Of a DNA stretch of 64,000 nucleotides, positions 1 through 64,000 are shown in pieces. Below the pieces are notes generated by a model. That model made no database searches and was not told the origin of the DNA. It was given only the letters and a program-made list of their open reading frames with translations. The translations under genes and the position numbers were made by a program. The first letter of the stretch is position 1; every line of letters begins with the position of its first letter. The DNA is from Lineus longissimus (taxonomy: Eukaryota; Nemertea; Pilidiophora; Heteronemertea; Lineidae): contig NC_088308.1 of NCBI RefSeq assembly GCF_910592395.1, positions 4,898,001-4,962,000 on the forward strand. The letters run 5' to 3'.

Positions 1-2590
1 AATCTATACCCATACCAGTACTGATGACGACGTCATCTTTTCCATCCTCATCAACATCAATGAGGCGAACACAGGACTCAGACGCTGAAAGGGATATATC
101 ACAACATGCAGTAACAAACATTACAACACTGTGCATGAAATAAGCCTGAGTGCATACAGCCAATCTATCTCTAGGGCCTCTCATTTCTGTTTCCAGCATC
201 CATGGACTCACTGCAGGAACATCTCAACACATATCTTTTAACATTTACAATAGTAAGAAGAACCTGAAAGTCGCTTGTGAACAATACATATATTTATTAC
301 AGAAAGAAAATCTGAATTTTCATGACCACAAAATGATGATACATACAATATAAAGGAGTTAGATTTCTACAGTGATATACTGGTAGAGAACACTATACAT
401 TATACATGATTTGTGATGTCTGTGAACAACAATATACATTGTAAATTGCCACATGTCACAAAATTTAAAAGGCAGAATGTGAAATCTTGTATGGTGACAG
501 TTATCTCTACAATAATGCCAATTCTCAAAAAGTGCATTCTACAGTGCTTTTTGTCTCAGCTTGCACTATGATTGACAATCTTTTCATGACCAATCTGCTC
601 CCAACATTCGGTTCTCAAAAGTTACCAAATACATAAAACTCTTGACAAACTCCAATATTCAAATAAAAAGAAACAGACAGCTGTCAATTGAACCAGTTAT
701 CGTCATTATAATCATCAACATCTCTCTGATAGTCAGCTGCTGTTTCCTTCCTGAACATTTTAAAGTGCTGATATTGTGATAAAGAGTTCTAACTCTTTCA
801 ATGCCGAACATATATAGTTTTTAATGCCAAGAACATACAAATAGCATGGCTCAGCCAGCTTGTGAAACTGAATGATTTTGACAGTAACATCGTGACCAAA
901 CTGTTGTCAGGATGACTAATTTGACACTGTACTTCTGCATAGTAGAGTACCTAAGTTAAAACACAGATATTTTAAAATTATCCATAGCTGTTCTTTAGAA
1001 AGAACTTCTGATATTGCACAAAATGATTATACCAATTACAAAGTATTTTACTTGCAGATCTCATGTCCCTAACCATGCTTTTAAAGTTCAAAGACCACAA
1101 CCAAGAGAAATGTTGATAGATTAATTCTTACCAAAACCCTTTCTTGAAAATGTCCATTGATCAGTTCTTTTATGAGTAGAATGCGGCTTCCCTGGTTTTT
1201 TGGATGGAGTCACTTGTTGGTCGTTTATCACCGGTGATGCAGTGCTTGGCTCCACTGTAATACTAGGAGTAAAATCTGTCGAGTTCAGGACAGTGGAGTT
1301 GAAGAGTTGTTCACTAGATAAGTTCAGTGAACCATGCGAACAGCACAGATTGTTCCATGGAATGGCAAAGACACAAATCAGAGTCACAAACACACAGATT
1401 ATCACAGATAACACAAAAATTAGTTTTCTCCTTGGCGTCCAAGGCTTTTTTTGAATCGTATCCAGGTCTGATCTCAGTGGTCGTGCCCCGAGATTTCTTA
1501 ATTCGATACTGTCACGCTGACCATTGGTCTGTGGCATATTAATACTTGTGAAGCCATTGTCTCGTAGGCCATCGTGGATATACAAGATGTCATCCTCATC
1601 TTCTTCATCTTCGCTGGCATCTTGCTGGGCAAGGGGAGAGTATTTTGTGCTGACTGAGGCTTTGCCTGAAACATGAAGATTTTACTATTGGTGGTGTTAT
1701 AAAAGTTAGGTCAAGGCAGTGGAAAGCAAAACAAATGCACCCACAGGCCTATGAGAAACAGCTGTCAGACTTAGACGAGAGGTCATCCTCGGAGACTAGG
1801 GTGAAAGTCTAAAAAAAAGACAGATTTTGTATCCTGTTACACATACTAGACTCAGCTATGCCACCAGTAGCACATACTCAATAGGTTGATTCATGCACAT
1901 GCATTTATAACCAAGCTGATGATGACACTTTTGACAATTTTGTCTGAACTTCTTTCACTGTTTCAGGCCGTCTGCCGATTTGAAGTCTTCAAAGGAATAT
2001 GGCAACTGTAAATGACTGGCTCAGGGCCTTGGCTGGGTGGGGTGTCACTCTGACTCTGCGTACAGTTCAACAGAACTGTCCGAACTGTTTATACATTTAT
2101 TGACTCTGCACAAGTCATCCGGTCCTTGTTCTAGGGGCCTAACTACAGAATAGCCGGGACAGTATAGTAGCTCTGTACATTATGTACACTCTGTGAGTCT
2201 GTCCCTCTGGCTCTGTACATTATGTACACATTCCTATCATTTAGCACAGAGTGTCCCGGGTATTCTGCAGTTGCTCCTTATTTTGTTTCAGTTTATCAAA
2301 ATATTATGTTAATTAACATAAATTGTATGTCATCTAACATGACATTTAGTTGACATTTCACCTTTTTTAGATCTGTCAGTGTCAGATTTTGTGACGAGTT
2401 TTCATGTTATTCGCCCTCCTTAACATGTACACCGTAGTCACCTTGACCTAGAAGTTATATTCGAAGGATGCTTTGATGTTTGTTCAACATTTTGAACGTG
2501 AAATACCAACGCGAAATTGCATGGGAGTGTTTTGATAACAGAAAACATCTCATTACCTTTGCGAATAAAATTTTTCACAGCATCCGCCAT
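1..2590 (-). CDS. FAM234 (ITFG3)-like type II membrane protein, 5' exons, truncated at window edge
   Basis: Three coding exons on the minus strand join in phase: 2590-2557, 1665-1132 and 84-1 (continuing off the left edge). The start is the ATG at 2590 in a good context (CAAAATGG); exon 1 ends at GTAATG, exon 2 follows a TTTCAG acceptor and ends at GTAAGA, and exon 3 follows CCCTTTCAG. The 217 visible residues begin MADAVKNFIRK, then an acidic stretch (DASEDEEDEDD), then a basic WTPRRK followed by one hydrophobic membrane segment (about residues 92-115). After it comes a Ser/Thr-rich stalk with several N-glycosylation sequons. Exon 3 reads RLIDVDEDGKDDVVIS, an FG-GAP/VCBS-type calcium-loop motif. 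A short cytoplasmic acidic N-terminus, one TM and extracellular FG-GAP repeats is the layout of FAM234A/B. Molecular function of the family is poorly known. Exons and frame are well supported; the family name is inference. Confidence 0.75.
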
Positions 2591-3413
2591 TTTGACCAGA
2601 GACGAATCACGTGACCAGGAACTAGAGAGGTTCAGAAATCCAAACAATACGTTAAGTAGGAGCTTCTTTTGGCAAACGCTGTGTGGCGCCACAGGTATCA
2701 CTTTATCTCTTGGTGATTCCAATGTTCATTGGAGACCTGCAGACGAAACATGCCGACGCAGCTGCGGTTGTTCCCCATATTTCAATGTTTCCATTCAATG
2801 GACAGTTAGTTTATAGAGAGACTTTTCAATAAGGGGCCACATACACACAGAAAAACGTGTCTATCTTTCAGTTGAGAAATCTGGCATTTTGCTATAAACT
2901 TGATCGATTGTCTGCTGAAGATTATAGAGCCTATCCCTAGATGCAGGACCTCGATCGATCGACAACAGCTTTCGGCATCTGTGCATTAGAGACAATAGTC
3001 TCAACCGCACCCACATTGACCACCTTCATCACCGACTACAGATTTGTCAATAATACTGTCATCCCACGGCATGCTCTGAGCAGAGGCCTAACATGACATT
3101 ACAATCAAAATCCACTAAGCCACACCAATAAATTAACAACAGTTTTTCGGCATCTGTTGCACGACAATGATGACTGCACCTAATATCGACACATCCCGGA
3201 GGATCATCGTCACACAATGACGTGGTCCATTGATCTTTTCCCCTTCATTATCTTTTCGATATAACTCCTTAGCCACAGATTGAAAAACGGCATTAGAGGT
3301 TAATTTGTCCCGAGGAACATTCCGGCCAAATCCACTAATCTTCTTTGGTTGAAATATTCTCGCCGAGATTTTATTTCACAGAAGAAACACGAACGTAATT
3401 GACGACCAGCCTC
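2591..3413. other. intergenic region between divergent genes, probable promoter side of the FAM234-like gene
   Basis: No recognisable exon on either strand. The region separates the minus-strand FAM234-like start (2590) from the plus-strand signal-peptide exon (3414), so it probably holds both 5' UTRs and promoters. Nothing more specific than short AT-rich stretches is visible. Confidence 0.5.
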
Positions 3414-5075
3414 ATGATAATAAGGTTACTGTATGGGCTTTTGGCCCTCGTGGCCTTGTGTCCTAACCCTGGCGTAGCTACTGTACCACCACCAACAACA
3501 ACAACATCAACACTAACAACAACAACATTACCAGGTAAGTGGTTTCGGTCTATTGTGATAAGGTTAGAAAGACATTAGACACTGCCCGAGTTCGACGTCC
3601 AAGTCAATTTAGTCCAAACTGAGCACAACGTTGGAGAGTTCAAGAGCGTCATGCTAACGCCAATACTAGGATACGACATTCTGAATGAATGAAACCATAA
3701 TCGTATTGTTTAGCGTAACAACGTTAACGTGATGATTTCTTAAACTCTCTATTCCAAAATGACGGTGTACAGGGTCTTGTGATTGGTGATTGATAGCCTA
3801 TCATAATTTGGTTAAGTTTAAAAGCCTACTCACCAAGACCTAGCTGTCACTTTGTAACAAAAATAAAAGGGATGACTCCCAGTGTATTCCTCAAGGAACT
3901 TTCACGGGATCAGCGGAGCTTCCAGCTTTCTCTGATGACAATTCTAGGGGGCATTTGTCCCACTTTAGGTACGCCTCTGGATGTTAGCTAGGCTTTTGAA
4001 ACGCAACTGATCAATCAATCGCTCAATCACAGGGCTTTGTGATGTTACTTGTGACCAGGACTGTCGGTTGAAGGTAGGTTAAACACTGTTTGTTTCGTGA
4101 GAAGGCAAGTCTCCTTTCCCCCACCTCTCCACACCATACCCAAATATCACCATCAGTAATCTATCAATCATTCATAATGATTCTTTTTTTCAGATTACAA
4201 GATTTTTACATACATATATCATTGCTTTTCAGATAACATAATTATTCAGATTATTTTTCCAGATTACATGATAAATCATTCTTTATCAGATTACAATAAA
4301 CAGTCATTTTCAGACTATTTTTATCTATTTTCCATTAGTTAGTGCCAGTTTTACACTTTGCCAAAAAAACTGTCAAAAAGGTAAGACGGGTGATGGTGGG
4401 AGAGCAAGGAAATAGCCTCTTCGTTTTGGTACCATTAGAACTCTTAAGATTGGTTTGAAGTATTTACATTTAACCACGGACTTCTTTACAATTCTATGTG
4501 TCCGTGATGTATAACGTGACAATTGTGCCTCTTATTAGTAGTTTGTTGCTCCAATCACAGGACACTATTATTTATCTCAGTGACAAGAAAAATCTATAGT
4601 GTTAAATTGACGTTATCGTAAGCGTTAGCGTGACCTTCTTTCAAAAATTCAGAAATTCAATTTTTATACAAGTCACGTGCATATACTGCTAACCGAATCT
4701 TCGATCCGTTTTCAGTTGAACTTCTCGACAAAACAATTGGAGACGTTTTCCTGAAGATCAAGTGACATGCCCACTGTTGCATAAGTAAGCAGGGAATGCG
4801 CCAATTTAAAGTCCTTGGACTGAAATAACAAGGTAATTTCCATCCATCCAAAATTGGTCGCTTGAGGACACAGTCACAACCAGAATGCAGGGACAGTTCA
4901 CTTTCAGTCGATTCGCGAAACCCTCATCCGCCACTAATAACACTCCTCTCTGGCTTGACCTTCGACAAACCAACACCAAACATGATACCCTTGTAATGTA
5001 GCCAGTTTCATCATTTCTCCTTCAGCTCCGTATCCACCGTATCAGCGACGTGACTGCATCATGGATGGAGCATAA
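3414..5075 (+). CDS. candidate small secreted Thr-rich peptide, two exons
   Basis: Exon 1 (3414-3534) begins MIIRLLYGLLALVALCPNPG, a textbook signal peptide with a likely cleavage site after PGVA. It continues into PPP and two Thr runs and ends at a perfect donor (CCAG/GTAAGT at 3535). A candidate exon 2 (5026-5075) follows a good pyrimidine tract and TTCAG. It matches the phase (1+2) and adds PYPPYQRRDCIMDGA before a TAA, giving 56 residues in all. The intron would be 1491 nt. The Thr-rich linker looks mucin-like. No homologue is recognised. Exon 1 is the stronger part; the true downstream exons could lie elsewhere, in which case the protein is longer. It is divergent from the FAM234-like gene. 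Confidence 0.42.
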
Positions 5076-6722
5076 AAACAGCGCTGTGGGTGATTTGGGG
5101 TGCGATTCCAACATCATGCTATTATGTTAGGGGAAGCAATCAGGCTGCAACTGCTGCGTCAATTGATATAAGATGGATTTTTTCTCAGAGAGAAATGGGA
5201 GATTTGGCACTGACTGCATTGAATATCAAAAAGCGAGGCTGCCTCAGAATGAGACAAAAATGTAGCGCTGTGGATAGCCCATCATGCAAGTTTTTAAAAT
5301 ACCAAACAGCGAAGGTATAACCCTCCAATTTTCTTTGTATTGTTAAACATTGTCTGTATATATCGTTTATGATAAAAAGAACTTAAAAAAACAGTATCAC
5401 TCGTATTTTTCGGCCGGCTTTGCTAGCCAGGCGGACCCTCGATGTAACGATCGTATAGTCCCATCAAGCTGTCGTTCAGTGTTCCAAACCAATGTGGGGT
5501 TACACCGGATCCACTCTTGACGATATCAAAGGAGAAGTCAGAGACTCAGAAAAGAACAAAATAATGGAACACATTTTACCTAATTTCCGCCGTCAAGGGA
5601 ATTTTATCCATTGGACGTTATAAATTGCTCGGCTACGGGCAAGGTCAGCTGCGGAGAAGTTGTTTGACCCGTTTGTCTCCAAGCCATTTAGTTCAGAGAT
5701 TGCTTCGGGTTTTTTTAGGGTGAATGAATAATTAGCGATAACAAATGGCGGTTCCAAGCATTTTTTAATTCTGACCTGATGTAAAATGTCTCAAATTGGT
5801 AATTTACATGTATAGGGAACGGCAACAAGGGATTACTGCGATATTGACCGGGTTTTTTTAAAAGTGATCATCACCAATCTGGCTTTCCACCAAGCTTTAA
5901 AATGCTAATACTGAAGAAATGTAACATATTCTCAAACAAAATAGGAATTAGACAGAAACTTAAAGTATATACCCTTAAAATCGAATCCGCATATTCTGAT
6001 TAAGATGCTGCGTTGCCTTTCGGAGAACTTTATATGATTAGACGGTTTTTTCTGGCCCTGCAGTATATAGGCTACTGAAATGTGGAGATATGAATCCATT
6101 CGAATGTGCATACATGTTATGGACGCCTCAGTGCGAACAAACGACTGCTTTACCTCTCGCTTATTGGGCGCACCTCGAGTTCTTCTATCTTAATGTAATA
6201 ACCAACACTGAGAATGATTCGGCACTCACTTTGTCGGAGGAGTATAACGGCAACTCTGGCGAGGCGATGCAAAAGTGCTCGTAAATAAGTTCGGAATGAG
6301 AAGTGAAATCACAAAGAGCAGTTGGCGATAGTGTCGTGGGCGGCATGATGGCTGGCATGGGAGTAAACGAGGAGAAGCCAATAATATAGGAATCTCATAA
6401 CGGTCACCTAATAAAATACCGTTTTACCTGAGTCAGCTTGTTATTCTGACATAATCTTCACAAATAGGGGAAACTGCCAGTGGGATGGATTTCGAGTCAT
6501 GGCTGGGACTGAAAATGCGAGTTGTTTATCGACTGGAATGGCATGTTAGTGCAGGATGCCCTCTATCACCTCACACCAACCACGACCACCTTGGATCTCG
6601 AATTCAACATCTGGCGATCTGAAGCTTGTGTGAAATAAAAATGTCGCTCAATTTCACACAAGGTTCATATCGACATAGCCTGGCTATTAGACACAAGAAA
6701 ATCTCCTCCTTAACATAAAAAA
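5076..6722. other. intergenic, nothing recognised
   Basis: Short open frames occur but none has a family motif, convincing splice signals or codon bias. No repeat was recognised here. Confidence 0.4.
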
Positions 6723-6796
6723 ACCTCTGTGGTTCAACGGTTAGAATGCTAGACTTTCGATCCGGAGGTCTCTGGTTCGACTCCCCATGTATCCGC
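6723..6796 (+). pseudogene. tRNA-like sequence (pseudo-tRNA or SINE head)
   Basis: A good A box (TGGTTCAACGG, 6730-6740) and a perfect B box (GGTTCGACTCC, 6774-6784) lie at tRNA spacing. The anticodon loop reads CTTTCGA, which would give anticodon TTC (Glu) with a four-of-five paired stem. The acceptor and T stems pair poorly, so a functional tRNA is unlikely. It is followed by a T-rich, then ATT-rich tail, as in tRNA-derived SINEs or retroposed pseudo-tRNAs. Confidence 0.5.
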
Positions 6797-6800
6797 AGCA

Positions 6801-6884
6801 TTTTTTTATCTTCATTTATTTTTTTCTATCATTCATGTATACATATAGTATCATAAGTATTATTATTATCATTATAATTTTTGA
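6801..6884. repeat. T-rich / ATT simple repeat
   Basis: Runs of T followed by TATTATTATTATC-type triplets directly after the tRNA-like sequence; possibly its 3' tail. Confidence 0.5.
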
Positions 6885-9854
6885 TCTTGAAATCCCTGAA
6901 CCCGAACTTTACAGACTCAAGTACACACTGGTTTCAGACTGCAACGAATATCTCACCAAAACTGAATGTAACTGTAGAATTTCCTAGACATGTCCAAAAC
7001 CACCTCACAGCACATCCGGAAATCGTTATAAGTGATCATCATTTAGTCTCTTGCTACATTGAGGAGGCGCATGGAGGGTAATAGGCACATTTTCCTCCTG
7101 GTCACTTACCGCGAAATGTGACAGCCGGCTAATGAGCGATGCCACGAGGGTATTACAAACATTCGGTAATCACCAGTTAGTGTTGGGGAAAAGACTTAAC
7201 AAATACGATAACAACTAGACTACAGGTGATAAAGAACATTGATGGCGCGGTTGATCATGCAATATGATAGTTAGGGCAAGTCTGGGTCGACTTTAGATAA
7301 TTTTTTTCTGACCTAATGCTATTGCAGTGCTTAACCTTCTTTGTCGACTTCAGTGCCCTATTTTCTGCTTGCAAATAAACATCCCATTCCAAAAAAGTTG
7401 AATATCCCAACTGATGTGTTGTACTCAAAGCAACGGAAGCGCAGACTTGAGGCTCAATATTACTGACATAACACTTTTTTTCGACTGAATTTTCCTGAAG
7501 AATATTGAAATATCTAGAGTTCATCCGACACAATTCGGAATTTTCACTATCAGCGACTTTACACTAACGCCCTCCTTCTTTGGGTTGATGTTCCTTAGCC
7601 GGCGTCACGACCAGAGCGATGCTGCCACACCTCCACGACAGACAATAGATTTGGTTGCCAACAACGGATCTCCAGAAAAGAAACAATGCATCAGACTCTG
7701 ACATTTCCGTGTCTTGTCCCAGAACCACTTTATAAGATGTTGCCTTTCAAATAACATTGCTATAAGAGTAAACTGTTCGCCGTATTTATAGTAAAGTAAA
7801 CTGTAAAACATTCCTTCTGGCAAGTTCTTGTACATGTACCAAGGCTGGTACCGCATGGCTTTTTGTTGTAGCTTACATATTCGCACTTATGATATCAGCT
7901 GCTTATGAAGACAAAAGTAGGAGAATACATGTATATATGAGCTGAGAAAGCTACATGTGTAAAGCGCAAAAAAGAAGAGACAACGTCGATGCTTTTTAAC
8001 TTTGGGATTAGAGTATACATGTACATTAATTTCCTTTTTTTACTCATCCTTTGAAAGCTTTTTAAAGTGACTTCTGACTGTTTCGGATCATTTTAAAGCT
8101 TAAAAAGAAGGATGCTATACTGTGGCTAAAGAAGCTGAGTGCATTCCGCAACATTTGAGAACATCTTTCTCGGGGGCCATTGGCTGGGATTTGGTGGTCA
8201 ATGCTAAAAACAGGATTACCGCCAGGAGACGGATAGTCTGGATTTTAAGGATAAGTAACCTATAATCCGGAGTTATATCCATCTTACCCCATTCAGGTTG
8301 AGAAGGCTAAGAGATAGCGATGAATGAAGTACCAGCGCTAAGCTGGACGCTTGACAAGTGATTCCATTTTCTACGACAATTTTTCCAAGTTCCAGACATG
8401 GTCAAAAGAGCCGTACAAAATGTCATCACAAGAGGCTGCCGTACTAATCCGAGGAAATGGGAGCAAATGCATTGTAAATCACTGGAGAATGTCGTGAAAA
8501 ATATGTCAGTATCGATTATTGCTGATGTCGAATTGCCACTTTGTCACTGAAAAAATTTACCAATTCTTCGAAAGGGGAAGTCTTTTTATCAGTCTGTTTG
8601 CAAGGAATTATCTGAGCTGGTCGTGTTGTCCTGAAGTTGATTTGTCCGGGTACAAAAGGCCATGTACAGTTTCCCTCAACGTTGTCTCCGGAGATGGCGT
8701 CTGTCGCCACCCGACGAATGACGCTATAAATATCTTATTAAAACAGATGAACATGAATAACTTCTGCTTCGCGAGCAATTTCACAAATATGTCATAAAAT
8801 TTCATTAAGGCAAAAGTATAGCATTGTTGATGAGTTTGTCATCGATTGATCATGAAATTGATTATGAAGGCAGACTTGAAGATAACCTTGGGCTTCAGGG
8901 CAATTCCAATGCTTCCAACGAAAACGATTAGGTTATATAAGTATGAGGATCAGGTTAAGAGGCAGAGGATGGGGAGGGCGAAGCTTCTTTCGACATTAAA
9001 TGACCTTACGTGTGTTAACGTTTGGGACGATCATTATAAAGCCCCTTTTCGATCCTTCCTCATTACTTTTCCCGTTATGTATGTATAAATGACCGCCTCT
9101 TAACTAAGGCACCTTGCCCCATCAGCAGTTTCAAAAAGCTAATCAGCAGATCCAAATCCTGCCTGTGGCAGTCCGTGATAACGACATGATGGGGTGTTAT
9201 CCTAATCAAAGCACACCTTGCCTTGTCATGAACACCGTGTACAATAATTGGCTCCCACGTGCCAAGTTTCTAGAAGTTGTAACGGTATGCAAACAACGTG
9301 TTGCCAATTGAATATGAAAAACAACTCGGTCGTATTTTTACATGGTCAAACATTAAGAAAATGATAAATGTGCCATGATAAATGCCAGTCCATATCAAGC
9401 ATTATTAAAGACTAGCCTTTTTGTTCTTTACCCATTCCTTATCTCTGCACCTCTCAGGCCTAATAGGCGGCATCTTGACCTTTCAAAACTGCGCTCGGGA
9501 TGCAGTTCTATGGAATCTTCTGTCACATATTTACCGAAAGTAACCTAAGTTGGTGATATTTAATGCAATGTGCTAACAGCCGTCGATTTGTGATACTGGA
9601 GACAGACAAACGTTCATTGGTCATCTGATCGGATATGATGTGCCGAGCCAACATCTGTTTAATTGGAAGTCATCATTGAACCGGGTATGCTGTCAATCAC
9701 AGCATCAACGACAATTAACGATTCGGACAACAGCAACTACTGTAAACCGCCAAATTTGCGTGGGCGTTTTGGTTTTCGTGGATTTGGTGAATAACGTCAA
9801 TAGACTACAGCAGTAGATTTCACTTTCACAATGAAAAACTGTCACAAAACCGTA
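6885..9854. other. intergenic, nothing recognised
   Basis: Only short open frames of random character. Several TACATGTA palindromes occur (for example near 7830 and 8017). Confidence 0.4.
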
Positions 9855-9950
9855 CGATGATGATGATAACCCGAAATATGATGGTGATGGTGAAGGTGAT
9901 GATGATGACGGCAACTCGAAATGTAAAGATGACGACGACGATGATGACAC
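9855..9950. repeat. imperfect GAT/GAC trinucleotide microsatellite
   Basis: Clusters of GATGATGAT and GACGACGAC interrupted by unique bases. The Ser-rich minus-strand frame over it is a product of the repeat and not a gene. Confidence 0.8.
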
Positions 9951-10659
9951 CACGCTTTTGAAATCATCCAAACGGTTGATTCTAAAGGCACTGAACAAAC
10001 GCAGATCGGAGAAATCAACAAACTTTTAATTCGTTAATATGTAAATGGAAAGCCGTCTGCCAATAAAGTAGCTTTTAATAGTATCGTGATAAGGCTGAGT
10101 TGATGGTGATCAGGGACTTTAATGATTTAACGAAATTGCTAATGGGGAAAAAGATGGCAATGCGAATAATAGTAATGATGATGAGATGATGAAACGTGGA
10201 AGGATATTAAGGACATTATGTGACTAATTGATGTAAAGTCTTTTTTTAAAAAAAAATGCTTACTCGGGTGTTTAACCCTTTATAGGACTTGAGATGTATC
10301 AGGAAATGCGGTCATGGCTTATTGCCTGAGAAAAAAAGGTTATGCATATCTTTATGGCGGTAGTTGTTATCCCTTTCACAATTTCGAATCCATATCAAAT
10401 AATGTAAACTGCGGCATCATCCGCACAAACTATATACATGTATGTATATATTGTTGTTTCACCGACCTTCAGGCCAGATAAATTGGTTGTAAATTAACTG
10501 TGTTTATGGGATAGTGGCTAGCAAACTGTACCATTCCGTTGAGAAATTATCCCATTGTTTTGCGGTTGACTATAAACATCTCCTTAATCACCGCGGATCG
10601 GGAATTGGTCTGTGGGTTGCTGGTCTCCCGGAAAGATAAACCACTGGCTCCGTATAACG

Positions 10660-10825
10660 TTCCAAGTCTGAATAATTGTGCGTATACTACGTCCATGTTG
10701 ATCCGGTTCCGACCTATTAAATTGTTTCTATTCACAACCAGCCAGGTGTGAATAGAAACAATTCAACTAAATACGAACTCAATCTATTCGGACGTAGTCT
10801 ACACACTTGTTCAGATTTAGGCGGA
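10660..10825. repeat. palindromic hairpin element (MITE-like)
   Basis: The centre is a perfect 17-bp inverted repeat (AATTGTTTCTATTCACA and its complement) around a 10-nt loop at about 10741. Outside it the arms stay complementary with mismatches: ACTACGTCC near 10688 pairs with GGACGTAGT near 10790, and the similarity continues a further 20 bp on each side. Arms are therefore about 75 bp. Such a long decaying palindrome with no coding content is typical of a MITE; no clear target-site duplication was found. Confidence 0.6.
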
Positions 10826-11479
10826 CATCGTTGATGGGATGGGTGTACCAGAGACTTCACTCTCGGATTCCTCACATGCGTAAGATCGTGTTCACCTTCC
10901 CCCGGTCTCACCCGGATGGCAGGCAGGTGTCAGTACCCGGACTCAGTCCTCGACAATGGAAAACTTGTGTTAGATTAAGAGAAGGATTGGGCATAAGTTG
11001 TCACCGCTATGGTCGTGAAGGGGAAAGTGCGCCGACGCTGTAGCCCACCAGTATAACCACTTTCCTATTTCAAAGGAGTAGTTCTCTCATGAGACCAATT
11101 TAGTCTGGATAAAGGCGTGCGTTTAGCTTGTGGGGCTTCTTTCAAGTTACCACCATGTCGATTGGTCTGGCCGCATTGGCTAAGAACTATATACTCTAGG
11201 TGGTCAGGCCGGGTTAGACCGCGCGGATAGCGCTCGAATTACAATATACACCATATTCCCATAACAGCAATTAGTCCAAGACCAGTTCATAAATAAATCA
11301 TTTATTGAATTGATGAGGTACTTTGCGTATCATGGTATCCGATAGATTTATAGTCGGCATGTCATTTTGATACCACAAGGGACTTGGGCCTTGAGAGCAT
11401 TATAACGGCATCCAAGGGTAAAGTTAATACTCTCATCAAGTCAGGCAAATGGAATACGTGATCTTCGGAAATGTCTACT
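10826..11479. other. intergenic, nothing recognised
   Basis: A short frame at 10807-11043 is somewhat GC-rich but carries no recognisable motif or splice context. Confidence 0.35.
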
Positions 11480-11640
11480 AGACTACCCCTGGGGCCCCAG
11501 TTTGATTCCCTATACCTGTACACTTAGGTAGACAGGGTGACTGTCTTCGACATCGCAGGTTTCATGTGGGGTCTCCGGTCTCCTCCTAATTTACATTACA
11601 AATTGCCCAAGATTGTTTCTAGTTCTAATGTCCCTCTGAG
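11480..11640 (+). mobile_element. fossil tRNA-derived SINE, copy A
   Basis: A degenerate B-box-like GTTTGATTCCC lies near 11510. It is followed by a body containing GACTGTCTTCGACATCG and GGGGTCTCCGGTCTCCTCCT, then TTTACATTACAAATTGCCCA. The same order of blocks occurs in inverted orientation at 34.1 kb, and the tail block also at 12.75 kb, so this is a dispersed family and not unique DNA. Divergence between copies looks like roughly a quarter of sites, so it is old. Confidence 0.55.
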
Positions 11641-12744
11641 CTCTCAACTCAATACTAGTCAACTTCATATTTATCCCTTTCTTCATTCAGCATCAGCGGC
11701 GACCTAGAGAAGATTACTAAACTCATTTCCCTCAGCTGGGACGATGCACATAACCAATCTGATCACAATCTTGACAAGAGGATCAAGCAATCTAAACCCT
11801 ATTTCTGCCTCAGGGGCGGTATCACAAATATGTCAGCTGTCGGCTAAGTATCGTAACATGTTGAAATTATATTTGATTCAGAAATGGATGCCTTGAGCAA
11901 CATTCGACATCGAGATGACGGCATGGCGTGGATTCTCACGGATGGAATTTAAGATGGGGATCCTCTTAAAACAAACAGTGAAATGTATTTTTCTTTGGAT
12001 CACCAGAATATTTCTTTTATTGAAAGTTCCCAGTGCCTTTTTGTCGATTTCCTTCAACAAAATGGGCAAAAACCACAGTGGGTCGGGCCAACGGAGAATG
12101 TGATAAGAAAGCCAACAACATGGTATTTTCCCGTTGTACCTTCTTGCAATGGCATCCAGAATCAGAATCTCATATACAATTTGCATACAATTATCAAACC
12201 AGCTACGCCTACAATCATAAAACCAGCTACGCATATTTATGTACTCTATCATATGACCTTCATCTCCAGCACAAGCACAACACGATTATGACAAATCAAA
12301 GACCACGACCTGGATTTACCATCATCTGATTTGTCTTAATTGAACTTGGAGGTTGTGACTGAGAGGGCAATCAAATCTATTCCTGTGTCACTTTTGTACT
12401 AACATCAGATCAAACAGTCATCAATCATGGCGACTGGATGTGATTGATGGTGGATGCAGGGGTAAGCACATTACTAACTCGAAAAAACATTGATTACCAA
12501 TCGAGATCGATAGGTTTGCCTGTTGAATTGTCTTTTGACAAGCACCTTTGAAGGTAAACTAAGTTGTAGAGTTTTCTTCTCTAAGATTGGCCTTTAACCA
12601 ACAGCTTTAGAATAGGTAAACTGTCATCGATTGGTGCGAAATATGCTTCCTTGGTAGACTGGAGCAGGTCGAAGAAGATTCTGTCTGTCAGCACGGCGAA
12701 AAAGGCAGAACCGATGTTCAATTTATCACCAGTTATATCGATCT
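11641..12744. other. intergenic, nothing recognised
   Basis: Contains a short tandem duplication around 12190-12236 (ACCAGCTACGC repeated). Open frames overlapping it on both strands lack any family signature. Confidence 0.35.
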
Positions 12745-12842
12745 GAAATCGTGGGTTCGATTCGGAGTCAGACAACTTGATGATTTGGGTATCAGGTTTC
12801 CTCCTGCTTTGCTTTACAAATGTCCCAACATTGTTGCCTCTT
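12745..12842 (+). mobile_element. fossil SINE fragment, copy C
   Basis: A good B box (GGGTTCGATTC) near 12752 is followed by AGGTTTCCTCCTGC and then TTTACAAATGTCCCAACATTG. These match the tail blocks of the copy at 11.5 kb in the same order. The 5' tRNA-like head is not recognisable. The minus-strand 118-codon frame across it is partly made of this repeat. Confidence 0.5.
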
Positions 12843-14988
12843 ATGTACACGTGCCTCCATCTACCACGAGATTCACGAGAGAATACATATATGTGTATAC
12901 TATGTAGGTCCGTGTTGATCTGTTGACCTGTCCTCATGCTCGTGACAGTTAGCTTTCTGAAATGTGCAATAAATATAAATTTATGAGCAAATTATTCCAT
13001 GACTTGCGAAAATCGAGTTGGACGAGTAATTGTTCTAGCCGGCTATATATTAGAACAAATTGATGAATTACGTTGTAAGCACTTGCTGAATCCTGGGATG
13101 CTGACAACCGACGAGAACGATACAATTCCCGATTAATAGCAATCATGATATGGTGATGGTGATGTTAGGAACAATGTGATACTAAAGGATGATGCGTCTA
13201 TTTCTTAGGTTTTTCTGGTCAAAGGTTGATTGTCAACTGTCCTTTGGCCTAAGGTAAGGGATGATGCACTAAGCTGGAGAGTAAAAAGGCACATCCTTCC
13301 ATAACAGGCTTCCTTTGTATCGTTTCCAGAACAAACACTCACGCACTTTGATTGTGTGTATTTTAAGAACGATACGAAGGCCTGCTAGTGTTGGAGGATG
13401 AAAAAGCTACATTCCTCAGCAATAAAATACGGCCGGTGAACAACAAGAATCAGAAAAACCTCTAATCCACGCGAATCGTATTATACAACAAATGAAACAT
13501 AGTCTTCCATTTACTAAAAATTTAACTTTGCCATTGTCTGTTGGTTTATTTTCACAAGTGCAGCAATAACAATTTTCATTTTGCGATACAGTGTACATGT
13601 ATTCATTGCCATTTGCGACAGATATTATCAACTTAGGGACAAATAATGTTAGCAGAAACCTCACACGGTTCTCAGAAAATTCAGGATGTGTGGGATTGGC
13701 TTCTGTCCATCCTGCCGAGTCCATACAGACTCTCCCGTCCAAACTACCAAATTGCCCTGTGGGGGCGAGGCGGTGGAGAGCATCCGTTGTGATATCCATT
13801 CACGAGATCAGACACAATTTCATAACCAATGGCGAGATATATGAGTGTATTTTGGTGGCACAAATGTGATTGTTCTGCTGTAGTTTCGTCCATCGAGAAA
13901 ACTGCCAATAACGAACCCTTTAAGCCCCAGGAGAAAGAAAGGGATAATAAGGATTTACGAAATCTGAGTCAAGGTTGACGCAAAGGCAGGTTCATAACAG
14001 TTCTGTTTCAAAATGTTCTGCTGATTTCGAATACATGTAATTTCTTTTAGCAATGCGTTATGAAGGTTTGAGATGATGATCAAATTTCAGTTGGTACATG
14101 TAAATCAATAATGACACTTGATTCCATAGTGAGATTTACACTCTTGCACCTTTAGAAGCTTAAGGATTCTGTTTCAGAAGAAATGCAACAGAACTGCATT
14201 TGCGAAATTAAGAGCAAGCCTAAAGTTTTAATTAATTAATTAATCTCCATGTATGAAGAAACTACTTTGCCGGTACTTACATAAGCATGATGATACATAT
14301 AACTAACTGCTCAGAAAATGAGCTATAGTTTTACGAGTGCCCTTTTTACCGCATTCCTCAAAATCTCCTCCGCCGAGATGACCCATAAACTACTGTTTCG
14401 TCTTTATGAGGCAGTAAAAGGCAATTACCATTCGTCAAATCAGAGTTAAGGACATGCATAGTCAGTTTCTTCGCTTCGGTAAAGTATGTGGAGACAAAAA
14501 CAGCAGTTCGGGAAGACTGGCCAATTATTTCGGCAGGATAATGGTACAGTAGCAGACTATCCTCTGACGAATGACAATACTGGAGACGCCCATGGAATAC
14601 TGATCACAGGATTATGATGTGCCGCCCGCTTGCCGGTCGGAGTGTTAGTGTAGAGATGAGGTAAAGGTATCCTCTTTATAGCTGACGTACACCATCACAA
14701 GTCGTGGGGGCGGGACATTTCCAGGAAAAAGGTCGGCATTAATGTGAATGTAAGTGTAATTCCGGCTACAATGAAGAAACAATTCATTCTTGTGAGGAGC
14801 TACTTGCTATATTCCGTGATTGTGCAAGATTGCAAGATTTAAGAGAAATAGATCTCCATAGCATTTCAAGAAGCTCTATAAATCTATCAAAGCGTCTCAT
14901 TCTGTCGCCTACCATGGTTAGCGTCTATTGTGGGCCTATACGAGAGCCGTTCCTATCACCATCATTCAGCACTTTCATTAGCAGGAGG
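12843..14988. other. intergenic, nothing recognised
   Basis: AT-rich sequence, with TTAATTAATTAATTAAT near 14230. No supported gene. Confidence 0.35.
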
Positions 14989-15375
14989 TGCATCAGCAGT
15001 TGCATCACCATCATCAACATTAGCCTCAGTATTCCGTCATTATCAATCAGCAGCATCAGCATTATTATCATTATTATTAAAAACATTTTTATAGCGCTTA
15101 ACGTTGTTAAAACTTCTAAGCGCTTTACAATTTATGATAAAACAATAAAACATTAATACATGATAGAATAAAAGTCATTACTAAAGAAAACGTGCAAGTT
15201 GAATTTTTAAAAAAAACAAAAAAAACCCCTGCAAAACAGCATTGTCATCAGCAGCATTATCATCCCCATCATCTTCAATTCATCCCATCAGAAGCAGAAA
15301 CAGTAGCCACCTTCGTCATCGCTCATCATCAGCAACATCAGAGCTACAGCAACAGCAGTAAGCAGCAGCAGTAGT
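14989..15375. repeat. CAT/CAG and ATT microsatellite region with a GCGCTT hairpin
   Basis: Two imperfect triplet tracts (14989-15082 and 15232-15375) flank a short inverted repeat, AGCGCTTA at 15093 with TAAGCGCT at 15117. That hairpin motif, followed by TTACAA, resembles ends of common dispersed repeats. Frames through the tracts are repeat artefacts. Confidence 0.6.
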
Positions 15376-15938
15376 CTCTTATCCCTCGCCAGGTTTGGTA
15401 GTTCATTATGAGAACCATTGTTTACCTCAGACATTGCCCTTGTTCACACAGGAGGCGACCAATCATTTCATCATCTCCGCTGATCATGTGTCAGATAGGG
15501 TTCAGAAATAATCGAAAAGGCGTACAAGCGGAAAGGCAGAAGCCTTATTCATAATGATGTTCGGCAAAAGCCAGAAGTTTGATATTTGTGGAAGATGAAG
15601 AAAAATCATATTCGGGCTGAAATATTGATAACCGCCAACATTTCGCCCCTCTTCATTTTCGCGATGTGCGACAATGTTTGAAAATAAGTGAGGAAAAAAA
15701 GACCGATCATGTTTTGATGAAAAGTATACCATTGTTTTAAGATATCATACATGTCTATGACCTGGCCAATCTGCGTGATCTAAAAAATGAAAGGACACAT
15801 TTTGGAAGAGACCACAATTATATTGACCACGCCATATTTACCAGAGTGCTCAAACAGCCATCATAATCGTATAAAAACAGGATATCATTCATCATCTTGT
15901 AAAGTGGACCTGACGGATCCGAGGAGAAGTTGTCGCTA

Positions 15939-15978
15939 ATGGCAGCCGGATCAGATGACCACTCTCACTATAAAACAG
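15939..15978 (+). CDS. possible orphan first coding exon
   Basis: ATG at 15939 opens MAAGSDDHSHYKT and ends at a perfect donor (AACAG/GTGAGT). No downstream exon was found to complete it, and 13 codons are too few to name anything. It is recorded because start context and donor are both good; it may be chance. Confidence 0.2.
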
Positions 15979-18900
15979 GTGAGTGAACTCCGTCGGGAGG
16001 AGAGCGAAAATGGGTCACTTGCAGAATTCTCAAAATGGTGGCGTGCTATGTATGGTCTTTTATACTGTGTTGGCAGGCGTGTGAGACAGTGAGATGAGCC
16101 CAAACGAGGGTTTATGCATAGCTCCTAAATTATTTTATTCTGCGTCATTGGGTCTACATGTCACATTACATGCATAATGAACCGTCCAGTGAGCACTCCT
16201 CTTTTCCTCCTTATACGTGGCATGTCATATTGCCGTCGTCTAAGCGGAAATCCACGGAAAATCCACGGGAAACCCGCAAAGGTGACAAGATGAAGGTACG
16301 TGTATAAGGCTTCATGCCTCGCCTGCAATCTTGTTTGGAACAACACAACCAACGGAAGTGCATAAGGATAACATGGTGTCATCATTTTCTTTTCCAAAAG
16401 TGGTCTAATGGGTACACCTCGATATGATACCCGTTAGCAGACGGAACAATGAGCTATCAAGGAAATCAGATAGTCCGTCTGGTGGCTTTTCGTTAGATCT
16501 TAACCCATTATGACACAAAAACTAGGCGAGTCTATGAGGCTCTCAAACTTTGAGATAGGCTGCCAGCTCCAAAAGGACCAAATTTGCAGATCATCATGCG
16601 AAACCTGCCTGATGGTTGTTTACGAAGAACACGACTTAATAAAAACTTGATGAGACATAAAGAGGTTTGTCAGTTCGACAGTTTTCCTAATTGTCTTACA
16701 GCGGATTCCATTTAATTTCGATTTGTCACAATCCTTTTCTTTAAATCGATCATTTTTACATTATTCTCATTCAATCCGGAATAGAGTTTGAGATTAAAGA
16801 AAAAACTTACTTAGTCATTGCTAGAAGCGTGCTGCTTTTATACTGGCATTACTCTGATTATTTGTGGCATTGGATAAATGTATTCCCCTTGCATGAATAA
16901 TGAACATAAGAAATGCTTAATTTGGGAGTAAGAATATTTGGAAACCTGGCCAAAAATTCAGTCACGCTTAATGATAAGTATCACCTACAGAACACCAAAT
17001 GAAACGCGTTCTCATACATGTAGATACTGTCACGAAAACTGTACTTATAAAGATACATATTTGAATTCTCTCGTTATAAACCAATCCTAAGATTGGAAAA
17101 CGAGACTTCGGACTTTTGGTCACAAAAGTTATTGAAATGACAATTTCAATATGATGGTATGCATGCTAATACCAAAGACAAAGACACGGTGACATTTGAG
17201 CGGGACAGATATTGAATTTTAAAGAGCGGTTGTTCATAACGACTACTTCTGTAATAATAACCCCTGGCTGGTAATAGCAACGCATATTACCATTATAATT
17301 ACACTACACAAAATTCATTTGTCATCGTAGTCTTTTACGTCTTCTCATCCTCTTTTTGGAAAAAGCAAACACACAAGATTTGAAACTTATCACTTTGCAA
17401 CAGCTTGTAACCAAAGGAATTTTGTTGACCTCGTCAGGCAATGACATCTTCGAAAAAAAGTCTTTTATTCGCAACTAAGGTAAAATGCCTCCCCTTCTCC
17501 TTTGTGATGGAAGCAGAGTATATTAAACTACTCTCATACATTTCTGTTGATGGCTTTAGATTTTTAGAAAACGATAATATGAAGTCGCCTTTGAAGGTTA
17601 AACGGGGAAAAACTATGACTGACCAAAGGCTTGTTCTTGGAAGAAGAAATGTTATTTAACCACGATACGCCAAGTGATTGATGGCTTCTCCAAGGTGGTA
17701 CTTTTTCCCAATGGCTTGCGGTTGTCAGATCTATTTTCTTATCATCTTTTGTCAGTTCTTTTCATTCTTGCAACGCTGATGCAAAATACTGCAATATCGG
17801 GATTGTCGGATTCATATCATAGCCTAATTTACCGCATGCCCGAGGCATCAGGCTGATAAAAACTCCGGTTTCGTGTTGTTGCTTGCGTAGCTTCCGTCTT
17901 AAATTGGCGATCAAATTCTTGAAACATTCTTCCGAAATAATCAATATTTTCTAAATCTTGTGTCTTGGAAGATTGTGCAGTGTCCTTGAAATCATCGTTG
18001 TTAAGAAAATGTGCCGTGATTAGTATAATCATAAATGAAGAAACAGTAGATTAGATTCGCCAGAAGCAGTCATGTGCTTAGTACATGGATTGGCTTTTCC
18101 GCCGCACTAGTCGGTGAGCCAGCTGTTTTCTTGCCTCCACTGTATCGATTTCAGAGGTCTGTAGCCATATTATTGTATTATTGTTAAGAAGAAAATGATT
18201 GTGTTAGCCACATTAATCTGGTTAAAGTTTTTATTAATACTCAAAGGAAACACGATGCCTTTTTCCGGTTGACGAGATACATCGCCAGATACGCAGACAA
18301 AGACTATTACTATGATCGTTCATTTGGAACATATTCCTCACTGTGTTTGTAGCCAACAGGGAACGATAAAAATACTGTCTCAGTGAGATAAAGCAAATTG
18401 TTAGCTTACATTTACAGAAAATGTCACGTTATTGGAAAACCTTCTTAGTGTAAATAATACTGGGTTCCATGTAAACAAAGGGAGAAAGGCATCGCTAGGT
18501 TAAACACCACTGGCCTTCAACCAACATCAATGATATCTATTTTCTTTTGAAATGAAACCTTGAAGGGCAGAGACAAAAGCTCATTCAGATAGGTCAGAAT
18601 GCTATAAAAGAAGCCTGTTTCAACCAGAAAGCCATTGGTGACAAAACAGCAAGTTCGCTGTGAGGTCTTGGGTTACAACAAAAGTCATAATGCTCGTACA
18701 TGATATCATGGCACTGTCAACAATATATCATTACTTATCGGTATGCATCATTGATGCAAAACGGTGGCAATAAACAACAGCCAGAATTTTATTATCTGAT
18801 ATGAACAAACTGGTACATGTAAACACAATAAACCATCCCACGAAGGCTATTTGTGTGCACTAATATAGGCATGTTATATGTAAAATGGGCAAAAGCTAGC

Positions 18901-21900
18901 CCTTCAATATTGTGTTCTATTCACAGTCTGGATAAAGGAAGCAGGGGCAAGCCTCTCCCTCCCCAGTCGTATAAAAAAAGGAATTACCTAGCCAATATAT
19001 TATCAAACATATCTCTCTAACAAAATATACTGGAGTCGCTCGGAGTAAGCAAGACAATGTATCGTAAAGTTAAAACAATATTTGCCGATGTCAACAATTA
19101 TAATTCAATATGTATGCCAATATTATCTGTGGCAATTGCCCGTAAGTCAAGGAACACCGTTATCACACGAGTACTTGAGTTACGAAGACGAAAAAAACTC
19201 ATGATCAACCCGTTCATAATGCTTTGATCTTTTTCTCAATCAATAAGACATTTATTTGTCATCACAGAAATTGTCCTTGCAGTGGTGATCCATCTTGTTC
19301 GTAATTGTCTTTCGCAATCTGTACGTCTCTTATTGCTCTGTCAATAGCCACTCGATGGCATGCTGAACTTCCACTCCAGCGGTATTGCCTCCATTACCTC
19401 AGCCCACACGCGTTGCATTATCTGTAAAGCTTAGCAATGTCAATACATTGAGTGACAAGATGCTGGATGGCTGCTCAGAGAAAAGTATTTATCCTCCCCA
19501 AGTTGTCCTCTCAATGTGTTACACATTATAACGTGAATATACGAGAGCTGGGTCGAGTTGGTTGAGTGCATCATATCTGACCGCGAAACTCCAGACCAGG
19601 ATATCTTCAAGAATATTAGCATGTTGATAATGAGCTAGGTTCTCTCAGAGTCCTTCAATCTGGTTCTATGGATCTTTTTCTTCTGTGGAGCCGTTACTCT
19701 AAAAACTGTAATAAGATTGGCACTCGTCAATGATAGCATTGTTGACGTTGGTAACTGTTTTATCTTTACGATGTAACTCATTGTTTGATCATCTAAGTTT
19801 ATCATCACTCAGGCTAATAATTGTTGCCATGCTAAATTAATGCCTGTTTTTAATTCTTTTTTCCTTGTTAACACTTCGTGAATTTGTGGGAGCATTCGAG
19901 AATAAAGGAAATTCGAGATGACGGGGCACTCGGTATATGTCACCAAATGTTATCACCAAATGTAACTTGGCGTTAATGGATTATTTTACGTGATACAGAG
20001 AAGTTAAACTACAGTTTTCGAGCCTGATTTAACAGTTGTTGTACCTTTAAAAAATATATAGTTGATGAATTTCCTTTCTGAAAGGTTTCATTCTATTCCG
20101 TTTCTCTAATAAAAATATGATTAATTTGCTATTGAAAAGCTAACTTCCCACAGATCGACAACACAATGAGAACATTACCATATTGGTTTTTAATCACTTT
20201 AGTAACTTTCAGCTCAAGTTAAAGCAGAGACTTTGAAGCGTGAGTGTAACGATTGGTTACGCCTACCAGAGCGTATAGGAACAACATTCTGAGATGATGG
20301 TGTGGGTTCCCCGGGATGTACTCTGATGATAAACTCTAAATGGTATATATGGTTGGTCCAATTTATTTCGAGTATGTCGCTTGCCAGAAAAGTACACTGA
20401 TTTTGTTAGGGGTTTTCTTTCTTCTTTTAATGGATTTATCTTTATCTTTGAAATGGGTTTGCTGATGGTAACAACCTAAGTACCTGAGGTCTTAGTCTGA
20501 GAGTGAACTTGGGTGCGAAACTGTTGTGTTTTTACAATACTTTAAGACGGCTAAAAGTTCGCTCGAACTTCGAAACTTGGTTGACATTGTTACAACACCA
20601 AACTAAGCAAAAGTCAAATATTTCTCAAAGCCATTTTGCAGAAGATCCTTTTAGCCTAAATAACATGAAATGTAAAACATCTGCAGTGACGAACAAACTA
20701 AGTACTTTGAGAAAGAGACCGCATCTGCTTTGAAATAGAAGACAATGGAAGACAAATTGGTTTTCATCCCATTCTGTCAAACTTCAAGAAGCTTAAAAGG
20801 TTTTTAAAAAGCTTTGTTCGAAATTCCATCATATCATTTTAAACTTTGCATCCTCTTCTTTGGATGACGGGAGTTCGAAATTTCTCATGAAGCCAACGAC
20901 CTGGGTGCATCTTTGCCGTTCTTTAACATCGTTTCTCTCATTGAAAATGGTCATAATATCCTCCATGCATTGTTATAAAACAGTATACATGTACATGTAC
21001 ACGTCAAAATATTAGACCAGGCATCAGGGTGAAAAATCTTTTATAATCGACTGTAATCTTAACTTTGTAGTTTAACTTTATTATCCAAACCTGTGTACTC
21101 CAGCCTTCCTTCCCCGGAGGTGCTTATATGTGGTTATCAAAGGACGGTGGAATTAAACATCTTTAAAGCGGAAGAAAAGTAACAGCTGGAAACGCTCTAA
21201 TGAAGATTTTCACAAAAATGATTGAATAGAATTTGTAAGTCTCGAGTCTCAGGCAACTTAGTCAAAGGAAGACTATGACTCTTTATCATCGGCAGAAGCT
21301 TTACAGCTAATGAGCTCAACGTGACGTTATTCATACCAACTAATAAAATATACTTCTGATGTCGATGTCTAAGAATGTCTCATTCGTTGTAATTAATTCA
21401 CTTCGGCACGTTTTAAAAATAAGGCACTGATATATTTCAGGGCTACAGTAACAGTGATGACGGTATTGCTGAACGCTTTATTGAGCACTAAGTTCTTCCT
21501 GAATAAAGCTCAAACAATTTGTCAAGATTCCTTGGACTGTTGTAAACACAAATGGTAATGATTGAATGCAACACTGACCAATCAATAACGCCAGACGGTT
21601 TTTTTCTAGTGTTACCAAAAGGAAATGCATAATGTTTGAGCCAGGCAACTCAAGGCTCTTATTCTTTGCCTTTCATTTAGTGTTTAACTGAGGGTAATTG
21701 TCACTGAGGTGAAAACAAGAGGGCAGGAACATCTGTTAGAATACTGACCTTGTCTGTACTGTGCCGAGTTTGACACAAGAGCCAAAAGCTGAAACCTCGT
21801 GCCTCCCATATCAATTCTCAGCTGGTTGGGTCACAAGATAAAATCACCATAATCATGATAATGACAGATGATATACCTCAACAAAGTATTAAGATGGGAT

Positions 21901-22568
21901 CGTTTTTATATCATACGATCTTCTTTTCACCTGCGCACGTAACTAGTAAGTAACAACCATAATAGGCTTATTTTGCAGTATACAAAAGCCATTAGGAAGT
22001 CAACGCGCGTAATCAGCCCCGTCTTGATAGTTGACGTCATAAACAACGATAATTGATTAAATTGTATCATCACAGACACGTGTACATGTAAGAAAGGACG
22101 CTGCACTTATCCTTCAAGCCAGGTCTGTGTTCTCGTCTCTGCGGCCTGGTGTGGACAGATATCGTTTTTCTTTCGTAGTTGCAGCATAATCTTTCTGAAA
22201 CGTCAGGTAATCTTGAGAACGAGATCAGGCAATGTTGATCAAAATAAATAGTGATTATCTTCAAGAAATAAGAGGTTGAACCTTCTTTAACATTTTGATG
22301 TACATGTTTCTAACTATTGTCTTTGTTTTTCTGACATCGCATATTGCCATTTTGAACTACTGCTGTCCAATGCCTGACCAACAGTGATCTTTTCAGTGCT
22401 CTGAAAATCCACTGGCTTGTTTTGAGAGTCAAGAGGAACTATTATAGCCATGGTACAATTGTCGCCCGAACAGACAACTGCTGGCAGTACATAAAAGTGC
22501 ACACATAGGCTATGATTGTACCACTTTACCTCCCCAGATCAGATTTGGTTTCGAACTACTCACCTGAG
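15979..22568. other. long gene desert
   Basis: About 6.6 kb of AT-rich sequence with no exon I can defend on either strand. It holds scattered TACATGTA palindromes (18816, 20985) and short A/T runs. Any exons of a spliced gene hidden here would be small. Confidence 0.35.
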
Positions 22569-22713
22569 GGTCCAGTTGTTCAAAACAAGTTTTGTCCCTA
22601 ACCCTGGCATTAACCCAACCTGACGTTATCTCCTTCAGTTCAGCCCTTAGACTTCATGCCAAGTTAAGTTAACGCCAGCGTTAGTGACAAAACTTGTTCT
22701 GAACAACCGGGCC
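22569..22713. mobile_element. 145-bp MITE with terminal inverted repeats
   Basis: The left end (GGTCCAGTTGTTCAAAACAA) and the complement of the right end (GGCCCGGTTGTTCAGAACAA) match over about 45 bp with few differences, including a shared GTTTTGTC(C/A)CTAAC block. The element is flanked by CTGAG on both sides (22564-22568 and 22714-22718), a 5-bp target-site duplication. It has no coding capacity; superfamily not assigned. Confidence 0.75.
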
Positions 22714-23218
22714 CTGAGGAGAAACAAACTCGATGAAGTTGTACATAAGAAATAGTTGGCCGATAGTTTTTAAATAAATACCCGGCCTCCGGTTATCGGA
22801 AATGTTTTTTATTGAAAAAAAAACCCATATGTCTGTGACATACTGGCTTTTATCATAAAGAGGGCTCTCGCATCCATGATTGCGTATACTTTTTGTTTCA
22901 TGACACTCAAAGATCTAATAAAAAAGGGAAACGTCAAAAAATTGCAATTCGCTGAGCGTGATTCGGATAGGAAGCTTATTGCTGAGTCAGCTCAAGCAGT
23001 TCTACCTGTCATACCAGTCATGATCAATAGATTTTTGACACTGTGATCCGCTTGCAGCTTTTTTATCGTTATTATTACCATCAAGTAATGAGATGTATTC
23101 CAACATGCCACGGTTACTGTGAAAATTCATGAATAACCATCATCCTGTCTAAAAGTAACAATAGGTGCGACAGATTTAATTCGATACTCGCATTGCAGTT
23201 TTAACATGTAAGTTAAAA
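22714..23218. other. intergenic, nothing recognised
   Basis: No gene, repeat or motif I can support. Confidence 0.3.
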
Positions 23219-23350
23219 TGAGCCAATCACAGGAGGTAATTTCCAGACCTCCCATTGGCCCATCGCATTGTCCAATCAGGAGTGACATCAAGATGCCGTT
23301 TTGGGCTGAGGTGACGTGGAATCAGTTACAAATGTTATTTATCATTGGCC
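23219..23350. promoter_or_regulatory. cluster of four CCAAT boxes with a CRE-like site
   Basis: CCAAT at 23223-23227 and 23272-23276 and its complement ATTGG at 23254-23258 and 23344-23348; three carry the NF-Y-type extension (CCAATCA or GGCCAAT). A GGTGACGTGG core lies near 23310. Four boxes in about 130 bp, two of them about 31 bp apart, is the arrangement of NF-Y-bound promoters. No gene start is identified next to it, so this is a candidate only. Confidence 0.35.
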
Positions 23351-26300
23351 TAATCTTCTGGCCACGCCGATACCAGTCTCTCATGAGCCTCAGGTTGTAA
23401 TTATCCATGTCTCTGCTTCGCTTTCACTTGTCATTAGAGGAGTTGTCTAGACGTTCCCAACTGCTTGTGATGAGATGGAAGTGATCCCCTGGGCTAGCCA
23501 TTAGTAGAGTCCTTTCGTAATCTGACAACACAAACTTCACCTTAGCTGTGTCAGGATCTAACTGGGATGAGTCTTAAAGACCTTTTACAAGATCACGTCA
23601 GCAACATGTAATTATATCAAAATTAACCTCTTGAGCAGCTCATTACATTGTATTTGACAATGTATGTTATCTACGATTATGAGAATATGAGTTGACATGA
23701 CTGTGCCTATCATGACGATGAGTTTCTGTGGCAATGAGCAAAAGCTGGTTATTCAACAATGCAAACCAAAATCTTAGAACTTATCCAGTGAAATGGCTTT
23801 TCTACAAACGTACCGAAGTCTTGTTGTCACTATCCATGGATGCTAACAGCAGAAGATACATGAATGGTGATCTTTGAAAGGGTATAGACCTCATTTATCT
23901 CAGGAGTGATGGACAGAATTGTATCAGTCTTCTTTAGTATAGTGGTCCCATTTGTTCAATAGTTTCATGTGAATGGATTGAGCCGAATTCATCCTCCGAC
24001 GTGCAACCATCGGCGCCAGCGTTTTATGTTCTTAACTTCCATGCCTGTGGATAATACCATGGTGGCGGGGAAATTTTCAGTACAAAACGTGGATGAGCGT
24101 CGGAGTATGAAACCCGCTATAGTGACTAAAGAGCCCATTCTTACTCTCATACATTCAGAATGTATTTGCCGACCACTACTCGAGACTCATACAACCTGTC
24201 TCGTCCGATTCCTTTGATCTCATTTATCATGAAGGAATTATGTCCTCGCATAACAGATAATGATAAGTATAATCATAATCCCAAGTGGCGACCATAGATA
24301 TTTGACATCTCTGTAATCTGGTCTACTGTTTAGAATCCTAAACACTAGAGCAGGTATCACTAATTCATTTCCCAGACTAATTGGTATAGACTTCTCATAG
24401 CTCAATGGATAGTTGTCTACCACATATCTACGGTTGTTGCGTGACACTAAATATTGAGAAGATAATTTTCCAAAAACACCACTCCATTCTTTCAAAAATT
24501 TGCATATTGAATTCGAATTTGAAATTTTCTAATTGTGTAAATACGTAACAAATATAAATGCCCGGTTTTAGAAAATTTGCATGCATGATAATTGCACCAC
24601 AGCGTGGTTTATTTCTATTTATCTGAACCACAAGAAAATACAATGGGCACAACAGCACTGGCCTTTAAATATTACCAACTACTGTGTTGTAAACTGGTTC
24701 ATTATAGCAATGGAGTAGTAGTTTTTCATTTCATTTCCACACTGGACTCCAGCAATGAGCCCGAGAAAATCTAACATGCGATTCTGACAGGTTTAAACCA
24801 CGCTCTCATTCATCACTAAGTTGATTTTCTCGAGGCGAAATGTGCATATTATTTCGAAAGGTGTTCAAAGGGGAGTGATGAAGAATGGTAAAGACGACTG
24901 GACTGGCGAATATTGAATTAGGGTTCACCGAAGTTGTTCAAATGCAAATCTGGTGTTTTTGGCAATTGGAATGACAGATAGCTTGCAACCTTAAAGGAAT
25001 TGTTAAGGAAGAATGCATCCGCAAATTGCACATAACATCAAAGGAAGTTGCTTACGATCTACCAATTTCAACAAAATTATCTCCCTCCACCATCAAGTTC
25101 CTGATTTGTTGATCAATAAACCATGAACACATCCATTAGGCACTCTTTTCAAGGGAATACTCTCGTAGCAAGAGAAGCAAAGTCATTTCCTTTGCTCATG
25201 GATTGAGCACCGTAACAAGTGAGCAGCGGCACCGCACCTTTTGTCTTTTAATTCATGCCATACAGACCTACGTCATGCGTGTTCATTGAATTTTCTAGTG
25301 ACTTGGGTATAAAATGGATGGAATTAAACATTGCCGCAGTACAGTTATTATGCACACAAAGTTGCTTAAATTCGGCATTTATAGTATTCAGATAACAGAA
25401 CAACATTTCTGTTGAAATTTATATTCAATACCCAGTACGTATTTACATGAACACGATAGGAAATGTTCAAATTTAAGTTAAATTTTCACAGAGGAGGAAT
25501 AAATGCTAGTAAACGACTCATTTATTCCCTCAATTGCCCAAATGCCATCTCCAACACATCCAAAGGCATTCGCAATAATGTAACAACTAAAAATTGTAGT
25601 TAGAACATGTATATACACACTTACAAATCACATCATTTGTCGGTGAATATTTAATGTTCATATTACGTGTATATAAATTTATAGTTTAGAACAAAACAAA
25701 TTACATTAGGATATATACAATAACACCAGGAATGTACATTTTACATACCCGTCTTAGGAAAGCATGTGTAGCATACAAAATGTATTTCGATTTATAAAGT
25801 TAACATGTGAACCAAATATTTAACGATGATTAATGCCCAAAAAAATTATCACAAGATGTCCAAAATATTTTCACAACTAACTGCAGTAAGCATGGCACAT
25901 GTAACTAATGATGTCCTTGATAATGCCCATACATAACAACTGATGTCTAGAATATAACAAATGCACATATGCAATGTACAAACGAAGGGTTCCTTCTTCC
26001 AAACAGACAAGCACCAGATCCAATTAATTTGAATAGGAGAACTGTAGGGTAATGTCAACTATCCAGCTCCCAAATTTCATACTTATTGAACATCCCATTC
26101 TCGTCATGGGCTAATTTGTGATGTCATTCATTGCGCATTTGCTCCGGCATTTCTCAAAATGAAAAGTGGAGTTGTCTGTTTTTGTGTTTGAACGCCTCCA
26201 ATGAGAAACAATCTTACGGTACTTAATGACCTCTGTCTGAATGTAGGTCAGGTTACACCTGTAGTCGCCCCAAAACTACTTAGTCCCACGCAGCAGTGTC

Positions 26301-26414
26301 GTAGACGTTTTACGAAACTATCATTGCATGTAACTAAACATAACAATGTCAAGCACAATGACAATCAATTGATTACAGACATCGTACGTTAAACTCAAAG
26401 GTTCGATTATCGAC
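23351..26414. other. intergenic, includes probable 3' UTR of the GPCR
   Basis: AT-rich sequence without recognisable exons. The part nearest 26.4 kb should include the 3' UTR of the minus-strand receptor; TTTATT (AATAAA on the minus strand) occurs near 25519. Confidence 0.35.
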
Positions 26415-27644
26415 TTATAACGGGGTCGGCTCACTCTCTTTTTCGTGGTAACGATAACAATCCATCCGACACGTCCACAGCGGAACGATCTTCTTCAAAA
26501 CCTTCCTAAATCGTCTAGCAGTCAGACAATACACGAAGAAGTTCACAAACGAGTTAAAGGCTTGAGTCAAGGTTGAGATTATGAACAAGACGAAGTTTGC
26601 TTCATGTCCAGCGCGTGTTTTCTGTCGCATCCCAACCTCATTAGACCGCTCCCACTTACTCCAAATGATAAAGTAACTTTCGGCAACTTTGGGAAGCTCA
26701 CAGAGGACAAACACTATAGCTATGATCACAAGCATAACTGTCGCGAAGGAACCCCGGTCGACCTCGCTCGAGTTCCGAGACAGGAGAGACCGGGCTGTCC
26801 GCGCACGTTTCAGCACCAGGATGATCCTGAAATTCAGGATCAACACAATGAAGACGGGGAGAAGCAAGTTCATCACACTGTCAACACTGTAGTAAGTCAC
26901 GTTATACACCAAGTTCGAATTTAAGCTACTCAGGCTGAAGGCAGCAATCTTCTGGCGGTGACTGAGCGTGAAGCTTGTACCGACTGTGGTGAACTGCATG
27001 AAAGACGGAACATTGAAGGCCACAACGTACAGGAAGAGTAGCGCTAGGATCCGCGCGATCACGGACACGCGACAGAATCGCGACATGTTTAGCGGGTAGT
27101 AGAGTGCGACGTAGCGGTCTACTGTGACCATCGCTACCATCCAGACGGACGCATCCCTTGCGACCTCCATGATCCCCTTGAAGTAAGGCAGCACCCGTGA
27201 AAGGTACTGGAGGTAGAGGCACAGATGTCCCAGAGCATGAAACCAGCTGTATAACGTCCAAGTGAACAGATTACTCAGTAAGAACACACTGTCCGCTATG
27301 GCTAACATCTGAATCAGGAACGTCGTGGATGAACGTTGAGGCATTCTGGAGAAGACCACGATACTGATGATATTTGCAACGATTCCAACGATACAAATTA
27401 CAGCAAGGACACAACCCAGCGCAATGAAAATCGTATACGTGTAAGGATTTTCTATCCCACCACATTTTGTTGGCAAATTCACCTGCGAGAAGTTCAAGTG
27501 AAAGTTGCGAACCGTTATATTGGAAGAATCATTTGACTTGATAGTCTTCCAGACGAAGTGGCCGAAGTTAAAGTCACCGAAACCGGTCCTGCTCCATGGC
27601 CCGGAAGAAGTAGTTGTCTCGTTTAGCTCAACACGGCCCATCAT
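26415..27644 (-). CDS. orphan class A (rhodopsin-like) GPCR, 409 aa, intronless
   Basis: A single open frame with a plasma-membrane receptor layout. The N-terminus of about 65 residues carries NDS, NIT and NFS sequons and is followed by seven hydrophobic segments. TM1 has GIVAN (Asn1.50), TM2 has LAIADS (Asp2.50), TM3 ends in DRY, TM6 has CELP (Cys6.47, Pro6.50), and TM7 has NFFVY in place of NPxxY. The tail is short and basic (RRFRKVLKK). Spacing back from DRY places Leu where the conserved Cys3.25 should be, and ECL2 also lacks a cysteine, so the usual disulphide is absent. The closest style is the invertebrate neuropeptide (FMRFamide-receptor-like) group, but the ligand is unknown. GC content is clearly above the surroundings, as expected of coding DNA. 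Start is the first of two adjacent Met codons. Confidence 0.9.
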   Translation of the reverse strand: MMGRVELNETTTSSGPWSRTGFGDFNFGHFVWKTIKSNDSSNITVRNFHLNFSQVNLPTKCGGIENPYTYTIFIALGCVLAVICIVGIVANIISIVVFSRMPQRSSTTFLIQMLAIADSVFLLSNLFTWTLYSWFHALGHLCLYLQYLSRVLPYFKGIMEVARDASVWMVAMVTVDRYVALYYPLNMSRFCRVSVIARILALLFLYVVAFNVPSFMQFTTVGTSFTLSHRQKIAAFSLSSLNSNLVYNVTYYSVDSVMNLLLPVFIVLILNFRIILVLKRARTARSLLSRNSSEVDRGSFATVMLVIIAIVFVLCELPKVAESYFIIWSKWERSNEVGMRQKTRAGHEANFVLFIISTLTQAFNSFVNFFVYCLTARRFRKVLKKIVPLWTCRMDCYRYHEKESEPTPL

Positions 27645-30600
27645 GCTAGGTGATGATGTGATAATATACTGGAATAACTAGTGTTGGACACTCTGACCCC
27701 ATGTAATCCGTTAACAGTTTTTAAAGTTTTTAAAGGCTATCAGAGTCCATAATGAAACAGCTTATTTCGAAGTGCTACGGTTATGAACTAATGACGAACT
27801 CCTTTAATTTTCCTTATACGGCTACAACTCTCTTCAAAGAGTCTACTGGTACATTGTACTCATTAATAGAAGAGTGGGCATTCTATCCTATTTTATCCAT
27901 ATAACACGCAACACCGTGTTATACTTCCTGTAGTATCGAAAGAAGGCAATCATATGTTTTATTAATACTGCAACACTTGGCACAATCTTCCCGATGTAAC
28001 TCCTTATAACGAACGCACATTCACATATCTTCATGTAATAATTCACTGTCTTCCACAAGACCAAATAACCTCTTTTTGGATCCTACATCATGAAAATCTA
28101 TAATCAATCACGAAACGTATTGTTTTGTCAAATGTTGCGAAGCTGCATTAAGATAAGGCGAAGCAATGACCACAAAACCATTCGTTAATATACAGAAGTT
28201 ATTGATCGACGGTCGTCTCAATGTTTTGTGGCTACCCAGGAGACGAGGGCACTGTATCTTATTATAAATCAAGTGAATCTGATGAAAAAATGCCCTTGAC
28301 CTGCTTTCCTATCATTCCATTCTAAGGTACACGTTTATATATTATATTAATCCAGATAACTTCGCTGAGAATTGTCGAATATGAAGTTCTTGACTGTCAT
28401 CATTCAAGTATCATCTGCTTATCCAAAATTTCTCTCCAGGTCTAAAATGAAGGTCATCTACTACAACGAAACCCTTAAACAAAAGTCTAAGAGGAAGTTC
28501 ACCCACATGCACCCGATGTAGTTCCACACGGAAAGCTTGGTTGTACATGTAGTTTCTTTTCTTCGCAAAATGACCTATCCCTGATCTGAACAACCTGCTG
28601 CCTTTAAACTTTCAAAAGTATTTTGGGTAAAAAAAAGATGTGGTAATCTGAGGCTTCAAAATACGCCTTAAATGCAATGTGAAAATCGTCGATTTGTCCG
28701 AGAATTTCCTGGTGGGTTTTCAGTTATAACCGTGACAGCGAATACTCATTGTTAACTAATAACTGATTTATCAGTTCAAATCACACAAAAATTGTTGCGC
28801 TGTGTGGTTGATTTCACAGTTTTGAAGGTTATTAACAAATAAATTGAATGTATCCTGGCGTGCCTGATATCATTCGAAGGTATTCCGTCTTTGAGATCTA
28901 GAATCGTCCCTGGTGCAGCAACACGAATTACTACCAATTTCCGAGATGAGTAACAGGCTTCACAGACTTTAACGAATTTCCTTATACACACTCAATATCA
29001 TCTTTTAATGCCACAAACAAAAATATTTGCTCTCAAATTCAAATATAGGCACGATAGCAATGTATTTGGTGACTTACCCTAAGGAACTACGAGTTTGTAA
29101 TCCAGTTTGTTTTTGCGTATACCTCTTATTGTCCTGCATGTGAAAGAGATAGCGAAGAATTACTACATTTTCCGTATGTTTGTTTCTAATTTTGAAAGGA
29201 TCATTCTGTAGTTTTGCAAGCTAATGCAGCTAAATTTGAATGTTAAATACATTTAAAAACTTATTATTATTATCATCAGAAGCCTGTGTGAAATCCTTTA
29301 CTCGAAATCCAAAAGTTTACGATTCCTTAAGTCTTCATTCAAATTTTGCAATCTCCAGTCATAATCAATGTATAATCCTCTGACAAATTTTGATGAACAA
29401 CAAATTAATCTCTTCTGCGATGACGAGTGCTTAAAGCAATGACGACGACTATAAGACTGTTTGGGAATATCCTAGCAGCGCGACCTCGTTCCGACCAGCT
29501 CCATGTAACATCTGCGCTAAACGAGCACCATCTCATTCATATACCACATTCATTTCACCCTGGGTTTCTGGATTGGTTGGTTACTTCAGTGACGTCAACC
29601 TTTCTGCAATACATCCCTAAAAACAACAATAGAAATGATGACCGATTGACTGTAACATTGATCAAAACACAATCCTGCACCACCCAATTGTTTTTTCTCA
29701 ATCTCAGCGACGCGACATGTTGCTTCATGTATTTACCTTCAAATGTAATTAGCAGTCATCCATCTTGAATTCGTGAGATCTTGCCTAATGTCGATTGTAT
29801 AAGGATCGTACATTTTATCAACTAGAACCTCCCCCTTTCGGTTCTGCAACCACCTGACGAATTCACCATTACAAAAGCTCATGAAAATGATTCATTCATT
29901 ATTGTATTCATGATTTCGGAAGTGGACCGGAAGTCTCTTGTGACAGGTTCTTTTCTGGCGCCTACGCCAACAAATCGGGATTGAGGGTTTCTTATACAAC
30001 AGGAATAATTCGAAAGGCTGATTGACAGAGCTGAATATCTCTTAATAAATCGCTGCATGTCTATGGACATGATAACATGTCTACGCACTTTTCACCCAGA
30101 GTCTGAATTGATGAAACCAACACGATAAAGCAAACACAGTCATTAGGAGAATGGGCAAACCTTAAAGCCAAATGAAAATTTGATTCGTGTTTCCATCTGT
30201 TGCTCGGAAATCTGCGGAGATACTTTGAGGCTTGTGATTCGAGTGAGACTTGGCAAGGATGATCACCATTGACGACACTTGGAGAATGGACAACAGCAGG
30301 ATTGAGAGCTTCTGATTGGCCAATATACTAACAAGAAACTTTTTGAAAAGTCACGGAATGTGGTTCCGAAATAAAAACCAATTGTCGAAAACAAAACAAT
30401 AACACAGTTACATTCATTTGGCATTATCCAATCCTGAATCAATGAAACCAAGTAATCTCATTTATTAGCCGAACGGGCAAACCCTCATGGAAATTACAAA
30501 TTTATTGGATCGCCGCTACAACCTGTTGCTTGACATTAACGCTGGCATTAAAGATAGATTACAGTAGTATGGTCACTAAGAGCAAGTAATCCCTAAAGCT

Positions 30601-33600
30601 TGTAGCTATCTATTATACATGTGACGGCTGTTGGTTAGGATAGATGACTGGAAAAGCCATACGAGGTCATTGAACAGCTGTTGGAAAGGAAGGGGGCATT
30701 TCAGAACACACGTGTAGTAGTTGTTGCTAAACTCTGAGCTTTCTCAGTGTGATTGTACAAATTTCTGAAAAAAAACATATCTTCAAAAAAAATTTTCAGC
30801 ATGATATACATGTATATTTTTTTATCAAATGTTGATTTCTTCTTCGGACATAAACAACCTAGCGGTCATCATCAAATTCTATTTCAGTATGGTGACATGA
30901 CTGTGTGTACAATATTGTATGCTTTTTACATTGTATAAGGCCGGTAGTGTTATGGTCACATCCGTGCGTAGTTTGAGTAGTCACAATATATATGCTGAAA
31001 GTTACCTCATTACAATGAAGAAGAAACTATTCGAAGAAAAAAACAATCATGTGCTGGTGTGTCGTTATCGCTGTTGTTGAACCGCAATATTGCGGCTCCT
31101 GTACGGATATGGGAAATATCAGACATTCCCAAGCTTCGCCGTAACTCTCAACGAGGAGTAAACAAGGGCGTAAGAACTCAAGTGAATGTATCCACAATGA
31201 TGCCAATCTTTGATCAGATGTCTCTTCAAAGACTTCTTATCGGCAAGCAGTGCATGACCAAGTAATGATTATCTCAGATTTACGAGGTTTTTTGTGACGA
31301 TGCGATCGCAACCCAGGTTGGTGACCGGCTGGCTCCAATTAATAGGTACCTATGGAGGTAATTTCCAATATGAATGCAACATAATTCAGCTGCAAGCTAC
31401 ATTGTAGACAAGCACCCTTCGGGAGGAGTAGACAGGTGCACGCTCATTTGGAATGAGGGTCCTTGGAAAAAAGGTTAAAAATACACAGTTCAGCCGCTTA
31501 TCACTTCATGCAAATGAGCTGTGATGAGCTATAGGGTTTTATCCATATCAGCAGCACCGGTTGGAAACGCCAATTATGAACTTGATATGACCCTTCGAGT
31601 ACGTCTTGTCTGAATCAAAGTATGGAGTAGGTTTATAACACCCCTGTCCTCTAGGGTAGAGGGGTAGGCCTATCGAATCGGTGCTTGGCTCGAAGGAGCT
31701 ATTTTTGTTGCGACAATTTTGGCGGGACGTTTAAGTCAATGAAGAACATAGATGTAGTACAAATGAGCTATGATATTTATTTGAACTTCTCTAGTTGCCA
31801 GTATTTGTACTAGGTGTGTCGCCATGGCGTTCTCGAGTTAAAACCATCTGCTGCAGGTATAAATCAGCTACGCTCGTTGTGGAGACACGTCCCGGGAATT
31901 AATGGCCCAATAAATAAAGAAACCATTGGATTACATTGAGAAATGAGATGCGACTAAAACAACAAGTACATGTATGTTTGTAAACAAACGCAGTCTCAAT
32001 AAAATGGATCTGGGCAAAGAGACGACTGCACTAAGGAATGCCTCTTTAAATGCTTATGCCCTGAGAGTTTTCATGTACACATGTACACATCTTCACATGT
32101 GTACATGTAGTATGTTTAAATGTACATGACCGGTACACGTATATGTACATAGGCCTATTGTATACCATGAATCTTAGTTCTCATTCCAGACATGCGAAAT
32201 GACCTTCGGTCATACCACGTGACACCTTGTTACAGATTTCGTTCAGTATTCTAAATACGACGACCAGCACTAGACCTAGTAGCGGTAACCATAGCATCCA
32301 TCATTGACATTTCTCCTAAAATTCGATTTCTCAAATATCATGACATTACTTGAACTGACGGAGCCCTAATCTAAAGTGGTGAGGCCTGCTGACAAGAGTA
32401 TTTACCAATCAGAAGACTACCTGTCTTACAATCGGCTTCATAATTAAATATCACTGTCCTTTTCGGCCACTGTCTGAATTTCTTACTGATCGTCATACAT
32501 TGTAAGTACAGGTACATGTACGTGTATATACATTGTAGTTGCTGCACTGGGGTCTTCGTAGCACACATCGTAGCACACATCTTCCCTGGAATATTTCAAC
32601 CCACCAAAGACTTGCTTTGCATATGCTACAGCCGCACTAAATATAAATGCATTCCAATAATCGCATGACAGCTAATCGCATTCTCGCCTGGTTTTATTAC
32701 TTTTAGAGTAACCCAGTCCGTGACATGACGCCAGAATGAAACGAGGTGAACGCCTTTGCTTGATTTCAGCAAACTCCCGTCTGATCTCGTCTGGTTCCGG
32801 TCTCGCTCCGATGCGAATTTAAAGTTTATATGATTAAAAAAATATCATTTTCCGCTTATCGAGTACTGCATTCGTGAAACCTGCATGTGACGGCATATGG
32901 TGGTATCATCATGTTCTTATTTCAAGCAAAACCTTCTCAGCTTTTTCCTTATTGTGATTCATCGCCAAGGAAGTGCAACGCCGGGGTGATTGGGATGATG
33001 GCTGTAGTAGTGCGGGCAATAAACAAGGCCGGGCTCTATTGTGCGATCATATTATCTAGCTTAAAATCCCAGAGCAATCATCATCAACCACATGGTAGGA
33101 CTACGCTTTCACACCATCTTGAATCCTTTTCAACCAATACATTACCTATCACCATTTTCGTCATCTCTGATTGTACAACATCAACCTTGCGTCAAAAGCA
33201 GAGCAATATACCATCAAGAGATGAATGGTAATTATGGATAAAATCAGGAAACATGAACTAATTTATGACGACTTGTTGACAAACGCATGCAAAATGGCAA
33301 TAAATCCTTGAAATCAAATTCATCCGATCATTGCAGTGCAACATTAAATTGATTTAATTGTCTCTCTTAATCTTTAATTTCCTTATGTCATTAGATTGAG
33401 CCATAAATTCCTTCACTCGCTGCCATGATTTCTTGCGCAGTCACACCCATACGGAATAGATCGTAAAATGTCTCTATAACTCAGCATGTATTCACCTTTG
33501 GTAGACACGCGCATAGAATGCTATATTCAAGACCTGCATTCCGCCGTTGTTTTGTTGTCTTTTTTTCAAGGGGAAAAAACCAGAGGCAATAGCCAAAGAA

Positions 33601-34107
33601 TATTTCTGCTTAAATAACTTAGATAACCTAGATTGGAAAGGTCCCTGTGCGATGGTAGCCTCATAGCCTCTCGCGGCTACCACGCAATCAATGGGGCTTA
33701 AAAACATAGTCACAGAGCAATTTTTATTGGTAATCTTCTCTCTATTCACTTGATGCACCCATTTTATCATAATTTTCCCTCCCATATTTTTCAAGTTGAC
33801 TTGCCAGCTCCGCTCACCCAATAATACCCAAGAGATGATAATTTAGCACATCTTCTTCCGAGCGCAATTGAACATGTTGAATTATGTAGCCGAGTCCACC
33901 CAATTTCTGTCATATCCTTCAAAATTATCGCACGTACGTTGTTACCAGACGATGACGTCTTGTCAGCTATTGATGGGAATCGAGTCGCCTCCGACTGCGG
34001 AACGTCCTAACGAAACAGAATTACCTCCAGGGGAAGTGTACTGTAGTAGTGGGGATAAAAATATTGAGCTTAGACCTGAGCGTAAAAAGGATATGGCTAT
34101 ATATAAC
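27645..34107. other. long intergenic region
   Basis: Includes the 5' flank of the 26.4-kb GPCR. About 6.5 kb hold only short random frames. A cluster of overlapping TACATGTA/GTACAC palindromes lies at 32060-32170. No gene supported. Confidence 0.35.
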
Positions 34108-34258
34108 TCTAATATGTAGGAGGAAACTGGAGACCCCAGAGGAAAGCTACGCTGTCGAAGAGAGTCGCGTGCTCTATCATAAATCATATGTGTGTACCGG
34201 GCCAACAGGGTATCGAACCCGGGACCTCAGTAACAGTTGCTAACGTTTCCACGGAGTC
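34108..34258 (-). mobile_element. tRNA-derived SINE, copy B
   Basis: Read on the minus strand, a tRNA-like head leads to a perfect B box (GGTTCGATACC, near 34212). The body then has GACTCTCTTCGACAGCG, TCTGGGGTCTCCAGTTTCCT and CCTACAT, the same ordered blocks as the plus-strand copy at 11.5 kb. This is the best-preserved of the three copies, particularly at the B box. Confidence 0.6.
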
Positions 34259-36384
34259 TTTCTCAAGGGAAGGATAGAATACAAGTACATCCACACCTAC
34301 CGAATATAAACTTACAGATAGCCATTCAACTTACCCCGGACTTGGGTTTATAGTGATGCCGAACTCAGAGGAACGTTTAATCACAGAATATTACCACTTT
34401 CAAGAAGATTCTTGACTTAACCTTGAAGTCCATCCATACCCACATCATTGAATTTTCTGCAAATATCATGACGGCATAAATCACCACTTGCTGTCACTAG
34501 ATATCAACAATGAATAAATCTCTTATTGTTGCCGCTGATAAATAATGGTCTCTTTTCAATCAAAATAGGTGTATAAATCAAATTATTTGTATGGTAAAGA
34601 TCATAGTTTGATTAGAAATTCCCTTATGACCTTACTCTTGATAATAAAGAAGAAAGTATTGAAATCTGCGGCCGTATTTACGGTTTCTTCTTCTTTGCCA
34701 TTCTAAAGGCCATAGAGTCTCAGTCCGCACTTTGGGGCATTGGTGAAATTGGTTGCTAAACATTTTCTTAGACTAACAATAAAGATGACACAGCTCTCAG
34801 CGTTTTTGATTTAAACAGCTTTCTTAGGAATGGGAGTTCAGCTCGTGCAAATCTAATGTTCAAGAGTATATACAATACCACTAAATAATGCTTCAGCTTC
34901 AGAATGGGGCGAAACAAAATGAGATGTAATCTCAGGCAGATTTGCTCGAACTAAAAGTCTGATGGTTTGGTATAATTCATAATAATTCATACCGCCAACT
35001 GATCAAAGAGCGTACACATTCTCCCTCAGGCTGATGATGTGGAGGTGTTCAACTACGAATTCACCGCTGATCTCTAGTCACGGACCTAATATTATTCAAT
35101 CCGCGCTTACCTCAAGCACGATGTTTCGCATTTTCTGGCTGTTATGGCCACCAAGATGTCCTCCATTGTTGGTCTTTGTCGAAGGAAGCAGGAATAAGCT
35201 TGGGAAAGGTGAAGGTCGGCGTGAAAGCATCCTGAACTTCAGGGTATTTCACTCGTAAGTTATCAGTGACCGAGCTTATGTAACGCGAGGGAAGGAGCAC
35301 ACGACTGACCCTGGTATTCGAGGGTGGTTTGGAAGGTGAGACAGTCGAGTGAGGGTAATCCTTCTTAAAATCCACTTCTACAGTGCGCTCTAAATGAGAA
35401 GCAAGACCGACAAAAGTTCATCAAAGGGTATATACATCTTATACGACAAATGTATGGTCTTATATCATCATTACCATCTCTAGAAACCGTGTTAGAAACA
35501 ATAACTTCCCGGATCAAACTAAAGGCATGCCGATCCACCGTCGTTGTGAAAGGAGGAGACTTTAGGACTGATATTCACCGCCGATAAGTCGGCATGACTA
35601 AAGGAACTCGCATTTCCTTGGCCAGCGCTAACTGGCACAATCCATTACAATCTAGAACAGCTTTGCTCCACGCCTCTCTCCTCCATCAAGAGGATCGCGC
35701 GCCATGGAGCACCATTAAGATGCTCCTTAGAGGAAGCCATCAAATGATCCGTCCTCAAACTGATACCACCAAACACAATGCATTAACCGAGTAATGTTGC
35801 ATAGTTGTGGACATAAAGTCATAATGATACCATAGTGTGATAATAAATCTTGAATGGGCGATTCATGGCAAGGAATTCGGTGAGATTGCTATCGGGTAAG
35901 GTACTTGGCGAGTGATCTATCGCATTCTAATCGATTTTGATATGGTAAGCTTTACGAGTCCCTTGGGGCGTCCACTGGTGCCCGGTACCTTTCAATAGAA
36001 ACCATTACCTATGAAGTACCGATGAGATGGGCAAGATAAGTTCACTTTAACAGAGTCAGGTCATCGGCGTTCCTCTTTGGTACCCTATCAGCGTTTCCGG
36101 CTATTTTATGGAAGCCTGTTTTAATCACCTACAAACTGAGCTCAATACAATATAGTCGATGATGAAGCAAGTCAACCGTGCAGATTCTACTAGGGTTATT
36201 TTACTAAGTTTTCCACGGTCACCATGGATCAATAAAACAGACGGATACAGCTCCAGCATTCTGGTCAGGTGGAGCTTGTCCTTGAAGCTTGTCCATGATG
36301 GTTCTCTCCAGACACACATTTGACCTCTCCTTCGGGTATGTCATAGAGTAATAATATGTAAAGTCAAGGACTTAGTGAGCCCCC
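34259..36384. other. intergenic, nothing recognised
   Basis: No supported gene, repeat or motif. Confidence 0.3.
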
Positions 36385-36610
36385 CTTTAGGTCGGGGGAG
36401 CTCCCCCGAACCCCCCTACGAGCATATGTTAAGTGCAAGCTCTAACAACTACAGCTGTTACAATGGGGGGACACCCCCCAAACCCCCCTCCGTCGACATA
36501 GGTTTTTACCAGTGCGTTGGGGGGAAACTCCCCCCAACCCCCCCCCCCCCCCCCGGTGGACAGTCAACTAGCCCTTCTGTGTCATACTGCTGGAGGGGGG
36601 GGGTGCGATG
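36385..36610. repeat. array of G-run/C-run hairpins
   Basis: Three successive units of about 55-70 bp. Each opens with five or six G, a short spacer and five or six C (for example GGGGGAGCTCCCCC and GGGGGGACACCCCCC), then AA(C)6, then unique sequence. The last unit ends in about 18 C, followed downstream by a G run. The plus frame across it reads GGxxPPxPP periodically, which follows from the repeat and is not evidence of a gene. Confidence 0.7.
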
Positions 36611-37576
36611 GGACCATCCATATAGTTCCTTCCGACACATTTTTGTTTTGGTAATGTAATACATTGTGATTGTCCTTATTCACGGGAATCGGGCGTTTCC
36701 AGTGATATACGACACTTAAATGGATTGTCCTCATGCATTCACTTTGGAAACGCATTTTAAAATAGATGTTACGTCCTGTTAGTGGGGCACGTCATCATCG
36801 CGTACATTTGGGAAAAACTCCCTAACGAGACCGGAGCAGACAGCTGAAAGTAGTTTATTTATTGGCCGCTAGGGTACAGAATGTACGTCGCTCACCCGAA
36901 TTTTTCACGCAACTATAGCTAAATAGAGCGAGTTCTAGTTTGTGATTCATTTTGATACTTCAGATTTGGGCAGTAGACCAATATAACTTAGTCGTCAGTG
37001 TGGTTTTAAGCTGGAAAAACGTATTTGTTTTTCCTAAAGTGCCTTTTTTGGACGGGTGTGTGCGATTGTTTTGTTTTTATGTAACGTGACCTCGACCATG
37101 TCGACACAAAATTGAAATAAACCACCCTTTTCTGTCATTATTTAGGACGGATATTTCTCTAATAAAAATATTAATATAATTGGCCAATTTCTTAGGCATA
37201 TGATGTAGCGAATTCCCATGAAGATTTAAATTTAATTTAACTTAATTTAAACTAATGGGATAGCAACCACCACCGGAAGATCGCGGAGAAATCGGTAAAC
37301 TCAACGGAGTTAATTCAGAAAAATACCAAAAAAAATTGTTTGTAGGATATACAATAGTTACTCTCTTTATTTCTAATCATTCACTATATACTCCCGCACA
37401 CACGTGTATCTTAAGAGCCCCTCCTAAGAGGGGGGCTTATAATCAGGACCTTACAGATAAGAATGATAATGAAGGGTAAAGTTGTCCCGTCTCGCCTAAT
37501 GACAATCCAATGACTTCCGCCAAGGGTGAAATAAATTCTCCTTGAGTACTATAGTAGCGTCCGAATACCGTCTTGT
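36611..37576. other. intergenic, nothing recognised
   Basis: AT-rich; a small GAGGGG/CCCCTC hairpin (CCCCTCCTAAGAGGGG) lies near 37420. No gene. Confidence 0.35.
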
Positions 37577-37664
37577 AAAATTTAAATGTAATTGTACATT
37601 GGCTCTAAATTTAAATGTAATTGTACATTGGCTCAAAAATTTAAATGTAATTGTACATTGGCTC
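37577..37664. repeat. three tandem copies of a 29-31 bp unit
   Basis: The unit (A)AATTTAAATGTAATTG + TACATTGGCTC occurs three times with only 1-2 base length changes between copies. It abuts the BEL/Pao-like fragment. Confidence 0.85.
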
Positions 37665-37796
37665 AACTCCCAGCTCGCCTACTGAAGAACTCCAAGCTAC
37701 ATGAGGACTACACCAAGTCCATGGGTGACATGCTGCAGAAAGGTTACGCAGAAAAGGTGCCCAAGGATGAATTGAGTTTCAATGATGGTACTCCTA
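37661..37796 (+). pseudogene. BEL/Pao retrotransposon polyprotein fragment
   Basis: The frame reads RLLKNSKLHEDYTKSMGDML followed by QKGYAEKVPKDEL and NDGT. This resembles the conserved stretch just before the reverse-transcriptase core of BEL/Pao elements, where a basic Leu-rich helix leads to KGYAEKVP. The frame then loses similarity before the expected WYxPHHGV block, and no LTRs or flanking pol sequence are visible, so this is a short dead fragment. Family assignment is from memory of the motif. Confidence 0.55.
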
Positions 37797-40700
37797 TAAC
37801 CTTTATAAGAGCTGTATTACATAATTTATGATACATAAATGGGTCTGTCACTTTGATCATGACGTTTGGTAAACGTTTTGTCCTGCTCAAGAGAACATTA
37901 ACTGCACCTATAATACTATAGTATTGACTTTTCGCGTGTCATATGACTCCGCCGGTAAGGTTCTGACGCATGCTGCAAAAAGGTGAACAGAAAGCAAGGT
38001 CAAATAAATTGTTTTCGCGTACGAATCCCGCCTTCTGATATACTTGACACTCACCTTCCCTAACACCCCTAAATCTCCGCCAAATCAACCAATCAAGCCG
38101 CTCTAGGGGTAACCTTCTTCTATCGCTACAAATTAGACGATTTTCTTTGATGGACCGCGCTCTTCGCCAATGAATCCTGCGACGTGAATCTAATTGCAGG
38201 ATGTCCATCCTGATTAAGGTTATTGATTGGCCTCCGAGACGTTGCTGAAAATTGGATTGATCCAAGGTACATGATGTGGGTTAATTAATCATAGAAGCCA
38301 ATTGTGGGCAATCTGGACTAAAGTATGGCTAAAATCGTGTCTTGTTTATTTAGGCAAGGGTCAATCTTCATAGAAGGAGAATTAGTCGTGATATCATGGA
38401 CTTCTTGGTCCGTGGAGAGATGAATAAAGAAAAGTAATGATGTAAAACTTCACTTTTGCACAGAAGGGTCTAATATAAGTGTAAATTTACATGTAGCCTA
38501 CACGAAGTTTTCAGTGATAGTTTTCATCAATTGATAAGCACTTTCTATAATTGCTAACACCATCAGTGTATGGCAGTCATACACTGCTCAACACTGATAA
38601 AAGAGAATCTCTAGCAAATAGTTGTCACTTGGGTCCAAGAGCTTTAATCCGTCGGTTTTGTGTAACTTTCCAAGGTTATAATTTTGGTTACCTCATTGCC
38701 GTCATTCTGCAAGTTTTCGACAAATAACCTCAGGTATTTGTTTTTACCAAAGAGATCTTGATTCTGCTGATAAAACTCGTTGCTGACATCCACTGATGGA
38801 TGTCGTATTTAATGCTGCTAATGAGCACAACGAACGTATTCCAAATTTAATTTCGTTTGATGAAGATGATGGAAATTAGTTAAATTTAGTTTGGTGAAAT
38901 TTCAAGGTTTCGTGGACGAGTAAGTATATACATTAATTAAACCTTTACTTCCAAGAGCCGAGTGTATATCGCGTTAGATTCATCATCTTGAGACACGTGG
39001 TTCAAGAACCACAGACACCGTTAGGAAATCGGTTACCAGTCTGGCGCCCGGTCTGGTGCCGTTGTTGCATTATGAAGGAAACAATGAGCACACGATCGTG
39101 ATTGGCCGCCAGCAATTTGATATTCATATGATATTGGCTATCAAATTTGTAAGGATATGCCACACTTCTACCGTAAAGTGACCTGTTTGCATTGAGCAAA
39201 GCGCCCTACAATTTTCCTTCCACAAGCTCTCTGACTGCTTTTTTACTTCAGCAGTGGTAAGACCACTTCAACTTTCTAGAACCATTTAAGGGCTTCGTGA
39301 TACATTGCACCTTATACTGCGATATGATAATTTCAAGATCTGCAGAATCAGCCTTAGGACGAACTCTGGATCTGGCTCTCCACATACACCTATCGACAGC
39401 CTTCCTGGGTTTTAGTTCTTCCTCCGGCGATGGATTTCCTTACTTCAACGTCTTATCCGCATCTGCGCAATTGCAAACAATAAATCTTGCAGACGATACT
39501 TTTTTCATCGAATATGCATCTATCTTAAAACGAAATGAGATGGCAGTCGTTGCCTGTGGAAGGCATTATTCTTTGGCGTCCGCTGCTGGAGATTTTTCTT
39601 ACTTTTTATGATATTGGATCACGGATGAAATCTTTAAAAAAGATGTCGACGAGTAATTTCATAAACGGTATAAAGGTCTCCCCTTTCCACTAAAACACGT
39701 GACTTTATTGTAAACTCTTGCCAACACCAAAATACTTTACGTTAAAAGTGCAAAATCTAAAGGAGACGTTTCATTTGAGAAATCGTGAAAAGGTCAGATC
39801 TTTCTGAAAGTATATGTATGAGGCTCGTCTGCATGATTCGATTATCTAAAAAGTGTTTCTGATTATAGTCTAGTTCACGAGAAAATGGCACTCAGGTTTT
39901 TGGTTTTTTACGCAGACAATTACAGCTGGTGAACAATCATCTGAAACTTCAGAGTCAGAAGTATCTCAAAATAAATACTTTGTCAGAATCGGACAAAGAA
40001 TGGCCAGAACGAGCCATTTAAAGCGAAATAATGACAACCTTTTTGCAGCCGTTTAAGGCTTTTTTTCAGTGCCATTCTTCGTGAAATTGAGTTTCTGTTT
40101 TTGGTCTATTATATCGTGAATTGGAGTATCTGTTTTTGATCTCATATGTCGTCTCGGAATCAACATGCTTTAATTAGCCATCGACATTGACATTTGATGG
40201 AGAAGGCAGCCCCTGAAGTCAACCCAGAATCTGTCCGTTTCTGTCGAGACTGAAAGAAGAGAACCACACAGTTTGTCTAGACCAGGGTGAAACAGGAGAA
40301 CAATAAATCGCTAAAATCAGTCTAGACCGGATGGGAATCGAAACAATGAACACGAAATCATGATTGATCACTTGTTATTTGATATTCATCAGTTGACTAG
40401 TTATTTCTTCAGGATATCTCCCATTTACTTGTTGAAAGGTACGGCGATCCCGAACTCGTCCTGGTGCGGTTCCGTGATGGGGTCGGTGATGCAGTCCTCA
40501 TGTAGTCATGATACGTTATTCAAAGGCAACACGTCCTCCAAATGAGGTGTTCAAAGTGAATGGTTGTTTGACTTGTAATCAAATCTAAATACGAGGTTTG
40601 CGTTATGAACAGAGGAAGAGAAAGGAGTCATTAACTGATCGGGAAAAGGTAAGGTTTCTCTGGTGAAGACATCCACATTTCAGTACCCATGCGACAGGCG

Positions 40701-42495
40701 ACGGTTCCTTAGACGTCCATCCCGCACGACTATCAGATTCGATGGAGTGACCAATTACCGACCCGGTGTAATGTTTTTGAGTGTTTCTGTTTTTGAGTGT
40801 TTCCCCTCATTGTTTGGGAACGATCAAAAATAGATTGACAAGTTTTTCTGTGTATCCCCCCTATTGAAAAGTCATGGTCTCTCTAGCTGCCTATTGTTTG
40901 GAAACACTGACACATGGGAAACAACCACAGATGTTACACCAGGCTTAGACTTAGCGTTTTCATCATACTATAACTATACGATTGTTATGGTAAGAACTGC
41001 CTGCAGCAACAATCAAGGTGAACTTACCACAACATCGCTCCTTTCTTCCTCTCAAATGGACACCATTGCACTTTTAAGTCTTCAATCCGATTAGTCTTAT
41101 ATCAGCTGAGATATCAAGCTGTCTCTCTAAGTTTGGGGCAGCGCGGTGCTTTCATCACCGCATGCAGTTCAAGAAAGGACACCGAAAATAATTAGACACG
41201 TAATGGTCATGTCGACTATTAAACAATGATGGCATTATTTCTGATTGCTGCTGCAAATGACTGAGAGTTTCGATGTTGCTGAATTCCGAGTACCGAACAC
41301 CAATTGCATTTCGTAATTGTGTGATAGAAACCAGGAAATCCTATTATGCAATGTACGCCAATCACCAGTGGAAACAGGTTAATGTTCCTCATAAACAGAG
41401 CGATTGATATATTGATACTCCCTGTCGGGTGCAAAAACAGGACGCGCACTGTCCAATCTTATCGAAGTTCATTATTGATACAGAAAACACAACATCCCCG
41501 AAGACACCGCAAGAAATTGAACTGGTGGATCTACCGGTAAGCCAGGAAAGCTCTGGTCGCTACCCAAATGATGATTTTCGCCATAAAGATTTTGCGTTAT
41601 GGCCCATAAACGTTACGATGTTCAACAAATGCGCTTTTCGTATCACATGGGCCAGCAGCTCTGGAGCCGTAATGGCTTGTAGGATGACTTGGGTCGTACT
41701 TGTGATGGATGTGGCATGTTCTCTCCATTGATATTTCCTGTTAATCATCCAACAAGATTGACATGAATCAAACCCTGATGTTGGTATGAGTAGTACTACT
41801 ATCTACTATGGGTCTCGAAGTCAGCCGAGGAGAAGGCCTTATCATATCGTCCGGGTCTGTTTTTTTGCGAAAAAAGATACATGTATATACAACCCTCAAA
41901 CCCCACACCGGACCGGAGCATTACGCGGTTTCATTTCTGGGAATAGTTCGGTAAGATTGGAGGTCAATCTACTATTCACCCATAAACCATCTGAAGCAGG
42001 AAACAGCGATATAACCATCAAATAAACCATTTGTAGGCTCACAACCATTCGTGGATATAAGCAACCAGATCAATGACATCTCACTGACGACTTCCAAATT
42101 ACAAGTTACAAATCAGCAAAACCAAGTTACCAGTGAGCTGTAGTCGATTTCGTTACTCTTGGGCGACGGCCTATTCCTTTTCGTGATCGACGAGTTCCAT
42201 TGGGTTTTTTTTTCAAATTGATTACTCTTCAGTGCTTCACTGGTGCGAGGCGCAAGGGTAAGCCAGCATCGATCGAAACCTTCTGTAACATACTCCGGAG
42301 TTCCAGACGCGGTGCTTTGATTGAAGAGCCTGTTAAATTGAAATTTCAAGTCTTGTCTGTTTTGAAGCAATAGCGAAACAGAAGAACAGGAATGCAATGC
42401 CAATAAGACCGACATTACTAAAACACGGAATTCCGCGGATTTCAGCGGATTACGGAACCAAGCACGTTTCCAAAATCCTGGGAGATACTGCTACA
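37797..42495. other. intergenic, mostly unrecognised
   Basis: No gene I can defend. A stretch at 38085-38300 is rich in homeodomain-type sites (GATTAAGG, ATTGATTG, TTAATTAATCA). A GC-rich island at 40436-40513 has a 22-residue minus-strand frame bounded by AG and GTAAAT. The 100-codon minus frame at 42113-42415 has no family signature. Confidence 0.3.
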
Positions 42496-42612
42496 CACGC
42501 GGCAGGCCTGTATTCGTTGTCACAGGCGATTGAGAGATTTCACACAGGCGAGTGAGAAATACCTGTTGTGCGGTAGGGGTATATTCGTTGTCACAGGCGA
42601 GTGAGAGACCTC
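42496..42612. repeat. tandem duplication of about 72 bp
   Basis: The block GTATTCGTTGTCACAGGCGA recurs 72 bp downstream as ATATTCGTTGTCACAGGCGA, with related flanks. It is followed by a 24-bp tandem duplication (CCCATTCAATT at about 42630 and 42654) just outside the left end of the foldback element. Confidence 0.7.
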
Positions 42613-42661
42613 TCCTCCTGATCCTCGTCCCATTCAATTGTATGTCCTATGTCCCATTCAA

Positions 42662-42667
42662 TTTTAA
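42662..42667. other. left target-site duplication of the foldback element
   Basis: TTTTAA directly before the terminal ACAGTCTATT. The same six bases follow the right end at 54455-54460. The uninterrupted version (TCAATTTTAATGCTCTC) is preserved at the 3' end of the neighbouring GPCR paralogue near 56234. Confidence 0.8.
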
Positions 42668-42944
42668 ACAGTCTATTAAATGGATTGGGATTTATTATTT
42701 CTGGGATTGGGCATATGTCTACCAACACCAATACCGGTACTGCCCCTATCAAATGATCTGCGACCCACGGTCAAAGTGGAACAAAAGTTCATCACCACGG
42801 CTCTTACAGTCCATAAGGTCGACTCCCGGTACAAAATAAGATAAAACTCCATGACAATGGTCGTAATCACTAAGAATTTCTAGGCCCGGTACACATTGAT
42901 AGATAGCGCTAATTACCCCAGCAGTAAAATAGGCCTAGATAGTG

Positions 42945-43270
42945 ACCCGGGTCGCTACGTAGCGCCCCGGGACAGATTGTTTGGAGATAGGTTTGTCCCG
43001 GGGCGCTACGTAGCGGCCCGGGACAGATTGTTTGGAGATAGCATTGTCCCGGGGCGCTACGTAGCGGCCCGGGAAGGGTTGGATGGAGTTGGCGTTATAC
43101 TGGGCCGCTCCGTGATAGGCTGTCGGGAGATTGCGTTGTACCGGGGCGCTACGTAGCGGCCCGGGTAGGGTTGGATGAAGTTTGCATTATACCGGGCTGG
43201 TCCGTGATATGTTGTTAGGAGGTTGCGTTATACCGGGTCACCCGGGTAGGGTTGAGTGGAGATGTGGTAT
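42945..43270 (+). repeat. tandem array of GC-rich palindromes, left arm
   Basis: Units of about 51 bp (some near 41) each centre on CGCTACGTAGCG, a perfect 12-bp palindrome, bracketed by CCCGGG or close variants. They are linked by (A)CAGATTGTTTGGAGATAG or GGGTTGGATGGAGTT spacers. Four units keep the palindrome; the inner ones decay. The repeated RYVA peptide in the frame across it is a consequence. Position beside the terminus suggests subterminal protein-binding repeats; that is inference. Confidence 0.85.
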
Positions 43271-43360
43271 ACCCGGGACGGTTTGTTCGACAACGATGCT
43301 ACCTGTGGTTGGAATAATTTTATTAATGATCACCTTGGTTTCTTTTGATGATTAGTTAGC

Positions 43361-44232
43361 CTAAGACCGCAGTGAGGTCTCTAAAATGCGCTACCGGTTT
43401 CACGACAAATCATCCGAATTCCGTAAATATGATATCAAATCGCATGCAGACACAAGCTAGACTTCAGACATACATAATTCTGAAGCCTGGATAAAAGATA
43501 CAATGTACATGTGCATGTAGTACATATATATTGGCCTGGCAAAGTCATGAAGTATAGGCCTTGCTTCAGAGATGTTATGGACATATTAGGTCATTGTCAT
43601 CTGTTCTTTCCTCCGTCTGGATTCTCTCTTGGGATGAGGCACTGCTCTTGATAGGTCTACTACATGCCATCTCAACCAGGATAGGTTTTACCAGGCCTAC
43701 CCCCTCAGAGGAGACTATCTATGCAACTGCAATGACGAATAGGGACATCTTCTAGAAGGATTCTCCTTTGGCCTGCCCCCTCAGAGGAGACTATCCCTGT
43801 AACTGTAATATCGACCAGGGACATCTTCTACAAGGATTCTCCTTTGGGTTGGGGCACTCCGCCCTTGATAGGCCTTCGTCTGTTACGGATCAACTCTGAA
43901 ACAGTTTCAACTCTGAAAGACACCAACTCAACTTTGAAACTGCATCTCCGAAAGTATGAAAGCCTATGACCGCAGTGGGTTCTCTAAAATGCGCTACCGG
44001 TTTCACGACAAATCAACCGAATTTCGTAAATATGATATCAAATCGCATGCAGACACAAGCTAGACTTCAGATAAACATAATTCTGAAGCCTGGATAAGAT
44101 AAAAGATACAATGTACATGTGCATGTAGTACAAATATATTGGCCTGGCAAAGTCATGAAGTAATAGGCCTCGTTTCAGAGATGTTATGGACATATTTATT
44201 AGGTCCTTGTCATCTGTTCTTTCTTCCGTCCG
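43361..44232 (+). repeat. 260-bp direct repeat in two copies, left arm
   Basis: Copy 1 (43361-43622) and copy 2 (43963-44232) share GACCGCAGTG, the block with CTACCGGTTTCACGACAAAT, GCATGCAGACACAAGCTAGA and ATTGGCCTGGCAAAGTCATG in the same order, with a few substitutions and small indels. The mirror pair is at 53500-53765 and 52742-53010 in the right arm, so the duplication predates formation of the inverted structure. Confidence 0.85.
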
Positions 44233-45005
44233 TTTCATATTTTCTTATTGATTTTGAAACCTTTTGTCCTTATATGTTAATGTTTTTGGAACAAAGAGAT
44301 TGATACCCTGTTCACGGATGTGTAACAGCGCACTACTCCATGACTTGTGTAGGCCTACTACTGTACGTGCATGCGTGTGTGCACATACAGTCTGTTGATG
44401 TACACACACGCTGCAGTGTATGCCCTATTCCTAATTGACTCCTTCCCGCGCTCGTCACCAAGGCAACTCCAATTAGACATAAGGAAGTCCAGGCTTCATT
44501 CGTAGATGTTCGTATCAAAATTGCCGAGCACTACCGAAGTTGGATGGGATATAGCAATGCAGCAGGCGGGTGGGAGAGGGGGGGACTCTTATAAATAGGC
44601 TAGGCCTAGAGATAGGTTGTGTCGTGACATGTCCTCGGCGACTGTTGTCTCATCTTTAGGCCTACTCTTGGAATAAGACACCAGCTGGGTGAAACACTAG
44701 GCCTACACCCCCTGCCTTATGAAGTATATAGGCCTAAAGGTTGTGACAATCCTCACTGTTAATTGTCTCATCTCTCCGAACTATGGGTTGTGACTTGTCT
44801 CCAGCGACTATCCTGATAGGCTAGGCTACTAGAGGACACCAAATTTGGTCCTGCCTAATATTATTAACATCATTATCCGCATCATCATCATCATCATCTT
44901 CCGGTAGGCCTAAATGGTAGGGCGCAGTTTGCGCGTTATTAACCATGAAGTAGTTGCTCATTACGCAGACGGTGCACAGACGTTTATAAAATCTTGGTCG
45001 GTGCG

Positions 45006-45421
45006 ATTAAAACGATAAAATCTGGTGGTTAAAATAGTTGTGGTCTACGCGGAGCTGGAGGCTAGGGGTCTTGGCAGATGTTGTCGCTTCTGGGAGGGTG
45101 TTCCAGCTTCTGATCGTTCTGTGGAAGAAGGATGATGCCTCTTGCTGGGTGGTATCTGTCCAGGCCTCGGGTCCTTGGGTCGCCCATGGTGATGGAGTCT
45201 GGGGCGACGAAGTCCACGAGGCTGTGCCGGATATTGTAAAGCACTGTAGTGATGCCTTCCTTCTCTCTTTGAGTGTATCCCACTGTAGGGTTTGGAGTTG
45301 GCGGGTGACAGATCCTGGTCTTCGGTCTCTGTATTCATTGGTGACAAAAAAAATCGCGCTGCTCTTCGTTGAATTCGCTCCAGTAGGTCGGTTGTGACTG
45401 CCCTTTTTACGACTATCTGCA
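45006..45421 (-). pseudogene. dead non-LTR retrotransposon reverse-transcriptase tail, left arm
   Basis: Read on the minus strand, three frames successively give the C-terminal pattern of CR1/Jockey-type reverse transcriptases: VTTDLLERIQRRAARFF, then VLYNIRHSLVDF, then SSFFHRTIRSWNTLPE. At least two frameshifts separate them. The same shifts occur in the right-arm copy. No endonuclease or catalytic RT core is present. The open frames here in either direction are by-products. Confidence 0.7.
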
Positions 45422-46200
45422 TCTTAGTAAGGACACCTTGGTCTTGCCTATGAAGGACACTGTCAGCACCACAGCAGCAGTATGTTGTTCTTTGCGATCT
45501 GTCTCATCTTGGTAGGCATAGCCCCCCCCCCCCCCCCACAGGACACATTGGTTCTGTCTATGATATCATAGGTTGTGACATGCCCTTTGCAACTATCCGT
45601 CTCATCTTGGTACGCGTAGCCCCCCCCCCCCCCCCCCCACAGGACACATTGGTTCTGTCTATGATATTATAGGTTGTGACTGTCCTTTGCGACTATCTGT
45701 CTCATCTTGGTAGGCCTAGCCCCCCCCCCCCCCCCCCACAGGAAACATTGGTTCTGTCTATGATATTATAGGTTGTGACTGTCCTTTGCGACTATCTGTC
45801 TCATCTTGGTAGGCCTAGCCCCCCCCCCCCACAGGACACATTGGTTCTGTCTATGATATTATAGGTTGTGGCTGCCCTTTGCGACTATCTGTCTCATCTT
45901 GGTACAGCATGACACATTGGTCCTGTCTATGGATATTATAGGTTGTGGCTGCCCTTTGCGACTATCTATTGGTTCTGGCTATGATATTAAAGGTGGTGAC
46001 ATGCCCTAGCTTTGCGACTACTGTGTCATCGTGGTGCAACAGGACACCTTGGTTCTGTCTATGATATTATATGTCCTTTGCGAGTCTGTGGTCTCATCTT
46101 AGTATATAGAACACGACACCTTGCCCTGCCTTTTATCAAGGGTTTACATGTCCTTTGCGACTATCTGTTTCATTTTGGTACAATAGGACACCAATCTTTC
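45421..46200. repeat. about 100-bp minisatellite with poly-C tracts
   Basis: Units of about 93-100 bp contain GGACACATTGGTTCTGTCTA, a TATGATAT(T/C)ATAGGTTGTG block, CTTTGCGACTATCTGTCTCA and TAGGCCTAG, ending in 10-18 C then ACA. Four clear copies (from about 45540, 45640, 45740 and 45834) are followed by shorter ones that lack the C run. About the first 220 bp is also in the right arm; the rest is unique to the left side of the loop. Confidence 0.85.
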
Positions 46201-46880
46201 ATACCACATTATGTATGAGCATGACATTTTTGAATGACGAATCATCTTCACAACGAATAACAAGTAGGGCCTTAAATGTCATTTATTTGTCTTTCATTTG
46301 GTGAAAACTTAATCTAATACAGTCATACAAAGTTATGTTATAAGCAGAATACTAAAATGCTATTTTCAGAAGATTTTGTATCTGGGCTGAAGCATAAAAG
46401 AGGTGCAAACAATCATCAGTATTTCTACAGAAAAACTCCATTAAAGTCATCTTTTATACACTACAGTGCATGCCTAAACCTGTCCAAGATGCTAGCCCAA
46501 AAGAGCCTATAATAATACACGCTGCTTGTTTCAAGGGAAGCTGGTTCCAACAAACACAATAATTAGGCCTATATCCAATCTTAATTACTACAACACAATC
46601 GCGTGGCATACACATGGGTGAATTCAGGCCTTTTATGTAATCCCCACGCGTTTATTAAGCGGTCGGGGTGAGGAACTGGGTTGCTTATTGGGGGTCGTGT
46701 GTTGGCGTCCTGTACTATAGGCCTACCTAGCTATAGGGTATAGGCCTACATGGGCCCCTACTGAACATTATTTCGTCTCTCCTCATAGGCCTATGCTTCA
46801 TGATGTATCTGTAACAGCCCCATGGGCATTAACAAGATGAAATAAATTGAATTGTACTATGCTTTACTATAAGAAAACAC
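46201..46880. other. foldback loop, left spacer
   Basis: AT-rich spacer between the minisatellite and the Harbinger transposon. No coding sequence recognised; several TAGGCCTA motifs around 46725-46795. Confidence 0.4.
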
Positions 46881-47181
46881 TTGGGGCCGAACTTATAAAG
46901 CGTGTTTTTCTTTTGTTTAACTTGGACCTGTTTAAGCCTAAACATTTGTAAGACTAGAGGTAGACATGTCCTACAAAACACTGGTGTTCATCGGAAATTT
47001 GAACCACAGAAGGACGTCTGTCCAGCTAGACTAGTCCAGCTGGTGATGCAATGTGAAGCACAGATCGCATTTCCTTTGTTCAGACGATCATGTAATACTT
47101 GGTGAATGGGGTTGACCTTAACTGAACGCCTTTGCACAGCATTCAGCCCATAGGCCGTAAAGTGACGTACATCGCTCGGCA

Positions 47182-48375
47182 ATGTCGGGAAGAAAGAGAA
47201 GTGAGAATTTCACTCCGGACCAGCGGAGAGCTCTAATTGAGCTGCTGAGAGCTCATGAAGATATCGTTGAAGACAAGCGAACGGATGTCCAGGCAAACAA
47301 GAGAAAACAGGCAGCATGGGAGAAGATAGCAGGGGAAATGAATGCCTTATTTCCCGAACGTCCACCGTGCGCATCGAAGGACCTGAAAGACCTTTGGAGA
47401 CGAATGAAGATCAAGGCCAAGGCCGTAGCCCGTGAGAAAAAGATCGACCTTGGTAAAACTGGAGGGGGGACGGCCACTGTAGGGGAGGTAGATGACGAAA
47501 TCCTTGCCATTCTGAATATCATACCTGGGGATCTGCAACAACTACATAATCCTGTGGATGACGATGCCCCTTCCGTTCCTGTAGTTGCTGATGACCTCAT
47601 TGATGAACCCTTACCATCAACAAGCGCTGACGATCTGGGAAGGTAAATATTGGACATCTGTTTGAATTAACTTTCATAAAAAACAGGCAAAGGTATATGC
47701 AGCAAAAACGAAGTGAGATTTACTTATACTGAAATACTATCCAAATGACATCAACTCATCCCTTGAAAAATAAACTACTTTCCGAAATAGAAAAGAAATA
47801 AAATAACAATGCGAAAAGTGATTAGTTATCATGATACTTTATTATGACATTCTATTGGGTTGTTATTAGGCCCGCCATTCTCCACAGTCGTTATAAAAAT
47901 AAAAGATATCCTTCATTATTTTTCAGCTGCACTCCAGCCGCGGAAACATTCCTGAAAGATGTGGATGGGGAAGTTGAATATACTGGAGGTAACTACGATC
48001 TTCACAACAGCTCTGCCGCAACCCCCAGGAAACCACGTTCTAGTAAAAGGTAAGCAGTGAATGGAATACAACGATGTATCAGTCAAATCTAATCACTTTA
48101 CACTATGGACCTCCAACACTTTGGAGTTCCTGACCACACGCGTTGCTAAATGACTTTGCATTCTTCTTTCCAGCCTTGAGAAGAGGGCTACCATGTCCGA
48201 TGAATCTCCTGTCTTAAAGAAGACCGACCAAGCACTTGCCTACCTGAAAGATGAACATGAACAAAAAATGAGTTTGCTTAATTTGCAGCAGGCAGCAAAA
48301 TTTAAGAAGCGTGCCTACGAGGCGAAGATGGACTACTACAAGGAAAAAATTCGAAAACACCGCATTGACCTGTAG
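47182..48375 (+). CDS. Harbinger Myb/SANT-like DNA-binding protein, three exons, 261 aa
   Basis: Exons 47182-47642, 47927-48049 and 48174-48375 join in phase 2 each time, with donors GTAAAT and GTAAGC and pyrimidine-rich CAG acceptors. Total 786 nt, intact. The N-terminus (about residues 8-90) is a Myb/SANT-like trihelical domain: FTPDQRRALIELLRAHEDIV, a spaced Trp in AAWEKIAGEMN, and LKDLWRRMKIKAK. An acidic middle and a charged helical C-terminus (AYEAKMDYYKEKIRKHRI) follow. In Harbinger systems this protein works with the transposase, helping nuclear import and binding of the transposon ends. It lies 0.1 kb from the convergent transposase gene. The frame is undamaged, unlike its partner. 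Confidence 0.88.
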
Positions 48376-48509
48376 CCTATGGATGTATCCTATGACATGA
48401 TGAATGAAATAAAGGTTATAAAAACTTACTGGAAGTGCTGTCTTATGAATCTTTGGCGAAATAAGTTGCCTCGTAGGTTAGCTTCATGATGATGCGCTTC
48501 CTCTGCTGG

Positions 48510-50042
48510 CTATCGGCGCATATTGGCATCATCATGATAATCATCTGGAAGTGGATCGTTTCTGCGAATGGCCAAGTTGTGGAGACATGCTGTAGCCATG
48601 ATTATGGCCATATTGTGCTGCAACTAAAAAAATCATGCCAGTTAGTATAACCGATCGCGAACTGGTATCCAAGCAGATAAAAATTCAGGGTTCACCATTC
48701 TGTTGGAAGCCATTACACTGTAAAAAAACGGTATTAGCCCGGCACCGAAAAATTGTATTGACCAGGTCTGAATATCGTAATTTCGTATTCCAAAATGGTA
48801 CCGGAAATTCTGAATACAATTTAGTGGTATTCACTCAAATGTCAATACCAGTTTTTGGTACTGACAGATTCAATACCATTTAATGGTACCAGCTCAGTAC
48901 CAAATTATAGTATCGCCCCAGTACCAAATTATGGTGTTGAGGAAGTCATCACCAAAAATCGGTATAGGTCCTTAATGAATACAAAATTTTGGTGTTGAAC
49001 CCAGCACCATTTTTTAGTATTCAGACGGTACCGTTTTTTCAACAATGTAGGCCAATCGGAGTCCTATGGTATGGTTCAGGTTAGGTGAGGCTTGTAAGCA
49101 TGAGGTCGATGTCAAATATAGGTGAGTGGTGGGGTGAAATTTGTTAAATCTCCTGGATTTACTTACTGAACATCGAAGGGTATTTCCCCTACCAACAGCG
49201 TGGAATCGTCATTTCCAAACCCCAAACGCTCTCTCGACGACCCCTCTTGTCCTCCTTTGGGCTTGATTGTAATTCCGCTCTGCAACGTTTCTTGGTTCAC
49301 GAACCGGAGTCAACATATATCTGGTGCACGTGTATGCTGGGTCACCCAGCAAAATACCCTGGAGCTCTCCTGCTCTGAATCTTTGGCAAAGTCGTGATTC
49401 CTCAAAGATTCTGGAATCGTGCGCAGAGCCGTACCATCTGGAGACGACATTGGTGAAGCATAACTCATGGTCACAAACAAGTTGGCAGTTCAGGCTATAG
49501 TAACCCTTTCGATTCATGAAACGCTGGGCATTAATTCCTCCTGGGTTTGCGATGGGAACGTGCGAACCATCGATAGCACCAATTACACCTGGGAATTGCG
49601 CAATATCGCGGAATCCTTGCTGCACCCTTAGTCGTTCCGCCTGGGTTTCGGGAAAAGTTATGAAATTTCCCTTTCTATCACATATTTCCCTTGTGACTCG
49701 ATGGATAGCTTCGCCGCAGGCCCATTGTGACACACCACAGGTATCTCCAGTGACATGTTGAAATGCACCATTTGCATAAAATCGAAGAGCAATCGCCAGT
49801 TGCAAAAGTGGTGCAAGTGCTTGGTTTCGCCGAGTTGGCCGACGTAGGTCTTCACTGATGAGATCGAGTAGCCATCGAAATGTTTCTTTAGAAATTCGAA
49901 AGCGCCTCAAGAACTTCGGGTCTGACAGTTCCTCTAAAGGATTTTCTCTGTCCCTGAACACCCTCATGCGTCTTCTCTGAATTTCATTTTCATGCTCCTC
50001 TCGTTCGTCTTGTGCAAATTCAAGTATAGCGAGAGCATCCAT
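48510..50042 (-). pseudogene. HARBI1-like DDE transposase with one premature stop
   Basis: Exon 1 is 50042-49167 (ATG at 50042, MDALAILEFAQDE) and ends at a perfect GTAAGT. Exon 2 is 48623-48510, in phase 0, adding LQHNMAIIMATACLHNLAIR and a TAG. Catalytic residues are visible: Asp158 in GAIDGSH, Asp234 in GDPAY and Glu270 in VVERAFG. The family normally continues VWKRRF; here the codon after VWK (278) is TGA followed by CGA, consistent with a CGA-to-TGA transition. Beyond it the frame stays open to the intron. The product would lose the C-terminal helix after the catalytic Glu. The enzyme normally cuts and pastes elements bearing these ends. A frame extending 12 nt upstream begins only with GTG, so the ATG was chosen. 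Confidence 0.85.
48716..49047. mobile_element. MITE nested in the transposase intron
   Basis: Ends CACTGTAAAAAAACGGTA and, inward from the right, CATTGTTGAAAAAACGGTACC form terminal inverted repeats, flanked by TA on both sides. The interior is built of short TACC/GGTA palindromic motifs (GTACCAAATTATAGTA and relatives). No coding capacity. TA duplication suggests a Tc1/mariner-type source. It lies wholly inside the intron between transposase exons, so it did not itself break the gene. Confidence 0.65.
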
Positions 50043-50297
50043 TCTGCCGACCACACGCCGTAACCTCCTCTACATGTATGAATCATAAGCTTAAACAGCT
50101 GCAAAACAAGCCCCCAGGTATGTTTTTCAATTCCTTTGTTATTTAGACACCCTAGTCTATCTTGGATGACAGTTTTAGACACGTCCAAACTAAACATCCT
50201 TCTGTAGTAGCTGTTTATGCTAAACGATAGATTTAGACTTGTCTAGGCGATTTAGACTTGTCTAAGAGAAAAATACCTTTTATAAGTTCGGGCCTTG

Positions 50298-50387
50298 GTG
50301 TTTAATATCTCTGTGAGATACAAAATAATAAACCAAATAATAAACCAAATTGATAATAATCCCGGTACGGTATCTGATTCATTTAGC
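50298..50387. other. foldback loop, right spacer
   Basis: Short AT-rich spacer beyond the Harbinger right end. Confidence 0.4.
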
Positions 50388-50423
50388 CAGAGTCATTCTA
50401 AACAGTTGTTTAGAATGACTCTG
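50388..50423. repeat. perfect 36-bp hairpin flanked by ATTTAGC repeats
   Basis: Arms CAGAGTCATTCTAAACA and its exact complement around a GT loop. ATTTAGC stands immediately outside both arms (50381-50387 and 50424-50430, with a C following each copy or overlapping the arm). The layout is that of a minimal inverted-repeat insertion with a 7-bp duplication. Confidence 0.8.
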
Positions 50424-51339
50424 ATTTAGCCCTGTGGATCCGGTGTAAAAGTAAAAAGTGTCCCCCCTGGAAAAAGTGTCCGGCCCTATTGTATTCTGCA
50501 ATATGGTTCTATAGAGACCCTGACCGTCAATAGCTCAGAGATTGAAGCGCATAATAGAATCCTTTATTCCCGGACATTTTAACCTAGGACATTTTAAACT
50601 TCTCACCGGCATGAAAAAGTTTATTTTTAAACTGAAGTGCTTGTCCCCGAATTATATAATTATTCGAGCAAAGCAAAGTGGGGCTACATCGAGATAGGCC
50701 AACTACTATGACCGCGGGTTACCGGTTGCAGGTCGCCTGTACAAAATAAATAATTGTATACGCCTACTGTGTCCGCAGGTTTTAGCCGGTGCTAGAATAG
50801 CACCACACATAGGCCTATTACAGGTATAAAAAAAGGTATTTTTACAGGCGACCCGCAAACGGCTAAAACCCGCGGACACAGTAGCCTAGACTAGTAAGCC
50901 TACTGGTATAATACCTGGTTTTACCTGTAATATGCCTATGTGCAGTGACATGCCTAGCACCGGCTATAACCCTCGGACACAGAAGACATTATTCATCTTC
51001 TCATCCTCGATCAATTGCTGGCTAAAAAGGCCTAGGCTTAGGCCTAGATGTACATGTATAATAATATACTCTGTCTGCGGGTTTAAGCCGGTTGCAAGTC
51101 GCCTGTACTTAATACTGAAATAACATTCATTTTGAGGAAAGGGGGCCATTATCAAAGGCCCCTTATTTTCAGGTATAAAGCGTACGCATTAGGCTGTCTA
51201 GACTGCTCGACTAAAGCAGCGTCTCAATAGTCCCCGCAGAAACAGGATGGGGTGTATGTTTCAGAGAGAGACGAAACACGCATATCTCCCGGGCATAAAT
51301 TTGTCCCTGGTAGATCGAGATGGCCTTACAAGGACAAGT
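50424..51339. repeat. foldback loop region with CCGGTTGCAGGTCGCCTGTA repeats
   Basis: From about 50700 to 51130 a block (phrases ACTGTGTCCGC, GGTTTTAGCCGG, GGTCGCCTGTA) recurs in both orientations. TGTCCGCAGGTTTTAGCCGG near 50770 pairs with a complement near 50862, with further copies near 50960 and 51070. No coding sequence. The remainder is featureless. Confidence 0.6.
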
Positions 51340-51559
51340 CCTGTGGGGAGGGGGGGGGGGGGCTAGGCCTACCAAGATGAGACAGATAGTCGCAAAGGGC
51401 ATGTCACAACCTATGATATCATAGACAGAATCAATGTGTCCTGTGGGGGGGGGGGGGGGCTAGACCTACCAAGATGAGACAGATCGCAAAGAACAACATA
51501 CTGCTGCTGTGCTGCTGACAGTGTCCTACATAGGCAAGACCAAGGTGTCCTTACTAAGA

Positions 51560-51975
51560 TGCAGATAGTGGTAAAAAGGGCAGTCACAACCGACCTAGTA
51601 GAGCGAATTCAACGAAGAGGAGCGCGATTTTTTTTGTCACCAATGAATACAGAGACCGAAGACCAGGATCTGTCACCCGCCAACTCCAAACCCTACAGTG
51701 GGATACACTCAAAGAGAGAAGGAAGGCATCACTACAGTGCTTTACAATATCCGGCACAGCCTCGTGGACTTCGTCGCCCCAGACTCCATCACCATGGGCG
51801 ACCCAAGGACCCGAGGCCTGGACAGATACCACCCAGCAAGAGGCATCATCCTTCTTCCACAGAACGATCAGAAGCTGGAACACCCTCCCAGAAGCGACAA
51901 CATCTGCCAAGACCCCTAGCCTCCAGCTCCGCGTAGACCACAACTATTTTAACCACCAGATTTTATCGTTTTAAT
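51560..51975 (+). pseudogene. dead non-LTR reverse-transcriptase tail, right arm
   Basis: Mirror of the left-arm relic: VTTDLVERIQRRGARFF, then VLYNIRHSLVDF in another frame, then SSFFHRTIRSWNTLPE in a third. Frameshift positions are the same as in the left arm; only a few residues differ. The relic was therefore already dead when the arms were formed or last homogenised. Confidence 0.7.
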
Positions 51976-52080
51976 CGCACCGACCAAGATTTTATAAACG
52001 TCTGTGCACCGTCTGCGTAATGAGCAACTACTTCATGGTTAATAACGCGCAAACTGCGCCCTACCATTTAGGCCTACCGG

Positions 52081-52105
52081 AAGATGATGATGATGATGAT
52101 GCGGA
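52081..52105. repeat. GAT microsatellite in the right arm
   Basis: (GAT)n-type tract, mirrored as CATCATCAT at about 44880 in the left arm. Confidence 0.7.
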
Positions 52106-53849
52106 TAATGATGTTAATAATATTAGGCAGGACCAAATTTGGTGTCCTCTAGTAGCCTAGCCTATCAGGATAGTCGCTGGAGACAAGTCACAACCCATAG
52201 TTCGGAGAGATGAGACAATTAACAGTGAGGATTGTCACAACCTTTAGGCCTATATACTTCATAAGGCAGGGGGTGTAGGCCTAGTGTTTCACCCAGCTGG
52301 TGTCTTATTCCGAGAGTAGGCCTAAAGATGAGACAACAGTCGCCGAGGACATGTCACGACACAACCTATCTCTAGGCCTAGCCTATTTATAAGAGTCCCC
52401 CCCTCTCCCACCCGCCTGCTGCATTGCTATATCCCATCCAACTTCGGTAGTGCTCGGCAATTTTGATACGAACATCTACGAATGAAGCCTGGACTTCCTT
52501 ATGTCTAATTGGAGTTGCCTTGGTGACGAGCGCGGGAAGGAGTCAATTAGGAATAGGGCATACACTGCAGCGTGTGTGTACATCAACAGACTGTATGTGC
52601 ACACACGCATGCACGTACAGTAGTAGGCCTACACAAGTCATGGAGTAGTGCGCTGTTACACATCCGTGAACAGGGTATCAATATCTTTGTTCCAAAAACA
52701 TTAACATATAAGGACAAAAAATTTCAAAATCAATAAGAAATATGAAACGGACGGAAGAAAGAACAGATGACAAGGACCTAATAAATATGTCCATAACATC
52801 TCTGAAACGAGGCCTATTACTTCATGACTTTGCCAGGCCAATATATTTGTACTACATGCACATGTACATTGTATCTTTTATCTTATCCAGGCTTCAGAAT
52901 TATGTTTATCTGAAGTCTAGCTTGTGTCTGCATGCGATTTGATGTCATATTTACGAAATTCGGTTGATTTGTCGTGAAACCGGTAGCGCATTTTAGAGAA
53001 CCCACTGCGGTCATAGGCTTTCATACTTTCAGAGATGCAGTTTCAAAGTTGAGTTGGTGTCTTTCAGAGTTGAAACTGTTTCAGAGTTGATCCGTAACAG
53101 ACGTAGGCCTATCAAGGGCGGAGTGCCCCAACCCAAAGGAGAATCCTTGTAGAAGATGTCCCTGGTCGATATTACAGTTACAGGGATAGTCTCCTCTGAG
53201 GGGGCAGGCCAAAGGAGAATCCTTCTAGAAGATGTCCATGTTCGTCATTGCAGTTGCATAGATAGTCTCCTCTATGGGGCAGGCCTAGTAGAACCCACAC
53301 CGTGGATGACATGGCATGCAGTAGGCCTATCAAGGGCGGAGTGCCCCAACCCAAAGGAGAATCCTTCTAGAAGATGTCCCTGTTCGTCATTGCAGTTGCA
53401 TAGATAGTCTCCTCTGAGGGGGTAGGCCTGGTAAAACCTATCCTGGTTGAGATGGCATGTAGTAGACCTATCAAGAGCAGTGCCTCATCCCAAGAGAGAA
53501 TCCAGACGGAGGAAAGAACAGATGACAATGACCTAATATGTCCATAACATCTCTGAAGCAAGGCCTATACTTCATGACTTTGCCAGGCCAATATATATGT
53601 ACTACATGCACATGTACATTGTATCTTTTATCCAGGCTTCAGAATTATGTATGTCTGAAGTCTAGCTTGTGTCTGCATGCGATTTGATATCATATTTACG
53701 GAATTCGGATGATTTGTCGTGAAACCGGTAGCGCATTTTAGAGACCTCACTGCGGTCTTAGGCTAACTAATCATCAAAAGAAACCAAGGTGATCATTAAT
53801 AAAATTATTCCAACCACAGGTAGCATCGTTGTCGAACAAACCGTCCCGG

Positions 53850-54177
53850 GTATACCACATCTCCACTCAACCCTACCCGGGTGACCCGGTATAACGCAAC
53901 CTCCTAACAACATATCACGGACCAGCCCGGTATAATGCAAACTTCATCCAACCCTACCCGGGCCGCTACGTAGCGCCCCGGTACAACGCAATCTCCCGAC
54001 AGCCTATCACGGAGCGGCCCGGTATAACGCCAACTCCATCCAACCCTTCCCGGGCCGCTACGTAGCGCCCCGGGACAATGCTATCTCCAAACAATCTGTC
54101 CCGGGCCGCTACGTAGCGCCCCGGGACAAACCTATCTCCAAACAATCTGTCCCGGGGCGCTACGTAGCGACCCGGGT
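53850..54177 (-). repeat. tandem array of GC-rich palindromes, right arm
   Basis: Inverted counterpart of 42945-43270, with the same CGCTACGTAGCG cores and spacers and the same order of decayed units. Confidence 0.85.
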
Positions 54178-54442
54178 CACTATCTAGGCCTATTTTACTG
54201 CTGGGGTAATTAGCGCTATCTATCAATGTGCACCGGGCCTAGAAATTCTCAGTGATTACGACCATTGTCATGGAGTTTTATCTTATTTTGTACCGGGAGT
54301 CGACCTTATGGACTGTAAGAGCCGTGGTGATGAACTTTTGTTCCACTTTGACCGTGGGTCGCAGATCATTTGATAGGGGCAGTACCGGTATTGGTGTTGG
54401 TAGACATATGCCCAATCCCAGAAATAATAAATCCCAATCCAT

Positions 54443-55423
54443 TTAATAGACTGTTTTTAATGCTCTCTTCAACATTGATGAGACATCTTGGCGAAACTTC
54501 TTACAGCCCAAACAATATGTGTAGAAATTAACCGAGGGGTTGAGAAAAGCTAAGAAAACTTCGAACTCATAGGTTATCTTCCTTATCATTGCTGATTTTG
54601 CAGTTAAAACTTGGTTTGGATCCCAGATCAGTTGATCAAATGTGAAGGGAAGGTTGGTCACGAAAAACACTGACGTCACCAGCAACAACATCAGCGTGAT
54701 TTGGCCATCTTGTGATGTTTTACCAGATGCCGTAAGCCTTGACTTCCGTTTCCGGATCTTTTCTTGGATGAGTGTAGTTATAATTGAGATATTGAAGATA
54801 AATATCAAACAAAATGGTGTCGTAAAAAGACCATATGATTGGAGGCCATGAAGCACGCTGTAGGCGGCAACAGGTATAACTGGTAAGAATGTGCAGATTT
54901 CTTTCATAACCAAGGCTGTTTCGTCTACTGTACGGAAACTGTATGGTATCAAAACACTCATTTCTAACATGACAATACACCCAGCGATCATCCGACATCG
55001 TCTCATCGTGCTCCATGACATCACCTTCAAGGGAAATCGGACCGCTAGGAAACGGTCAAAGGTCATGGCCGCTGTCGTCCAATTGGAGAGCCCGTACACG
55101 CAGGTGAAGGCTGCCATGATCGGGCAAACGGCGCTGCCGAATTGTAATAGCATGAATGTTGGATGATAGGCTATCATCGTTCTGATGACGTTATGGCCAA
55201 GGCTAGTGGTATCACATATTGCAAGCATCCTCATGAAGAAACACGTCGTCTGCTTAGAATATTGCGGCTGCTTCAGAACCGAATATATGAGGAGGTTACC
55301 GACCAGTCCTCCGACGATGATAAATGGTGGAAAAACTTTATTCAATGCGAAGAGAATGATGGAAGATATCCTGACCTCTTCTTCTGAGAGAGTGCCTTCG
55401 GCTGTTGTGGTTGCCATCATCAT
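54443..55423 (-). CDS. class A orphan GPCR, paralogue 1, C-terminus altered by the foldback insertion
   Basis: Intronless, 326 aa. Seven membrane segments with GNLL (Asn1.50), LAICDT (Asp2.50), Cys near 3.25 and KEIC in ECL2, DRF in place of DRY, NLPF in TM6 and NPSVNFYTY in TM7, followed by a short basic tail. It resembles lophotrochozoan neuropeptide-type receptors; the ligand is unknown. It is about 90% identical to the next gene upstream (57202-56222), so a recent tandem duplicate. Bases 54443-54454, coding the final TVY and the TAA stop, belong to the terminal repeat of the foldback element. Joining the left flank of the element suggests the earlier tail was LNGT plus stop, similar in length to the paralogue's LSVI. 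The receptor core is intact; the native 3' UTR is now separated from the gene by nearly 12 kb. Confidence 0.9.
   Translation of the reverse strand: MMMATTTAEGTLSEEEVRISSIILFALNKVFPPFIIVGGLVGNLLIYSVLKQPQYSKQTTCFFMRMLAICDTTSLGHNVIRTMIAYHPTFMLLQFGSAVCPIMAAFTCVYGLSNWTTAAMTFDRFLAVRFPLKVMSWSTMRRCRMIAGCIVMLEMSVLIPYSFRTVDETALVMKEICTFLPVIPVAAYSVLHGLQSYGLFTTPFCLIFIFNISIITTLIQEKIRKRKSRLTASGKTSQDGQITLMLLLVTSVFFVTNLPFTFDQLIWDPNQVLTAKSAMIRKITYEFEVFLAFLNPSVNFYTYCLGCKKFRQDVSSMLKRALKTVY
54455..54460. other. right target-site duplication of the foldback element
   Basis: TTTTAA directly after AGACTGT, matching 42662-42667. It also encodes part of the Leu-Lys codons of the GPCR. Confidence 0.8.
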
Positions 55424-56221
55424 GTTAGTTTCCTCTGCTACATGACCAACATCTTAATCAACTCACCAGTATCAGCCTCCACCGCGTTCGTTCCAACATG
55501 TATAGGGCATGTAGGCTTAATATCGGTACTTTCGTCAGATATTAGGAAGGCTGTTTTTTTTTATCTTGAGTTTTTCTCTCAATCACGGACATAAATCATG
55601 TAGACACTGTGACAGTGTTACCCTTTCGCAGCATTGCTGTGTTTGAGCGCCATTTCAACTGATTTCAACCACAGCGCGTTTTTCGTATACATGAACATAT
55701 ACACTTGAAATAAACTTTCCTAATATATACATGTATCAACATTGATTCGAGCTCTCAATGAGTAAAAATGTTTGACAAATTTAGAAATATCGAGAACGTG
55801 TCATACTATGAGGCAGGAAAATACAGTAAAAATCTGATTAATAGGTACCAGCAAGTATGTGCCTCAAGGCAAAATGTCAAATCTGCTGTAGGGCCCACCT
55901 TACAAATTCAAGTAGCAGCCTCTCTCAGACTTACTAGATATAATTGGCGACAAAAAATGGCAGCGATACACGCCATTCGCCTCGTGCAAGCGCCGACGAA
56001 CAATGTCCATGGGAGAGCTGGTGAGATCGCAAGCGAGGGTGTTGCTACTTTGTCCTTCTCAAGCGACAACCTCTCTAGAAATCTCGGAGTGTCCCATCTC
56101 AGGTCAGTGGTTTTACGACGACCGCGCGTCTGGTTGCGCCAGTTGACTTCGTGTCTCTAAGGTTTTTCTCCTCGAATATGTGCAAATCATAACTGCATTC
56201 TTTAATTGCTGGTGTTCATAT
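55424..56221. other. spacer between tandem GPCRs
   Basis: Contains the upstream region of paralogue 1. A block at 55704-55795 (CTTGAAATAAACTTTC, AATGAGTAAA, TTTGACAA, TTAGAA) is shared with 57945-58005 upstream of paralogue 2, so the duplication included 5' flank. The plus-strand 130-codon frame at 55768-56160 has no family signature. Confidence 0.55.
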
Positions 56222-57202
56222 CTATATTACGCTCAATTTTAATGCTCTCTTCAACACAGATGAGACGTCTTGGCGAAACTTTTTACTGCCCAAACAATAT
56301 GTGTAGAAATTAACCGAGGGGTTGAGAAAAAGTAAGAATACTTCGAACTCATAGGTTATCTTCCTTATCATTGCTAATCTTGGAGTCAAAACTTGGTTTG
56401 GATCCCAGATCAGTTGATCAAATGTGAAGGGAAGGTTGGTCACGAAAAACACTGACGTCACCAGCAACAACATCAGCGTGATTTGGCCATCTTGTGATGT
56501 TTTACCAGAAGACGTAAGCATTGACTTCCGTTTCCGGATCTTTTCTTGGATGAGTGTAGTAATAATTGAGATATTGAAGATGAATATCAAACAAAATGGC
56601 GTCGTAAAGAGACCATATGATTGGAGGCCATGAAGCACGCTGTAGGCGGCAACAGGTATGACTGGTAAGAATGTGCAGATTTCTTTCATAACCAAGGCTG
56701 TTTCGTCTACTGTACGGAAACTGTATGGTATCAAAACACTCATTTCTAAAATGACAATACACCCAACGATCATCCTACATCGTCTCATCGTGCTCCATGA
56801 CGCTACCTTTAGAGGATATCTGACAGCAAGGAAACGGTCAAAGGTCATGGCTGCTGTCGTCCAATTGGAGAGCCCGTACACGCAGGTGAAGGCCGCCATG
56901 ATCGGACAAACGGCGCTGCCGGATTGTAATAGCATGAATGTTGGATGATAGGCTATCACTGTTCTGATGACGTTATGGCCAAGGCTAGTGGTATCACATA
57001 TTGCAAGCATCCTCATGAAGAAACACGTCGTCTGTTTAGAATATTGCGGTTGCTTTAGAACCAAATATATGAGGAGGTTACCGACCAGTCCTCCAACGAT
57101 TACAGCAGGTGGAAGAATCTTATTCAAAGTAAAGAGAACAATTGAAGATATTCTTGCTTCTTCCTCAGACAGTGCATCATCGACAGATCTTGTTGTCGCC
57201 AT
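56222..57202 (-). CDS. class A orphan GPCR, paralogue 2
   Basis: Intronless, 326 aa, ATG at 57202 (MATTRSVDDALSEEEA). Motifs match paralogue 1: GNLLIY in TM1, LAICDT in TM2, DRF at the end of TM3, conserved Cys pair, NLPF in TM6 and NPSVNFYTYC in TM7. The tail ends RALKLSVI. It keeps the uninterrupted TCAATTTTAATGCTC stretch at its 3' end, which serves as the empty-site reference for the foldback insertion in paralogue 1. Substitutions between the two are spread thinly, with the N-terminus most different. A cell-surface peptide receptor role is inferred from family only. Confidence 0.9.
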   Translation of the reverse strand: MATTRSVDDALSEEEARISSIVLFTLNKILPPAVIVGGLVGNLLIYLVLKQPQYSKQTTCFFMRMLAICDTTSLGHNVIRTVIAYHPTFMLLQSGSAVCPIMAAFTCVYGLSNWTTAAMTFDRFLAVRYPLKVASWSTMRRCRMIVGCIVILEMSVLIPYSFRTVDETALVMKEICTFLPVIPVAAYSVLHGLQSYGLFTTPFCLIFIFNISIITTLIQEKIRKRKSMLTSSGKTSQDGQITLMLLLVTSVFFVTNLPFTFDQLIWDPNQVLTPRLAMIRKITYEFEVFLLFLNPSVNFYTYCLGSKKFRQDVSSVLKRALKLSVI

Positions 57203-58172
57203 TGTTTCGGAAGTTGCTAATCAAAGGTTCAACAATTACTTATCTATCATGCGTAGTCCTGATCGAGACGGGGAGGGGGGCGCAAGTGAAGCATAAATCC
57301 TTGAGCGCATGGCGCGTGCAGACGCCCTTTGACTGTGACTGGATATAATAAGCGGACATTTACCACTCTCCAAGCAGATCGAATGATATTCTCTCTGCCA
57401 ACACAGATTCCCATTCCACCGTAATGTCCTGGGCGTTGTACAGGCGCATGATGATATTCGAATAACAGAACACACATATAAACCTTATCAATGGTTCGGT
57501 TCTTTAACTACCCTCGGCGCTTTCCTTTACTCGAGAGACCATGTTGTATCCGAAGGCTCTGTTCCACAAGTGCGACGCCCTATCAAATGTTGGCATCATC
57601 ACGTGCTTGTCGTCTTTTGTTGCATCCCCATACAATCAACCTAATGAAATCAGGGGTTCCTCATAAAGATGCCATACAATAGGCTATATCGTCGGTTAAT
57701 CAGCGTACCCTGCATGTAATGGTTACCAAAAATATGAAATGATGTAACTTTTGGACGTCTGCGATTTTGAAAAATGCAAACGTTCATAACAACCCAAAGA
57801 TATATATATATCCAACTAGTCATTAAACACGCATTAAAAAAATTGATGTCTAAAACGGACTTCACCGAATATAATTGATGTCTAAAACGAACTTCGCCGA
57901 ATATAAACGTGCGCATTTGTAAAAACATATCTCATTACTTGTACCTTGAAATAAACTTTCATATACATAGTTCGCAATGAGTAAACACATTTGACAAGAT
58001 TAGAAGTTATTCATAAATCAAATAGACTGGTATATTTAGTGTCAGTGTGGTTGCATGTATAGATTATAAAGTATGCAATAATTACATTCACAGAGCCAGA
58101 GCTCCAACTATTAGTTTGATATAGGACCCGCAGTTCCATGTTGCAACCGATAATGTGGAAACCGAGGCAACC
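57203..58172. other. 5' flank of GPCR paralogue 2
   Basis: Includes two tandem copies of a 34-bp unit (ATTGATGTCTAAAACG-A/G-ACTTC, 57842-57905) and the block shared with paralogue 1 at 57945-58005. That block lies about 740 bp from this start but only about 280 bp from paralogue 1's start. No gene recognised. Confidence 0.5.
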
Positions 58173-58290
58173 CCAACGCATAGTGTACAAACTTTTTAAC
58201 GCATTATGTCCAAACCTTTTGTCGAAACTTTTCCCGAATTGCTACCGGTAAGCTATTCGGGAAAGGTTTGGACGTTATACTATGCGTTGG
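58173..58290. repeat. palindromic hairpin element (MITE-like)
   Basis: CCAACGCATAGTGTA at the left pairs with TATACTATGCGTTGG at the right. Inner blocks TCCAAACCTTT and TTCCCGAAT pair with ATTCGGGAAAGGTTTGGA around a GCTACCGGTAAGC centre. The left arm carries short extra segments. No coding content. Confidence 0.7.
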
Positions 58291-60248
58291 AGAAGATGCT
58301 GACTGTGCTCATCAACACACCTTGGGGCGCTTTTCAAAGTTTTGGTGTCGCTCTGGAGGCACATCGTTGGCGCGTCAGATACATAACCACTTGTCACGTA
58401 TCACTTAATTGCTACCAGGGGCGAAGTAACAACCTGTTTCCTTATCGATTTTGTACCGGTAATTAATTTGAAAATGATTAAACCGGAGACAATTTCAAAG
58501 TTACTGTCAGTATTTGCATTTTCTGGAGTGTCTAAGGACATATTACCATTAGTTGGGGCATCAAAAATGTCACAGAGATTTTTTTATTTCAAATTTGATG
58601 GTGGTGTCGTACCGTACGCCGCCTGCAAATTGGGAGGCTTCCATGATTTAACAACTTTTTTGAATGAATGTCACATGAACCAGAGAAGATCAAATGCCAG
58701 GAATGGTACCACAACCTGTTAGGTCTTGGGATGGTTGAACGATACTGGCACAGAACTTTTTTAGTTAACGAGTCGCAACCAGTTTAGGGCCCAAAGGAAC
58801 GAACACCTCTCCCGCTCAAGACTTGGGAGATCCTCAGCACCACAAAGTGGCTACCCTCCCGAAGAGAGCAACAATATCCATGGCAGGATGATGAGAATAC
58901 ATGTACAATCACATCATTTGTCCAGTTTTAGTTTAAGCTGGACACAAAAAAACAAAATACAACTATGACAACTGCTATGATTTTACAATGCTGTTGATTA
59001 TTCAAGATGATTCATACATGTAATGAAATAACGAGTTTAGAGTTTATTGGAAATAACTGAAACAACAGAAGTGGAGTTCAGGTCAAGACGTCATGGACTG
59101 ATGAAATTTTGATTGCTTTTGTCGCACCCTTTTTCATTCTTTAGCGTCACTGTTCACATGATAAAAAGACTCAACTTTTACAAATCTGTTATTAAGTTTA
59201 GTCAGTTAGGAAAATTCAAACTTTACACTCGTAATAAATGTAAGATACACGTCACTTACATATATGTTGCACTGGCTTAGTTCTGTATGGTATATGATCA
59301 AGACAAACCAAAAGTATTGAAAGAAGCATGACCTCACCATACCATATTCTGATCACACAAACTATCAGTCACTCTCCAACATTCACACGGCATGTTTTAT
59401 GAAAGTACAACATATTGACAAAACAATGATCAAGCATGGCAAAGCGAAATACACACAAGAACGTTGTGTTCAATTGGCCAACAGGTATGCAAATTTCCAG
59501 CCAAAGCAGTCTACAATTCAGGCTATTTCAGCTGTCATCAATTAGAAAGCCCAACAGAAGGGCTCAAAGCACACAGGACAAACATGACATAAGAGCGATT
59601 TTGAAAAAAAAAATGTTACGAGCTCAGAGCACACATGATATCAGCACAGTTTGAAAAAATATAGTTTTTGATGAAATGGAGTCTTGCCATCTATCATAAG
59701 AACTGTGCACTCATAGAGTATTTGAAGGGCTCAAAGAACAAAGGACGAAAGTACATTAATGCATAGTTTTTATGATACCTGGAGACAGTGTCAATCTGAT
59801 TTTGTGAGCAAGTAATTTGTTTTTATGAAATGCACTTTTGTCGTGTGGGACCCCATGCCCTTAATTCAATTCAGGATATTCTGCAAATGGTGATAATTAC
59901 AATGTAGGATGTTTGTTGCCATGTAGCTAATAGATAAGTCTTACAATAATACCGGGTCCTAGATATCAGGCAGATTACATCCTACCTCACACTCCCAAAA
60001 AGGTTTACACAGGAAACTACTGCATTTCATAAGCTGGGAGTGAAATGTGTCATATTCTACATTACGCATCAATTCACCTGCCAACCCCAAATTCTGTTTC
60101 ATTTGAGCTTGAAGCTAGAAAATTTTTAACTCGAATGCATTTAAACCATTTTTTAACAATTTAATTTGGGCAGCAAACACAGTTCTGTTCAGTCTACCGT
60201 TCTGATCAAAACAGAAATGCACAGATATAGCACCACAATAGCATTGAT
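58291..60248. other. intergenic, includes CDK1 3' UTR
   Basis: No gene supported. Three degenerate copies of a GGCTCAAAGCACA(C/A)AGGAC-like phrase occur around 59563, 59620 and 59728. TTTATT at 59042 (AATAAA on the minus strand) could end the CDK1 transcript. The plus frame at 58468-58722 lacks any recognisable motif. Confidence 0.4.
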
Positions 60249-62043
60249 TCAAGATTCCATGGGAGCTGGCAGTGAATTCTTGTCCAAGTTATCGAAGAAG
60301 GGATGTTTCAAGGCAGCCCTGGCAGAGATTCGTTTGGCTGGATCATAGATGAGCATTTTCTGAAAGAAAAGGAGACGAAATTAGTGATTGAAAAATGCTG
60401 ACTCACTGGAAGGGGTTGATGCCTACCGGTATATTGCATAAAACTTACACTTGCAGTTGCCACAGACAGGGCATATTTCTTTAGTTATCTACTATATGAG
60501 CAAGCTTTGCTGTGTTTTTTCCCCTCATCCTGTTCAGAGAGAAGGAGGGCACTGTGCGCAGTTAATACAGCCTTACCTGAAGTAAGTCTACACCCTTGCT
60601 GTCAAGCTGTTTGGCAGGAATGATAGACGAGGGGTTTTCTTTGAGTTGGTTAGTCTTCCAGTTGGGGAAGGTGCTCTTGTAATCAGGCAGGTCAACAACA
60701 CCAGGCCATGATTCTTCAGTGGGAGTGGACAGAGTCCTGAAAATCAAAGTGATACATCCATGGAAACCTGAGTGTCTTAAAACTGCAGTTTGAACTAGAT
60801 GCTACTGCTAGGCATTATAAAAAGTGACCACCAGATGAACATGTGGTTCACAGCAACACCTTCATTCACAATTGGCAATTTGAAGGCTTAATTAAATCCA
60901 AAACCGTTATACAGTCCCTGGGCCCAGCATCTGCAAGCACCTTAAGATCCAACTGGTCCATATACAGACTACAGTAACTGATCACAATGAAATGTCACAC
61001 CTGAAGATTCTGTAAAGTTGATCAATCTCCGAATCACCATGGAAGAGGGGCTTCTTGGTGACCATTTCAGCAAAGATGCAGCCAATACTCCAGATATCCA
61101 GAGGGCAGGAATATCGCTGTGAGCCCAGCAGCACCTCGGGACCACGGTACCATAGCGTTACCACCTGAAATACATTCAAACATTGTTGAAAACTTGATTT
61201 ATTCTAACTTGCATGAAGAATGATCAGGAGAAACTACAGAAAAACAAAAAATAAATACACTATCAGCAACAGTAAGACACTGCTCTCAGCTACACTTCTT
61301 CAGTGACATTGTGTCTATGGCCCAGCCTCACCTCGTGTGTGTAAACGCGCACTGGAATTCCAAAAGCTCTGGCAAGACCAAAATCAGCAAGTTTGATGCA
61401 ACCCTTGTTGTCAATGAGGAGATTCTGTGGTTTCAAGTCTCTGTGCAGCGTCCTCCTCTTGTGACAAAACAGGATTGCTTGGGTGATTTGAAAAAGATAG
61501 CTCTGAAAGAGAAGTTGAGAAGAGTTTGAATGTTTACTTGTAGAGTTATAAGCACTTTTAAATGAAATTGGTGGTTACAAAACGGTAAAATCTTCATTCT
61601 TTCTTTTCGTACCTTCACCAGCATTTTGTCCACCATCTGGGCAGTGGGTAATGAGTCAAGGTAGGCCTTTAGATCCATAGCAAGGAACTCGAACACCAGG
61701 TATAACTTGTTTTCTTGCATCAACACATCTTCGAGTCTGAAAAAAACAAGAAAAATTCAATGAGCGAGTCAACTTTATTCTATATACCATATGACAAGTT
61801 AGATTGTTAGTGTAGGTGACGTGAGGATAGCGACGAAACTAGTACCCACCCAACAACATTAGGATGCTGAAGTTCACGCAACAAAGAGATCTCACGGATG
61901 GCTGTGGAAGGCACGCCCTCTTCATCACTTTCCAGACGGATCTTTTTCAAAGCGACGAGTTTCTGCGACTTCTTATGGCGGCCTTTGTACACAACACCAT
62001 AAGTTCCTTCACCGATCTTTTCGACTTTTACGTAATCATCCAT
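60249..62043 (-). CDS. CDK1: cyclin-dependent kinase 1 (cdc2), six coding exons, complete, 307 aa
   Basis: Exons: 62043-61850, 61736-61613, 61502-61332, 61164-61001, 60736-60577 and 60359-60249. All introns are GT-AG, phases agree, total 924 nt. The start [20 protein letters not shown], the PSTAIRE cyclin-binding helix (45-51), Thr14/Tyr15 in the glycine loop, Lys33, HRDLKPQN with Asp128, DFG at 146-148 and Thr161 in the activation segment all sit at the human positions. [19 protein letters not shown] and [12 protein letters not shown] complete the C-lobe. The tail ([12 protein letters not shown]) is about ten residues longer than human. The product is the mitotic kinase that, with cyclins A/B, drives G2-M entry; Thr14/Tyr15 are targets of Wee1/Myt1, and Thr161 of the CDK-activating kinase. 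CDK1 is preferred over CDK2 because of the MDDY start and [11 protein letters not shown] context. Confidence 0.95.
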
Positions 62044-63647
62044 ACTCGACGTCGAGGGTGTTGTTTGAATTTCCTGAAACTGAAGTTTCAAAGTTCGAGG
62101 TAGAGTTATCAACTTACTCGACACAACCGTCAAATTTCTTATTGTCGCAGGACCTATAGCTGAGGTTAGTACTTAGTAGCACCGCCAACTGCAGCGTCAA
62201 TACCGTCATGAAATATTTTTAGGTTTTTTTTTATAAAATACTGTAAACTGCAACACAAAATAAATGAATGGATGTCTTTGACATTTCACTTGGCACTTTC
62301 AAGTCCATTTTGCGACGTTAAATTACGTCATTATCAATTTAAATATCATTGAAATTAAAGGCATCCTTCCCACATACACTCTACTACAGGTAATGTGCAT
62401 GTAATGCATGCGTGCAATGCATGCAGCCCGCAGGGTCCACCAACGTGAAACGAGAAAGAATGTCGAAAGAAGCCACCACTCCCCGATTTTGTGTCACAAA
62501 ATCGAGACAACCAGCTCAAGATCTGAAATAAACATCAACACAATTGGATAGAAGAAACACTAAAAAAAGGAAACACAAAGTATGGATATCTTTATTTCCA
62601 TAAAAGCCTTGATTTCGAGAAATTTTACTCACAAAAATATTTCTCTTCCCTCCGAAGATCTTTCACATATGCCGCTTATTCGAAATAACCAATCAGAGAC
62701 CGTTTGTGCAACCGGTGCTGCCATCACGAAACGAAATTAGTAACTAAATTAATAAGATTGGTTTATATTACTCACGTTAGATGCCAGCAGCTGACCATAT
62801 TGAGGCCATATGGAAAAATAAGTGGTTCTTGACATGTTGTATGTTTATATCCTGGACTCCATTGACAAGTTATCTCCACGGCGAGGCGGATCAGGTCGCC
62901 GAGGATAGAACCGTGTGTTGTCGCATCCGTTAACAGCTTAGGAGTTAGGGTCGCCCCAATGGCCGCAAAGGTGCGGGACACGATGATGATGAATCCACAT
63001 CTCTCAGTCTCAGATGACTATTGACCACATGGATATCCGATTCCTCAGATGATCACATTCACCTGAGTTCCCATTGGCATTGAAATTTGAATGATTTATC
63101 ACCAGTATGAATCCTGGCTAACAGAAGCCCAAGGTTAGGAATGGGAACACCCCCCCCCCCCCCCCCCCCCATCAGGACCCCTTCACAAATCCTACAGGAC
63201 TCAGGAGGTCATCCTTTTTTTAAACTGCTAGAAACCAAGGCCACATGTGCGCATTCGTATTTCCCGCGTGTAGGAACTCATGGCCTAATGGTGGCGTCAC
63301 CTGTTGTTACTAGAAAAACTCCAACATCCCGCAATGTGTACATCGAGGATGTAACAAATCGCTGTTAGCGGAGCCCCGGCGAATGAATACAAAAATAGAG
63401 GAGTGAACAAAAATGTAAAAAAGTGACTACACCAACACATCAAGACAGACTACGTCTTGCTAGATGGTGAATAAACACTCCTTTCCACATCTACATAAAA
63501 TCCAGGCTTGGCTGTTTAATTAGACACATTTATGACCAAAATCAAAACGGACTATATTCCATTTAGCAGACGGACACGACTGTGCTACGGTTGAGTGTTT
63601 TCCGTGTTGCTGTCTCCAAGCATCTCCAAGTTTCACCTCAATTTAAA
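62044..63647. other. divergent intergenic region between CDK1 and the macroH2A-type gene
   Basis: Presumed to hold both promoters. Includes a palindrome-rich GCATGC/TGCATG patch near 62400 and a homopolymer C tract at about 63151-63170. A minus frame at 62772-62981 looks mildly protein-like but has no recognisable motif or splice partners. Confidence 0.4.
62087..62092 (-). promoter_or_regulatory. CHR-like TTTGAA near the CDK1 start
   Basis: TTTGAA on the minus strand, 44-49 bp upstream of the CDK1 ATG. This hexamer is the cell-cycle homology region sequence used by DREAM/MuvB complexes in G2/M promoters, CDK1 included, in vertebrates. A hexamer occurs often by chance and the transcription start is not known here. 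Confidence 0.25.
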
Positions 63648-63819
63648 ATGTCTGGGAGATCTGCAAAAAAGCGACAAAAGGCTAGATCCCGATCTGCAAG
63701 GGCCGGGGTACTATTCCCAGTCGCAAGAATGCATAGATATATGAAACAAAGGACGCATCATCAAAGAATCGGGGCCGGTGCCCCTGTGTACATGGCAGCT
63801 GTTATTGAGTACCTCACCG
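63648..63819 (+). CDS. macroH2A-type histone, first coding exon (continues off the right edge)
   Basis: ATG at 63648 opens [20 protein letters not shown], then [32 protein letters not shown], and ends at donor CACCG/GTGTGT. That is the N-tail, alpha1, L1 loop and start of alpha2 of an H2A fold. [10 protein letters not shown] and the RMHRYMK loop fit macroH2A better than canonical H2A (YLAAVLEYL, RIHRLLRK). The exon ends after EYLT with one base over, consistent with an intron before the AEI(L) codons. The rest, including any macro domain, is outside the window, so the macro domain is predicted and not seen. VAR replaces the near-invariant VGR. Its presence as a spliced gene also argues against replication-dependent H2A. 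Confidence 0.72.
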
Positions 63820-64000
63820 GTGTGTACACTAACCGTATACATTGTAGATTGCCTTGTGTACATTTTACACTAGATACATTACAGCTTTGCATAGCATTTG
63901 ATGAGGCCTGGGATTTGACCTTGTTGGGCCTTAATGCCCGAGATTGCTATGGGCTTTTGTTTGATCTCTTTTTAAGGGGGTGGTGGTGGCTTAGCTGGTA
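63820..64000 (+). other. intron 1 of the macroH2A-type gene
   Basis: Begins GTGTGTAC after the exon; no further exon before the window edge. Confidence 0.5.

Follow-up and report, generated by a model that had tools for sequence, protein, structure and literature searches.

Among foldback elements, TU of the sea urchin and FB of Drosophila are flanked by target duplications of 8 and 9 bp, respectively. Elements of the Polinton/Maverick type duplicate 6 bp of target, possess long terminal repeats with ends starting AG, and carry genes for pPolB, integrase and capsid; duplications of about 6 bp are likewise made by Polinton, Dada and IS3EU. Within the PIF/Harbinger group, PIF uses the target CWCTTAGWG and Harbinger duplicates 3 bp. 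Here a symmetric element of 11,787 bp (42668-54454) was analyzed in a window of 64,000 nt, the window being the whole stretch of DNA under study. We consider it very probable that this is a non-autonomous foldback element inserted in the end of a GPCR gene, a modular patchwork in whose centre an independent PIF/Harbinger transposon resides.

Ends of the element and its position in a receptor gene

The terminal inverted repeat of the outer element is exact over 204 bp, starting with ACAGTC at 42668 and finishing with GACTGT at 54454, and TTTTAA is found as a direct repeat immediately outside it, at 42662-42667 on the left and 54455-54460 on the right. The symmetric ACAGTC/GACTGT element with TTTTAA on both sides described in the earlier note is thereby confirmed. 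The length of the duplication is ambiguous, TTTTAA (6 bp, ends ACAGTC) being the longest of three symmetric readings with perfect terminal repeats; the others are TTTA (4 bp), which gives AACAGTC as the ends, and TT (2 bp), which gives AAACAGTC. Read from the sequence, an identical joined site would also result if TTAA had been duplicated and the two ends were unequal by two bases. Like foldback elements, the outer element has long inverted arms holding tandem repeats and a target duplication (6, 4 or 2 bp) at both ends, and its insertion at this site is well supported.

The right end lies within an open frame on the minus strand (54443-55453, stop to stop), which would encode a receptor of the rhodopsin type (PF00001, E 2.5e-22) and takes its last codons from the outer element. 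A paralogous frame without the element is present at 56222-57220, also on the minus strand (PF00001, E 9.1e-22). The two are 93% identical (54455-55395 versus 56237-57175), with dN 0.061 and dS 0.245, computed from 327 codons after exclusion of the final four in the alignment. It can be seen that the frame at the insertion now ends KRALKTVY*, its stop being supplied by the right element end, as had been proposed for positions 54443-54454. When the element was removed and the flanks were joined, the frame ended ...KRALKLNGT*; the paralogue ends ...KRALKLSVI*, with the stop at the same codon, and reads TCAATTTTAATGCTC at the homologous place. Comparison of the two tails supports the earlier claim that the receptor frame stays open with an altered end.

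Past the duplication, TCAA is identical in the joined site and the paralogue, and 10 of 15 bases, those four among them, match up to the stop. This level of match or better was reached at 118 of 127,970 positions on the two strands of the window, a count that includes real sites, for a 15-base stretch that was chosen, after inspection of the data, to end at the stop. Past the gene end, no further homology to the paralogue was detected at E 1e-10, and when the left flank was aligned locally with the DNA next to the paralogue, the only match (score 26) was chance-like. The junction match supports a true insertion. The empty site that the earlier note placed next door can be retained in part: the joined flanks do match the paralogue and share its stop codon, but the paralogue is not an allele, its match on the far side is short, and it would serve as a partial empty-site control only.

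Modular arms and the search for coding content

The left arm (42668-45496, plus strand) and the right arm (51338-54454, minus strand, including a short inner array) are alignable over about 2.85 kb. Close to the ends lie arrays of 51- and 92-bp units (42946-43237, plus strand; mirror copy 53885-54176) whose palindromic core is rich in GC (CCCGGG..CTACGTAG..CCCGGG), and strong folding of single-stranded DNA was calculated for the left end (42668-43340; z -6.2 against 20 shuffles). The arms also contain duplicated modules of about 260-270 bp and a 76-bp array. Further inward, frame-shifted open frames on the minus strand (45007-45503; mirror copy 51478-51974) look LINE-like, and we take them to resemble the C-terminus of a LINE reverse transcriptase of the CR1/L2 type; a Pfam search with both frames returned 0 families. 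On the left, the arm passes inwards into an array with poly-C tracts, built of units of about 99 bp (45497-46180, plus strand), in which the copies are regular up to 45904 and looser further on; a shorter counterpart occupies about 51338-51484 on the right. Two AGGCCT-rich spacers (46181-46880 on the left, 50298-51337 on the right) complete the outer element. An open frame of 82 aa spans the right spacer and the array (51211-51459).

The differences between the arms are unevenly distributed. In the outer 2,692 aligned bases there are 11 substitutions, one 142-bp indel, which sits in a tandem-repeat stretch, and one 1-bp indel. Another 6 substitutions fall in the adjoining 156 bp, beyond which the arms enter the array of about 99-bp units, whose length differs between left and right. 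The innermost 156 bp are enriched for substitutions (6/156 versus 11/2,692; Fisher p 1.8e-4), and in 20,000 permutations the corresponding values were 0.0002 for this segment, which was picked after inspection of the data, and 0.015 for any 156-bp window. Such an excess towards the centre argues against an origin of the arms in a single, uniform inverted duplication. Because such a duplication fits the excess poorly, we infer that the arms may have been kept alike by homogenisation, either gene conversion or hairpin-type repair. Arm identity was also considered as a clock and rejected, since with such uneven divergence the arms do not serve as a simple clock and do not date the insertion. Its description as datable in the earlier note is not supported, nor is the suggestion there that it is possibly polymorphic. 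An origin of the arms from two small inverted elements was likewise discarded, as the terminal sequence does not recur exactly at the inner arm ends. A scan allowing 3 mismatches yielded 17 matches to the terminal sequence against 10.8 expected by chance, and weak matches of this kind are therefore uninformative.

No transposase was recognised in the outer element when three of its open frames were searched against Pfam; two gave 0 families and one gave PF18247 at E 0.022, below the curated cut-off. Translation of both spacers and of 44230-45000 revealed no transposase remnant, no frame there exceeding 77 aa. An exact scan of viral and prokaryote collections with the terminal 22 bases returned 0 matches, neither collection being expected to contain such DNA, and 0 known RNA families of Rfam reached the gathering score in the whole window.

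The outer element might be a degraded, gene-less member of a described superfamily with duplications of about 6 bp, such as Polinton, Dada or IS3EU. TTTTAA suits this possibility by its length; no gene remnant, however, was recognised in the frames and translated regions above, the AG with which Polinton ends start is lacking, and fewer than 6 bp may have been duplicated. We regard such a descent as possible, though rather unlikely. It would only name the superfamily and is compatible with a non-autonomous foldback element.

The nested transposon and the surrounding DNA

The centre between the spacers is occupied by a second element (46884-50294). Its ends, GGGCCGAACTTATAAA and TTTATAAGTTCGGGCC, are complementary at 15 of 16 bases, and it is flanked by TTG at 46881-46883 and at 50295-50297, a 5-bp reading CTTGG fitting as well. 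The joined site, AACACTTGGTGTT, is near-palindromic (AACAC-TTG-GTGTT). Two genes were found in this element. The first, on the plus strand (47182-48375), is Myb/SANT-like and has about three exons, its start, stop and splicing having been read by eye; its first open frame (47161-47646) matches PF13873 at E 1.1e-13. The second, on the minus strand (48510-50042; start and splicing by eye), encodes a DDE_Tnp_4 transposase (PF13359, E 7.6e-26), in the open frame of which the DDE-like motifs GAIDGSH, SAHDSRI and VVERAFG occur at residues 164, 215 and 277 and presumably contain the catalytic residues. A search of PDB sequences with the transposase frame gave 0 matches at E 0.01. The main exon (49209-50042) closes with an in-frame TGA after ...FGVWK, and the second exon lies at about 48510-48623 (limits by eye). 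Between these exons there is a possible MITE, TA-flanked and imperfectly palindromic (48716-49047, outer limits by eye), the inner part of which is self-complementary.

A DDE_Tnp_4 transposase with DDE motifs, a Myb/SANT companion, a 3-bp duplication and short terminal repeats are the features of PIF/Harbinger, and this transposon is most likely a separate element, a passenger in the outer foldback. The earlier note had called the whole element unassigned. For the outer foldback this still applies; the centre, by contrast, is an ordinary Harbinger with its own TTG and with Myb/SANT and DDE_Tnp_4 domains, which that note had not mentioned.

The distribution of AGGCCT separates the same two parts. 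One arm plus both spacers contain 20 copies in 4,579 bp, compared with a mean of 1.3 and a maximum of 5 in 500 Markov-1 simulations, whereas the Harbinger contains 0 (simulation mean 0.7). The individual spacers have 5 and 3 copies, where base composition predicts 0.09 and 0.18. The flanks hold 11 copies in 52,201 bp (means 5.3 and 1.3), and left-flank windows of equal size, taken in 500-bp steps, hold at most 3. From this distribution the arms and spacers look like a single DNA body, which suggests that the Harbinger is foreign to it. Outwards this AGGCCT-rich body would be limited by the TTTTAA duplication, and inwards by that of the Harbinger.

A broader reading would take the outer element for a representative of an undescribed superfamily with terminal repeats, targeting TTTTAA-like sites, and the AGGCCT-rich DNA for material from another genome or genome compartment that travelled as a single block between the duplications; we think this improbable. 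Still less credit is given to the idea that the Harbinger genes are the machinery of the outer element itself, which would then be one autonomous element of 11.8 kb whose arms are very long. The Harbinger transposase is indeed the sole one recognised between the arms, and its position is central. Nevertheless, the Harbinger terminal repeats are unlike ACAGTC and have a TTG (or CTTGG) duplication of their own around a near-palindromic joined target, AGGCCT is absent from the Harbinger, an in-frame TGA interrupts its transposase, and TTTTAA is not a duplication of the 3-bp Harbinger type. Equally hard to credit is an assembly artefact, in which the mirrored arms would stem from mixed haplotypes or from a chimeric join of palindromic form. 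Near-identical inverted arms do misassemble easily. Yet the mirror symmetry ends left and right at the direct duplication, substitutions and the 142-bp indel distinguish the arms, the centre of about 5 kb between them is not mirrored, and the receptor tail obtained by joining the flanks is as long as that of the paralogue.

Insertion history and comparison with known systems

Under the foldback explanation favoured here, a DNA transposon whose arms measure about 2.85 kb would have been inserted by cut-and-paste into TTTTAA in the final codons of one GPCR gene, duplicating its target and replacing the last four residues deduced for the receptor, LNGT, by TVY. Most likely this foldback is non-autonomous and was mobilised in trans, its ends being recognised by a transposase supplied from elsewhere. 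The outer element itself would be a patchwork in which palindromic arrays near the ends are combined with duplicated modules, a LINE-like fragment acquired by capture and the poly-C array, and the independent PIF/Harbinger probably landed in the foldback centre later. The history of the insertion can be read at this locus from the LINE-like fragment in both arms, the uneven divergence, the receptor tail changed only in its last residues and the nested Harbinger, and the exact ends together with the probable target are supplied for locating an autonomous partner. In other respects the locus represents ordinary transposon biology.

Comparison with the known systems was made for both elements. 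The nested 3.4-kb element shares with PIF/Harbinger the pair of DDE_Tnp_4 and Myb/SANT genes, the 3-bp duplication and a near-palindromic target close to CWCTTAGWG; it is unlike them in the TGA before the last transposase exon, in the MITE-like insertion between exons and in duplicating TTG, not TTA. With Polinton/Maverick the outer element shares long terminal repeats and, in its longest reading, a 6-bp duplication. In contrast, its ends (ACAGTC, AACAGTC or AAACAGTC) do not start with AG, and Polinton genes were not among the three frames searched in Pfam. Compared with the 8-9 bp duplicated by TU and FB, the longest direct repeat at the ends of the outer element is 6 bp. It is by architecture that the outer element is likened to TU and FB, with which it has in common long modular inverted arms, tandem repeats inside these arms, a heterogeneous centre and a recognised coding content that is small or nil.

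Sequence repeats in and beside the foldback element

In the outer element, a foldback transposon (42668-46883 and 50298-54454), AGGCCT occurs at about 20 times its density in the flanking DNA of the window, and TAGGCCTA is a frequent form of it there. The motif was also looked for in the nested PIF/Harbinger transposon (46884-50294), where none was present. A short way to the left of the foldback insertion lie two 39-bp direct repeats that are 87% alike (42499-42608).

A third GPCR frame

Another open frame of the rhodopsin type was found at 26415-27677 on the minus strand (PF00001, E 2e-15). In a DNA self-comparison of the window, it gave no match to the GPCR pair, i.e. the frame carrying the insertion and its paralogue.

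Palindromes elsewhere in the window

Imperfect palindromes were observed at 10664-10818, 22560-22722 and 58221-58273, and these might be MITEs.
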